This document shows positions 1-64,000 of a stretch of 64,000 nt of DNA, piece by piece. The stretch comes from Polytrichum commune. Its lineage: Eukaryota; Streptophyta; Polytrichopsida; Polytrichales; Polytrichaceae. The translations under genes were made by a program, and so were the position numbers. The stretch covers positions 39,774,440 to 39,838,439 of the forward strand of contig OX485807.1 in assembly GCA_950295325.1 (NCBI GenBank), read 5' to 3'. The notes below the pieces were generated by a model. The model saw only the letters and a list, made by a program, of their open reading frames with translations, did not search any database and was not told the origin of the DNA. Each line of letters begins with the position of its first letter. Position 1 is the stretch's first letter.

Positions 1-182
1 GTTGCAAAGCTCCCCTTATTAAATGCAGTGGACTTGGCAAGTCAAACTGGTCAAAGCCCTGCTGCCTACGTGGCACACACAAGACACAGCACAGGGCATC
101 GATTCCTAGTGTTTAACATAGACCACAGGTCTAGTGATCATAAATATAGTGAATATAGGCTACGTTGCTTAGCATAAGTTAT

Positions 183-668
183 GGGCCACTTCACACACGA
201 GACTGAGAGCCCGTGACCATTGCACTTCAAGCAAGCACTCTCATTGGTGGAAAGGGTGGAGCTGGTCCAAGTTCAATTCACACTAGTACGGTTGAGGGAC
301 CAACGGAGTATGTGAATGCAAGATGGATGTAAAGTCTACATAGATTCCTACATGGCATCGAATGGATCATGTTGCATGGTCACTTGGACTATTTTCTTGG
401 CCTAACACAAAACCAGGAGACCATGGCACTCCGAACATTCACAACCGTTGATTTATTCTATTTTACCATGTGTGAGGATCGGCATGAATAGAAATTCATT
501 GAAATAGCATTCGGTTAAGGGTCCGATCACATATGACTTCACAATACACTTGAGGGTCCGTGACCACAATACATGATTTTGGAGGTGTGTTGGGACGGTC
601 TTCGGACACTTCTTTTGGGCTCTCACAATTTCATGGTCACAGCTCTCGGCTCGTGTGTGAAGTGGCCC
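183..668. mobile_element. Non-autonomous TIR element, family A, copy 1
   Basis: The left end GGGCCACTTCACACACGAG is matched as an inverted repeat by CTCGTGTGTGAAGTGGCCC at the right end. No coding capacity is visible. Two more full-length relatives lie at 32064-32555 (opposite orientation) and 40989-41488. The ends resemble hAT-type termini, but I could not define a clean target-site duplication, so the superfamily is inferred. Confidence 0.75.
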
Positions 669-800
669 TAAAGCTCACATACTCCATTGGTCCCTCGAGC
701 GTAGTGTGAAGCGAACTTGGACTGGCTTTGCCTTTTCCACCAATGAGAGTGTTTGAAGTGTAATGGTCACGGGCTCTCAGTCTCGTGTGTGAAATGGCCC
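669..800. mobile_element. Short family A derivative abutting copy 1
   Basis: This segment is about 130 bp and matches, in reverse orientation, the left 130 bp of family A. It ends in GTGTGAAATGGCCC. It starts right at the right end of copy 1. A similar short piece lies at 32710-32831, again close behind a full copy. Confidence 0.6.
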
Positions 801-1262
801 TTAGTGAACAAATAGTTTCTAATGCTTTGTAGATCGGCGGACTTGTAAATTCGCCAATTATGGGATCTCATCCCCTTAGTTGTGTAGATATCATATAGCC
901 ATAGGATGTGGAGGATTGGAGTAAGATACTAAATCATATAGAGTAGTAAGGATGGGTTTACATTAAGGTCTGGGTCCAAGAAACTTGGGGTCCAAAACAC
1001 CCATTTGATGGAGTCTACTTTCAAACTCAAGCTTGAAGATCAATTTCTCAAGTAAGAGGAGTGTTTTCAATGAGTTGGGACCACCGAGACTTGACAAGAA
1101 AGCAATGCCACATTAGCGTCACTTCTTCTTTCCTCGTACCTTGGACCCGAACCCTAGTGTAAACTCCTCCAATTTTAAAATGCGCTCTTGACCAATAGGG
1201 CCTTGGACCGTAGAGTAAACCCATCCTAAGTCATTGCAAATTGGTGGGACTACGCCATGTAG
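801..1262. other. Intergenic, nothing recognised
   Basis: AT-rich DNA without an open frame, RNA gene or obvious repeat. Confidence 0.5.
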
Positions 1263-1448
1263 GGTATTTAGTGTCACTTCCATCATGAGTTACTAAGTGT
1301 TGTAACTTTCTGCTAAGAATGTAACGTTTTATCAAGTAAAGTCATTTCATGTTGTATATTGTCCATACAACCTATTTAATCTTTGTCGGGAACGAATGAA
1401 GCAATTATACACTTGCATGTTTCCAAATAGTAAGTGACACTAAATACC
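1263..1448. mobile_element. MITE, TTTAGTGT family
   Basis: The ends GGTATTTAGTGTCACTT and AAGTGACACTAAATACC are perfect inverted repeats around about 150 bp of noncoding AT-rich DNA. A relative lies at 32966-33163, and a more distant one with similar ends at 53576-53873. Confidence 0.7.
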
Positions 1449-1699
1449 ATAAACGGTGTAGTAAGTTCGCTAATGACAATTTTTTGTTCAGGAGGCAACA
1501 TAGTTATACGTAAAGCAAAGGAGATGAAACCATGGGTTTGGTCCCAAACCTTAAGTTTATGATAATTAACACAATATCACCCATGCTTTCTTGATGCTTA
1601 AATCACCATACACAAAAGTGATGTCGGGCTATAAAAAACATGCTTACTAGCTTGTCCAACTAGGATGGGGTTGGACCACTATGATCTAGGAGAACCGGT

Positions 1700-1915
1700 A
1701 GTTAGTTACAGATGAACCGGTTGAGTTTGAGAAATAACCGGTTGAAGTTCAAGACTGCAGGAAAATCACCGATCATTTTAGAGGAATTTATAGAATATGC
1801 CCCAATTTAAGAAAGGAAAACTGAAGGATATCAACATGTAATCGGCTGGACTTGCAAACACCAGGATCTCAACCGATCATGCCCAAAAATCTCCCCAATC
1901 ACTGGGCCAAACTAA
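1700..1915 (+). repeat. Dispersed repeat family C, copy 1
   Basis: About 215 bp starting GAGAACCGGTAGTTAGTTAC, rich in ACCGGTT motifs. It is clearly similar along its length to 31373-31595. No inverted ends or coding sequence were seen. Class unknown. Confidence 0.7.
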
Positions 1916-2427
1916 CCTTGTAAAGGCCAATATGGGATTCAGCATGGCGGGTCCCACGCACATACCCAATTTTAGATCCTAATAAAAACTCTCTCAAAGT
2001 TGCAAGGAAGTGGGAAGAGGAGGCCCCAAAATTTTCACATAAACTTTCAAAATAGGCTCCAATGTATGAATGAATACACTAGAGAGTGTTCTCAAAACGG
2101 ATTAAAACCGACGGTTTGATCCTTCTTTGAGGGACTTTACGGATAACTCTAATTAGGGGATGATTAGTGGCCGAAGAGCAGCTGATTAAGCATATTCGTG
2201 GGCGGGCCCAGCGGCGGTGTGCTGGCCGAATGCCAGCTTCCAATTGCGAAGTTGTGTCAAATGCTCCCGACTATCGCGGATGTTTTTGCTCTTGGGGCAT
2301 CGACGCCTGGATGAGTCGCATCTTGAGGAATATGTCCAAGCGTGGAGAATAATTTGGTTAGCTTTTTTTAGATTTCATTCATCAGTATTTGGGGCCCCGG
2401 GCGACTTCGGGTGCTTTCGTTGGCTCC
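1916..2427. other. Intergenic to GC-rich upstream region
   Basis: Composition changes from AT-rich to GC-rich near 2165. This may be where the regulatory region of the CRAL-TRIO gene begins. No gene is recognised. Confidence 0.35.
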
Positions 2428-2820
2428 GGATCGATCGAGAGCTTCGGTAGGCGGTATTTTGTCAGGCGCCAGGCCTCCTGCCCCTCCCCGCAGCCTGCAG
2501 GTCTGCGTGTTGCAGACTTGCCGCCTGTGGCGTTTTGGTTATTTATAACACTTATGTGTGTCGAGCAGTGGGATTTGGTATTGTATTTTGGAGAGAGTTG
2601 CGTGAGTAGGAATTGATTTGTAGACTTGCCGGTGCTCGCTGCGGAGTTGGGTGCGGATCGACTGGGAGCTTTTTAGTAAGGCCTCCTGCCCTTTCCGCAG
2701 GTCTGCTTTGTTTGAGACTTGCTATGGTGGTTTGTTTATTTATTTGCACGACCCGCGAGCGTTGAGCACAGGGTTTGGTACAATCTTTTTGTTTGTAGTC
2801 TTGCAGGTGCTCACAGCATG
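2428..2820 (+). repeat. Duplicated promoter or leader segment
   Basis: Two diverged direct copies lie in tandem. GGATCGATCGAGAGCTT (2428) pairs with GGATCGACTGGGAGCTT (2655), GCCTCCTGCC recurs at 2473 and 2681, and both copies have AGACTTGC, GTTTGGTA-like and CTTGC.GGTGCTC stretches in the same order. The spacing is 207-227 bp. It lies 400-800 bp upstream of the CRAL-TRIO start codon, so it probably belongs to the promoter or 5' untranslated region. Confidence 0.6.
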
Positions 2821-3209
2821 TTCCTGTGTTTGCAGGATCGGTTATTGAGGCGTTTAGCATCGTTCCCTAATGTATCCGAAAGCTTCCTGTGATTTTTGTA
2901 AGAGTTTTTCAACTCGATGGCATGCGGGGGTTGAGAGAGGCGAGTACATACGGGATCCCCGCCTGTTCGTGATGTTATCGAGTTCGTTTCCACTTAAGTT
3001 CTAGTGGCTTTTGAGGCGATTAAAGTGGTGTTGCACTTGGGTTATATCGAGTATAAGATTGATCGAGGTGCAGTGCTGCTTTCGAAGCCCTCTCTTCGTA
3101 TCTCTTTGTGGTAAGACGCCAGCGCGTGTGCGTGGAGATGGCGAACCAGATGAGTGCAGATTTGCTTCGCTGGCAAGGACATAGTCGATGATGTGAAAGT
3201 GTCGTCGAT

Positions 3210-6200
3210 ATGTGCCAGAGCACAATGCAGCGGGGCCGTGCTCAACCACAACACGACGGTCACGTAGCGTGTGAATCTGGGGAAGCGATCCTGGCTGACC
3301 GACAAGAGCCAAGGATTCACAAGAATATCAAGCCAGAGAAGCTGCCTTGGAATCTGTCTCAAAAGAAAGGGAAAAACTCGTTGGTATCAGCCAATCTGAC
3401 ATCAGGAAACAACACAAGACGTGTTATTATCAGAAAATGGAATTCAACTGTGACATCGAAGCAGCCACGACTGGATCCGGTTGTTGCAGACAACGTTTTT
3501 GCCTTTATATCTATGTTGCACGACCTGCCGCGTGGTTTGGATACAAGAGGTCTCGAGCGTGTGTTGTCAAAGCCTGATGTTCAAGGACGAGCCCAGAATG
3601 TGTTGTCTTCCTTGCACGAAGAATGCAAAAAGAAATTGAGTTGCAGTGAAGAAAACAGAGGAGAGGAGGAATCTGTAGCAGGCATCCTGTCTTGCAGAAT
3701 TTCAAGAGGTATTTCCAATAAAGCCCTAGAATGGTCAGGGCACAATCAAGTACCTAATCGAGGTGCTGGGAATGCCTTGCAGGCTCTAAAATTTGCAGAC
3801 AATTCTCCTTACTCTTATCACGATGAGGTTGATACTACAGCTCCACGATTATTCTCTCGATGGCGGCGACGTGATGTGCAGCAGCATCCAAGAGGGCGAT
3901 GGTTTAGGACCGTGTTAAGTAATTTGGCAGGTGTAGCTGGCTTCAAGATGCTCTCCCCCAAATTGCGTTGGCTTTTGCCGACGCTTGCCAATCTACCGTG
4001 GGTGCGCAACCTCAACGTGAAGAAGGGAACAGGAAACCCTATTTCGCGAGGGAGACAATGGTGGCAATTGCCCGTAAAAGTAGTGATGGCGGTCTCGAGC
4101 CGCTTCTGTGATTCTCTATCCAACTCCTTGATAGCTGCGCACTTGTTGCTCCTAGTCCTTGAGCTTCGTGGCAAGAGAGAAATAGAAGGTCCGCTACTGG
4201 ACCTGACAATGCTCCACGATCCCACACATGGAAGTCCATCCTGCAGCAGCCGTGCCAGTTTCCATCAGACAGGGCAGGGATACCAACGTTCAAATGGTCA
4301 GATGAAAGACGAGCGGCAATGCAGGTTTTGTGAAAAATGTTGCCAGAACGCACACAAAGAGGCGATACATGTAAATGACGTTGATCTACCGTGGGACTGG
4401 AAACAGGAGATCGTCCAATTGATCGCCCTTACGCAGAGAGAAGGTGAGGTCGACTGCAAGACGTCTGTGCCAAGCAAGGAACGCATTGCACACTTGGCAA
4501 AGCTCATCCATGCAACTCTTTCACCTCCAACGTCTTGCAGTAACACTCCTACAGAGGACCAGGCATCAGCACCTACAGAAGTGAATGCTGCTTCAGAGAG
4601 TGAACTGAGAAAGGACACGGCCGTGTTGGCAAAGCATGGGATCGAGTCCTGGGATGGGGTTCCTAATTCAGATGGACCCAATTCAGTTAATGAGGTTAGT
4701 CCTAAACAAGGTCATCTGCGCCACTCAAAAAGTGATGGAAGCCTTAGATGCCTCGCCTCTAGACGGCGCAGCTTCGGTGCTTCTCATGCTTCGGTCTCGT
4801 CCCTAAAAAACCTCGACTTGGTCACATTACAGAACATAACAGGCGAGTCCTCTTGCTGTATAAACGACTGTTGTGCTCCCAATGACTTACTGCATGGTAG
4901 TGAGGCTTCCAATGAAAGGGTGGGTTGTACCATACCTCCTCGTGAAGGGGACCCCGAGGTTTCCATCTCTTTTGTGTCAAAGGATTTTCCGGAGGGGATT
5001 GAGCTCGTCTTCTCTCTTCAAGCAGATAATCATGATGCACTAAGAACTCCTAGTCCTGTGGAAGCACATCCGACACATGTCGATAACTCAGCTCTACTAC
5101 AATCAATTTTGCTTGAGAAGCATAAATCCTCATTCTACACTCCAGAGTCGTCTATTTACGGATCGGAGGCAGATGATTCAGAGAATTTCTTAGAGGCCTG
5201 CTCCATCAGTTTACCTGACTTGGAACCTTCAGAGGAGCAGCTTGTATGTGACATTGAAGCGCTTCAAAGTTCTACCAGATTATTTGAAGAATCAGAGGAT
5301 GATGATTTTTTGATGGAATTTCAGCAAGGGCATACTTTTGAAAGCACAGATGACATTGGAGAAAATGGATCAGTATCTTGGCCCAGGCATCACCAGATTG
5401 AGAATAAAACAAATCACATATCTTCCATCGAGAACTGGTCAGACTCACATGGAAGCCCCCACTGTTTAGCCTTTCATTTGCTTGCATCTACATCTTTTTC
5501 AGAGCAGCAAAACACTTGTCCAGCTAGGTGGAATTGCATTCATTCACTAACAGTTTATGGTGCTATTTGTTTATTCCAGTGATGAGCAAGCGGTATCTAC
5601 AAGCAACGAATTTGAACGATCTGCTGACACTGCTTCTCTATCCGACCACATTCGAAATGTAGAGTGTTCGGAGAGTCTGGAAAATACCTCCACAGGAACC
5701 TCAAGTATTCTTGAAGAGGAGCAGGTTATTAATGAGGAGGTTGCCTGCGTATCGTCCAGCAACACATGCGTGTTGTTTGTGGATCACCCTACCTGCATTT
5801 CTATGCGGAAGGTATCAGAGCTCCATCTTATGTTCCAGTGTGGTAGAGCCACATGTTTGATCTATGTGTTTGAAAAGCATGTCTTATTGAGACGTATAAA
5901 TATGTTTCTGGACAAGGAGCAATCTTTATTCCATGTAGGAATCCTTTCCATACATTTATGAGGAATTTAGTTTCACTAACCCGATTTGTTCATTTGTTGC
6001 TCAGCGTCGGCACGAGCATGGAGACCAGACTTACCTCAGCCCAGATGAATTGAGTGTTGCACCTTGGAGTGAATTGGTGTTCTGGCACGGTCACTGTGAA
6101 CAAGGCAACCCCACTCTGTGCATTTTAATGGGGAAGGCTGTTCAGAAATTGCCAGCTGCAGAACTTCAAACCATCAGTTCTGTAATTAGTAAGTTTCCTC

Positions 6201-7461
6201 TCACTTTCTTTAACAAGGCAAAGTGTCCTGGAGGCCACTCTGATACAGATAGGTTGCGCTTATTCAAGGTCGTCCAGAAACTGAGTCAAGAGGTGTGCTA
6301 AGGTTCTCTTTGCATCAGGATTTAGAATTTGGAAGAAGTTGTATGTATCTGGATGTTTACTTGAAACTTGCATTGGACACTAAGACAGTTGGGAGCTATC
6401 ATGTGCATTTAGTTTCTAAGACAAATGCACTACCTTGCTTTTCAGTCTCACACATGGAGCATGCTGAATTGAACTTCTACAAAGGGTCAGCGAAGCAAAT
6501 GAACATCATTATGGATTTATGGGGACTCGGTTTAATGCGCATGCCGCCAATGGAAATATTGTCCCGTATTGGAACGATAATGAATAGGGACTATGCAGGT
6601 AAGCCGAAAGACCTGTCTTGTGCAGACTAGGACCATGGAATGGATGAACTTCTTCCTCTTGGTCTGAGATATTTAAGCATGAAGTTCTAGAGTTATGGCT
6701 GCAAAGAATTTGTGTACAGAATGGCATTCTTTTCCAGGTCTGAATAGCAAGCAGAGATTATTATGCACGTTAACTTCTGCCCAATACATCTTTGTTTGTT
6801 GTCTCATGTTAATATTACTCTGATCCTCGTTTTCATGTGATCATCTGTGCAGGACGTGGGGGTTTTGTTTTCATTGTGAATGCTCCTGTGATGCTCACTT
6901 TAGTGATGGGTCCTATCAAAAGAGTCATTTTGTGTCCCGCCTACAACAAAGGAGCAATGATTGAAAAAGGTTTTCTTGGTCAGTAGTTGCTACGCACTTG
7001 TGATTTATGGCTTAGAAAGCAAAAAGATTTGGATGCTCTAAGGCACTTTTGTCTTGCCATGTTCTTGCCTATCTTGTTTACTTCTCTGTTGATCTGTCAT
7101 GGCTCACTACTCCTTGGACTGTCTGTCACAGAAAATAAGGAGCGGATCTTTATCCTCAACCGGAATTACAAGCATGTCCTAGAGGTAAATACACCTTCTC
7201 TTCACTTTTATAGGTTTAGATTCCTTTGGACATTTTCTTCAGTCATATCTTATGTTGAGTATGGGTTGACCCAAGGATCTCTTCAGCAGTTCTAATCAGT
7301 TGTTGCTCACTAGTTAATCATTTGAGGTTCTAACATGAAGTTGGGAATTGCAGAAGCATTTCAAGCCAACCTTGTTGCCTCCTGTATTTGGAGGAAAATG
7401 CCCATCCAAATTTTGTCCCCAGAATTGTGAGGCAGGAGCACCCTTCCTCACTTGTTCGTAG
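3210..7461 (+). CDS. Sec14-like CRAL-TRIO domain protein with long N-terminal extension
   Basis: My model joins seven exons: 3210-5437, 5580-5811, 6005-6188, 6446-6598, 6853-6969, 7132-7184 and 7354-7461. It gives about 1,024 residues with all phases agreeing. CRAL-TRIO domains bind and exchange lipids such as phosphoinositides at membranes. The domain fills about the last 190 residues: FWHG, IIMDLWGLGL, GFVFIVNAPVM, then LLPPVFGGKCP, the usual fold-ending Leu-Pro...Gly-Gly motif. The first 820 residues are unlike classical Sec14: Ser- and acid-rich, mostly disordered-looking, with a short hydrophobic stretch near 305-318 and a CRFCEKCC cluster near 371. No CRAL-TRIO N-terminal helical region was recognised. 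The exon 1 donor is uncertain (5438 gtcaga preferred, 5528 also keeps phase), and the exon 5 donor gttttc is weak but required by phase. The first Met is taken as the start; upstream coding exons are not excluded. Confidence 0.75.
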
Positions 7462-7927
7462 CACCTCAAATGCGTCGATAGAGAGTCGACACAGTGTCGA
7501 CTCACGAAGAGCTCTGCGGGGAGATGTACTAGTAAATACCCCTTGTTGTATGCAAAAACAGTGTGGATTCCACATGATTTGAATTCTTGTACTGATTCAA
7601 TTCATTGTAAAGCCTAGACAGATATACTAAAGAGTGGCGTTTCTGCTAGCACATATGCAGAGCGTTACTGGTTACTGCGGAAGGATTAAAGATTTTTGTT
7701 CATGTAGCTGTCAGCACGCATGAATTCAACCCGCGTATTAATAAGGTTATGTGCATGCAGAAAAATATCTGGCCCAGCTGTCCTCATGTCCTTCATTATA
7801 AATATGAGAGCCACCTGCTAGTTTGCACATTGTACAACATTTGGTCACGACATTTGAAGCTTCTCTTGACCCTCTATTTTGCACATAGGTTGTACCCTTG
7901 GAAGTTACATGAGTAGTTTAAGTTTCC
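7462..7927. other. 3' untranslated region and flank of the CRAL-TRIO gene
   Basis: No open frame of interest. Transcript end not determined. Confidence 0.4.
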
Positions 7928-9600
7928 TAACCCACTGGGTATCAGACAGTTCATATAACACCGTTGTGATGTGATGCCATTTCCCCTTCAATAATGTGTA
8001 GAGTATGCTTAAATTTCAAGAAGAGAAGTTCAAATGTTGTTGTGTGGTTTAATTCAACCCATGCATTATTCCGGCAGACATTGTATAACAAATATGAACC
8101 AATTGATATCATGTATTTCATTACCAAATATTGATGCACACTTTGTGTCACTTATATGTATACTGTTGGACATTTCACAAGTTGCTCTAATACCCTAACC
8201 ATCTGGGTATCAGACGATATACATCCAACATTGGGTGTGACCCAACCCCATTTCCCCTTCAATAATGTATAGTATTTGGCATTTGTTCGATGCTCCCTTG
8301 TTTTACTCATAAAACATCTGATCCAACTGGCATTACATCTTTTCATTGCAAATATTCAAGGTATCACCTAGAGGTATATACCCTTTGATGGTTTTACAAG
8401 TATTTATAAACCCTTGGTTTTTTAGGTATGAAAGGATACTCGCACAACACCGGTTGTGACATGGTGACCCCATTTTCAGTCAGCAATGTCTCTAACTTAG
8501 CACTTGTTTGACATTCCCTTGCTTCCTTCAACAATAATTGACTCAAGTGGCATCACTTCTTTCATTTCCAATATTGATAACGACTTTAATATTTGTATAT
8601 GTAACATTGCAAAATTTCATGGTATTATTCACTTATGGGTATACCTTGGACACTATATGAGAATTTTTTAACACCATGACCCACTAGGTACCCACACAAT
8701 ACTTGCATAATATAATATTGATCAATTGTGACGTGACCCGATTTTCCTTTCATTAATGCCCATGGGTTGGCATTTGTTCAAGTCATATCTCTATGTGGTA
8801 ATTGTTTGTAGTGGTAGATACATAGTAGGTGAGGCCCATGGTAGTGGACACTTTAGGAGTATATCGCATACTTCACCCGGCTAGGTATCAACACAATACC
8901 CACTCAACCACCGGTTGGGACATGGTGACCCCGATTCCCTTTCAATAATGGTTGGGGTTTGGCACTCATTCAATGCTCTTGTGGTTGCTAATAAGAACTG
9001 CAAAGTTTTGTGGTATACTCTTGGATGTTAAAGAGTATTTCTAATACCTCTTTTGGTTGGATATGAACACAATTCCCGAACACCATTATAACGTGATGAC
9101 CCCATTTCCCTTTCGATAATGAAAGAGAGAGGGAGAGAAGAAACGCTGACCTTAATGGGATCAATGTGATTGAAATGCCCGTTCGACCCACCCTTGATAT
9201 TATGTCCACTAGACATAATATCAACGGTGCATAAATACTAATAAATCGGTACTTGTGCAATGTTCATTTGGTTGGTTATCACCCACTTTATTATCTTTAT
9301 AAATATCACATAGAGGCATACCCTTGAACATTTTAAGAATATATTCAATACCCTCTGTCCGGGTATTAACACAATACCTGCTCAACACCATTTCCCATTC
9401 AATAATTACTAGGATTTGCCACTTGTTGTACGTTCACTTGCTTGCTCATAATACAATTGACCCAACTAGTAGCACTTTACACAGGTTTTCGATACCCTGT
9501 AACGCCGGGTATGGAAGATACCCGCCCGCCGGGTGGTCCCATTTTCCCTTTCAATAATGACTAGGGTTTGGCACTTGTTCAACGTTGCTTGCTTGCTTCT
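7928..9600 (+). repeat. Eight-unit diverged tandem array upstream of RPN2
   Basis: Each unit has the same order: CCC..CTGGGTAT, ACACAATACC-like, CACCGGTTGTGACATGGTGACCC-like, CCATTTCCC, TTCAATAATG, then GGGTTTGGCACTTGTTCAA-like. The TTCAATAATG box or its variant occurs at 7987, 8258, about 8479, 8749, 8941, 9112, 9398 and 9550, so the spacing is irregular (about 150-290 bp). The last unit ends about 160 bp before the RPN2 start codon. Confidence 0.75.
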
Positions 9601-9750
9601 TCCGCTTCGTCGTCCTCTCCTCTTCGGAGTCTTGTTTGGGGTTTCCTGCACCGGGCTACTTGCATCGCAACAATCATCGCAGAAGAAGGTCGAAGCAGGA
9701 GGACATCTCGTAGTTAGTGAATGTAAGAGTGGAAATAGCAGAGGGAAGCC

Positions 9751-12700
9751 ATGACGGTGGTGAGCACGGCGAGCGGGCTGCTGGCGATGCTGCAAGAGCA
9801 GCATCCAGTGCTCAAATTGCATGCCCTAAATAACCTAAACATTCTGGTGGACAACTTCTGGCCCGAGATTTCCACCAACATCTCCGCCATCGAGTCCTTA
9901 TACGAGGATGAGAAGTTTCAGCAACGGCAGTTAGCCGCTCTGGTAGCATCCAAGGTATTCTATTACCTCGGGGAGTTAAACGACTCGCTCACATATGCTC
10001 TAGGCGCTGGTCCTTTGTTCGATGTGTCGGAGGATTCGGAGTATGTGCAGACGTTGGTGGCGAAGTGCGTGGATGAATATATCTTGCTCAGTGTGAAAGC
10101 GGCCGAGAGCCAGGAGTCGGAGAAGGCGATCCTGGATCCGAGGTTGGTGGCGATTGTGGAGCGGATGCTGGAGAAGTGTATGCAGGATGGGAAGTTTCAG
10201 CAGGCAGTCGGGATTGCGTTGGAGTGCAGACGGCTGGATAAGCTCGAAGAAGCTATCGCCAGAAGTGAGAATGCTCCGGCTATGTTATCTTATTGCCTAC
10301 GCTTATCCCAGACGTTTGTAAGTAGACGTGAGTTTCGTCACGAGGTTTTGCGGCTTTTGGTGAAGAGCTATCAGGGCCTTCAGCAGCCTGATTATCTGAG
10401 CGTGTGCCAGTGTTTGATGTTTTTGGATGAGCCAAAGGGAGTGGCCTCTATTTTGGATAAGCTGCTTAAAGGTGACAAGAATGATGCGTTGCTGGCTTAC
10501 CAAGTAGCTTTCGACTTGTTTGAGAATGAGTATCAGAAATTTCTATTGAATGTTAGGGATCTGTTGCCTGAGCCGGCCAGTGTACCAACCATCACCGACA
10601 TGGCTGTTCCAAATGGTGGGCGAAGTGAAAATGGCATCAGTGCCATGACTGGTGGTGCTGGGCCTACAGCTATGGATACAGACGTCGTGGAAGAAGTTGC
10701 AGCAAACCCCGCAGAGGAGGTCGAGACAGAAACAGCCATAGCACCCATAGCTGGTGGAGGACCACCTGCACCGGAGAGAACACCATATGCTGAAAGGCTT
10801 TTGAAGTTGAAGGGGATTTTGTCTGGGGAGACACCCATCAGCCTGACTTTGCAGTTCCTGTACAGCCACAATAGGTCAGACCTTCTGATATTGAAAACCA
10901 TTAAACAATCTGTAGAGATGAGGAACAGTGTTTGTCACAGTGCAACCATATACTCTAATGCCCTCATGCATGCGGGTACCACAGTGGACACTTTCTTGAG
11001 AGAGAATTTGGATTGGCTAAAGAGAGCTACCAATTGGGCAAAGTTTAGCGCCACAGCAGGATTAGGAGTGATACATCGGGGTCATCATCAACAAGGAAGA
11101 TCGCTAATGGCTCCCTACTTACCCCAAAATGGAGGAACCGGTGGGGGCAGTCCGTATTCCGAGGGAGGCGCTTTATATGCACTAGGGTTAATTCATGCCA
11201 ACCATGGTGAGGGCATTAAGCAGTTCCTGTTGGAAAGTCTAAGAAATACCAGCAACGAAGTAATTCAACACGGGGCTTGCTTAGGGTTAGGTTTAGCTGC
11301 GTTGGGAACGGCAGATGAGGAAATCTATGACGATGTCAAGCATGTTCTGTACACCGAGAGTGCTGTAGCTGGTGAGGCAGCTGGTATTGCCATGGGGTTG
11401 TTGATGGTTGGGACTGCAAGTGAAAAGGCAACAGAAATGTTGTCTTATGCCCATGATACCCAGCATGAGAAGACTATTCGTGGTTTGGCTCTAGGAATTG
11501 CATTGGTTGTGTATGGTCGGGAGGAGGAAGCAGATACTCTAATTGAACAGATGACAAGAGACCAGGATCCCATCTTGCGATATGGAGGTATGTATGCCTT
11601 GGCTATGGCATATCGTGGAACTGCTAACAACAGTGCTATCCGGCGCCTGTTGCATTTTGCAGTTTCTGATGTGAGTGATGATGTGAGGAGGACTGCGGTG
11701 TTGGCTTTAGGGTTTGTTCTTTGCTCCGAACCAGAACAGACTCCCCGGATCGTCTCTCTGCTCTCAGAGTCATACAACGCGCATGTGAGATACGGAGCTG
11801 CGATGGCTGTCGGAATCTCTTGTGCAGGTTCAGGTTCAAGTGAAGCCATCTCTTTGCTGGAGCCCCTTACATCTGACGCAGTAGATTTCGTGCGGCAAGG
11901 GGCCCTCATAGCTATGGCCATGGTTCTCCTGCAAACTACAGAAGCCCGAGAACCTCGTGTGGCCAGCTTCAGGAGGCAGCTCGAGAAGATTATCAATGAC
12001 AAGCATGAGGAGACAATGAGCAAGATGGGAGCTATTCTTGCGCAGGGAATCCTAGATGCAGGGGGTCGCAATGTTGCAATCATGCTGCAGTCACGAACAG
12101 GACATGACCGAGTAACAGCAGTTGTAGGCATGGCTGTCTTCAGCCAGTTCTGGTATTGGTACCCCCTCATCTATTTTATCAGTCTGTCCTTTGCCCCAAC
12201 AGCGTTCATAGGCCTAAATGAAGAGTTGAGGATGCCTAAGTTTGATTTTATGTCAGAAACCAAACCCTCAATGTTTGGCTATCCCCCATCTGTGGCCCCA
12301 CCTGCCACTACTTCAGCTGTGAAACTACCAACTGCTGTTTTGTCCACATCAAATCGGGCCAAAGTTAGAGGTGCAAAGAAAGAGGCTGAAGCAGCTAAGG
12401 CAGGAAAGGGAGGTGGCCAGGAGGCTAGTGCAGGTGTGTCTGAAGGCTCAAGTGCTGGTGCTGAAGGACCAGTGGATACTGATAAGGAGTCGACTTCCAG
12501 TACCAAATTTGACACTGCAATGGATGTAGATGGAGGTGCAGAGAAGAAGGCGGCTGTTGCAGAGCCTCTATCAGAAGTGCTCCACAACCCTGCACGTGTG
12601 GTGCCAGCACAAGAAAAGTTCATTAAGTTCCGGGAAGACTCAAGATATGCTCCTTTGAAGTTGAAGCGAGCTCCTTCTGGCTTTGTGATGCTGAGAGATT

Positions 12701-12864
12701 TGAACCCTTCAGAACCAGTGGAGCTTGTTTCAACGGATACCCCTGTGGCTGCGGGAACTGCCGGTGCAGCAGCTCCAGCTCCTGCAAATCCTGCAGCCAT
12801 GGCTGTCGAAGATAATGAACCTCCTCCACCTGAACCATTTGAATATGTGCCTTCCAGAACATGA
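9751..12864 (+). CDS. RPN2: 26S proteasome regulatory subunit RPN2 (PSMD1), intronless
   Basis: A single uninterrupted 1,037-residue frame matches RPN2, the largest scaffold subunit of the 19S base, which contacts RPN1, RPN10, RPN13 and incoming substrates in cytosol and nucleus. The N-terminal helical region begins [18 protein letters not shown]. Proteasome/cyclosome repeats run from about residue 430 to 790, with repeated [47 protein letters not shown] and [13 protein letters not shown] Lys/Ala/Glu low-complexity insert follows (about 866-935), then the conserved C-terminal domain. Length is close to the roughly 1,000 residues usual in plants. All conserved blocks are present and there is no stop or frameshift, so it looks functional. 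The absence of introns is notable because the flowering-plant genes I know are many-exon. An overlapping upstream frame (9533-9754) would matter only if transcription starts before 9533. Confidence 0.95.
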
Positions 12865-14239
12865 GGCAGTGGAGAGGATTTGAAATGTGCATGTACTTTA
12901 CACTTAGGCCCCCTAGCCTAATACATGGTCTTGACGTCCTGATTCTCTTGACCAGCTCCAAATGTCAATACAACACTATATTCTTTCTACCATTTTATGC
13001 CACAGGAATTGTTGCAAGATCCTTTTAATGGGGTTTTTCTTTCATTTTCTGTGATGAAGAAAGAAAATGATCTGCATTAGCCCAGCTTGTTGGTGGCGTT
13101 TGACGTGGTACAACTCTATGCACATATGCTAAATTCATCTTGTGCAGTTGCAAGGTCAGGTGTCATGTCAAGATTGTACAAAATGTTCAAAGACTTGATT
13201 AGTGTTGCAATCTTTTTGTGGGTATGCGACTGATGACAATACGTTTTTGTCCGTGTCAATGGTTGTTGAGAGATGTATCACTTGTCTTCCTACAGCATAC
13301 ATGTATTTGTTGCTGTACAATCTTGTGTGGGATTCTTGCTGTACAATTTTGTTGTGATGTTATGCATGTCCATTGCCCACCCATGTACAGGTGAGATGAT
13401 TTCGCAGCTCATGCTCCTTGAAGTGCATTACTAGCAACAGAAATTATAAGAATGTTATGCAAGTACTTCTCAATCAGTTTTTTTTAACTTATCTATCATC
13501 AGCTTTGATATTTTTAGCCAATTCTCAATTCCTAAGGTAGTACTGACTATGGAATGAGGATGCTTAGGAGGGTTAGGCCAAGGACTCTTTCTAGCACAAA
13601 CAACCCAATGAACTGGTCACCTTGATTAGAATTGCAATAGTGAGGCATTGTGTTGAAACAATGATTTGCATTGATATCATAAACAATAAGGCTACAATAA
13701 TGGTTTTCAAGTGTTACATACATGAAGGAAGTGCAGTAGAATTGATGTATATGTAGAATCCACAATTTGCTTGCATACTGATGAGATTTGTAGGGAGAAC
13801 TTTAACCCTCAAGTGTCTAAGAGGCCCAGACCGGGCCTCTGCATGCATAAAAACATGTATTTAGGCTACATATTTCCATTTCCAGTCAATTATATCAAAA
13901 TTGGCCCTATCTAAAATTAACTCATTTTTCAAGTGCACTTTTTGAATCAGTTGAGTACCTTCATGTTTGTCAAGATTTAAATTCAATATGTAGCATGAAT
14001 GACCTTGGATGTTTATATGTATGTTGAATTCTGATCATCAATACCAAGTATGATTGAATGTTCATCTTCTCCTTCACATAACACAATGCATAAAACAAGG
14101 TTTTAAACCCATAAATATATTTAATAGAATTTATGGACTTGATGAGGCATGTATAAATTGTCTATTTGGTCATATATTGAGACCCCACATCCTTTAAGGA
14201 TTAAGTTATAAGAGAGGAACGCAATTAAGGTGAGTGCAC
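12865..14239. other. 3' flank of RPN2, no gene recognised
   Basis: The first few hundred bases are probably 3' untranslated sequence. The rest is AT-rich with only short random frames. Confidence 0.45.
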
Positions 14240-14430
14240 ATATCATGAACCGTGCTATGTATGCATTCTCATGTATAGGTCCGTATTCAAGTGTGAAGTG
14301 TATAGGTAGGTCCAAAAGAGATCATTTTAGATTATTCATGACTTTCACTCCAAGAATTATGAAGATATCCATCTCAACTCCAAAAATAGCAAACTCAACT
14401 CTCATGCTCCACATTTGAATTTGCTAATGA
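14240..14430 (+). repeat. Dispersed repeat family D, copy 1
   Basis: It contains GACTTTCACTCCAAGAATT, CCAAAAATA and CTCATG..C..CATTTGAAT-like boxes in the same order as 38990-39190 and 41700-41880. Similarity is weak to moderate. Class unknown. Confidence 0.4.
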
Positions 14431-14775
14431 ACTCATTCGCTAACTCAACATGGCTTTTGGTCAGGAGTTGGTTGTTTTCTATACAACACCTTCCGTGTTC
14501 AATACATTTTCAAGGCATTGTGCTTGGAAGTAGTGTGGAGGTTTGATAGAAAAACATTTTATGTATCACTTCCTTAAGTGGCAAACTTACTTTGGGATGT
14601 CAAGAGATGTTAAAGTGAGTTTGACCCTAAGCCTTTTCTATTAGTTATTTATTAGACATTTTATGCCCAACCTGCTATCAACCTATGGTATGTTGAAATC
14701 CAAGAAATCATAAGAGGTGCACTCACCTTAGCCATGTGTAAAAAACCCTAGAATTTGCTCTTGCTCTTGCTCTCC

Positions 14776-14790
14776 AAAACCCTAAACCCT
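14776..14790 (+). promoter_or_regulatory. Telo-box (AAACCCTAAACCC)
   Basis: AAAACCCTAAACCCT is the plant telo-box, common in promoters of translation and organelle-biogenesis genes. A further ACCCTAA lies at about 14811. It sits about 1 kb upstream of the first supported exon of the PPR gene, so it may mark that promoter. Confidence 0.5.
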
Positions 14791-15760
14791 GATGTCCTCC
14801 AAGCCTCTGAACCCTAAGCTAATGCGTTCCGTCTTCCTCAGACCATTTTGTGGAGGATTTCTCACAATTCTCACTTTTTTCTATATGCGGAGCATCGTCA
14901 TTTCACACGTCGATTATGTTCCTTGATGTATTCTCTCCATTGCACTCCAGCATGTGCAACTGACAAAATGGCGGCCACTAGATGTGAGGCCCGAGCTTCT
15001 AATTAATCCGCATATATTTTTGGTGAGAGTGATGTAGCTTGTTAGGGTTTCCTCTGGCTGCTGCGGAAGATTTTTTGAGGAGGACTAGGTAGCCGTGTTT
15101 CTCTCGCACTCTATATGTTGTTGGTTCCTGAAGAAGTCGTGTTTAGTTTGTGCATTGTGTGCAAGTGTAAATTATGAAGAGCTTGAAGTATGGCAGGCCA
15201 TCAGTCTGAAACAAAATTTGAGTTTCCTAATTTCATCATAAGGAAAGGAAGGTTTGGTCTTTACTCGTGCTCAGGGTTTCAGGATACCCTCCCTATCGAA
15301 TCATAGGTTTTCGAGATCTCATCTCTTTTATTCAGTTAAACAAATGATTTCCTGTGTTGACAGCTACGAGTATGTCGCCGAGACCTAATGCTGCCGATCT
15401 GGTCACTATCCGTTACAGGAATATCAGATTTCTGAATTACTTTTAAGCAGACATTGATGGTGATACTCTGGAAAGTACGATGGAGGAGCGTCGAGTTGAG
15501 GAAGAGATTAATGCATACAGTATCACCTTCCAGAGAAGGTACATTTTTAAGTTGCTGCGAGTTCTCTTTGAGGTTCTAAGCAAGGTTGAAAGAGGGAGAG
15601 TGTCTTAACAAAAAAGTAAGGGGACTAATGTGGAGACGACTGACTTGTCGTATAACGCGGAACCGTGTATGAGAAGTTCAAAGCCAGACAACAAGAATTT
15701 TTGAAAGTCGCCTACCTATTGAGGATTTTAAAGCGGTCGTTTTGATTAATTTTCATACAG
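14791..15760 (+). other. Leader and possible unresolved 5' exons of the PPR gene
   Basis: Composition is GC-richer than the flanks. There is a good donor (gtatgt at 15369) and an acceptor before about 15470. The following stretch to about 15580 reads openly as DGDTLESTMEERRVEEEIN, but I could not join it in phase to the next exon. The frame of the next exon is open from 15673. The start codon of the PPR protein is therefore not located. Confidence 0.35.
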
Positions 15761-18700
15761 ATCACTTGGAGACCACTGAACGACTTTGGCTGAAGTTTTT
15801 TGCTGATCCTTCTCAATGGTGGCACAACAAGAGTGGTAAGGTAAATTGGTTTACCGGTGATGAGGAAGGGCTGTGAAACGGTACCTGAATCTGCAGGAGA
15901 GATTTGTGAATGCATTCATTTTTCAATTAAATAGGAATTGGTGTTTGATAATTTCAGGGCTGTCATTGTTGTAACTCGTATATTCTATAGTTTCTGGATT
16001 ATTTATTAATGTCGTATGAGTTGAGGTAGGAGTTATGAACATAATTGGAGGTTCAAGTATCAGTGGTTGTTAATTCTGCAGGTAAATCCAACATCGCAGA
16101 CTTCAGGCACAGGCTTACAAAGGAGGTTCTTTGGATCGGTAGCGCGTCCAGGCCACCATGGGTGAAGTTGAAGATGATCGCAATGGCACGAAGCAATGCA
16201 CAAACCTATGTCGGCTCTAAAGTCCACAAGCGGTATTTCTCCTGTCGTTGATCAACTATAGACAGTATAGCGGGTTATATGTTTACAATGGAAAGAGTTG
16301 CTGACTACCACAATGGAATAGCTATCACTTGAATACCTTTACCAGTGAATGCAGTGATTTCTGTACATTGAGCTTTAGCACATTATTTCTAATTTTGCAC
16401 TTTGGATGAATCAGGGTGTTTGTTGACCGCAACACTGGGCTGACAGAGAACCCTAGCAGTGTGAATTTTGAAGGCAATGATCAATTAATTTATAGACGGC
16501 TGAGGAGGACCCTAAGCAAGGCAGAGGAAGCATTTGGTATCTTGGACAAATATGATAAATTAGGCATTCCTGTTAGCTTCCAAACTTATGTGACAGTCTT
16601 GCAAGCCATTTGCAGGATGGAGGATCTGGAAGTAGGCAGGCGAGTTCATAAGCATATATTACAAAATAGACTGGGTGAGAATATCTACCTCGTAAACAAT
16701 CTTCTAAGAATGTATATAAACTGTGGAAGCATTATGGATGCACGGGAATTGTTCGACAAAGTTCGTGAGAAAGATGTAGTCACCTGGACGACGATGATTG
16801 GAGGTTTTGCACAACATGGTCATGGTGAGGAGGCCTTCAAAGCATTTCACCAAATGCAACAAGAAGGCTTAAAGCCAAACAAGGTGACTTACATGAGCAT
16901 TTTGAACATCTGTTTGAGCCCAGCTGGTTTGGAATGGGGCAAGGAAATACATGCCCATATTATTGCGGCTGGGCTTGAATCTGATGTGCGAGTTGGGACG
17001 GAAATTGTCAAGATGTATGTTAAGGGTGGAAGCATCAGGGACGCCAGGCAAGCTTTCAACAAAATACTTGATCGAGATGTATTTGTGAGTACCGTGATGA
17101 TTGGGGCTTACACACAAAGTGGTAACATTGATGACGCGTTTGAAGTTTTTCTCCAGATGCAGAGAGAAGGTCTGGAGCCAAATAAGATTACATACTTGAG
17201 CATTTTGAATTCGTCTGCCGACTCTATTGGAGGCATGGAATGGGTAAAGGAAGTGCACGCTCAAGCCCTCAAATCTGGACTCGATTCTGATGTGCGTGTT
17301 GCGAATGCACTCATCAACACTTATGCAAGGAGTGGGAACCTCGAGGATGCATGTCTTGTTTTTGAGAAAATGGGTGAACGGGATATCATTTCGTGGAATG
17401 TGATGATTGCAGCATACGCCAGCAGCGGTCATGGTAAAAATGCATTTGAGGTCTTCTCCCGGATGCTGCAAGGAGGATTCGACCCTGATGTAATTACATT
17501 CCTAAACATCCTGAATCCTTGTGCAAGCCAAGGAGCCTTAGAATGGGTGAAAGAGGTCCACGTGCAAGCATTGGTATCTGGACTCAATTCTGATGTGCGT
17601 GTGATGACTGCACTTGTCAAGATGTACGCAAAATGTGGGAGCATCAGGGATGCCAGGCAAGTATTTGACAACATGGTTTCTCGAAATATTGTGACATGGA
17701 ATGTGATGATTGGAGCCTACTCTGAGAGTGGCCATGGTGACAAAGCATTCGAAGCCTTTCTTCATATGCAGGAAAAAGAAGGGCTAGAGCCAAATGCCGT
17801 CACCTACTTGAGTATCCTTAACCCGTGTGCCAGCCTAGGAGCTTTGAAATGGGTCAAGGAGGTCCATACGCAAGCTCTCAAAGGCGAGGTTGGCTCGGAC
17901 GTGCGTGTGAATAATGCACTCATCAACATGTATGCAAAGAGTGGAAGCATTGACGACGCGCGTCATGTTTTCAATAACATGGTTGAACGTGACGTCATTA
18001 CATGGAATGTGATGATTGGAGCACTTGCACAACATGGGTGTGGCCAAGAGGCCCTCGATGTTTTCAATAAGATGAAGATTGAAGGGGTTAAACCCAACGA
18101 GGTTACGTTTGTAGGAGTTCTCTCGGCTTGCAGCCACGCAGGTCTAGTGGACGAGTGTCGCCACCATTTTTCCTCCTTGATACAAGATCAACATGGCATT
18201 AAACCCACGATCAAGCATTACAGTTGCATGGTAGATGTTCTCGGCCGTGCGGGACGCTTGTCTGAAGCTCAGGAAGTTATCAAGAACATGCCATTTAAAG
18301 CAGACACTAGGGTTTGGGGAGCCTTGCTTAGTGCTTGTCGAGTGCATGGGAACGTTGCACTAGCTGAACATGCGGCTGAACATTGTCTCAAGTTGAACCC
18401 ACATGACCCTGGGGTTTACGTGCTTCTTTCAAATGTCTATGCCGCAGCTGGCATGCCGAATAGCGCGGAGTTGGTGCGGAGAACGATGAAGGAAAAAGGT
18501 GTGACAAAAGAGCCGGGATGCAGCTGGGTCGAGGTTAACGACAAGGTCCATTCTTTCATTGTAGAAGATAGATCGCACCCTCAAGCGGATGAAATTTACT
18601 GTGAGCTTGCGAAATTGGTCGAGAGTATAAAGAGGGCAGGGTATGTTCCTGATACACGATTTGTAACCCATAATGTGGTTGATGAGCGCCAAAGGGAACA

Positions 18701-18923
18701 ATCGGTTTTGTCTCACAGTGAGAAGCTGGCCATCACGTACGGACTCATGAGAACGCCAGCAGGTACACCAATCCGGATTTTTAAAAACCTTCGTGTCTGT
18801 TCTGACTGCCATACAGCATCTAAATTCATATCCAAGGTCTCCAAACGAGAGATTGTTGCGAGGGACGCTAATCGCTTCCACCACTTCAAGGATGGTGTGT
18901 GTTCTTGTGGGGACTACTGGTAA
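15761..18923 (+). CDS. PPR-DYW protein with N-terminal OSB-type PDF motif (5' end unresolved)
   Basis: Three supported exons: up to 15835 (acceptor probably at 15760), 16082-16232 and 16415-18923, with junction phases 1 and 2 matching. The first two encode LWLKFFADPSQWWHNKSGK, then ADFRHR, EVLWI and PPWVK. This is the pattern of the PDF motif of plant organellar single-stranded DNA-binding (OSB) proteins, with Ala replacing the naming Pro. The third encodes a PLS-type PPR tract, then E/E+ and a full DYW cytidine deaminase domain: PGCSW, HSEKLAI, CSDCH and the terminal CSCGDYW, so zinc and catalytic residues are intact. DYW proteins edit C to U at specific organelle transcript sites, with PPRs reading RNA. 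No transit peptide can be judged because the N-terminus is missing. Adjacent internal repeats are very alike, suggesting recent duplication within the tract. The PPR-DYW identity is certain; the fusion rests on splice prediction. Confidence 0.85.
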
Positions 18924-20149
18924 AGAGTAGATTGGATGCCTAGTTGAGATTTGCTTTTATTCAACATTGACCTGTATCAATCAACAGTTCATGGTTCTCA
19001 AAAATGCTATATACAACTCCAAACTGTTGGGGCAGAGTCAAGTTTTGTTCCAAGTTTGATCACTGCATTTACTCTGGAGTCAATCTGTTTAATTCCGGGT
19101 TGTGTAAAGAATCATGCAGAGCTCTTGCAGTGAGTGAACATTATGGTTTGTGGCCTTCTTGTAGGTACTTCCAACTGTACACAAGTCTGACTGTAGGACA
19201 ACTTGGGAATTATATCATCTGGTTAGCAATTGTGATGAATCATGCAGATTTTTCTTTCAAGTTTGAAAATCAGAGTTGAGACAGGTCAAAGGCAATAGTC
19301 TCTTTCTCTTCAATTGATCACATAGACCCTCCCAATTATGTTAACTACCGAATTTAGAATGGTATCTGTATTTTGAGCACAGGGTCCAGTCTCATTGTAA
19401 GGCGTGTCTTTCTAGTGTTTATTTTTAAGCACAATCCTTACCATAAAGCACTCAAATATAGGTGACCACATAAGGCTCCCATAACTTACCCTTTCACAGC
19501 CCTTCCTCATCAAAGGTGAATTGAGGTTATGCTTCAACCCTCTTGCTCCACTAATCAAATCTGTCAATGTTTTTGTTCCTATTTTGTGACTGGCTAGAAT
19601 TTTGTTGTCTAAACTCATCCATTGAGCATGTGAAAATGCAGTGGAATATTCTATAGCTTGTTGAGTAATCGTGCTTAGTTGACCATTTGACTCCAAAAAC
19701 AATACTAGGAAACTCTAAATCACTATAAGATGGACCAATTGAAAAGAATTGATCCTCAATCCATAGGGGACTTCTTTTTACTTTGGTTGGATGAGGTTGC
19801 CTACACTAACATGTGCATCTGGAGTCTTTATTCTTGAATATATCGTTGGGCCCATGAAGAGCTCATCAGCTGAGTAATGTCATGGAATCGTTGCTCACCT
19901 ACTTAACTTACATAAACTTTCTTTGGTGTCTGCTTGAGTACCACATGTAAGTTTCATGAACTTCCGGGAATCTACTATGACAGAATTTGAATTTTTATTT
20001 TCAAAAAATGAAAATTGCTTTGATATGAAAACTCATCCACCAGTTAGCTTCGGTTTTGCTTGCAGTCTAAGCCACACCAATTGGTGCTATGGTGGATGAC
20101 TAACATAGACAACCCTTCTGCAATTTTTTCTTTTCTTATTATGATACCT
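18924..20149. other. 3' flank of the PPR gene, no gene recognised
   Basis: AT-rich, with short frames only. The first 300 bases are likely 3' untranslated region. Confidence 0.45.
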
Positions 20150-20310
20150 ATATTCGAATGGTATGTGGTTTGGTGCGGCTCCAAGAATGGATACCAAAAA
20201 GACATGTGTTTAAAAGGTTGTGTGTTCAAAATACGTTACAGTATCCATTCTAAGTTCATTAGTCAACATAATTATTGGGGGGAGGGGGGGGGGGGGGCTA
20301 TACGATCATT
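20150..20310 (+). repeat. Dispersed repeat family E, copy 1, with poly(G) tract
   Basis: It shares AAAGACATGTGTTTAAAAG, ATGTGGTT and the GGGGGAG...CTATA.GATCAT block with the reverse strand of 54965-55165. A near-pure G run spans 20278-20297. Confidence 0.5.
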
Positions 20311-20491
20311 TGATGAACACGTAAGTCAAGTTCACTTTGGTAATGAATAAATCAATCAAATAAATTTCAAAATTTGTGAAGAAAAAGCGGCTACAACCTT
20401 GATTTGGATTTGCTAGCCATATTGTGTTGATTGTGCGTTTCATATCTTAGGAGAAGTGGGTGACTTGAAAAAGGTAATCATTTAAGACCTA

Positions 20492-20758
20492 TAGTAACCT
20501 CCCACTTAAGTACGCACCCATTTAAGTACGCATCTTGGTTAAGTATGCATTTTTTGGCAAAAAAAGTAGGGTTCAAGATTTCTTAGTTGAACATGTCGTG
20601 AATCGTCATTTGGTGTAAGTTTTGAAGTTTTTTTGTGTTTGGCTTTGAGGTCGACCGCTCGCGATTTGGGAAACCCTAAATCCTAAAGTACGCACCTACC
20701 AGCTAAGTACGCACAAATTGCGCATGTTCAAGTTGCGTACTTGAGCAGGAGGTTATTG
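20492..20758. mobile_element. Miniature pogo/Tigger-like element, copy 1
   Basis: The termini TAGTAACCTCCCACTTAAG and GCGTACTTGAGCAGGAGG...TTATTG are inverted repeats flanked by TA on each side, the hallmark target duplication of Tc1/mariner-pogo elements. It is a 267-bp version of 39868-40338. On the reverse strand it still encodes the final residues LHQMTIHDMFN and a stop, matching the tail of the longer copy. Confidence 0.75.
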
Positions 20759-22318
20759 TATCTACCTTATGATGGATGGGTCTTAAATGGTTAAAAATAT
20801 GTAATCACATTAAGCTATGTGCACCTATTATGGAGGGTGTATCTAAATTGAACACAATCTATGACTTTTTTGGATTGTAGACATGACATGGAAACCGATC
20901 TTAGATTGAGTCCATTTTAGGTACATTGCCCACAATAGGTGCACATACCTTAGTAATGCTTACTTTAACAAAGTTATGGATATGCCTCTTATATACAATA
21001 TCTTTAAGTAACCTATAGGAAGTTCTATGGATACCTATACATCATTATTATGCATCCCAAGGAACAAGCATAGGCATGCAAGAAGTGATGAAATAACCAA
21101 TGAAGGTCATAGACATACAAGTATTAATCTATACACAACTTGTCACATTAATGGCATTTATTGTGCAAGAAATCACACATGACTTAATAAATCCTTGCTA
21201 CGGTTCTCCTCATAGGTGTCATATTTGATGGGATGGGGACGGAAAAAAAAAATGTAAGCTTTTTATAAACCAATCAAGGCAACCACAAAATTTATTAGTT
21301 GACGGGAAGAATCGGGTTGAATTGTTTTGATTTGGCATGTTAATTGACCATGTTGATTGGTACAAACAATCAAACAAGTTGACAGGGAGTGATATGATTA
21401 GAGGGTTAGATAGTTTGATTGAAAAATTAGGTCAACTCTTTTGGTCGACCATTATTTGTCATTAGATCCAGTCCCACTATAATTCACTATTAAGATTATG
21501 GTGTCCTCAACACACTTGGCTTTGACACAAATCAACTTTGTGTCATGTGAAAGGACCATTTGAGCAGTCATTTTTACAACCTAGTGATGTGGCTCAAGGT
21601 CACAGTCTTTTTGATTAATTTGTCTCACTTTGAGCATATGGTCAATTTATAAGCCTAGTCATTTGGCCCTACAATTTTGGTAGATCTACAGAGCCTAAGA
21701 TAGTATTGAAAACCAAAAGCCTAGAATAGATTGTCATGTTGGTTAAACCCTTTGGAAAATTTCTAGAAAAGTTGCATAGATCTAAAAAACTATAAAGATT
21801 GTACATTTTTTTTTTGAAAAAGAAAATCATATGTAACCTACAAAATTTCCCAAAGTAGTTTTTTTTTAAGGAAATGAATGTTTTGGGTAGGATAAATAGC
21901 TTGAAAAATTTTCAAATAAATTCCATAGACCGTAAAGAATCTATAGATTGTGTTTCCCAAACACTAATAAATTCATATGCAACCTACATAGAATCCCAAT
22001 GGGTTTTTTTAAAGGAAATAAGTGTTTTGGGCAAGATAAATAACTTGGAAATTTTTCAAAAAAAATCCATAGATCTAGACAACTACAAAGAGTCTGCAAA
22101 TTTATTTATTTAAAAAAATCATATGCAACCCAATGTTGTTTTAGGAAATGAATATTTTACTATCCACTAATATTTACCATCCATTTTATATTTACTACCC
22201 TTGACTATGTACAATAACTAAGTGCAATAACTACATGTAGTAATTATGTATGGTAACTATGTGCGTAAGCTCTATTAATCAATAACTTCATTACCTTCCG
22301 ATCACGTGCATGTGTAAT
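20759..22318. other. AT-rich intergenic, nothing recognised
   Basis: Long A and T runs. A short internal duplication of about 150 bp (TTTTGGG.A.GATAAAT..CTTG near 21880 and 22024) is the only structure noticed. Confidence 0.4.
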
Positions 22319-22450
22319 GTGAGCGGAGTTGATGGCTAAAGACTTGTTTTGGATCCGTGAGGTGCCGGGTTAAAATCTACTTGACTACCATTTCCCAAAA
22401 ACTAGCAACACCTAAGGCTCCTACTATGTAGGTACTTTAGAAACAAGGAG
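22319..22450 (+). repeat. Possible tRNA-derived SINE fragment
   Basis: A box A-like TGGCTAAAGAC is followed about 35 bp later by a box B-like GGGTTAAAATC, then CTACTTGAC and AACTAGC, which also occur in the better candidate at 42110-42259. Both boxes are imperfect. Confidence 0.25.
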
Positions 22451-22799
22451 TCCCATGAAATGTGGAAAAAGATATGTGAATTCACTTGGCTCATAATATT
22501 TCAAACTTTGTTATAGTATAAGTCAATTGCAATAAATATCTCAAATTTATGCTCCAACAAGTTTACACATAATCTACTTAAGTTAGCCATAGTGCATGAT
22601 AGGACAAAGGGTCGGACACCGGAAGGCTGTTGGAGGTTAGGAGAGAGGGGTCGAAGTAGCGCTCGTTGTTGCTCCCTACACCTCTCCCCACCATGCCACC
22701 CACCTCTATGGGACCCAAAAGGGCACCAACAAGCACAAGAAACCCTAGCCACAAACAACCACAAAAACTCCGATATAAAGTCCCTCCGAGATCCGCCTC

Positions 22800-23790
22800 A
22801 ACACCTAGCCCAACTAGTTACATCTTGCGATCTTTTCGTTTTCTTCACCAACTTGAGGGACACCCCAAGGATTCATCAGAAGGGAGAATCTTTGCCGGGG
22901 TTGAGAACATCCGAGAACACTGCTGCCAAACTACACCAGATCTAAACCAGCGACGTCGCAACAACTGCACCCGAAGATCTCCAACAAAGCTCCACATATT
23001 CATATACAAAATCAGTCAAAACCCTAGTGCTTCCAAGTCTGAGTGGTTACATCTTGTGATCTCCTGGTTTTCTCTGTTAATATGAGGGATAGTCCATAAA
23101 TCCTTCATAGGTGAGAAGTTTTTTGTGTGTAGAGATCTACTTCAAGTCATAGAAACTCTGTCTTATGTGCTTAGATTTGTAGCCTAAGTTTGAAATCATT
23201 GCAATCGGGTCTAAGCCACACCGAAGCACCTCGAAAAACTCAAACAACACATACATATGCAGATCTATAATCAGTGCTTCCATGCCCAACTAGTTACATC
23301 ATGTGATCTTCTTGTTTTTCTTCATTTTGAGGGAGTCCATACACTCATGAGAGGGAAGAAACTTTGTCGAGGAAGAGGCGAAGTTGGACCGGCCACATTG
23401 CAACGGCTACACCCAAAGTCACCATAGTCAAAATCATAGTGCTTCCAAGTCTAGTCTGGTTACCTCTTGTGATCTTCTGTTTTTTCTTTATTAAATCCAA
23501 GGTTCATAGAGTCCTAAATAGGTGCGAAGTCTTGGAGCTTGATAGTTCTACTTCTCGTCTTAGAAATTCTTCATACTTAGAGTTGTAATCAAATCGCTAT
23601 TTGAACCAGACACGTCGAAGCACCTCGAAGAGCTCCAGCAAGTTATACATTCTTAGATTTAAATCAGATTGCCTCCAGGTCCAACTAGCTACATTGTGTG
23701 ATCTTTCGGTTTTTCTTCGTTAAACTGGAGGGACAGTATGCACTCCTGAGAGTGGAGAAGCTTTGTTGAGGTCGAGGACAAGCTGAAGCA
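22800..23790 (+). repeat. Five-unit diverged tandem array
   Basis: Units share GTGCTTCCAAGTC, CTGGTTACATCTTGTGATCTT, a T-rich block and GAGGGA..GTCCATA...TCAT.AG. The TTACATCTTGTGATC box or its variant occurs near 22815, 23046, 23294, 23460 and 23690. A sixth relative lies alone at 28727-28830. Reading frames here are open only by chance. Confidence 0.65.
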
Positions 23791-25451
23791 GCCGCGTCGC
23801 AGTAGCCGCACCCAGTCGTAGCAGTCCGACATTCTTGAGACGTCGTAGCAGTCGCAACAGCTCGAGGAAGGGAGCTGGAGGTAACCCAAGGGAGGCTACA
23901 AGGTTAGAGGCAGCTATGACAAATCACGAAGTTGTTGGAGCCACCAGAAGGTAAGTTACTAGAATACCCGAACAAGCCCCTTCATTTAAAAAATTTAGTT
24001 GCACATAGACACACACAAAGTAACATTAATTTAGGCACGTAGAATTATTAGTTGTTGTTAGGTAGGAAGAAAAATGAAGGTTGCACATGCAACCAACCTT
24101 GTTCTTATCCTTTGGCTCGTGTTAGCCATACCATATTGGAGAAATTCTCACCGTGTCAACTCTCACAACCCATGGGAATGTCATACACATTATTGTTTTA
24201 CTACCATAGATGCACATAAAAAAGAAATATCAAACCAAATAGAATGGTATTATACAAATATTAGCAAACCCAATGTATGCATAAAAAACAACTTCTTCCT
24301 AATAGCACCCTCCCTACAAAGCCCACTTATTCATAAGTGGAAAGGGGATTGGTCTAGGAGCAAAAGAAAAATACCAAAAACACACAATAATAAAATGTAC
24401 TACTTTTGCAGAATGGCCTACTTCCGCAGTCTTGAAAAGTCATTGGATGGGGTAAAGACATGGAAGTAACACAAACTTAAAAACGAACATCTAGAAATGC
24501 ATGTCTAACCATAGTAGACAAAACCAAAAACAAACCTAGCACCCAAGGGAAAACTTTCCCGCTATGGCTTGGATTCAAAGCAATGAATGATTTGAATGTA
24601 AGCAAAGGCCTTTCCAAAGAAAGCCACAAAAGTGTTAGTGAACTTGTCAAAATAGGAATGTATAAAAATGAAGCATTAGAATGTCAAGATAGTATTCCGT
24701 CATATCCGTATGTACCACAAGAGATATGGCCCAACAAAAATAGCCTAGGGGAACAAATTTTCATCACACTCAAATTTCATTAGAAATAGAAATTTGTGAT
24801 GGCTTTGCAATGGATTATCATGTGGTTTATTCTTCGATTTAGACGAAATGATTATACCCAAAGAAGATGCACTTGAAAACATCACCAAGAGATTGGATGT
24901 GATGAAAATCTCTCTTGGTGAAGATATTAGTGATCATATTACCATAATGTGTACACACGGAGGAAAACAATGGTAGGAGCATGCTTAAATACACCTAAAA
25001 AACATACAAGAAGATGGGGTTCTTCTCCTCCAAGGATTACGGCCATTTATTATCCGGCATTGCATAGAGGAAAAGTGTGCAAATCATACGATACTATTGC
25101 CTCAAGCGAGATGTTATCAATCAAAATCATAAGTGATAGCATAAAAAACATGATTTGGTACAATGTGTATGATGAAGTGGTCAATGAAAGGTTCAAAAGA
25201 TGACATAATTTTGAAATCACACATGTAAAAAAAAGAAAAACCATAATTTCGTATTGATTGTTGTCACTAGTCTGGAACAAACTCTAAACATCCGAAAAAA
25301 TAAAATAACCTTCGGATATGAATGCATTAATGTAACAATAGGGAAACCCACGGGTGATGACTTGGCAAAAAAGAATGCACTTATTCTTATTGCAAAAAAT
25401 TAAAACAAATTAAAACCAAAAGAGATTCTTGAAACGGAAAAAAAAATATGT

Positions 25452-25966
25452 ATGGGGGGGAAAAATATTTTTAATATTTTTAAAAAAACATACGACAAAG
25501 GCAAACTCACAAGATTATGCAATGTTCAATGTCTAAGCGCGGCAGTTTACAAGAAATTTGTTAAAAACAGTCATAAAATATGTAACAAATACGTCGAATT
25601 TGCCCCTCATCCAAAGAATTTAGATGGCATATCTAAACTCTCGGGAGATGAATTCACAATACTAGGCTTAAACGATGTGAACACAGCCTTAGCAAACATT
25701 GTAGAAGCCATGGAAAAAGTCCCATCCAATGAATTAGGGAAAAAAAACATAAATAAAATGGTGAAGAAGCGGTGGCTAACGGCACTGCAATAATACGCAA
25801 TGAGATGCAAACAATGGAAACACGTCTCACAAGCCAAGCAAAAAACTTTGCAACGTATGTAGCATACAAAGCAGCTAGGGCCCTCAATAAAGAAATGGCT
25901 ACCCTCAGACAAGCCCTTAGCAAAACAATGGTAGCTCTCGACTCCACGGATATGCTCGACAAATAA
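25452..25966 (+). pseudogene. ORF1-like fragment of the non-LTR retrotransposon
   Basis: Two frames connect through one frameshift near 25760. The first reads VEFAPHPKNLDGISKL and DVNTALANIVEAME. The second reads EEAVANGTAIIRNEMQTMET and then a Lys/Ala-rich helical stretch ending MVALDSTDMLDK, which looks like a coiled coil. It lies in the position of ORF1, whose product usually binds the element RNA. I do not recognise a named domain. Confidence 0.45.
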
Positions 25967-27039
25967 GATTCATCGAGCGACAAAGAAGACTTAATGGCGA
26001 TAAACTAAACACGGCCATCACTTCAATACCAACAACAAAACTAAAACTAAAACTAAAACTAAATAAAAGGGTATTTATAAGTACCACCATCCAAATAGAA
26101 TCATTTGTCATAATAATTTTTATTAAAAACATAAGTAAATATTTTCTCAAAGTAAATTTCACACCTCAACGTACAAATCCAAATCACGATACCTTACATA
26201 CTTCTATATACACAATCACCATGGATACACTACCAAACTCATTCCCACTTTATACAAACCAAATAAAACCCACCATACAAACATACAACAAGCAATTATA
26301 ATTAAGCATAATTACACGACACCATGCCCAAAAACATCTTCTACTACTCCGATGTGGAGATATTCACCCCAACCCATACCCAATGCCTAACCTGCTACAA
26401 AAACACCCCACCGCTCATAAAAGACAACAAACAACATACTTCTTACCTAGTACGATCAAATTTCAACCATAATATCAACATTTGGCCAAAACATTCAAAC
26501 TGCTCTTTCAAAACACACATCACCTACGTGCACAAACAACATTCTTACTTCCACACTTATACAACTACATACAACAACACAATAACCACCCCCCCCCCCC
26601 CCTCACGGATCATCTACGCAATGGTCGTAACGGTTAGCCATTCTACTGAAGTATGTAACACATATCTCCAACAACAACCAATACAAGACTGGACATCACA
26701 GCTACTAGAAAAAATGACAAAATTGCCCAACCCGCCATAACAACACATAAACACCCCGCATCCATATACACAATTTTGCAATATATACAACGACAAAATC
26801 AGCCCCCAAATACAATACATAAACAATTCTATGACTACATACACCTAAATCCCGAATCATTTAGTATCCAAAATCTGCAAGAAATATTCTCATACCTACC
26901 AAAACAACTTCTAATGCAGGCATTAAGATACAACGAACCCATAAATGAATACACACACCTTAATTCCCAAACAATCCACAACCCATCACCACCACATGGA
27001 CCAATCCTACTAACAATCCAAGAATCATATGCCATAACT

Positions 27040-28219
27040 TGGAACGCCTCCTCACTTACTTGAATCCATAATTAAAATGATGCAGTCCCGCACACAAGCC
27101 ACCACACTCCATAAAGTCAAAGCCCACACGAACATAAGTGGCAACGAACACGTAGATAAGTTAGCCAAAATGAGTTGTGAATTAGACCATAGAGATGGCA
27201 TAATAACATATGAACATGCACACCCCACACCATACTACCTCCAAAAAGATTGGTGGCACTCAATGCAAGAAACACCAGATAAGGGCCCCATCCAACACCT
27301 TGGCAAATACATCCTTAAATATGACAAAAGACATAACCTTGAAACTATAGCAACCCAAACACACCAATTACATAAATGGCTCGACAACAAAGATATCGAC
27401 AAAGCATTATCAAACGACTTTTGAAATAATCCGGTCATCACATATAAACAAAAAACATGCCTTATAAAATTCCGAACCGGACAATATATGGGACATGCTC
27501 AAAAGCAACTCTTCTTTGGAAGAGACGTATATCCATCCAATACATGCCCTATTTGCAATTCATCATAAGCAGACACATGGTTGCACGTACTCCTTGAATG
27601 CAAACAACAACACATATATGCACTAATAACAAACAGACATAACAAAGCGGTATGGGAAATACGTAAGTTTCTCATCTCAAACAAAGTGGCAAGGCACTAC
27701 ATACTTATGAATGCGGGCACATACAATGAACTACCTCAAGAAAACATAGTACCAACATGGTTACTACCATGCACATGTGGCACCCAAAGATGCCATTGCA
27801 ACGCTAGGCTCAAACCCGACATACTATGCATCTTAGGTCATCCATATAACTACCCACCACCAGAAGTACCTACACCAGAAATCACTATAAAATTCATAGA
27901 ATTCACATACTGCAATGACATGTTTACTGCTGAAACGAGTGAGAGGAAAATTACAAAATATCAACCACTCATTAATAATATCAAAGCAAGGGGATGGAAT
28001 ATAGCTCCACTCATAGTACTAGCATCAAGTGCCAGAGCTACAACTCACATCCCATCAAAGAAAGAACTAGAAACAAAGCTTAAACTCCCTACCTCACAAA
28101 TTCGGAACACATTTAAACAAATCAACCTAATCGCCATACAATACACACACCTAATATTAGTCCATAAAAGACGGATAGAAAATAGACAACCTATCACAAA
28201 CTTACAAGACCGTGTTTAA
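27040..28219 (+). pseudogene. RNase H, CCHC knuckle and restriction-like endonuclease remnant
   Basis: The segment reads PPHLLESIIKMMQSRTQATT then KVKAHTNISGNEHVDKLAK, the C-terminal RNase H motif of retroelements (His, Asn-Glu, Asp). A knuckle CPIC...WLHVLLEC follows near 27550-27600, with a stop codon inside it. The last frame (27581-28219) has CTCGTQRCHC, then KPDILCILG, IKFIEFTYCND and ERKITKY. That order fits a PD-(D/E)xK restriction-like endonuclease as in R2-type and Dualen-type elements, with ITKYQPL and RGWNIAPLIVL continuing the fold. These enzymes nick target DNA for target-primed reverse transcription. The frame is interrupted twice, so it is not functional. The endonuclease call is by motif only. 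Confidence 0.6.
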
Positions 28220-28455
28220 GTCTTACGAACCCAACACACTCTCTTCCCCCCCCCCCCCCAAAAAAAAGGCACATGGTATTGGTTTACCGGTAAAACCACT
28301 AGTTACTAATACAGTGTCTACTCCCTGCAAAGGGTGAAGTAGTATTACATCTAACGCCACTACCCTAGGGTATGGCCAAGGGTGTTCTATGAACAGACAC
28401 TCTATTCACTCCGGCCCCCCGTACAAGGACCGGAGTTCTTCTTCTTCTTCTAGCC

Positions 28456-29040
28456 ATAGTGCTAAACATGACATGATGACCAAAAATAAAATTCAAATAG
28501 AACTTAAACATGTCAAATGACTCCTTTATCAATGGTCCTTAGGACTCAACCCCATCCACACATGTGAGTGTTAGATGGTATATGATGTCCACCACCTTTG
28601 AGCCTAGTGGAAACATCCATGATTACTCACATTTGGCTCAATGGAGTTGTCCAAAATGCCCCACGATCCTAGTAGTGATAAGAAGTACAACCCCAATGTA
28701 TGGGGAGATGTTTGGGCATTATCGGTGAAAATCCTAGTGTTCCCAAGTCCAACCGGTTACATGTTGTGATCTTTTGGATTTTCTTTATATAATTATAGGT
28801 ATATTATATAGATTCCTCTAAAGTGATGGGTAATTTTTCCAAAGTCTTGAATTTCCACCAGTCACTTCTCCAACTCAACTGGTTCATCTCCACTAATAGG
28901 CTACCCACACATACTGGTGTGGCGCATTGAATAGGCAAACTATGTTCATTGCCACCACTAAGTGTGGGCAAAAAATATTACGCTAGGTGCAATTTTTTCT
29001 CATGCCTAGGAATTTTTGTTTGTTGTTACCCCCCACCATT
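28456..29040. other. Intergenic with one array-type unit
   Basis: 28727-28830 repeats the unit of the array at 22800-23790 (TAGTGTTCCCAAGTCCAACC, then TTACATGTTGTGATC). Nothing else is recognised. Confidence 0.45.
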
Positions 29041-31340
29041 GTGTATGTTTGATCAAACTCATTTGACATTCAACTTAAATTCAAAGTGTCACGTGAATTT
29101 TTATTTATTTTTAAATGAATGTCACTTGACATCTACATTTTCTCACCTCAATGTCACCTCAATGTCACATGTCATTTCAATTTCTAACATGTCAATTGAC
29201 AGGGGGTTTCTTTTCTTCACAAGTCACACACCTATCAAATTCTAAATTGTGTGTCAATTGACATGCATTTTTTTGTGTGTCAAATGTCAAAAACTTGCCA
29301 AAAATTTGTCAAAATTACACATTGCTCCCCAAAGTCCACTTAACAATAAAAGGGCTTTGTTGTAATTAGGTTCATCAATTATGTTTGTGTTGTTGAATAC
29401 TAATTATAAACTGACCGAGTAGTATCACTGACACTAAATGAGAACCTCACATTATATGTCATTCCTTCTAAACAAATTTGGGTATCATAGATTTACAATG
29501 TTGCAATTACTAGTACTTATCAAGTGGCTTTTCATTCAACTTTAAATCATCCACGGCAACATTTCATTACATAATACAAGGAATAACTTAAGCATCTCAA
29601 TCAAATCATTATATTCGGTAATCGGCACTAACCAACTTGGCACAAATACATGTCATCACAATAAGAAATTAAACTAAATAGTAAACCATCTGCATTTATT
29701 TTGAGATTCTCCAAAGTTTGTAATTAACGAATATAGTGATTTAATAAAAATAAATGATAATAAATAAGTAAGGATAGTGACCAAGTTGGCTCAAAATTCT
29801 CCTGATAGTTAGACTAGTATTTTACAATAAATATCATTAACAAAAAAATCAAAGCACACAACCAAACTATTCTTATATTTTTAAATCCAATTTTTAAAAT
29901 TTTATATGATTTTTTCATGTATAATCCATGATGGTTAGATAATTGAAATTATGAAAAGATGCATTCAAATATATATATATATTTGATTATAGATTTTTAG
30001 AATAATTAATTTTCTCATATATCTACGTATCTCTACCACCTCTAGCTAATTGCAAGAGAGTACCAACATGGATAATAACTCGGATATACAAAGATTCTCT
30101 CACCTTGACACACTCATCACTGATCAATATTTGATTGGTATTACAATTTTGACACCCACAAGTAGGTTCTTACATACCATTCGCTTCTGAGACCATGCAT
30201 TCACCTCTATACCAATCCAACATTGGTGTATACAATATGTAGTGGAGCTTCAAAAACCCAAGCATTGTAATAATACACTAGTTTAAAATAACACATTTGG
30301 GAGAACATTATCATCTTTCTTGCACGGTTCGCCTGGTCGTGGGGTTGGGGCCATTGAACAAGTATAACACTACTTCGTTACATCCACTCGTTGGCAAAGC
30401 TAGAAAATGCCCATGAAGTGTCCCACACTGATGGGAGGCAACTACTGCCTACCCCACCAGCAAGTGTGGGGCTGCTACAAGTTAGTGGTTGGTTCTCCCA
30501 GTTCATTGAAGAGGCTAGGCATGCCCTTGCCATGAATAAGCAACAATGAATAGGAGAGTGACACATGAGGTTGAGGCGTCCATAGTCGACCATGTCTATT
30601 TAATCGTTCACTAGGGTCATGTAATGCCGACGTAGATGATATTTATTTGTTTTAGGTGAACAAAGTTAAAGTTCATGTGATGGCGGCTTGTGATCGACTA
30701 CTCTCATGAGAGTTTTGACAATTATCGTAGTCAAAGAGTAGCATAGAGATGAGTAGTTATGGGTTAACCCATAAATCGACTATGTTTAGCCCTAAAGAAT
30801 ATGCTTCAAAATTTGTAACAAATTTCATATTCTTGAAAAGAAAAATTCAAAAAAATTGCATTCTTCTTACAATTTGTGTCTCTTTGCAAGAAATACATTA
30901 ATGAGATTTTTAGCTCATTGTGTATCAAAGCCTTCTTTTGATGGTTTCTCCTAAGTTTTTTGACGATGTTTGCATGAGCCACCAAGTTGGCAAAGTTGTG
31001 CTCGATGTGCAATTTCGACAAGGGTTTTATGAGTTTTTGACAACTGGCATGCAAGAACTTGCACACACACACAAAAAAAAATGCATGTCAATTGACATAC
31101 ACAATTTAGAAGTTGACATGTAGTGTGACTTGTCAAGGGAAAAAACCACAAATCAATCGACACATTAGAAATTGAAATGGCACGTACTACTAGATGGACG
31201 TGACATTGAGGTAACATTTTAGAAGAAAAATGTAGATGTCAATTGACATTCTTATTTATTTTATTTTATTTTTGAAAAGTAACACACAACACTTTGGATT
31301 TGAAGTTGAATGTCAAATGAAATTTGTCAAACATACACAA
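29041..31340. mobile_element. Foldback or MULE-like element with about 300-bp inverted arms
   Basis: The left arm (29041-29324) and right arm (31003-31340) are inverted copies of each other. Paired boxes include GTGTATGTTTGA with CAAACATACAC, TGTCAATTGACATGCAT with ATGCATGTCAATTGACAT, and TGACATCTACATTTT with its complement. The 1.7-kb spacer is AT-rich without a transposase. The long arms fit a Mutator-like or foldback element. No target duplication was identified. Confidence 0.65.
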
Positions 31341-31372
31341 CTACTTGTACTCGGTTTCTTCCGAGCAATGAT

Positions 31373-31595
31373 CGGGGAGAACCGGCAGTTAGTTACAAAT
31401 GAACCAGCTGAGTTTGAGAAATAACCAGTTGAAGTTCAAGATTGCATGAAAATTACTGATCATTTTAGGGGAATTTATAGACTATAGCCCAATTTAATAA
31501 AGGAAAACCGGAGGAGGTCAACATGTAACCGGTTGGACTTGCAAACACATGGATCTCAACCGATTATGCCCAAAAGTCTCCCCGATTACTGCTTC
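31373..31595 (+). repeat. Dispersed repeat family C, copy 2
   Basis: It begins GAGAACCGGCAGTTAGTTAC and follows 1700-1915 base by base with scattered changes, ending CCAAAAGTCTCCCCGATTAC. Confidence 0.7.
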
Positions 31596-32063
31596 CAAGC
31601 CATATTCTAGTGCTTTCAAACGGCAATGAGGATTCCAAAATACAAGCATGTTTTGGTGAGATTCTTTCGGATGTTTCTTTACTGCCCGAGACTAGAAAGA
31701 CCAATTCGACGGCACATAAATACGATTATAAGCTACCGGCATCTTAGGACCTACAAACACACACACACACTTATATATATATATATAGACTCCAACTCTA
31801 CTCTAGAGGTACATTATGTCCTGCTATTCTGTATTGAAAAAGTCATGAATACGGCTAACTTATATAGACAACCAAATCATGAAAGTATCGTTTATTTAAG
31901 GTTAGTAAGCACAAGGCCTATAAGGTGGTGGAAGGGAATCTTGTAGGGGATTCTTAAATTACCCACGTGCAAATGGTGCAAAATAGCACCAAATTCCTCA
32001 TTGGTACATAATTATAGCAATTTCCTTTTTAAGACCTACTCTTGGGAGTAGGTAATAGGCTTA
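31596..32063. other. Intergenic with CA/TA microsatellite
   Basis: A (CA)n run near 31757-31769 is followed by (TA)n to about 31786. No gene is recognised. Confidence 0.5.
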
Positions 32064-32555
32064 GGGCCACTTCACACACGAGCCAAGAGCCGTGACCATG
32101 AAATTGTGAGAGCCCAAAAGAAAGTGTCCAAGGGTCGTCTGAACACACCTCCAACATCGTCTAGTGTGGTCACGGACCCTCAAGTGTAGTGTGAAGTCAT
32201 ACGTGACCGGGCCCTCAGCCAAATGCTATTTCAATGAATTTCTATGGATGCGGGTCTTCACACATGATAAAATCAAATAAATCAACGGTTGTGAGCGTTT
32301 GGAGTGCCATGGTCTCCTGGTTTTGTGTTAGGCCTTCCTCCAAGAGGTGGTTAATGAAAATGATCTAGATGACCATGAAACGTGATCCATTCGATGCCAT
32401 GTAGTGTAGACTTTACATCCATCTCACATTCACTTGCTCCGTTGGTCCCTCGAGCGTAGTGTGAAGTGAACTTGGACCGGCTCCGCCTTTTCCACCAATG
32501 AGAGTGCTTGAAGTGCAATGGTCACGGGCTCTCAGTCCCGTGTGTGAAGTGGCCC
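32064..32555. mobile_element. Family A TIR element, copy 2 (reverse orientation)
   Basis: The ends are GGGCCACTTCACACACGAG and CCGTGTGTGAAGTGGCCC. Internal sequence matches copies 1 and 3 in reverse complement. Confidence 0.75.
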
Positions 32556-32709
32556 TAAGGCCCTTGACTCTCACATGGTCTGTTGGAATTTGCGTCATGC
32601 CTACCTCTTGGAGGTGGGCTGAACCCAAAATTTTGGCAGATCGCGAGTCATCATCCATAGTTTGCCATGTAAGAATCCATGTAGACTTGTCATCCATGAT
32701 CAATTCTTA

Positions 32710-32831
32710 GGGCACTTAAGCTTTCACCTTTGTAGTGTGAAACGAACTTGGAGGGCCTTGGTCTTTTCGACCAATGAGAGATTTTAGAATGCAACGATCA
32801 CGGGCCTTTAGTCTCATGTGTAAAGTGGCCC
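32710..32831. mobile_element. Short family A derivative, copy 2
   Basis: It runs from GGGCACTTAAGC to GTGTAAAGTGGCCC, keeping both ends but only about 120 bp. The core CACCAATGAGAG is modified to GACCAATGAGAG. It lies 150 bp from full copy 2. Confidence 0.55.
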
Positions 32832-32965
32832 TTAGATTTACCATAGATTAGGGCGGGCTTACATTACGTAGAGTTATGTGTAAAGTGTGGGGATCAAACT
32901 TCCGGTGAGTTGGCCAAACACCACGCTCCCAATGGGTTAGGTCATGTTTACACTACACCGTTCCT

Positions 32966-33163
32966 AGTGTTTAGTGTCACTTACCATTTGGAGTCATGCA
33001 ATGTTATAACATTACTAAGGTTATAAGTTTTTATCAAGGATGGTCATGTATGTTGTAGAATGTGTAATGCAACTTCTTTGTTTTTGTTGGTAAAACTTGA
33101 AATCTACAATAAGAAGTTATAGCATTGTGTAATTCCAAATAGTAAGTGATTTTGGATATTATA
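32966..33163. mobile_element. MITE, TTTAGTGT family, copy 2
   Basis: The left end TTTAGTGTCACTTACCATTTGGA-like is inverted at the right as CCAAATAGTAAGTGATTTTGG. Similar in length and ends to 1263-1448, more diverged. Confidence 0.5.
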
Positions 33164-33759
33164 AGCAATGCAATGATCATGGACCATGACCACTACTTTC
33201 TAAATTCGTGGCGGGTTCACAAGGTCACCAAAAATCAGTGTGATGACATGGAATCGTAGATGTCCATAAATAAATAATACTTGATGGTCACCCTGATTTT
33301 GCGGCCAAAGAACCCAAATAGATTGTCTCAATTGAAAATGAAGATGACCTTATATGGATAAACCAATCTCTTATGGATAATATTCTAGCAACGGTTTTTT
33401 TGAAAGTTTTATTTTTAGAATATCTTTATTTTCAATATTTTCATTTACAACATTATGTGGATCACCCTTCGGTTGAATATGGCTCATTCTATAAAGGTGG
33501 CCCAACATAAGGGATGAACGATGCTTACTAAATTCCCCAACGCTAGAAGCGCAATTTATAACAATTCTTTGTTTCAGCATATACAACACTTACGCATTGA
33601 AAATCATTCATCTGCAGTCAAAACCCTACAAAATTTAAAAGAATCTTTAAAAACACACACACACACTTGACCTTTAAAGATTAAGGATCAAATTCATTTG
33701 AGAACCCAAAAAATAGGGAAAAAAAACTAGAAGAAGATGGTTGGGGGCATCATTGCCTG
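33164..33759. other. Intergenic, nothing recognised
   Basis: AT-rich, with a short (AC)n run near 33654. Confidence 0.4.
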
Positions 33760-34189
33760 CAGTGGTGATTTTTCACAAGGTCCCCAACATGTCCAGGGAC
33801 ATGTTCATAAAAAAAAACCTTTCCAGTGGACGGGTTCTTAGAAAATGAACCGGTTTTTGGACGTGTCAAATTCACTTTGGACGGGTTCTAAAAACAACAA
33901 TTTTTTTGATAATTTTTTCCAAAAAATATAATTGGTACAAATATCAGTTACATTATGTCATATATGACATGTGAATATAAGCATAATGCAATCAAACCAC
34001 TAATACCCAATCAAAATATCCATCTTGAAGTGCTTGATACACTTGCATACATTAATTCATCAACCACAAAATTTAGAACCTTTTTAACATAATGTCAAAG
34101 ATTATAATTGAAGGTAAACTTAGCAATTGAATAAGAATTAGTATATATAAACATGTTCAAAAATTTAAAAATAAATAGCTACTCACCCT

Positions 34190-34405
34190 TCAAAGAAGTG
34201 GACGAATTCTCCTATCCTTCATGTTTCTCCACACAAGCATCACTGCATTCCAATTGATGTTTTCAACTGGAATATTTGCACATGAAATGCGCATCAAAGC
34301 ATCTAAAGTCTCTAACTTCAAACTAGCACGTAGATGACTTTTGATTAGGTTTTGTCTAGAAAAACCCCTCTTGTGGAGGGAATGCGGGTGGTGACGGACG
34401 GGCAA
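34190..34405 (-). pseudogene. hAT transposase C-terminal (hATC) remnant
   Basis: The short frame reads RGFSRQNLIKSHLRASLKLE, then LDALMRISCANIP and RRIRPLL. This fits the hATC dimerisation region of plant and animal hAT transposases, which has a Gly-Phe-Ser...Asn-Leu-Ile-Lys...Leu-Arg pattern followed by LDALMRIS. The zinc finger and catalytic core are absent, so only the tail survives. Confidence 0.65.
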
Positions 34406-34713
34406 TAACGGGTGATGGAAACACCTTGAAGATAGAGTGTGGGGAAAGAAATGGGAGATTGAAGGACAAGAAATAAAAAGAAATGATGGTGGCAGAGGAA
34501 ATTAGAATGGGGTGTACTGGACATATGAGAATCGACAACAAAAGACATATAACCGACAAGCATTGAAGGCATAATTTGTGAAGATCCTATTGTTTCCAAG
34601 TGCAAACAGTTACATGTCAACATCTTTTGTTTTTTGTTTTTTTTTTTTTTAAAATTACCAACATTGTAAGAGACTTATTTATACGTATTGCGGGACGGGT
34701 ATTTTCATTTCCA

Positions 34714-34923
34714 AACCGGTTTTGGGACAGGTTGTTTTTTCTTTAACCTTTCCATGGACGGGTTGGTTTAGAAACTACCAGTTTTGGGACGGGTTGTTGT
34801 TTCTTTAACCTTTCCATGGACGGGCTGGTTTAGAAATTACCGGTTTTGGGACGGGTTGTTTTTTCTTTAACCTTCCCATGGACGGGTTGGTTTAGAAACT
34901 ACCGGTTTTGGGACGGGTTGCAA
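34714..34923 (+). repeat. 62-bp tandem repeat, about 3.4 copies
   Basis: CTTTAACCTTTCCATGGACG recurs at 34741 and 34803 and, with one change, at 34865, giving an exact 62-bp period. Each unit contains GGTTTTGGGACGGGTTG. It lies inside the hAT element, in its subterminal region. Confidence 0.85.
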
Positions 34924-35333
34924 TTTTTTTTGCCTTTCAATTCAAGGTTTTTGGACGTGGATAGGCAAAAACTTTGTGAAAAATCAGCCTTGATTGCATG
35001 TCATCATATGTGGGCCGTGTTCGAATGTGGGCCTCAAACTCATATTGGTCAATGGAGTTTTGATAGGTAAACCCGAGACTCCTTGGAATGCTTTACAAAC
35101 TAGTGCAAAAGATACTCCTCATAAGGGACTTACAAGTTACAAGCATCCGGGATTCCAAATGATCACACGAGAGGCTTTGAATCTTTAACATATGCAAAAT
35201 AGCTCGGCTTGCGTGCCGGTGAATCTCAAGCTATTTTTATTGTATTTTATTGCAGGGAATCTGTGGCTACCGAGGCCATGAAATATACCAACTTAGGACG
35301 AGGGCATAATGAGAGCATTCTAAATACTATGTA

Positions 35334-36100
35334 CAGTCTAACCTCTATAAATGTTAACCCTCGGGAGTGGATCAAAGTTAACATTTATAGAGGTGTTAAC
35401 AATTAACAATTATAAAATTATTTTTTTGAGCAATATACAAATCTTAACATTTATAAATATAAGCAATTGTGAAGAGTCCTTGTGAGAGAATACCATTCAT
35501 AAAATTGCAAACCAAATCAAAATTTTATTCAATATCAAGTTTACAAATCACGGGTGAAGTATGAATCAATGGTTCTTTGGTGAGATTCATCTGCATGCAC
35601 AACTTGCAAATATTTCTCAATCTGCACCAACAAACCCACATACTTGGACACATCACATGAACGTGATTCCATGTACCTTCTAATGGTACCAAAACTAGAT
35701 TGCAAGTCACTATACGATGGAATGGGTTCCACCTCACACTCCTCTCCCTCACAATCATCATATGAGACATTAGAAGTCCCACCAATAGAGCCTAAAACAT
35801 CCCATACATCCTCTTTGGTGACCTCATATGGATTGTTCAAATCAAAGTCTAATTCGTATTGCACATACTCTTGTGCCTCCATTCTTGAACTTCCATCACT
35901 AGAACTATTAGTAGCCAAACTTGGTCTTTCCAAAAGACTAATTAACATTTATAGAGTCAAATTTACAAAGAAGGGAGTACCATTTTGTTAACAGTTAACA
36001 CGTTTAACATTTATAGTGTGCAATATGTGGGGAGTAGAAGAAAGTTAACATTTAGAGAGGGTTAACACTTATAGGTGTAACATTTATAGAGGGTGGATTG
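35334..36100 (-). mobile_element. pogo/Tigger-like element with internal deletion
   Basis: The ends CAGTCTAACCTCTATAAATG and CATTTATAGAGGGTGGATTG are inverted repeats flanked by TA (35332-35333 and 36101-36102). Subterminal TTAACATTTATAGAG boxes recur in both orientations and may be transposase-binding sites. The reverse strand encodes a transposase tail. Confidence 0.8.
35541..35948 (-). pseudogene. pogo-type transposase C-terminal fragment
   Basis: A 135-codon frame is acidic in its first half (DFDLNNPYEVTKEDVWDVLG) and ends ESHQRTIDSYFTRDL. The tail fits the PCNA-interacting (PIP-like) motif Gln-x-x-Ile-x-x-aromatic-aromatic often found at the very end of Tigger/pogo transposases. The DNA-binding and DDE catalytic domains are missing. 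Identification comes from the element ends plus this tail. Confidence 0.6.
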
Positions 36101-38059
36101 TATGGGTAAGTGTTTGATTCGTTGTATTTCATAACAACCAAGTGGAAAGAAGGAACTATGTATGGCATACAAGGCTCTCATTCCATCCGACATAAAAACA
36201 ACTTTGACCCCTATAAGTTTGTGGGTGGGTTCATCTTGAATGGCTTGGGCTAGATGAATTCGGGGCCTTTGAAGTTGATTTTGGTGTCAAATGACTTAAA
36301 AGATATTAATCTATGGGCTGCGTATTGTGATTTCAAGGTTTTTATGTTGGATGGATGAATGAGAGGTACGTTTGTGTGCGATGATTCTCTCTCCCCCAAC
36401 CAAGTGGCATAACCCTCGAGTCTGAACACTCTTTTGTTGTGATTGGGTAGTGTAGAGAACCATATGATTTGAGCTTACATACTACTATGATTTCAACACA
36501 AAATAGGTAGTGTGCAACACTTTACAAGACATAACAAAATTTTGATGACAACAAATTACAATCTTTTGGGAAAGTCTTATAGCATTGCATGATTTCAAAT
36601 GGTGATCTGCACTAAAATAAATGATGTACTTACATAGGTTTTTAAAATCTCATTTATAGTGATTAATATGCTTTTGAATCACGAAGCTTGCTCTTTGGAC
36701 CCAAACCTCTCTCTCACACACACATCACCCTACATGTAAGGTATGCAATTGAAGATGTGGGGTGTTATTTGGTTTGTTTTCCATGTTCTCCAACTTCTAT
36801 TGATTAGCTTTACACAACAAAACTCATGTTGCATTAGCAAATCTACGATGAAACATCTACAAAAATTGGATTGAAAATTGGACCTCCCATGTTTAGTTAT
36901 GGTTATTTGAAATGCCTTTTTCTTTTTGTTGGTTTCATAGATGGATACTAGGTCCTCCCAATTGTGTTCACTATTGAATGTAGAGAAGTTATTAATATTT
37001 GAAGATGTAGTCCAATCTCTTTTAAACATGTGTGTATGATGTTTGCTCTTTGATCTTCACCGAATCACACACCAATCAAATATAGGGATCTGATTAAGAA
37101 AACAAACCACTTAAAACCCATCTACCTTGGATGCAAATGCATGCATAAATGGCCTTGGTTGTGTGTCTTTCAAACGACCGATACGTGCCAAATTCCATGA
37201 TCAATTGTGAAGCTACATCACGAAGAAAGGTCTCCTCCCCTTAGCTTGGCATGTTCGATCATCTTGGAATTGAACTCCAATGTCATTTCCGGAGTGGATA
37301 TTGATGTGGCATGCATTTGTAGACCATGATTGGAGAGCTAAAAAAACATCTAAGTAGTTGCAAGACACAACTTGGTTTCGGGGCGGGTGCATGCCGACAC
37401 TTTAACTCCTTCCAAAACCACAAGCACAGGTAAAGTTGCAACTTTGTCTTTAACCAATCGCAACACCATTCACAATAAATAATAATGAAAATGATGCCTT
37501 CCTAAGTAGTGCACGTGCACATGCACATGGTATCTAGACACCTCTAGCTCCATCTTGGTCAAGGACTCATGACCCCACAACCACCTCTATCATATTATTG
37601 AAACTTTGACTTAACTTGCTATCTACTATACTTATCATGTGAAACCCACTGACATGACATTATTAAGTAGTGTGCGTTCGTTCATGTGGGTCCTAAGAAT
37701 ATAATCATGATGTGTAGTCAATTTGGAGCTCAACCCATTTCACATGAATGGGTTGGTTTGTATAAAAACCAAGAAGAGATCATGTCCGAGTGGGTAGCAT
37801 GTGTTGGACACTTTAAGGAGTTTAGATTTGGTCCGGTGCAATTTAGTGCGGAGTTTATGGGTATTTTCCCTAAATCCACAGTCAGGTGGCAATGCTTCAC
37901 TCTAACTGAGGTGAAACCAAATGAGAGGAATGCAAAACACCCCACAATTTTCTTGGGTTGGATGTCACGGGTTAGGGTGGCCAAGGTCTCTTGAGGCAGT
38001 GCCCAAACTTAATTTGGTCTTTTTTAAGCATGGCGGTGGTGGCCTGAGGTTACTCCTTT
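36101..38059. other. Intergenic, no gene recognised
   Basis: Only short frames. 36590-36625 weakly resembles the right end of the TTTAGTGT-type MITE at 32966-33163. Confidence 0.4.
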
Positions 38060-38893
38060 CTTGGCATATTCAGCCACGTTTGGTAGGAAGTGGATTCCTA
38101 CTCAAGAGCCTCTTAAGAGATCTATTTGTGGTAAATGGCGGAATGACATTTCTCTCTACCCCTCTATGAAATGGCACATTATCTAGCACATGCACAAAGC
38201 ACATAAGAAAGCAACCTTCCTCTGGTCCATTGTTCATAAGGTAGTGGTAATGAAAGAATGGCGTGGACGAATCTCAACAGAGATTGATAAGAGTTGCCTT
38301 CATTGTGGCCCGCAATTTGTGGAGTCAATGGAGCATAGATTTTTCAGTTGCCTATTGGCTCCGAAGTGTGGCGCTATGCAACTAACATCATTTGGAATCT
38401 TTTGCCAAAAAGGTAACCTTGGCCCCCAAAAATCTTTTTCAATGTTGTAATGCCTTGTTGATCAACCGCTTAGCAAATCACTGAAGTCCTTTAGTCATAT
38501 TTGGATTTTTTGTGGATTTTTTTGTGGAGTAATTTTTTGTGGATCATCTAGCATCAATGTAATGATTTGGTTTTCAACTCTAGTTAATGGTCTATGGAGA
38601 AAACACACCAAGTTGTGTGGGACCCTTTGCTTGCCTATGGTAGATTTGAGTGGCAGCATACCCTTCAAGACTTGGAAGAAACTCCAAACGTTGCTTACGA
38701 TGATGTTCTTAAAGAATTTCACAAGGTTTGGTATGTTAAAGGCCTCATTGTTACTTGAAGCAATTTAGTGATTACTTGGAAGTTTAGGCCCCGAATGGGC
38801 ATTATTTTTTGAGTCCCCTCAATTTGTGGTTTTCTCCCGAGGTGGTTGTATTTTTTCCTTGCAATTGATTTGTTTCAATTTGTGCCAAAAAAA
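38060..38893 (+). pseudogene. L1-type LINE 3' remnant (zf-RVT)
   Basis: Broken frames read KWRNDISLYPSMKWHI, ATFLWSIVHKVVVMKEWRGR and CLHCGPQFVESMEHRFFSC. This is the zinc-binding region that ends plant L1 reverse transcriptases (Cys-x2-Cys...His-x4-Cys). A further Trp-rich stretch follows, then an A-run at 38884-38893 that looks like the retrotransposition tail. Frameshifts and stops make it a dead copy, truncated at the 5' side as is usual for LINEs. Confidence 0.7.
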
Positions 38894-39867
38894 AAAGAAG
38901 GTATTTTGCCACATGACATTCTTATGTTGCTTGTGATCCTATACACAAATTATGGTTTTTCCAAAATCTATTCCGAAGGGTGTGAGGTGAGTGCACCTAT
39001 ACACCCATACCCTTCAATGGATTCTAAAGTATAGGTATATGAACAATTCCAAAATGTACATATATGAAAGATCATCATTGTAGGTCATCTACAACTTTCA
39101 CTTCAAGAAATCAAAAGGTAGTCACTTTTAATCCAAAAATAACAATATAATTTTTCATGTTCATGATTTGAATATGCTAGCATGCATGTGTAATTACGAA
39201 ACAATAATCAATCCTCTACACATGCTAAAACCCAAAGTGTGTCCATAATAAAGCATGTGGCCCCATTGTGGACAATTGCAACTCCACAAACAATTTTGGT
39301 TGCTGGCTTGGGTTGGGGATTGCCTCCTCAGGCTAACAATTACACATCTCATGAGAATTTCATTTTGAGTTTCATATTTAGAGTTGAGATGTAAATATCA
39401 TAAGAGGTAAAAGTGAAGATTACATTGGTCGTTCAGTGATCACATAAGCACTCTCAATTGTGGTCACTATAGACTCGCTGTGGAAACTCACAAGTGGCCA
39501 ACCATCCCAGTGCCTAGAGATGACATAACATGCCACTTTTGCTCTCACAAAGTAGTTTAAAAGTTGAGGCACACCTTGTGTTGGAGTGTCTCTTCTACAA
39601 CTCCATTAGAGAGATAGGTTACCTTCCCCATTTCAAAATGCAACACCATGTAATCTTTAGTCTTTCTCCCAACTTGATCGTTAGGTCAATATTAGTTGTT
39701 ATCTCACAAAGGTCACTCCGCTTTAATACTCTAGGGAATTAACATTTTTGACCGTACCGTGATGCGCTTCTAGTCTCATAAAGTCTTGTGGCAACATGGA
39801 CTATAGAACCAATTTCATTTTGATTTCATCGAGCCTAGAGCGGTGTCAATATCATGAGCACAATGTA
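38894..39867. other. Intergenic with family D copy 2
   Basis: 38990-39190 resembles 14240-14430 and 41700-41880 (CAACTTTCACTTCAAGAAAT box). Nothing else is recognised. Confidence 0.4.
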
Positions 39868-40338
39868 CAGTAGTCTCCTGCCTAAGTACGCACCCGTTTA
39901 AGTACGCATCCCGGTAAAGTACGCATTATTTTCCCGAAAAAATAGGGTTCAGATTTATTTAGTTCAACATGTCATGGATTGTCATTTGGCGCAAGTTTTG
40001 AAGATTCTTGCGTTTGGCTTTCAAGGTGACAACCCGGACCTTACTTTGAAACGATTCAAACAACTTTTTAAGATCATTGAATGTTTCCTCAACCTCTTCT
40101 TGAACTTCAGAGCAGAGCAACTGATCCTCTATATCAACCACTTGCTTATAAAGTGACTCGAATCCCTTAAATACAACGGTGTTTCGCTGGGACTCATTGA
40201 GGCGTTTCCCGTTCGGTTTCTTCGACATTGTAGCCGAATCAAGCGATTAGGAGCCCTAAACCCTAAAGTGCGCACCTACCGGCTAAGTATGCACAATCCT
40301 CCCAAGTTCAAGTTGCGTACTTAGGCGGGAGGCTACTA
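39868..40338 (-). mobile_element. Miniature pogo/Tigger-like element, copy 2 (coding)
   Basis: The ends CAGTAGTCTCCTGCCTAAG and CTTAGGCGGGAGGCTACTA are inverted repeats flanked by TA (39866-39867 and 40339-40340). Subterminal AAGTACGCAC boxes repeat at both ends. It keeps an intact miniature ORF on the reverse strand and is the parent type of 20492-20758. Confidence 0.8.
39959..40228 (-). CDS. Miniature ORF fusing transposase N-terminal start to C-terminal tail
   Basis: The 89-codon frame starts MSKKPNGKRLNESQR, a basic start like the beginning of pogo/CENP-B-type transposases. It continues as a helical, charged stretch (IEDQLLCSEVQEEVEETFND) and ends LQNLRQMTIHDMLN. The end fits a PIP-like tail and is also present in the shorter copy at 20492-20758 as QMTIHDMFN. 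The DNA-binding and DDE domains between are gone, but the frame is uninterrupted. Whether it is expressed is unknown. Confidence 0.5.
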   Translation of the reverse strand: MSKKPNGKRLNESQRNTVVFKGFESLYKQVVDIEDQLLCSEVQEEVEETFNDLKKLFESFQSKVRVVTLKAKRKNLQNLRQMTIHDMLN

Positions 40339-40988
40339 TAGTCCATTCTCATGGTAACGCATATTTTTCAAGTGTCCATTGTGGACTACAAACCTTGTCA
40401 CATGCTACTCATATATAGGTGCCCAATCGACCCCTAAAGGCCAAGAAGGATTTGTTTGTTTGGACAACCGTTTATGCTTGTCCATACCAATGTGCACGTT
40501 CACAGTATAATCTTCCTAATCGGGACAAGTGGACAGTTGAAATCTTGTGTGAGCAATCCTACCTTTACAAAGATGTCATCTATGTGGTCAGATCCATTGG
40601 TGGAGCTACATGCTTTTTTTAATTGAGGTGGTGCATTCATATGACAATTTTTAGACAATTTTGGAGAGATATGAACTTGGGCCTTTAGGGGTTAAGAAGA
40701 GTGACCACACAAGATGCACATGTTTTAAGTGCACCCACCTCAAAAGTTGTCCACTTTGGGGCAAGATTAAATATAGCCTCTACCTTATTAATATGACAAA
40801 CGGATTCCCAAGCATACTGTTGGGGCCAGGAACTTGAAGGTCAACATGGAAAAGTGAACCATGACTTATAATTAAACCAACATATCCAAGTGCAAATTGG
40901 ATGTTGAAAAAAAAAAGAAAAAGAAAAAAAGAGTCGGCCCCTGACGGGTCATCTACCGTTTTCACTCCAAGAATTCATTACATACTCA
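40339..40988. other. Intergenic, nothing firm
   Basis: About 40770-40860 weakly resembles the unit of the array at 42341-43210 (CCAAGCATACTGTTGGGG, GTCAACATGGAAAA). An A-rich run spans 40909-40931. Confidence 0.35.
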
Positions 40989-41488
40989 GGGCCACTTCAC
41001 ACACAAGACTGAGAGCCCATGACCAATACACTTCAAGCACTCTCATTGGTGGAAAAGGCAGAGCTGGTCCAAGTTCGCTTCACACTACGCTTGAGGGACC
41101 AACGGAGTACGTGAATGCAAGATGGATGTAAAGTCTGCATGGATTCCTACGTGGCATCGAATGGATCATGTTTCATGGTCACTTGGACTATTTTCAAAAA
41201 CCACCTCTTGTAGGTAGGTTTAACACAAAATTGGGAGACCATGGCACTCCGAACGCTCACAATTGTTGATTTATTCTATTATATCATGTGTGAGGAACCG
41301 CATGAATAGATATTCATTGAAATAGCATTTGGTTGAGGGTCTGGTCACATATGACTTCACACTACACTTGAGGGTCCGTGACCACACTACATGATTTGGG
41401 AGGTGTATGTGGGATGGCCTTTGGACACTTTCTTTTGGGCTTTCACAATTTCATGGTCATGGCTCTTGGCTCGTGTGTGAAGTGGCCC
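40989..41488. mobile_element. Family A TIR element, copy 3
   Basis: The ends are GGGCCACTTCACACACAAG and CTCGTGTGTGAAGTGGCCC. It is the same orientation and order as copy 1, about 500 bp. Confidence 0.75.
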
Positions 41489-41699
41489 TTGTCTCAACTG
41501 CAAAAACAACAAGCTTCTCGTCATTTGGATATGCACACATAAATTTCATTTTGTTACTTGAAACCTCACCATGTGCTAAAAATCCAAAATGTGTTCATAA
41601 AATTGGTGCATCCACCTCACAAGTTGTCCAATCCACTTTGGGTCTCAAAACAAAGAATTCATCATACTTGAACGTGAATTGTGACTTAAAATGAATTCT

Positions 41700-41880
41700 A
41701 AATCATAGGTGCAATACAAGTCCCAAATATACATATCGAAAACCAAAAAATGCCTTTCTAGGTCATCCACCACTTTCACTTCAAGAATTCAAAATATTAA
41801 CATCTTAACCCTAAACACGACAAACTTGATTCTCATGTTCCTCCGTTGCATATACTAATATGGACATGTAATTTTCACTT
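41700..41880 (+). repeat. Dispersed repeat family D, copy 3
   Basis: It contains CACTTTCACTTCAAGAATTC and the trailing CTCATGTTC...GCATATACTAATATG in the family D order. Confidence 0.4.
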
Positions 41881-42109
41881 TTTCATCGAACCTCTACATG
41901 TGCTAAAATCCAAAACATGTCTCTAAGTTAATAACTTAGATGCACTCATCCTTACGAGTAGTAGTCCGAGTCCACGTTGGGGTAAAACACATAAGTGTCG
42001 GAATTGGATGCTTCTACCTTATTTTCAATACAATGCCCAAACTCCCAAGCACATTATTCCCATGCATGGACTTTGAAAGTCAATATTGGATGGTCTGAGA
42101 TGACCCTAA

Positions 42110-42259
42110 ATTATTGGAGGGTAGTGGAGAGGTACGCAAAACCAAATGGAGTGGTTGGTCGTTCAATTCCTGGCCATGAAATCTTCTCTCTACTTGACGG
42201 GAGAACTAGCTACATGCCTCATGTGTTCCAAAAAAGGATGAAAAAAAAATAAAAAAATC
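42110..42259 (+). repeat. tRNA-derived SINE candidate
   Basis: TAGTGGAGAGG (42122-42132) matches the pol III box A consensus TRGYNNARNGG exactly. CGTTCAATTCC (42160-42170) matches box B at nine of eleven positions, 38 bp downstream, a normal spacing. The element ends in A-rich tracts (42228-42259), as a retroposed RNA would. It sits in the repeat region upstream of the LPA1-like gene. Confidence 0.5.
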
Positions 42260-42340
42260 AATGTTTGAAAGTTGTTGCGCCCCTAATTAGGGTCACTCCA
42301 ATTACGATGTAATGTATTGTAGTTTCGCCCAATTTACTTA

Positions 42341-43210
42341 CTTCATTGCATAACTTACAAGATAGAAAAACTCCTATCAAAGTGGAAATTTTCCCACTGT
42401 TGTGGCCCACTAGCTGCCGGTCCTAGTGTTGGCGATGCTATAAGGTGCGCTCCCCTTACGAGTATGTTAGTTGTCCACGTCCCACATTGGAGAAAATTAT
42501 AAACTAGACTCTTCTACGTACGTTATTACCAAGAAATACACCGACGGGAGTCCCAAGCACACTATATTCAAGACGGGAGCAAAAGCATGAAAGTGAACAT
42601 GGGAAAATGGATATAATGTACTACAGTTTTGCTTGTTCACTTCATTGCATAACTTACAGGACAAAAGTTCCTATCAAAATGGGAACTCTCCCATTATTGT
42701 GGCCCACTAGTTGTCAATCCAAGTGTGGGCCACGCTACGAGGCGTGTACTCACCATTACGAGTAGTTGTTTGAGTCCACATCGGGCACAATTACAGATTG
42801 GATGCTTCTACTTCCCTTTGCAATCACTAAGAAAATATGCCGACTAGACTCCCAAGCACACTATATTCAGGACAGGAGCAAAGGTTGAAAGTCAACATGG
42901 GAAAACGGACTCCTATTTCGCATGTTCACGTCACTGCATAAGTTACAAGACAAACACTCCTATCAAGATGGAAACTCTCTCTCTCTCGCTGTTGTTGGCG
43001 AGTCGCCAGTCTATGTGTGGGCCATCCTTTTAGGTGGACCCATGTTACGAGGTGAATTGTCCGAGTCCACATGGGGCAAAATTGGACGCTTCTACTTGCG
43101 TTATTACTAAGAAAATTACACCGACCCACCGGAGTCCGAAGCACACTCATAAGTATTGTTGTATTGAAGACGGGAGCCGTTTAAGCTTAAAAGTCAACAT
43201 GGGAAAATGA
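42341..43210 (+). repeat. Three-unit tandem array upstream of the LPA1-like gene
   Basis: Units begin TTCATTGCATAACTTACA (42341, 42640) and GTCACTGCATAAGTTACA (42929), period 289-299 bp. Each contains CTCCTATCAA, GTGGCCCA or GTGGGCC, a GAGTCC.CAT.GGG box, CTTCTAC.T, CCCAAGCACACT and GTCAACATGGGAAAA. A partial unit precedes at about 41955-42095. The last ends directly at the GC-rich promoter. Confidence 0.8.
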
Positions 43211-45058
43211 GAAGAACTTGGAGGAAGAAAAGGAACAAGAAGGCCATTTCCTCCGTTGTTCCCTCCGTGGAAATAGGCCATAGCCATAGCCATAAGCGCA
43301 GAAGCCATGGCTATGGCGAAAGTCACGCGCTAATTATAAACCTTCGCAAGTCGCTCCGCTTCCCGCAGCTCCTCTCGAAGCACTCTCTCAGCTACTTCAC
43401 TTGCCTCTCGTCTTCGATCGCTTCAAGAAATCTCTCTCCCTCTCTCTCGCTCTTCCTCCTCACTTTCTTAAGCTACCCTTCAATCAAAACCCTCGCGATC
43501 TTCGTCAAGGATCCCCATCGCATCCAAAAACACGCAATTCATCTGCCCGCCTTCGCTCGGTAGCTCGGGAGCTCTCTTGTTGGGAGCTCTCTCATTACTA
43601 AAACCAGTGGAAGGAATTGGATCTGCCATTCATTCCCTCGGCTTGCGAAGGTCCATTCGGAGTGCTCGTCACGGATTGCAGCGAGACGAGACCGGGGGTT
43701 TGGTTTGGTTGAGGTGTTGGTAGGAATTTGGAAAAAATTGGTCGGAAGTGTCGGTGGTGGTATCACCTTGGAAGCTGCGAGGAGGGAGTGGCGGCTGGAA
43801 CAGGGTGCTTGATTCGGAGACGGGGGTTGGGTTGAAGTTGTGCGGAGAGCATGGTGTGTCAGCGAAGAAGTATCCAGGTTTTTTCTTGGAGATTTTTAGC
43901 TTAGCGGGTGATTTAGCTCTCGAGGTTTTGGAGATTTGAAGGGGAGTGGCAGGGACAGGGACAGGGACGCGGATTTGGAGACCAGGGGTTTGGTTCGGGT
44001 GGATTTGCGGGGTGGCAAGACGGGTTCGCTCGAAGGTAGGTAGGTAGTCTGATAGCGGGAGTGCTGATGACCTGTGTTGGTGTGTCTGTCTGTCTGCGTG
44101 TGGAATTGAAGATTTTGAGATGGTTTTGTGGTTGAGAGGAGGAGTCGTGTGAGGGAAGTTTTTGTTGTAGTTGGTGAAAGGTGTGGAGCGATGGCGGGGG
44201 TTAAACTTAGAAGTGAGGTTTTAGCGGGACGTCGTTGAGCTGTGAGGTGGATCCGGGGGAATTGCGGTAGGTCGTGTGTACGATTGGAGATGGCAGGAGG
44301 AAAATGAGGGAACTAGAAGATGTGTAGGCTGAGCGGAATCTCGTCAAAGATTCAGAAGAGTGCACTGCGTTTGTTCATTTGTTTTGTCGATGGAAATTGT
44401 GTGCTCTTTTGGTGGAGATGAATATGAGGTCATGTGCAATACATGTGATTGGTTGTTGACGGGATTCTGGAGCCCTGTGTCCGAGTTTGTGCTCAGGCTT
44501 TTCATTTATTGTCTCAAACATCTCACGCATCCTGGTGACGCTCAGCGGGAGACATGTCAGCTTGATAGGATAAATTTCTTGTGTGTTCGATTTAGTCAGA
44601 CGATACTTCATATTGGAAGCGTGGTTTTAGGAGGAGAGCTTGTTGGTATGTAGGATACGAGGAGCAAGTCAAAAAATGAATGCAAGACACTCTCGCTCAC
44701 TTTTCTTCTCATCTTTGCCTTCGAAATACGATGCAGCTCGTGCTGGCATCACGAATGCGACCTATCAATCTTGGTCTTCGGCGATGTCAATCTTATGTGT
44801 CCTATGCTCCTCTTCTGGAAATCATAATATGAGACCTCAATTGGGTCCTTCCGGAATAGTGAGAGAAGCCCCAGAGACTGAGCGGGACTGGCTGGCTACG
44901 ACGGCAAGAAATATGGAGGCCGAAAAATCGCACTGTACTTATTAATCTTCTGGTAGATTTAATGTGTGTTTGTTGAGCAGACGATGATTGCTCTAATTAC
45001 ATGTTCTAATGACTTTTGGGGACTGAAATTACAGGCAGAAGATTAGCATTCCCTTGGC
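43211..45058 (+). promoter_or_regulatory. Promoter and spliced 5' leader of the LPA1-like gene
   Basis: A GC-rich block starts after the array. TTATAAA at 43333-43339 could be the TATA box, with transcription starting about 30 bp later. CGAAG|gtaggt at 44035/44036 and ...attacag|GC ending at 45034 fit a leader intron of about 1 kb. All of this is inferred from motifs. Confidence 0.4.
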
Positions 45059-48000
45059 ATGGCAAAGGAAATACAGTTGCAATTTCCTAATATGGAAGAG
45101 GGTACAAAGTTGCAAGCTGCGAAGTCACTGGAGGGCACAAAATTACTCTATATTCTGGTGCAAGATGATGTTCAACCAGGAGCAGATGTTGTGGAGAAGC
45201 CCTCATACCACCGATATACACGACCCTTGCTACAAAGTACATTGCAGCTTATGGGCTGCAAACAGCGACATGCAATCAAGGTGTGTTTTACTGCTAGCAA
45301 CAACGCCTAATACGTTGCTTTCAAGTTCTTTATTGAATGAGAGTCAAGAAGAGGGTTTATGCTGCATTTTCTCGAAGTCCCTGGACTATTTTCCCATCTT
45401 CACAGTTATGTTGGTGAGCTGGAAGGCCCGTGCAATTAAGAATCACATCAATGTCCAGCCTAAGATGAATCTATCAATAGTGGTGATAAGAAAATGCAGC
45501 CTCAATGTTCAGATGCTGAGTGTTGAATAAAATTGAAAGCACTGTCCCTTTTAGCGCCAGAAGAGAATCATGTAACTTGGGTCAGTGATTCCTGAAGTGA
45601 TTGCTGAATATTTTTGATAAGGAAGTCTTAGAGGACGATGAAGGAGACTGTCAGTATTGATGTCTGGACATCGACATGGTTATTGGTTACCCTGCTCTAT
45701 CAAGTTGCTCAACCTGCATCTCTTTACAATTTTTGTTGAATGTTTGAAATTTGGGACAATGCAGATAAGTGATCTCGTATTTGAGGTGATCAAGAGCGAG
45801 ATGCTACCCAAGAAGCCAAAACGAGACAGGTTCATGGGTTTGGCTCCTTTGGCAGAAATAGGGAAGAAAGAGCCAAAGTTGCTTGATTCCAATGGCTTTA
45901 AAGTAGATCCGAAACCACTAAAGAAGCGGTCAACAGCAACCGTCAGCAGAGACAAATTTCTGACTGTCGTCTGTGATGCATTGAAACAATACCAATATTT
46001 GGGTCCAAAGCAGCGGGCTGATCTCATGGTCGCTTGTCGGTAGGCTCTCACTATTTATGTCTGCTGTTTCCTTCCATTTTGGGGTGAAGACACTGTGAGC
46101 TGTAATACTTCATGTATATGTGCACGCACAAAGTCAATGTTGTTAACTGGTGTGAGAGAACCTATTGGATCTGGAGATATCTTTTGTCACATCATGGAGC
46201 AAGAACTTCAAATGCCTCATAGGAAGGAATCCACTATCAAATTGGAAAGACAATCATGGAGCCAGTTCATTTTAGTTAATTCTGTGTAAATTCTCCTGGG
46301 AATCACTTGGTCCTTGATGGTGTCTCCTACGTGTGTAGCTGATGAGAAGTTTACCACATTGTGTTGGAGCAGGGTTCGAGAAAGGAAGACATCTGTCACA
46401 GTGCTACTATGTGGCACAAGTGGTTGTGGGAAGTCAACATTGGCTTCACTGCTTGTAGGTTCCTCGCAATACACTATCCCCTTGCTTTACTCTGGTTCTT
46501 CCTCTGATTGAATACTTTGAAGGGTGATGATTTTTAAGTCCCTCAATCGAGAAATGCAATCATTGCAAAAATAGACAGTTAAATACAGTGACTAAAGTTT
46601 GTGGAAATTGCAGGGGCACAGACTTGGGATCACCACAGTGGTGTCCACTGATTCTGTTCGACACATGATGCGTGGTTTTGTGAGTGAGAAGGAAAACCCA
46701 CTCCTGTGGGCTTCAACATACCATGCTGGGGAGTATCTTGACCCAATAGCTGTGTCTGAAGCTTATCATAAAAAGAAAGAAGCGAAGCAAGCAAGCCTTC
46801 CTATCCGCACACCATCAACTGGTGCATCGACCCCTACTGAGTTCAGCAACATTGCGGAACAGGCTTCCACTAGCAATGGAGATGGGCCAAGTACTAGTCA
46901 TAAGGGGAAAGGTATAGATGCAGAAGAAACCCAGAGTGAAAAGTCTGCTGGCAGTGGCAAGTTGGAGGGTGCTGATTCTTTGGTGAGTTCCAAGGTAATG
47001 GCAGTACAAGGTTTCAAGGCCCAAAGTGAGATGGTGATGGACAGTCTTGATCGATTGATCACAGCTTGGGAGACGAAGAAGGAGTCAGTAGTAATAGAGG
47101 GTGTCCATCTGAGTCTGAACTTTGTGGTAAGTTCTTAAACCTACAGTGGCATATTAATCGCTCTACTAGGTCCTCTTTGTTGAGAAATATTTCAATCCTG
47201 TCACAAGTATCTAGATAAGTTATTCTTTTGGCAAGACAGCAAGATTTACTGTTACATGTGGTCCTTGACAGTTTCTAGCGAGTTGTTTTTTTGGGGATTG
47301 TGTGCATAATTTGGGTTTCTGTATCATCATTCTACTCTTTGGTACAGAAAGGTATGTATGCAAAGCGTGTTTTGATTATGAGTGGGGTTCTACAGATGGG
47401 TTTGATGAAGAAGCACCCTTCCATTATTCCATTCATGGTGTACATTGGGAATGAGAGCAAGCACATGGAAAGATTTGCAGTTCGTGCCAAGTATATGACG
47501 TTGGATCCAACAAAGAACAAGTACGTGAAGTACATACGTAATATCAGGACCATCCAGGACTGGTTGTGTCAACGTGCTGATAAACATCTGGTTCCCAAGG
47601 TAAACAACACCAATGTGGACAAAAGTGTGGCTGCTATTCACACCACTGTCTTCAACTGCTTGCGTCGTCGGGAAGATGGAGAACCCCTCCTTGATGCGCA
47701 CACAAACACAGTGAAGGTTGTTCACCAAGAATACACCAAACAGTACACTGCATCCTCTTTGGGCTCCAAAGGCATGTTCCAGTTGATACAGCGGAAAGGC
47801 TCTTCTCGTAACATGATGGCGATCATGAATGAAGATGGAACAGTTGCAAAGGCATGGCCTCTTCTGTCAGTTCAAGTTGAGAAGAGAACACCGGCTGGTA
47901 TTTTCATGGACCGAGTAGTGGGAACTCCACAGTATGGTCCTATGTCTGTTGGTACTAGAGCACCTGTGAATCTGCAGTTTGGTAGCCTTGGCTTGAGTGC

Positions 48001-50092
48001 ATGGCCAAGTGATAAAGGAGGTTCTAGTGACTATAACAAATCAGCAACTCAGACTCAGGCTCAGGCTGCCACCGATGAAGCTGCGAGTGATAATATTCTT
48101 CGCGGTGCATCAACAGCTTCTTCTGGGGCTGAGAAGGAGGTCAGTATTACATCATCTCATAAGAACTTTGTCAATATGTTCAGGAGTGATTGACACACCA
48201 GAATTGTCTGTCTTCCATGCATACAGTGCAAAATGAAGATGGTAGTAATATTATAAATGTAATTGTCTCCTTGCAGCTCATTGAAGAAGCAGAGGTATCA
48301 GGTAGTGATGAGGAAATGGAAGAGGAGGAGGAAAAGGCTGAGAAAGAAGGAGAGTCCAGTGGATCTGAAGTAGAACCTGTTGAAGATGAAGTAAGCAATC
48401 CTACTTTAACTCCTCCTACATCTTATTGGGCTATGAATCAGACTCATTCGCAGATGATTGAAATTTTTGCCCTTACATGTGAAACCTGACCTTACAAGTT
48501 CGTATTTGATTGAGGATATTATTGCCATCCTTCAACTCAAGTGGAGTTTTTGTCTTGAATTGGTCCCCCTATCATGGTTGTTTTGCATACAAAATCAATA
48601 ATTCCACTTGTGGTGCATGCTCAGAGGTAGTGTTTGAATTTAAATGAAGAGCAACTTATCTTGGTTAGTTGAGGGCCAAAGCTCATTTTGGCACCTCTTG
48701 GCATGCCAAAATGATGGGTTTGGCCCTCAATGACACGATATCAGATGTTCTTCGTTCAAACCTCCACACTATCATCAAACATGCAGTGAAAAATTACGAA
48801 CATGGAAGGTATTGTATGCAAAACAACTAACTCCTGGGCAAAAGTCGTGTTGAGTTAAAAGGATAACTCTATTAGTGCCATAATTTTATTCGCCACCTGT
48901 GTTAACCTTAAAAGGACATAGGGTCTCAATATATGGCCATATACACAATTTATATGGGCCTCACCGAATTTTGAAATCATATTTTCTATAAATATGGGTT
49001 TGAAACCTTATTTTATACACTCTCGATTCAAAGTGAAATTCAAACAATACTTATACTTCACATTGATGATCAAAACACAGTGTATGTATTTGCATCTAAG
49101 GGCACCCATGCTGTATATTTGAACTTGAAGTCTCCAATAACATCAAGGTATATAATTGATTCAAAAAGTATACTTGAAGAATAAGTTGATATAAGATAGG
49201 GTCGCTTTTGACATAATTAGTGCTGAACGAAAATATGTACTTCAAATACATATTTTTGTGCATGGAGAGGCTCAGTCTGGGCCTCATGGAGGCTTAAGGA
49301 TTAAGCAGTATTTTCCCGATGATATGGCTGTCTATCTATCTATTTTATGAATAGGGTCTTTTGATGATGGAATTGGTCTTTTGGGCTACTTATCAGACAA
49401 ATTTTCAGATGACACAAGTCCTTTCGCCCTCATATGTGTTGCCAGCTTTGTGCGTCAGCTCAGAAGTGAAATCTGACGCTCCAAGTTCGTGACTGATTGA
49501 GGACATTGGTGCCACGGCTGTGTTAAGCAGTATATTTTTGATGACACGGCTGTCTATCTAAGTATTGTATACAGATGGAAGGATCAATTCATGATGGAAA
49601 TGGTTTTTGGGGGGTATACAAGACAGATCTTTAGACCATACAAGTCTTTTGCCCTCAAATGTGTTGCCAGCTATCCATCAGCTCAGAAGTGAAATCTGAC
49701 ATACAAGTTCATAATCGATTGAAAATATTAATATTGCCATAAGTTCATCGCCCACCTGTGTTAAGCATTACATTTCTAATGATATGACCGTCTTATACTA
49801 TTGTAAACAGATTGAAGGGTCTGTTGATGATGGAAGTGGGCGTTCGGAGGGTGAAGAAGAGTTTGTGGAGGATGATGCATACTGGGAATATGATGAATCT
49901 AGTCCGACACCAAGGCCTCCATCAACTGGGAAGGACAAGAAGGCCAGCATGCTTCGCCTCCGCTCATTTGACCAAGCATCAGCCGGCAGAGGTGCCCCTA
50001 TACTACGCAAATCTGTATCTCACACTACCAGAGTACCTTCCAGACGGCATTCATTCAAGCCCACAACTCAAAGCACAACCCAGAAAGAATAG
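45059..50092 (+). CDS. LPA1: P-loop NTPase, LPA1 / 2-phosphoglycerate kinase-related protein
   Basis: Seven exons agree in phase: 45059-45280, 45765-46039, 46373-46454, 46614-47126, 47396-48139, 48277-48390 and 49811-50092, giving 743 residues. The protein matches plant LPA1, named for low phytic acid mutants and distantly related to archaeal 2-phosphoglycerate kinase; the biochemical reaction in plants is not settled. The N-terminal domain has [17 protein letters not shown]. Walker A is GTSGCGKS (about residues 180-187). [54 protein letters not shown] and [16 protein letters not shown] follow, then [17 protein letters not shown]. The C-terminal third is acidic and disordered-looking, ending in a basic Ser/Thr tail. 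The P-loop and core blocks are intact, so it is likely functional. Flanking and intronic tandem repeats are described separately. Confidence 0.9.
49320..49840 (+). repeat. Tandem duplication of the intron 6 / exon 7 boundary
   Basis: Two decayed copies of the acceptor and first bases of exon 7 precede the real one (49811 ATTGAAGGGTCTGTTGATGA). They begin at 49355 (GGTCTTTTGATGATGGAATT) and 49575 (ATGGAAGGATCAATTCATGA), spacing 220 and 236 bp. Upstream boxes GGCTGTCTATCTA and GTGTTAAGCA, and downstream GTGTTGCCAGCT and CAGAAGTGAAATCTGAC, recur as well. A partial relative lies at 48440-48540. Confidence 0.8.
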
Positions 50093-51130
50093 AGCTTAAT
50101 TCAAATCGATTTCATTCCATGTGTCAATTTCCAGGAAGTCTATCGAGCCCCCACTATGCTGATTATGGTAGATACTGTGGGCATATTATGTATAGTGCGA
50201 CTTACCTTGGGCAAATGCATCATCACGCATGAAAATAGTGTGCAACCCCAGTTACCCTTGTCATGACCTCGTGATGTACCCACCTTTCCCTAGGCTAGAA
50301 GTCTCTTGAATGCACACTATGTTCAAGCTGATAGGAATATCCCAACCACAAACCTAGAAAGAGTTCAATTCAAATCAAGTCAATTCCATGTGTCATTTTC
50401 CAGAGTGTATTGAGCCCCCCCACTGCTAATTATGGGAAATAGAGTGGGCTTACATGTATAGTTTGACTTGCATCATCACAAATGAGATTAGTATGTAGCA
50501 TTAGTTAGGCATCTCATGTCATGTCCTTGTGTTATGCCTCACCTTCTTCCACTAGGTTAAAAGTCTCATAAATGCACACTGTTTCTAACCAGTAGAACTA
50601 TCCTAACCACACACCTAGAAAGAGCTCAATTTAAATCAAGTTGATTCCATGTGTCAATTTCCAAAGTGCTGATTATGGTAAATAGTGTGGCCGTGTATGT
50701 ATACAGTAGAACCCCTCTTTATTAATGGCCTTGGGCCTGGAGATTTGTATTAATGAAGAGGGATTGTTACAAGAGAGGGGCTCTAATGTTTGGCCCAGTC
50801 TCGACTAGGGACCGGAGATTTTCATTACTTCAGAGGGGATTAGTTAAGAGGGGTTCTACTGTAGTTTGACCATCATATCAATGGTGGGATTGTTTTAATT
50901 ATAAACATAGAATGAGCTTAATTCAAATATTGTCGATTCCTTGTGTCAATTTTGAGAAATTGTGATAAGCCCCACAACATTGATTATGGAAAATAGTTTG
51001 ACATGTTGTTCATAGTGTGACTTACCTTGGGCAACCTTATAGTGTGGCATGCTGTATCACTTATGAAAATAGTTTGCATGTCTAAATACACTTTTCATAT
51101 CTTATGATATACCACCACTTCCTTCCCCTT
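50084..51130 (+). repeat. Tandem array starting at the LPA1-like stop codon
   Basis: Units start AGAAAGAATAGAGCTTAATT (50084, containing the stop codon), AGAAAGAGTTCAATTC (50356), AGAAAGAGCTCAATTT (50618) and AGAATGAGCTTAATTC (50909). Each continues with ATTCCATGTGTCAATTTCC-like, GATTATGG.AAATAGTGTGG and later ATGCACACT boxes. Spacing is 262-272 bp. The third unit is shortened and holds a pogo-like MITE. Confidence 0.8.
50704..50861. mobile_element. 158-bp pogo-like MITE
   Basis: CAGTAGAACCCCTCTT and AAGAGGGGTTCTACTG are perfect inverted ends flanked by TA (50702-50703 and 50862-50863). No coding sequence. It interrupts the tandem array behind the LPA1-like gene, so it inserted after the array formed. 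Confidence 0.85.
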
Positions 51131-51836
51131 GCATAACATTATTCAAATCCGTAACAATGTTCTGTGGGACCGATAGTATTCCACAGAATACTCTTGGATA
51201 TTTCCCACATTCAAACTGAAATGCACACTATTTTCAATCCAATTGGAAGTATTGTATTGTAATCCAATGTGGGCCTTTCATGTAAAAATGAGTTGATTGA
51301 ATGGCACATGGTGTGCATTGACAACATTACTCCCAATGTTTAGTGTGGACATAAGTATATTCACCCTAAACTACACCTTTAACACCTATTACTAAGGCCC
51401 ACTATCATTTTGACATACCATGGTAATTCTGGTCGGTGTAACTTTTCTTGACCCAAGCCATTTTTTGCGCCCACAACATCATGTATCATATGTTCAAAAG
51501 TACAAGGAAGGTGAAAAAACTTATTTTTATGTAGAGCCTAGTAGTTTTAAAAATAAGCCAAAGTGATGTTGAAATCGGAGTCTAAGACCTTGAATTATTC
51601 TGTTGAGGTAAAATTAGGATGAATCAACCCCCCCAAAAAAAAAACCCTATAGGGATCACGTTTAGGCTACACCCCAATGATAGGTGTTCGGACACTTGAT
51701 CCGTATCATATGCTCAAAACTAGGAACATAGGATCAATTCTATCTACACCAACATGAATTATCGTTGGTTGAATTTTCAAATTCTAAAGCAGAGATTTAG
51801 CATGGGTTCTAGGGAATTACTATGGCCCACACTAAT
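51131..51836. other. Intergenic, nothing recognised
   Basis: AT-rich, no open frames of note. Confidence 0.4.
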
Positions 51837-52373
51837 GGGCAAGTTCCATGTGCCGGTCCTGGTCCGTTTTTTAAGTGGGTGAGAAACGGGTGACATCATC
51901 CAAAAAATGGGTGATGTCACCCGTTTTATGGAGGGGTACTTCTATGTGGGGTGCCGGTTTTTTTCGATTTCCTACTTTCTAACTAAATTTGGTGAGTGAT
52001 AAGACATGACACTTTATGAAGGTCACCGGCAATGAAGGTCATCTAGATTCTAAAAACATCATAAAATACACGTTCCCTAGGAGTACTCCTCAAAAGAAGG
52101 GACTAGAAGAACAAAGTATCCAAGGGTGTACCATAGGTGACCGGACGATCCGGTCACCGGAGCTTTCTAACTGGCACATGTCCTTCTTGTGACCGTTAGG
52201 ACCGCCGGTCCTTTGGCACCCGCTCTTGCACAACACAAAATGTGGGACACCCTTCCATGGGGGGTACCGGTCCTTGGGTGAGAAGGATGGGCACATGGCA
52301 CCACCCTCTTTTCACCAGCCCACCCATTTATTTTGAAAAAAACGGACCAGGACCGGCACATGGAACTTGGCCC
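51837..52373. mobile_element. 537-bp TIR element with TAAT flanks
   Basis: The ends GGGCAAGTTCCATGTGCCGG and CCGGCACATGGAACTTGGCCC (last 21 bp) are inverted repeats that extend through GTCCTGGTCCGTTTTTT, nearly 40 bp. TAAT flanks both sides (51833-51836 and 52374-52377) and may be the target duplication. Internal CACCCGTTTTATGG and ACGGGTGACATCA form a hairpin. Superfamily not assigned. Confidence 0.75.
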
Positions 52374-52429
52374 TAATAGGACTCATTAGTGTAGTTACAG
52401 TCGCGGCCGGAACCATATCGACTCTGGTT

Positions 52430-52460
52430 ACTTTTACTTTTACTTTTACTTTTACTTTTA
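52430..52460. repeat. (CTTTTA)n microsatellite
   Basis: Five near-perfect 6-bp units just upstream of the orphan ORF. Confidence 0.85.
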
Positions 52461-52760
52461 TCCATTTCCTGTTGCTTTTGTTATTCCAAAGTAAATTGAA
52501 AGCATATAATATTTCCTCATAAATACCGGCCCGGTTCCTTCTATTTCCACCATTTCCCATTTCAACCAAGCCCCTAAAGAGTGGTGAATGCGCTCAAGGA
52601 GTACCAAGTTTGTTTGTGAGGAAGAAGAATACTCAAGAAAAAGTAAGAGAATTGTTTCACACACACCTTTGTTTGTCTCGGCTTTGAGTGCATTAAATCG
52701 TGGTCAATTTTATAGCACTTGAAATTATTTTTTCCAAAGAACGCCAATCTTAAAATTTAA

Positions 52761-53333
52761 ATGGACAAATTACCCAAATCCTTGCTCAAGCTCAAGGCCG
52801 GAGTCACCATGGATGCCATTCGCATTCACCCAGGTCCCTTCACCGACCAAGACTCCCTTGCCAAGCTATTGGAGCTATTCCACTTCGACGTTCAAGATAT
52901 AACGACAAAAAAACGCCAAACAAAGTTGGCACATTTGACCAAACAAAGTTACGGAAACCGCATACTACGTGTTGGGAGCAAGCAATTCCGTTTCAAGGAG
53001 AGCAAATTGTTCAACTATTGGATCTACGTCGAAGAAGAACCGGCTACAAGTACGAGTAGGAATGATGTCGCCGAGATGATCACCGACCAAGATCATCGCA
53101 TTTTTGGAGAAGCGATTGCGATTAGGAGGCTAAAATCGAAAGGCTCCAAAGCTACAAAGAAAGGGGACTTGGAAGAATTTGCAACCGAGCTTATGAGAGT
53201 GGGCTCGGTGGATGATACTTTGGTGACGTTTCCTATGAGACCACCTTCCAAAATGTGGTCGGAATTTCCCAAACTCAAGAATACGGGAAAACTATTGATC
53301 TTGGGAAACGACAAGTTGGAGTGCTTTAAGTAG
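52761..53333 (+). CDS. Uncharacterised 190-residue protein, single exon
   Basis: I do not recognise this protein. The frame is bounded at 5' by TAA immediately before the ATG (52758-52760), so the start is well placed. The product is basic and looks folded in its first half: MDKLPKSLLKLKAGVTMDAI, then FTDQDSLAKLLELFHFDV. It continues with a Lys/Arg-rich stretch (TTKKRQTKLAHLTKQ), YWIYVEEE, RRLKSKGSKATKKGDLEEF and a C-terminus of KLLILGNDKLECFK. There is no signal peptide, membrane segment or zinc motif. Base composition is GC-richer than its flanks, which favours a real gene. It lies between two TIR elements, so it could also be a captured or element-derived gene. Confidence 0.5.
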   Translation: MDKLPKSLLKLKAGVTMDAIRIHPGPFTDQDSLAKLLELFHFDVQDITTKKRQTKLAHLTKQSYGNRILRVGSKQFRFKESKLFNYWIYVEEEPATSTSRNDVAEMITDQDHRIFGEAIAIRRLKSKGSKATKKGDLEEFATELMRVGSVDDTLVTFPMRPPSKMWSEFPKLKNTGKLLILGNDKLECFK

Positions 53334-53575
53334 TGTGGGTAGTAATTAGAGTGGGCCACATCAATTTTCAAATGTCTTAGTATCAAAGTGGAAGCATGTG
53401 TGATGATACCGTTTCAACGAAATTGCTTGTGGCGTGATGTGTATATCACCTATGTGAATTGTGCTCAATGAATTGATGCTCATGTGTTTTTTAAGATTCC
53501 ACTCTATACATTGATGAAGTGATCTCTACACTTTAAGAGGGGTCGTTAGTGTGAATTACACTACCAAAAAAAAAT

Positions 53576-53873
53576 GATATTTAGTGTTTGATACACTAAA
53601 TACGAACGCATACACTAAATATCAATAATCCTATGAAAGTAAGTAATATTAAATGTAAACTCAAACACTAAGTATCAATTATGGTAATATGTGGAAGTTA
53701 CATGTTTGAAATTGTGCTAGTAAGAATATGAGAAGAAAGGATATAATAAGGGAGGTTGCAATAAGGAAGGTAGCGGTACATTAATGTCTAATACTAATTG
53801 TCAAAAAATTGAAAAATAGTGTTGAGCATGGTAGGGTGGTAACAACACCAAATATAATCAAACACTAAATACC
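53576..53873. mobile_element. MITE with GATATTTAGTGTTTGAT ends
   Basis: GATATTTAGTGTTTGAT and ATCAAACACTAAATACC are inverted ends about 300 bp apart. A second ACACTAAATATC occurs just inside the left end, forming a local hairpin. The ends resemble those of 1263-1448. Confidence 0.65.
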
Positions 53874-54964
53874 ATATTTTCTTTAAAATTTCATAAACAT
53901 CTATAGTACTCACCTTTGATGTGATAGGCACCGTAGTATATATTGGACCAAAATTGTTGCAAGGAATGCTTAAGAAAAAAAGACACTCACATGGCTCCAT
54001 GTGTCTCCATGTGTTGAAAAGTGAAACTGACTTTAGCTTTCAATTACTTGGAATTGCAAGTCAACAGAGGAAGTCACTCTATTCAAAAGGTCACACTAAT
54101 GACACTATTTGATGTAGAGACGAGTTTGCAATTCAATGATGGTGTGAAGATGCTTGCTATACTACAAAATCTTAGTTAATTTTGAGGCATTGTTCACCAT
54201 TTCCCTCATAGCAAGTCATACATATACCTGGGGGGTGGACTCTTCATACAATGTACAAACTAACGTGAGTGTAAGAAGAGGTAATATGTGAGGCATTAGC
54301 ATACATAGTATACATAAGGGAGAGGTATGATTTTTCTCAAATATGTACATTTAGGAAAGGCTATTAAGAATTTTGAAGTAAACGTCAAGTGTACAAAAGG
54401 GGGCCCTAAGGGTTACAGGAAAAAAAGGCTGTAGATGTTAGTTTCACGCAACCCATGTTTCCATCCATTGTTGTCACATGGTAATAGCCCTCAATGACTA
54501 CATTGTTCATTCTTGTTGGGGTTTGTATTTTTGGGTTCTAGGTTTTATGAACTGGAGGCTCTTGGAGTGCTCAACAACTCCCTTGAGTTTTGATCTTTGG
54601 ATTGCGGCTAAGTTATTATGCTCTTGTCTTCATTCGTTTGATGCAATCGTTGAGTTACATGCTATGGATGAAAAAATGTTCAGTGAATTTTATAAGTAAT
54701 AAAGGCCTATTTAGCTCATGATTTTTATTTGTACACATAGTGGAGACATTTATCACATTAATATGAAAAGCTTACCATAAATACATGAGTCCAATTTCTA
54801 GCTTGCCATTTAGTACGTATACATTCGTTTTTCTTTGTAAACTTCTCATATATAGGGGGTTTAATTCCATAGTGATCCACGCACGTCATTTAGGTATCTA
54901 ATGAAGTCCCACCCCTTGGGCATGTATACCTTATCCAATATCAAAGTGAAGATTCATTTTTCTT
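53874..54964. other. Intergenic, nothing recognised
   Basis: AT-rich with short frames only. Confidence 0.4.
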
Positions 54965-55165
54965 TCCTTACATGATGATCATATAGGCTCCCCCTAATCA
55001 TGTTCATTATTAAGCCTATAATGGTTAACACATTTTGAGCATGTATTCCAATATCTTTTAAACACATGTCTTTATGGTGTTCATCCTTAAATCCAAACTT
55101 AACCACGTACCAGTAAAATAATTGTGTTTTACTAAGATAACTTACCAGATTAGTCCCCTTTCTTA
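54965..55165 (-). repeat. Dispersed repeat family E, copy 2
   Basis: On the reverse strand it follows 20150-20310 (AAAGACATGTGTTTAAAAG, GGGGGAGCCTATATGATCAT). Confidence 0.5.
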
Positions 55166-57951
55166 TCACACGTCAAATTCCACTTGGCCATTTCAACATA
55201 AGGTAGAAGCACCTATCATGGACAAATTTGGGAGCTCGTACGTCTGGCAATAATAAAATATTTTGACTGATGCTTAAAAGCTTTATTTAGCCAACAAACA
55301 TTTGTCTAAATTTTCAAACAATGAGAAACCAAAGTGTCTAAATCTTGAACATATTGATGGATTCCAAAATAGATAAATCAATATTTATTTATTTAAATTG
55401 GGATCTCCTTCATTCAAGTCTTCAAAATATAGTTGAACTTTGGTGTAGGTGACCTACTAAAGGAAACCCTCACCTTGTGTGAGGATCTAACTTAAGAAAA
55501 ACATGGCTAAGTCTTTTGAAGATGCTTAGCACAAAGTAAACTGAGGCAACTATGTTGTGAGTTGGCCATCAGTTGGTCATGTTGTGTCATTTGACAGTTG
55601 ATGTTCACTTGGCTGTTTTTTTTTTTTTTGTTTTGTTTTCTAGAGATGCCCAGTTAAAAAGAATCCTTGATTTGTCCAATTTAGTGATTAACCTTGATTT
55701 GGCCATCTTGTAGGTTCATTTGGGGTCACATGGGACCCCAAGTTTCATACAAACTTTTGTTATGCATAGTTAATCTATTCAAAATGGAAAAATGATCAAA
55801 AGTTAGATATGGTAATGAAGCATCTTCTTCCAAAAAAGAAAAAGGTTTGAAAGAAAATTGAATGAGCGGCCTAGGCAATTTTTTATGTGGGAGGGGGGTT
55901 GCACCATCCGGTCTAGGTATGTGCCCAGACTAGCAATAACCAACAACTCACTGAATCGTGTGGCAACACTTCACCAAACCCATGGCAAGTTTGTAGCCGG
56001 GCAAGTTTTTGAGATTTCATATGTCAAGCGTTGATTTCACATAGCAGTTCTTGGCCAATGGGGTTGAAAGTTTTTCATGGTAGCACTAATTGGCATTTGA
56101 AGAGCATCCACCATTGGGATTTTCCAAATTTTGATTATGAACGCCGATCCATTTAGTTAAAACTATTGGCTTCTTTGGGCAACATTTACATTGCAAGCAT
56201 TGTACAAGAATCACATTCAAGTGGATGTGATTGTTAAATTTTTTTTTTTGTAGTGCATTAGTATTGAGACTATGAAGAGATTCCCCATACCTTTTGCAAA
56301 ATCCATTAATCCAATAGGGAAGTTATCACATTTGTTGCCCATTTCATACCACCTCCTAAAAATTTGTTATAATCTACCTAATTATGACTCGTGAACAACC
56401 ACAAAAACGGTGAATTTTACATACTACAGACAACTTACAACCGTGTATCAACTTCCACCAAACATGCATTGAGGTCACTTTATTTGATTAGACACATTTA
56501 TTCAAGTGGTGTAAGGCAAGCTTTTAGTTTAGAATGGACAACCCACATACCGTAGGTGCTTATCCCACATTTCCAATAAGAAGATTTCTAAGGTAGAGGG
56601 TGCTATATCAAACACCCCACCCAAAAGCAACACCTATGCATGCCTCCCAATCTTGTACCCAGAACACAAGTTAAATTGTCCAAATATCTCCAACACAAAG
56701 TGGGCAAGTTTGAATGAAAATCAAAGAGTTTTTAGGTTAATGTGAGGATGGCCTTGGGCAATAAGTGGGAATGGCTGCAAGCATCATAACGTAGCTAGGG
56801 GTGGCTTGGTTACATGTATTTATTAGGATCGCACATGCAAAAGTTATGAGGGCTCTCTTTTGTTGATTTTAGTGCAAGGGCTGTATTGGTAGAAAACAAG
56901 GTTGATTTTGAGCAAAAATAAGGGTTGTTGTGGGCAAAATGCCAGACAGTTTTGGGGTTCATCTACAATGGAAGAAGTAGGGCTCTAGGGACACATTTAG
57001 GAAGCTGAGGGTAAGTAGCTACAAAAATTTGTAGTATATTCATATGATGTACAATTTATGCTATATTTTAGTTCGACTATGTCTAAGCCAATTTGCTAAG
57101 CCAATCATAGATACCACTTATGCAAATGGAATCCAAAAATAGGATAAATTGCTTGAAGCCTTTATTTGAGAACCCTCTATCTTAATGGCTACAGGATTTG
57201 CAGCCATTCCCACTTATTGGAAATGTTCACACTAGAAATAAGGGTATCCTCATGAGAAAAGCTTTCGAGGTGGGGCCATACTCACTCAAAATCATCTACA
57301 TCATCAATGACAATTATTGCCACAGCATCGAGTCAGTCATTTCGTTCACTTGATTCGAATCAAGACTAAAGGAGACGACAGTCCCCACTGATTGTATATG
57401 CCCACCACGCACTTATTGCTGACAGCCTTGCTACGAGTCTCAACCAAATAGAAGAAATAATAATGGGGAGACAACAACTAGAGAGCAAAAGAAGAAAATA
57501 AAGAGTAAGGGTACCAGAACCAATACCTACTGCTGCATTGAAACTTTTGTTGGTAGATTAACAATCATTCAAAACTCGCGTAGGTTTCACTCGTTTTCAT
57601 ACAAGTCCACAATATCAAACCACTTTTGAGAGCACTCTCACAAGATCCAAAATTCCTTGCATAGATTTTTCCTTCTGACTTTCAAATTGTAGTCCTCTAT
57701 CCTAGATAGGGAGGAGAAGTAACATGTGCTCGAATGATTGGGCACATGCAGATACCACAGGCAACCAATGACCGCTCGTTTCCGACTCTATATTAGTACT
57801 CAAATGATTCCTCTGAACTTAAAAAATACCAGAGATCCGGCTAACTTTTGATTCGAAACTGACTGCTAGTCACTTACACGCGGGTCTCCTTCTCTGTAAA
57901 GAAACCACTTCTACCAGTAATACAACTATGATGAGTATTCTAGAACGAGTG
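55166..57951. other. Intergenic, then 3' flank of U2AF65
   Basis: Low-complexity T runs (55617-55629, 56237-56250). No gene is recognised. The last few hundred bases probably hold the U2AF65 3' untranslated region on the reverse strand. Confidence 0.4.
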
Positions 57952-60900
57952 TCAGCCGCCATAATCCCCATTTGTAAACTTGTCTTCAGAGTAGTATGTT
58001 GCAATCACAGATTTTCCACCAAATTTCCGGTTGTGCAAAGCTTGCTTCGCCTTTGCAGACCCTTGTAAGTCGGAGTACTCCACAAAAACCTGTCCACATC
58101 CAATATATTCATATGATTGTTCACCAAAATCAAGAATATCATTTGAAGAACATGAACAAATTGGCAACATCTTGTGGCGACATCAAGAAAAGAAAGTAAG
58201 TTTATGGATGGTATACCATTCCAATGCCTGGAAAGTCATCTCCACTAAATCTGGGCCGAGGGATAACCAGATTTGTCAGATTCCCTGTGAGGCAAAACAG
58301 TCGGTGTTAATCAGACTCACAATAAAATGAGACATGAAACCCAAATCTTGCAATTTCAAAGACAATGACAGCACAGGTGATTACAGCTCGTCGATCTTAG
58401 GGATAAAATGAAATCTGTAATTGATAAATCTACATATCAATTCATGAGAATAGTATATTTAGCCCCGAGGTAGAAAGAAATCACTTGTGCTCACACAACC
58501 TTCTATCAAACACTCGTCCAAATACACCAACTTACCATACTTCCCACACTCCTCCCTCATGTCTTCAACAATTTCTTCATACTCGCCATCCTCTTTCAAT
58601 TCATCAGGAGAGACAACCTGCCAGTTGCAAGGCTGCAGATTAGAGCACTCCACAGAGACAGCAAAGAGATAGCGAGCCCCTTTGAGAAACACTCCCAAAA
58701 TCTGCCCTTGCTAACTAATTTTGGCCCACAGCTAATTCTAGCTGCAGTAAAACCCTCAGCAGATTGCACCAGGAAAGCAATAAGGCAGACATACCTGAGA
58801 AAGACAAACAACTTTTGTAGGAACCTCCGTGGATGGCATAGCTCCAACGCCTCCAGCCATGGTGGGCACAAGTCCACCTCCCATGCCTGGAAACATTCCT
58901 CCAACACCCATGCCCATAGACCCTAGTCCAAGGGCATTTGCGCCACTTGCAGAGAGAGCAAGCTTCTGGAACCCAAAATTGAAAAAGCTTGTTAGCAGGT
59001 TCCAAATTCAGGCAAAGTTCTCAAATATTGACAAACTACAATATCCTGGTCAAATCCTGGATACAAAAAAGCTGAAAAAGAAAACAAGAAAAACATTTAA
59101 GGAAACTTTCATATGCTGATAACAATAGAAAGTACAAAACATACCTGCAAGGCGATCTGCTGCTGCGCTTGCATAAGAACGTTTGTCTGGTCAGGCTTGG
59201 GTTGCCCACTGAAGCCCATGAAGCTATAGATGTGTTAGCACAAAACCATAACAGAAAACAGGTAGTATATCATCAAAGGTATAGAGCATTTAATCATTTT
59301 CTTGTCCTTGTTATGGTCACAAATGGTCTTTTAAGCCACCAAAGTGTCAGTTCAAATTATTGTATGCTCTTGGGCTAGCTCGGTTGAACAAAGGAACCAT
59401 TAGATGTATTAGTCACGGACAAGCACTGGATATAAAAATAGAAAATCGGCTTAATGTTTGATCTTGCCAGAAAGCCAACTCAATCATACTCAAAATGAAG
59501 ATGACTTGTACAAGAAATAAGAAAAAAGTAAAATGAAATTTGTAACGGGGGTCATTCCACCTTGCAGAGGCTCGCCGCACTGTCAATGTTCGATCCCCCA
59601 TCTTCAGACCATTGAGTGCAGCACAAGCTATGTCCATCACCGAAGGATCCTGCAACATAGTGCTTCTCCTATCATATGTTGATCCAGAGAATAATCTCTA
59701 TGTCTCTAAACAAAGTATTGTTGGTGATAAGTAATACACAAGAACTGACCCCAAAAGTATGTGGGTAGTCCTGTTAGACATTGAAATCAATAGTAGTAGA
59801 AATCAGCAAGATAACACACCTGGTAAACACAAAAGCCGTATCCCTTGGAGTTCCCAGTGTCACGATCCTTGACTAAGTCAAACGCGCGCAAAGTCCTGTT
59901 TACACAGAAAAAGGCAAGTCAATAACTTACATGTGCAATAACTAGTCCCATCAAGTCGGAAAAGACACCAATTGAAATTCTAACCAGACATCACATCTTA
60001 ACAAATCACTGTCTCATTAGTTATATGTAACATTTATTAGACTTTAGCAGATCTCTATAATGTGCAACACTTTCAAAACAGGGTAAGACCAGACAAGTCT
60101 ATTGCTAGACATCCAATCCCGAGAAACGTAATGTACACAGCAGTCAAATATTAGTCCACATCAAAAACATTTTTGAGATTGAAGCGAAAGTTTACCCAAA
60201 TGAGGACAAAAGATCCATGATTTGTTCCTCACTCAAATAGTAAGGCAAACCCCCTACAAAGATGCGGTCTGGTCCGTCAGCACCACCAGAAGCCCTGCAA
60301 ACACCCAAAGATAATAAGATAGTAAATATGGACTTACAGGAAAGAGAGACAATGATTACTGGATTGACAAGGATAAGTCTCATGAGAACTTACCCAGGTG
60401 TCAAACCAACAGCTGCTAAGTTGAGATTGCCACATGGTTGACTGGGTCCAAGCGTTGCTGCCATAGAAGGGTTGTAATCACTGGGTCTGCGAACTCGAAC
60501 AGATACTCCCTACAAGTTCAAACAAGACCCACGTCATAAGTGTCCTGGGAGTGATAAGATTCACTGATACTCCTAAAGGTGAATTGTGTCAAAGATGTTA
60601 TGGACAGTGTAACCTTCTCAATTTCAACATCTCAGAGACAGTCAAATGCATTCCATGTTGAGGTCTACTTCAAGAAATATTGAGTAGTATCCATACTTCA
60701 TACACAATGCCATCTAGGGCCATCGCATTACTGGCTTCTTCAACTGTTCGCATCTCCACAAATGCAAACCGTTTCTCCTGGTTGATGTATACATTGACAA
60801 CAGCATCACCTGTGACAAAAGAGAAAATAGACGTGTCATTAGAGGCACTCACTGCAACTCAACCAGCACTAATTGTTTCAACCCACAAAACAGCTATAGA

Positions 60901-63900
60901 TGCTCAACCAGAATTCCTTTTGAGAATCTAAGAAGCTTCAGAACATTCTTGCTTCTGACATCTTGTTGGAAGAAAACTCCAAACTAGTGTAAGAATATTA
61001 TCAAATGAAGGAATGTTATAGTACCTGGTCCAGCAGTGTTTCCACCAACAGCTGCCATAACCTGACTGAAGAATGTTGCCACACTCTGGAAAACACAAAG
61101 AATTGTCAAAATTGCACTGAAGGACCAAGCAGCACCAAGAGCTCATGTAACAATCGGAAGCTGTTTAGAATGTCAAAAACTGGAACAGCCCCTTTAAAAG
61201 CATGATATAAGATATTAAATATTGCCAGAACATAATTCATCTAATGATTTTACAAGACTGACCTGTTCATTGGCCATTGGAGGCAATCCACCCACATAAA
61301 CTCTCCGAGCATGTCTTGTAGCCTGCATACCAAGTCCATCATAAATCAGTAGGTCAGAAATTACATCATCAAGATTGAGAAAGTGAAAAAATTCAAACTG
61401 TTCCATCTATCGTCCTACCTAATGCCCTCAACATAATTCAAACATGTAACTTTGACCAGATCTTGAAGAAAATAATAATAAAAATCAGAGCACAGAAATT
61501 AAGCTGCAAGAGAATTAAGTATATATTTCATACCTTTTCAGATATATGAAATTCGAACCACAAATAAAAGATCAAGATCAAGTTCAAGTTCAAATACCTG
61601 TGTGCCACCAGCAAAGGGAAACATTGAAGGAAAAGACATGCCCGCTGGCATGCCTGACACCTGACCTGCCATTTCATAGCATAGAGGTTGAGAACAGCTC
61701 TGTACTGACTTTCCAAGAGCACAGACTATGCACACTGTGAACAAAAATCCATTGCTTAAGAACATTTCCAAAATGTGCTGAATAATCACTACACCTCTGG
61801 AAAAAGCAATCAGAGAGCTGCATACATTTGTTGAGAATAGACACAATCTGGAGTTTACAATCATGAGAAATTAATAATAAAAGAAATCGTTCTTGCACCG
61901 TCTGTTTACACAATGTTGAACAGAGACATTGAACAGACGCTCTCATCACAAACACTTTATCTACCATGTATGGTATAGGCAGACATTGAACTTGTCATTA
62001 TCTCATCCCACACATGTAATCACTTTAATAAGACTGCAAACATCATGCCCTATGGCTAACAGATCAAATGGCATACCATAAGGTGAAAATCCGCTACCAG
62101 GACCTGCGGCTGCTGCTGACAGCCCCCCTGTCATCGTGTTGAGCATCGCACCTATTTCTCATGCATGGTCAGCCCACTGTGCCATATTCCAGGAAGCCCT
62201 TTTTCTGTTGTTGAGACCTAGTGTAGGCCAAAATTCTTTTTACCGCAATAACATATCAATTTTCTCCAGTCCGAGCATGAAGAGAGAAGCATGCTGGCCA
62301 AGACCATGGACAGTCTTGCATATAGATGGTCAAAGATGCACCACTAAAGGGGATCCCCACTCCCACGTTGTACAAACAGGCCTTCGGGGACACGTTCGTT
62401 GAGAGGAACACTTGACTACTGGGGCTCGTAGTGATGTCAACCCGCAACCACAGAGCAAACACAAACACAAACACAAACCAAAGACATCCAAAGAAAAACA
62501 CACAAACCAGCAAACAGCAGTCCTCAGTGTCCACCCTTGATGATTCAATTACATTCAATACTTCAATTGATAACTTCGTCAATCTCTGCTTAATAAACGT
62601 AATATACTCTGCATCTCCTTGAGGTGTGTATCATGTACAATCCTTAATTCATTTACTTTGAGATGACAAGAACCACAAAAGTCCTGCCTAGTTATATTGT
62701 TGTTATTATTATTAGAAGATAAAAAATTCTTGAGCCTGCTGACCAATGGAAAAATGCAGTCTTCAACTTAGATAGTCTTCGTCTCAACATCAACTTTCTG
62801 GTTCAAGTAAGCTTATATCAACCAAAGCTTGATCGAAGTCTTACACTATAACAAACACTTGAAGGAGCCAGCCAATATAAAATCTGTGTCAAAGACCAAA
62901 ATATGTGCGGTATGTGAAGCCTAGTATTTCTAGAATGGCATCCATAATGTAGAAGTCGAGGATACACACCTGGGATTGTGGCAGCAGGTAGAACAGTGGC
63001 ACCAGGAGGGGCCATATCAAAACCACTTGCTCGCTTGCTGTACCAATGAACCCAACAGACCACCACATCGTCATACAAGAGCTAAACAAGTTTGCAAGGG
63101 CTTGAGGAATTAAAGAATCAGACCTGTTAATGATAAAAATAATAAAGAGGTCAATATATCCCAGCTTCTCTGAGATTGTCTCAACATTCAGTAACTATGA
63201 AGTGCATATATCCAGCAATAAGATTTGCACTCAGTTTGGTTAGTGCCATGCATGTCTGCTTGGGTGCTACATAGTGTAAACTAGCTAATGTTCTGTGACC
63301 AATATCTGCTGGAAAATCCCATAGAGAACCCAATAACCTGCCTCCCACATTTAAGATGCTACATGACAAATTTTGAAGTGAGCAAGGTTGCAGAAACCAT
63401 CAACCATATCGGCAAGTTACATACCTTTTCCTTTCCTTTGATCGTGATCTTGAACGTCGGTCGCGAGATCGACCTTGCGAATTTGAGCGAGATCGGTGCC
63501 TGTGAGATCTTCGGTCTCGATCTCCACGGTCATGCTCATGACGCCTATCAAGAGAAAATGGCAATTGAGAACACAGTGTGAGGCTTGCAAACTACAAAAG
63601 GCTGGATGCATTAAAAATGAATTGAGTGCAGAAGAGACAGAACGCATGCCTGGTAAGAAACCAATAATGACTCCAGTCTAACTAACCAAAGAATGTCTAC
63701 CACAACAATTTCCCGTAAACCAGAATTGGCATTGGCAAATTGCATACCTTTTTCTCTCTCTTAACTGTAAAGACAATACTCTCTACCTGAACAATTCCCT
63801 TAAAATGGTGACAAACCAATGCAACATCCTCATTGTGCTGGTTGACAGAATTCATCAGCACATGGATGTGATCAGATGTGGATATCCTACTCCATAGGTA

Positions 63901-64000
63901 CTAATTTTTGAAAGGCAGTTAGATATTTGTTACTGACCTGTCGCGATCGCCCCGATCTCCTCTATCACTACCTTCCCGATGGCGGCGCTCCCCTCGTTCA
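57952..64000 (-). CDS. U2AF65: Splicing factor U2AF large subunit (U2AF65), 5' end outside window
   Basis: Seventeen exons agree in phase (plus-strand coordinates, 5' to 3' of the gene): 63938-64000 (cut by the edge), 63425-63544, 62970-63037, 62077-62151, 61598-61665, 61263-61322, 61025-61085, 60697-60809, 60394-60509, 60196-60294, 59820-59895, 59561-59649, 59145-59208, 58795-58965, 58536-58617, 58217-58284 and 57952-58089. They give 509 residues. U2AF65 binds the polypyrimidine tract and recruits U2 snRNP in the nucleus. Visible parts are the Arg/Ser-rich N-terminal region, GFDMAPPGATVLPA, RRM1 (RRVYVGGLPP, RFAFVEMRTVEEASNAMA), RRM2 (DRIFVGGLPYYLSEEQIMD, KGYGFCVYQ), and the C-terminal UHM domain (ELKEDGEYEEIVEDM, VFVEYSDLQG, RKFGG as the Arg-x-Phe site). 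A Gly/Met-rich linker precedes the UHM. All domains are intact. Confidence 0.95.

Follow-up and report, generated by a model that had tools for sequence, protein, structure and literature searches.

Few complete editing factors are as simple as the DYW proteins of mosses, which are a basis of designer RNA editors. Single PLS-DYW proteins of mosses edit their own sites, in E. coli too, the last S repeat being placed opposite position −4 (PMC10482289). The gene described here resembles the Physcomitrium editing factors PpPPR_56, 65, 71, 77, 78, 79, 91, 98 and others in its PLS tract, E1/E2 motifs and terminal DYW domain, and is set apart from them, as far as the table notes of PMC9459714 show, by an N-terminal PDF motif. 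The extra domains recorded in these table notes are RRM, LAGLIDADG, SMR, NYN, CBS and SAP, with PDF not among them; introns are common in moss PPR genes according to the same paper.

The PDF motif is shared with the OSB proteins (organellar single-stranded DNA-binding; AtOSB1-4). The PDF of AtOSB1 suffices for ssDNA binding (PMC6963530), and Arabidopsis OSB1 and OSB2 favour ssDNA over dsDNA or RNA (PMC4166229). The intron inside the PDF lies at the same place as in this genome's own OSB gene. However, in contrast to an OSB protein, the predicted product shows no SSB-like OB fold that we could find, carries its PDF at the N-terminal rather than the C-terminal end and has it joined to a PPR-DYW portion. 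A general nucleic-acid-binding module in front of a PPR tract is also known from the RRM-PPR proteins (maize PPR4, moss PpPPR_3 and 76), which differ in having a P-class tract, a splicing function, an RRM instead of a PDF and no DYW domain (PMC9459714). No PDF-PPR fusion appears in the titles and abstract openings of the papers listed by the literature searches, and in the paper that mentions the PDF motif, OSB and PPR together, the PPR passages concern RNA polymerase. Taking into account that no Pfam model matches the PDF of these proteins, fusions of this kind could be present without annotation in the gene sets of other mosses.

Exon layout and reading frame

The gene is read on the forward strand of the window, that is, the whole stretch of 64,000 nucleotides analysed, which lies on contig C5, with the following features.

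15457–15538, +: candidate first exon MVILWKVRWRSVELRKRLMHTVSPSRE, basic and presequence-like by eye, with a putative phase-1 donor AAG^GTACAT at 15539
15761–15835, +: exon with the first half of the PDF (ERLWLKFFADPSQWWHNKSG), acceptor CATACAG^AT, phase 1 as in relatives
15836–16081, +: intron within the PDF, with overlapping donors GTAAGG (15836) and GTAAAT (15841)
16082–16232, +: exon with the second half of the PDF (KSNIADFRHRLTKEVLWIGSASRPPWVK) and the start of the linker, from the sequence and relatives
16097–16098, +: position of a missing base, from a codon alignment; several relatives have CCT or CCC here, coding for the Pro of PDF
16233–16414, +: intron between the PDF exon and the PPR exon, phase 2 as in four relatives
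16415–18923, +: long exon with linker, PLS-type PPR tract, E, E+, DYW and stop TAA, from Pfam
about 16560–18340, +: PLS-type PPR tract, borders by hand
18345–18533, +: E motif, from Pfam
18546–18620, +: E+ motif, from Pfam
18639–18920, +: DYW deaminase, from Pfam

The joined translation, begun at 15764, stays open across 15761–15835, 16082–16232 and 16415–18923 to the stop after ...CSCGDYW, and its product reads in the order ERLWLKFFADPSQWWHNKSG / KSNIADFRHRLTKEVLWIGSASRPPWVKLKM... / VFVDRN...PPR...DYW. The first-pass annotation had placed a PDF signature in two exons 5′ of the PPR exon and had let the junction from 16232 to 16415 continue without a stop in matching phases; both claims stand, the first also because a PDF query from the OSB gene matches both halves. 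All junctions are fits to the sequence and not observed splices, and the donor at 16233 scores weakly (0.63, on a rough donor score whose weights come from general knowledge).

The same annotation had the two PDF halves rejoin perfectly. The frame does so, but a one-base loss and a shifted donor had been overlooked. In the codon alignment, AAA TCA CCT GAC TTC of the relative L009 corresponds to ACA TCG CA- GAC TTC at the locus, and the Pro of 'PDF' has gone (IADF). With one base absent at about 16097–16098, the homologous donor at 15841 leads to a frameshift, and the protein modelled from it stops after 80 residues. Only donor 15836, which lies 5 nt upstream of the ancestral one, regains the frame, in a product shortened by two codons and lacking the P of PDF; ERLW, FFADPSQWW, ADFRHR, LWI and PPWVK are kept after the slip. 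The PDF would have survived the one-base loss by way of this shifted donor. On the rough scale 15841 reaches 5.64 and 15836 reaches 4.43, and since the ancestral donor scores slightly above the shifted one, a mixture of products is possible.

The start that had been set at 15673 fails, as the stretch between the stop at 15670–15672 and the PDF has no in-frame ATG; the frame as drawn lacks a start and requires an upstream exon. The long exon points to the same need: its first 67 residues include no Met (the first ATG is codon 68), and by eye nothing in it is presequence-like, so that it depends on upstream exons. The candidate exon at 15457–15538 has a second in-frame ATG at 15511, and its donor has the second-best score among the combinations of ATG and phase-1 donor listed. 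The best-scored donor (4.92) belongs to an 8-residue exon 1.1 kb upstream, which was passed over on account of its product; a first exon MWRRLTCRITRN at 15628–15664 was rejected with a phase-1 donor score of −4.71. The relatives have in common an upstream stretch with a phase-1-compatible donor at its end; this stretch is absent from the locus, and the candidate exon is not homologous to it. To take that exon as the true first one is a guess; with it, and with the first PDF exon (exon a) entered at 15761, arithmetic from the coordinates gives a predicted protein of 938 residues.

By its predicted domains, the long exon is a complete and intact PLS-PPR-E-E+-DYW. Pfam matches comprise PPR_2 (6.6e-97), E_motif (8.9e-21, 74.4 bits), Eplus_motif (7.1e-7, 29.3 bits) and DYW_deaminase (1.5e-42, 143.8 bits); the PPR_2 and PPR models cover 8 and 10 stretches, and reading by hand gives alternating P, L and S repeats. 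HSE, CSDC and the ...CGDYW end are all present in the DYW domain. The PPR code, read by hand with rules as in PMC10482289, predicts U A N G A N U U N A Y N U Y N G for positions −19 to −4 of the target.

The genome is likely that of a moss, its PsaB matching the Physcomitrium structures 8htu, 6l35/7xqp and 7ksq best (1700.6–1704.6 bits, with 1667.2 for the sequence that follows them). No plant mitochondrial contig was recognised among the PF00361 matches of the genome. The plastid contig, C8, exceeds one turn, two PF00361 matches repeating 126,254 bases apart. Contig C9 (67 kb, L037–L043) was rejected as plant mtDNA, for its nad5 pieces among LAGLIDADG-type ORFs look fungal; judged by L037, it resembles the mitochondrial genome of a fungus, perhaps one associated with the plant.

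The PDF motif and the OSB gene of the genome

When the PDF of the genome's OSB gene, L008, was used as query in a search of the 408-Mb, 64-contig genome, both halves of the PDF at the locus were matched (E values of 0.018 and 0.055), in the correct order and about 0.25 kb apart; this query is not derived from the locus. The reverse search, with the locus as query, returned L008 at E values of 0.0125 and 0.035. A half-motif profile gives the first half at the fused locus 51.5 bits, the profile including that sequence itself. General models are silent on the motif: Pfam finds in the N-terminus of the predicted protein just DUF6231 (E values of 0.048 and 0.022, far below cut-off), Pfam and NCBIfam find no match in the PDF of L009, and a PDB sequence search with the PDF part gave none.

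L008 has SSB exons at C5:4.066–4.067M and its PDF at C5:4.064M. Two exons just upstream of that PDF match the SSB family, with 76.5 bits when joined at guessed borders, and no PPR tract follows the PDF in 1.5 kb translated. Judged by its parts, an SSB fold and a PDF, L008 is a genuine OSB gene and the one recognisable in the genome. A genome search with PF00436 gave three matches, of which two are at L008 and the third at C2:50.76M, near which no PDF match is found among the matches listed. None of the three falls at the fused locus, whose N-terminus shows no SSB match.

The PDF intron of L008 is at the identical place and phase as in the PDF-PPR relatives. In the OSB gene and eight other copies it follows the K codon of ..NR.DK|RNPKSPDF.., and it is phase 0 in these nine of the ten copies aligned; the locus described here is the tenth and departs from the rule.

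PDF-bearing loci, constraint and descent

The succession of half PDF, intron, half PDF, intron and PPR-DYW exon recurs in four more DYW genes, L007, L009, L017 and L019, located at four other chromosomal places. In all five genes exon a is entered in phase 1 and the junction from the second PDF exon (exon b) to the PPR exon fits phase 2. A chance join of PDF and PPR-DYW is rejected, since the same arrangement recurs across a gene family. At 16 DYW loci, comprising L025, the fragment L026 and 14 with full-length DYW matches, the sequence preceding the longest open frame was scanned with PDF half profiles over at most 2.5 kb. Five of them, namely the locus described here and its four relatives, have both halves, and two have the first half alone, L018 (45.0 bits) and L014 (17.1 bits). 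The remaining nine show no half above the maximum of 20 shuffled sets (8.5 bits for the first half, 9.9 bits for the second), L015 (9.9) and L025 (8.3) being at shuffle level. The scores of the sequences that built the profiles are not independent, these being the locus, L007, L009, L017, L018 and L019 for the first half and the locus, L007, L009 and L017 for the second; the first half of L014 and the second half of L019 lie outside the profiles that matched them.

Other PDF-bearing places vary in completeness. In L028 and L029, decayed-looking copies, DYW fragments follow the PDF halves at a distance of about 3.5 kb. At C5:42.007–42.014M (L013 and L027), PDF exons are followed by a PLS-type PPR exon of 546 codons, and the genome DYW search has no match near L013; by its shape it recalls PpPPR_69/SEL1 and is perhaps a moss SEL1/PDM1-like gene. 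At L030, L031, L032, L033, L034 and L035 there are dispersed PDF sequences, either single halves or complete motifs, and several of them are interrupted by stops or changes of frame; no PPR lies near L030 or L031 in 1.7 kb translated, and the last four are known from PDF matches alone, L032 resembling the OSB copy. Two PDF copies have no internal intron, L011 (oriented 2365–2511, stops inside) and L012 (oriented 1829–1951, stops around). Both are exact at the predicted PDF splice junction and are possible retrocopies; a 301-base stretch of L012, taken for copy count, is single-copy. As retrocopies of a fusion transcript they were rejected, nothing PPR-like aligning convincingly beyond the PDF among the alignments listed, and at most they support splicing within the PDF.

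Comparison of the locus with L007, L009 and L017 gives pN values of 0.27, 0.27 and 0.32 for the PDF (pN/pS 0.39–0.53), 0.57, 0.52 and 0.57 for the linker (pN/pS 0.66–0.83) and 0.26, 0.26 and 0.25 for PPR-DYW (pN/pS 0.34–0.36). Among themselves, the three relatives give pN of 0.13–0.15, 0.20–0.25 and 0.14–0.17 for the same parts, with pN/pS of 0.31–0.52 for the PDF and 0.52–0.81 for the linker; the smallest contrast between these two is that of L009 and L017 (0.40 vs 0.52). The PDF ratios are counts on 52–54 codons without errors, and pS in pairs with the locus is near saturation. By these counts, protein change in the PDF is about as slow as in PPR-DYW, and the linker is 1.3 to 2 times faster. 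Against L019 the locus gives pN/pS of 0.53 for the PDF, 0.78 for the linker and 0.37 for PPR-DYW. The PDF of L019 looks to be under relaxed constraint, with pN/pS of 0.68–0.87 against L007, L009 and L017. With L018 and L014 showing the first half alone and L019 relaxed, the PDF would be dispensable for some family members, and the nine DYW loci where neither half was found imply that editing as such does not require it.

In a tree of 13 sequences (last 640 residues), the five fused genes and L018 group with a bootstrap of 98, and the locus and its four relatives with 78; a C-terminal tree of 15 sequences gives 68 and 81 for the same groups. Both trees are unrooted and the groupings were read from the newick; L014, with its PDF remnant, falls outside the fused group in an unresolved position. 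The simplest account would be one join at or before the branch of L018 followed by losses, an older gain being possible.

Predicted role and competing explanations

A PDF-PPR-DYW fusion at the locus is well supported by the sequence, and it is apparently a real, maintained gene design and not an accident. Shared intron positions, phases and PDF residues in the family support an OSB-type PDF as the N-terminal module of a PPR-DYW protein. The reading we favour, and consider reasonably probable, is one gene for an organelle-targeted PDF-PLS-E-DYW protein of ~940 residues that would act as a site-specific C-to-U editor. The two PDF exons of an OSB gene would have joined upstream of a PLS-PPR-DYW exon, and the resulting gene would then have been duplicated into a small family. 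The PPR tract and DYW domain would perform C-to-U editing of a specific organelle transcript, and the PDF would add a single-strand contact, independent of sequence, past the 5′ end of the PPR footprint. Since a PPR tract has its N-terminal end over the 5′ side of its RNA, the PDF is expected 5′ of the footprint, roughly at least 20 bases upstream of the edited C. Its partner could be either upstream RNA or ssDNA close to transcription. The ssDNA preference of OSB1 and OSB2 (PMC4166229) argues against reading it as a simple RNA clamp. We infer splicing in the plant, import into an organelle (probably the mitochondrion), specific C-to-U editing and the contact role of the PDF; that the PDF adds nucleic-acid contacts, or links organelle DNA care with editing, is plausible.

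A natural single-strand-binding module on an editor would amount to evolution's own trial of altering affinity or target range, and the fusion would bring organelle DNA maintenance and RNA editing into direct contact at gene level. A single genome holds copies that are conserved, relaxed, half-lost or decayed-looking, and comparing them can test what the module is worth.

A less likely reading, yet one to be taken seriously, sees in the PDF a passenger: the fusion would have been kept for a presequence supplied by upstream exons, and the PDF, tolerated as a linker, would be in the course of loss copy by copy. The relaxed PDF of L019, the lone first halves at L018 and L014, the one-base loss and missing Pro at the locus itself and a PPR-DYW exon without its own presequence by eye or any Met in its first 67 residues are all consistent with this. 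A tolerated linker, however, is hard to reconcile with a PDF about as slow as PPR-DYW in the locus, L007, L009 and L017, next to a true linker that is 1.3 to 2 times faster, and with the five stretches of PDF sequence that outlived the frame slip.

More speculatively, and in our view doubtful, PDF-DYW proteins could be a distinct class of moss editing factors, gained before much of the DYW diversification and repeatedly lost, in which a module from DNA maintenance holds the editor on single strands where transcription takes place, on nascent RNA or on the DNA strand displaced there, and so couples editing to the state of transcription or of the nucleoid.

That the missing base at 16097–16098 is an assembly error, the gene being an ordinary family member with a phase-0 donor, is improbable: the nine other aligned copies do fit phase 0, but the position is not a homopolymer, and the well-formed donor exactly 5 nt upstream must then restore the frame by coincidence. 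Very improbable is an OSB-like PDF remnant beside an independent PPR-DYW gene, with transcripts that start in the long exon or end at 16249–16251; the ancestral donor does lead to a stop, but neighbours, order and phases repeat at four other chromosomal places, PDF halves precede the two decayed-looking copies, and a start inside the long exon (exon c) would be codon 68, without a presequence.

Elsewhere in the window, an AT-rich-looking run of short ORFs at 25404–28219 (+), one of which has an RNase H match below the curated cut-off (E value of 1.7e-4, 22.2 bits), is perhaps a decayed non-LTR element. Positions 9739–12864 (+) hold a single open frame of 1041 codons for the proteasome subunit RPN2.
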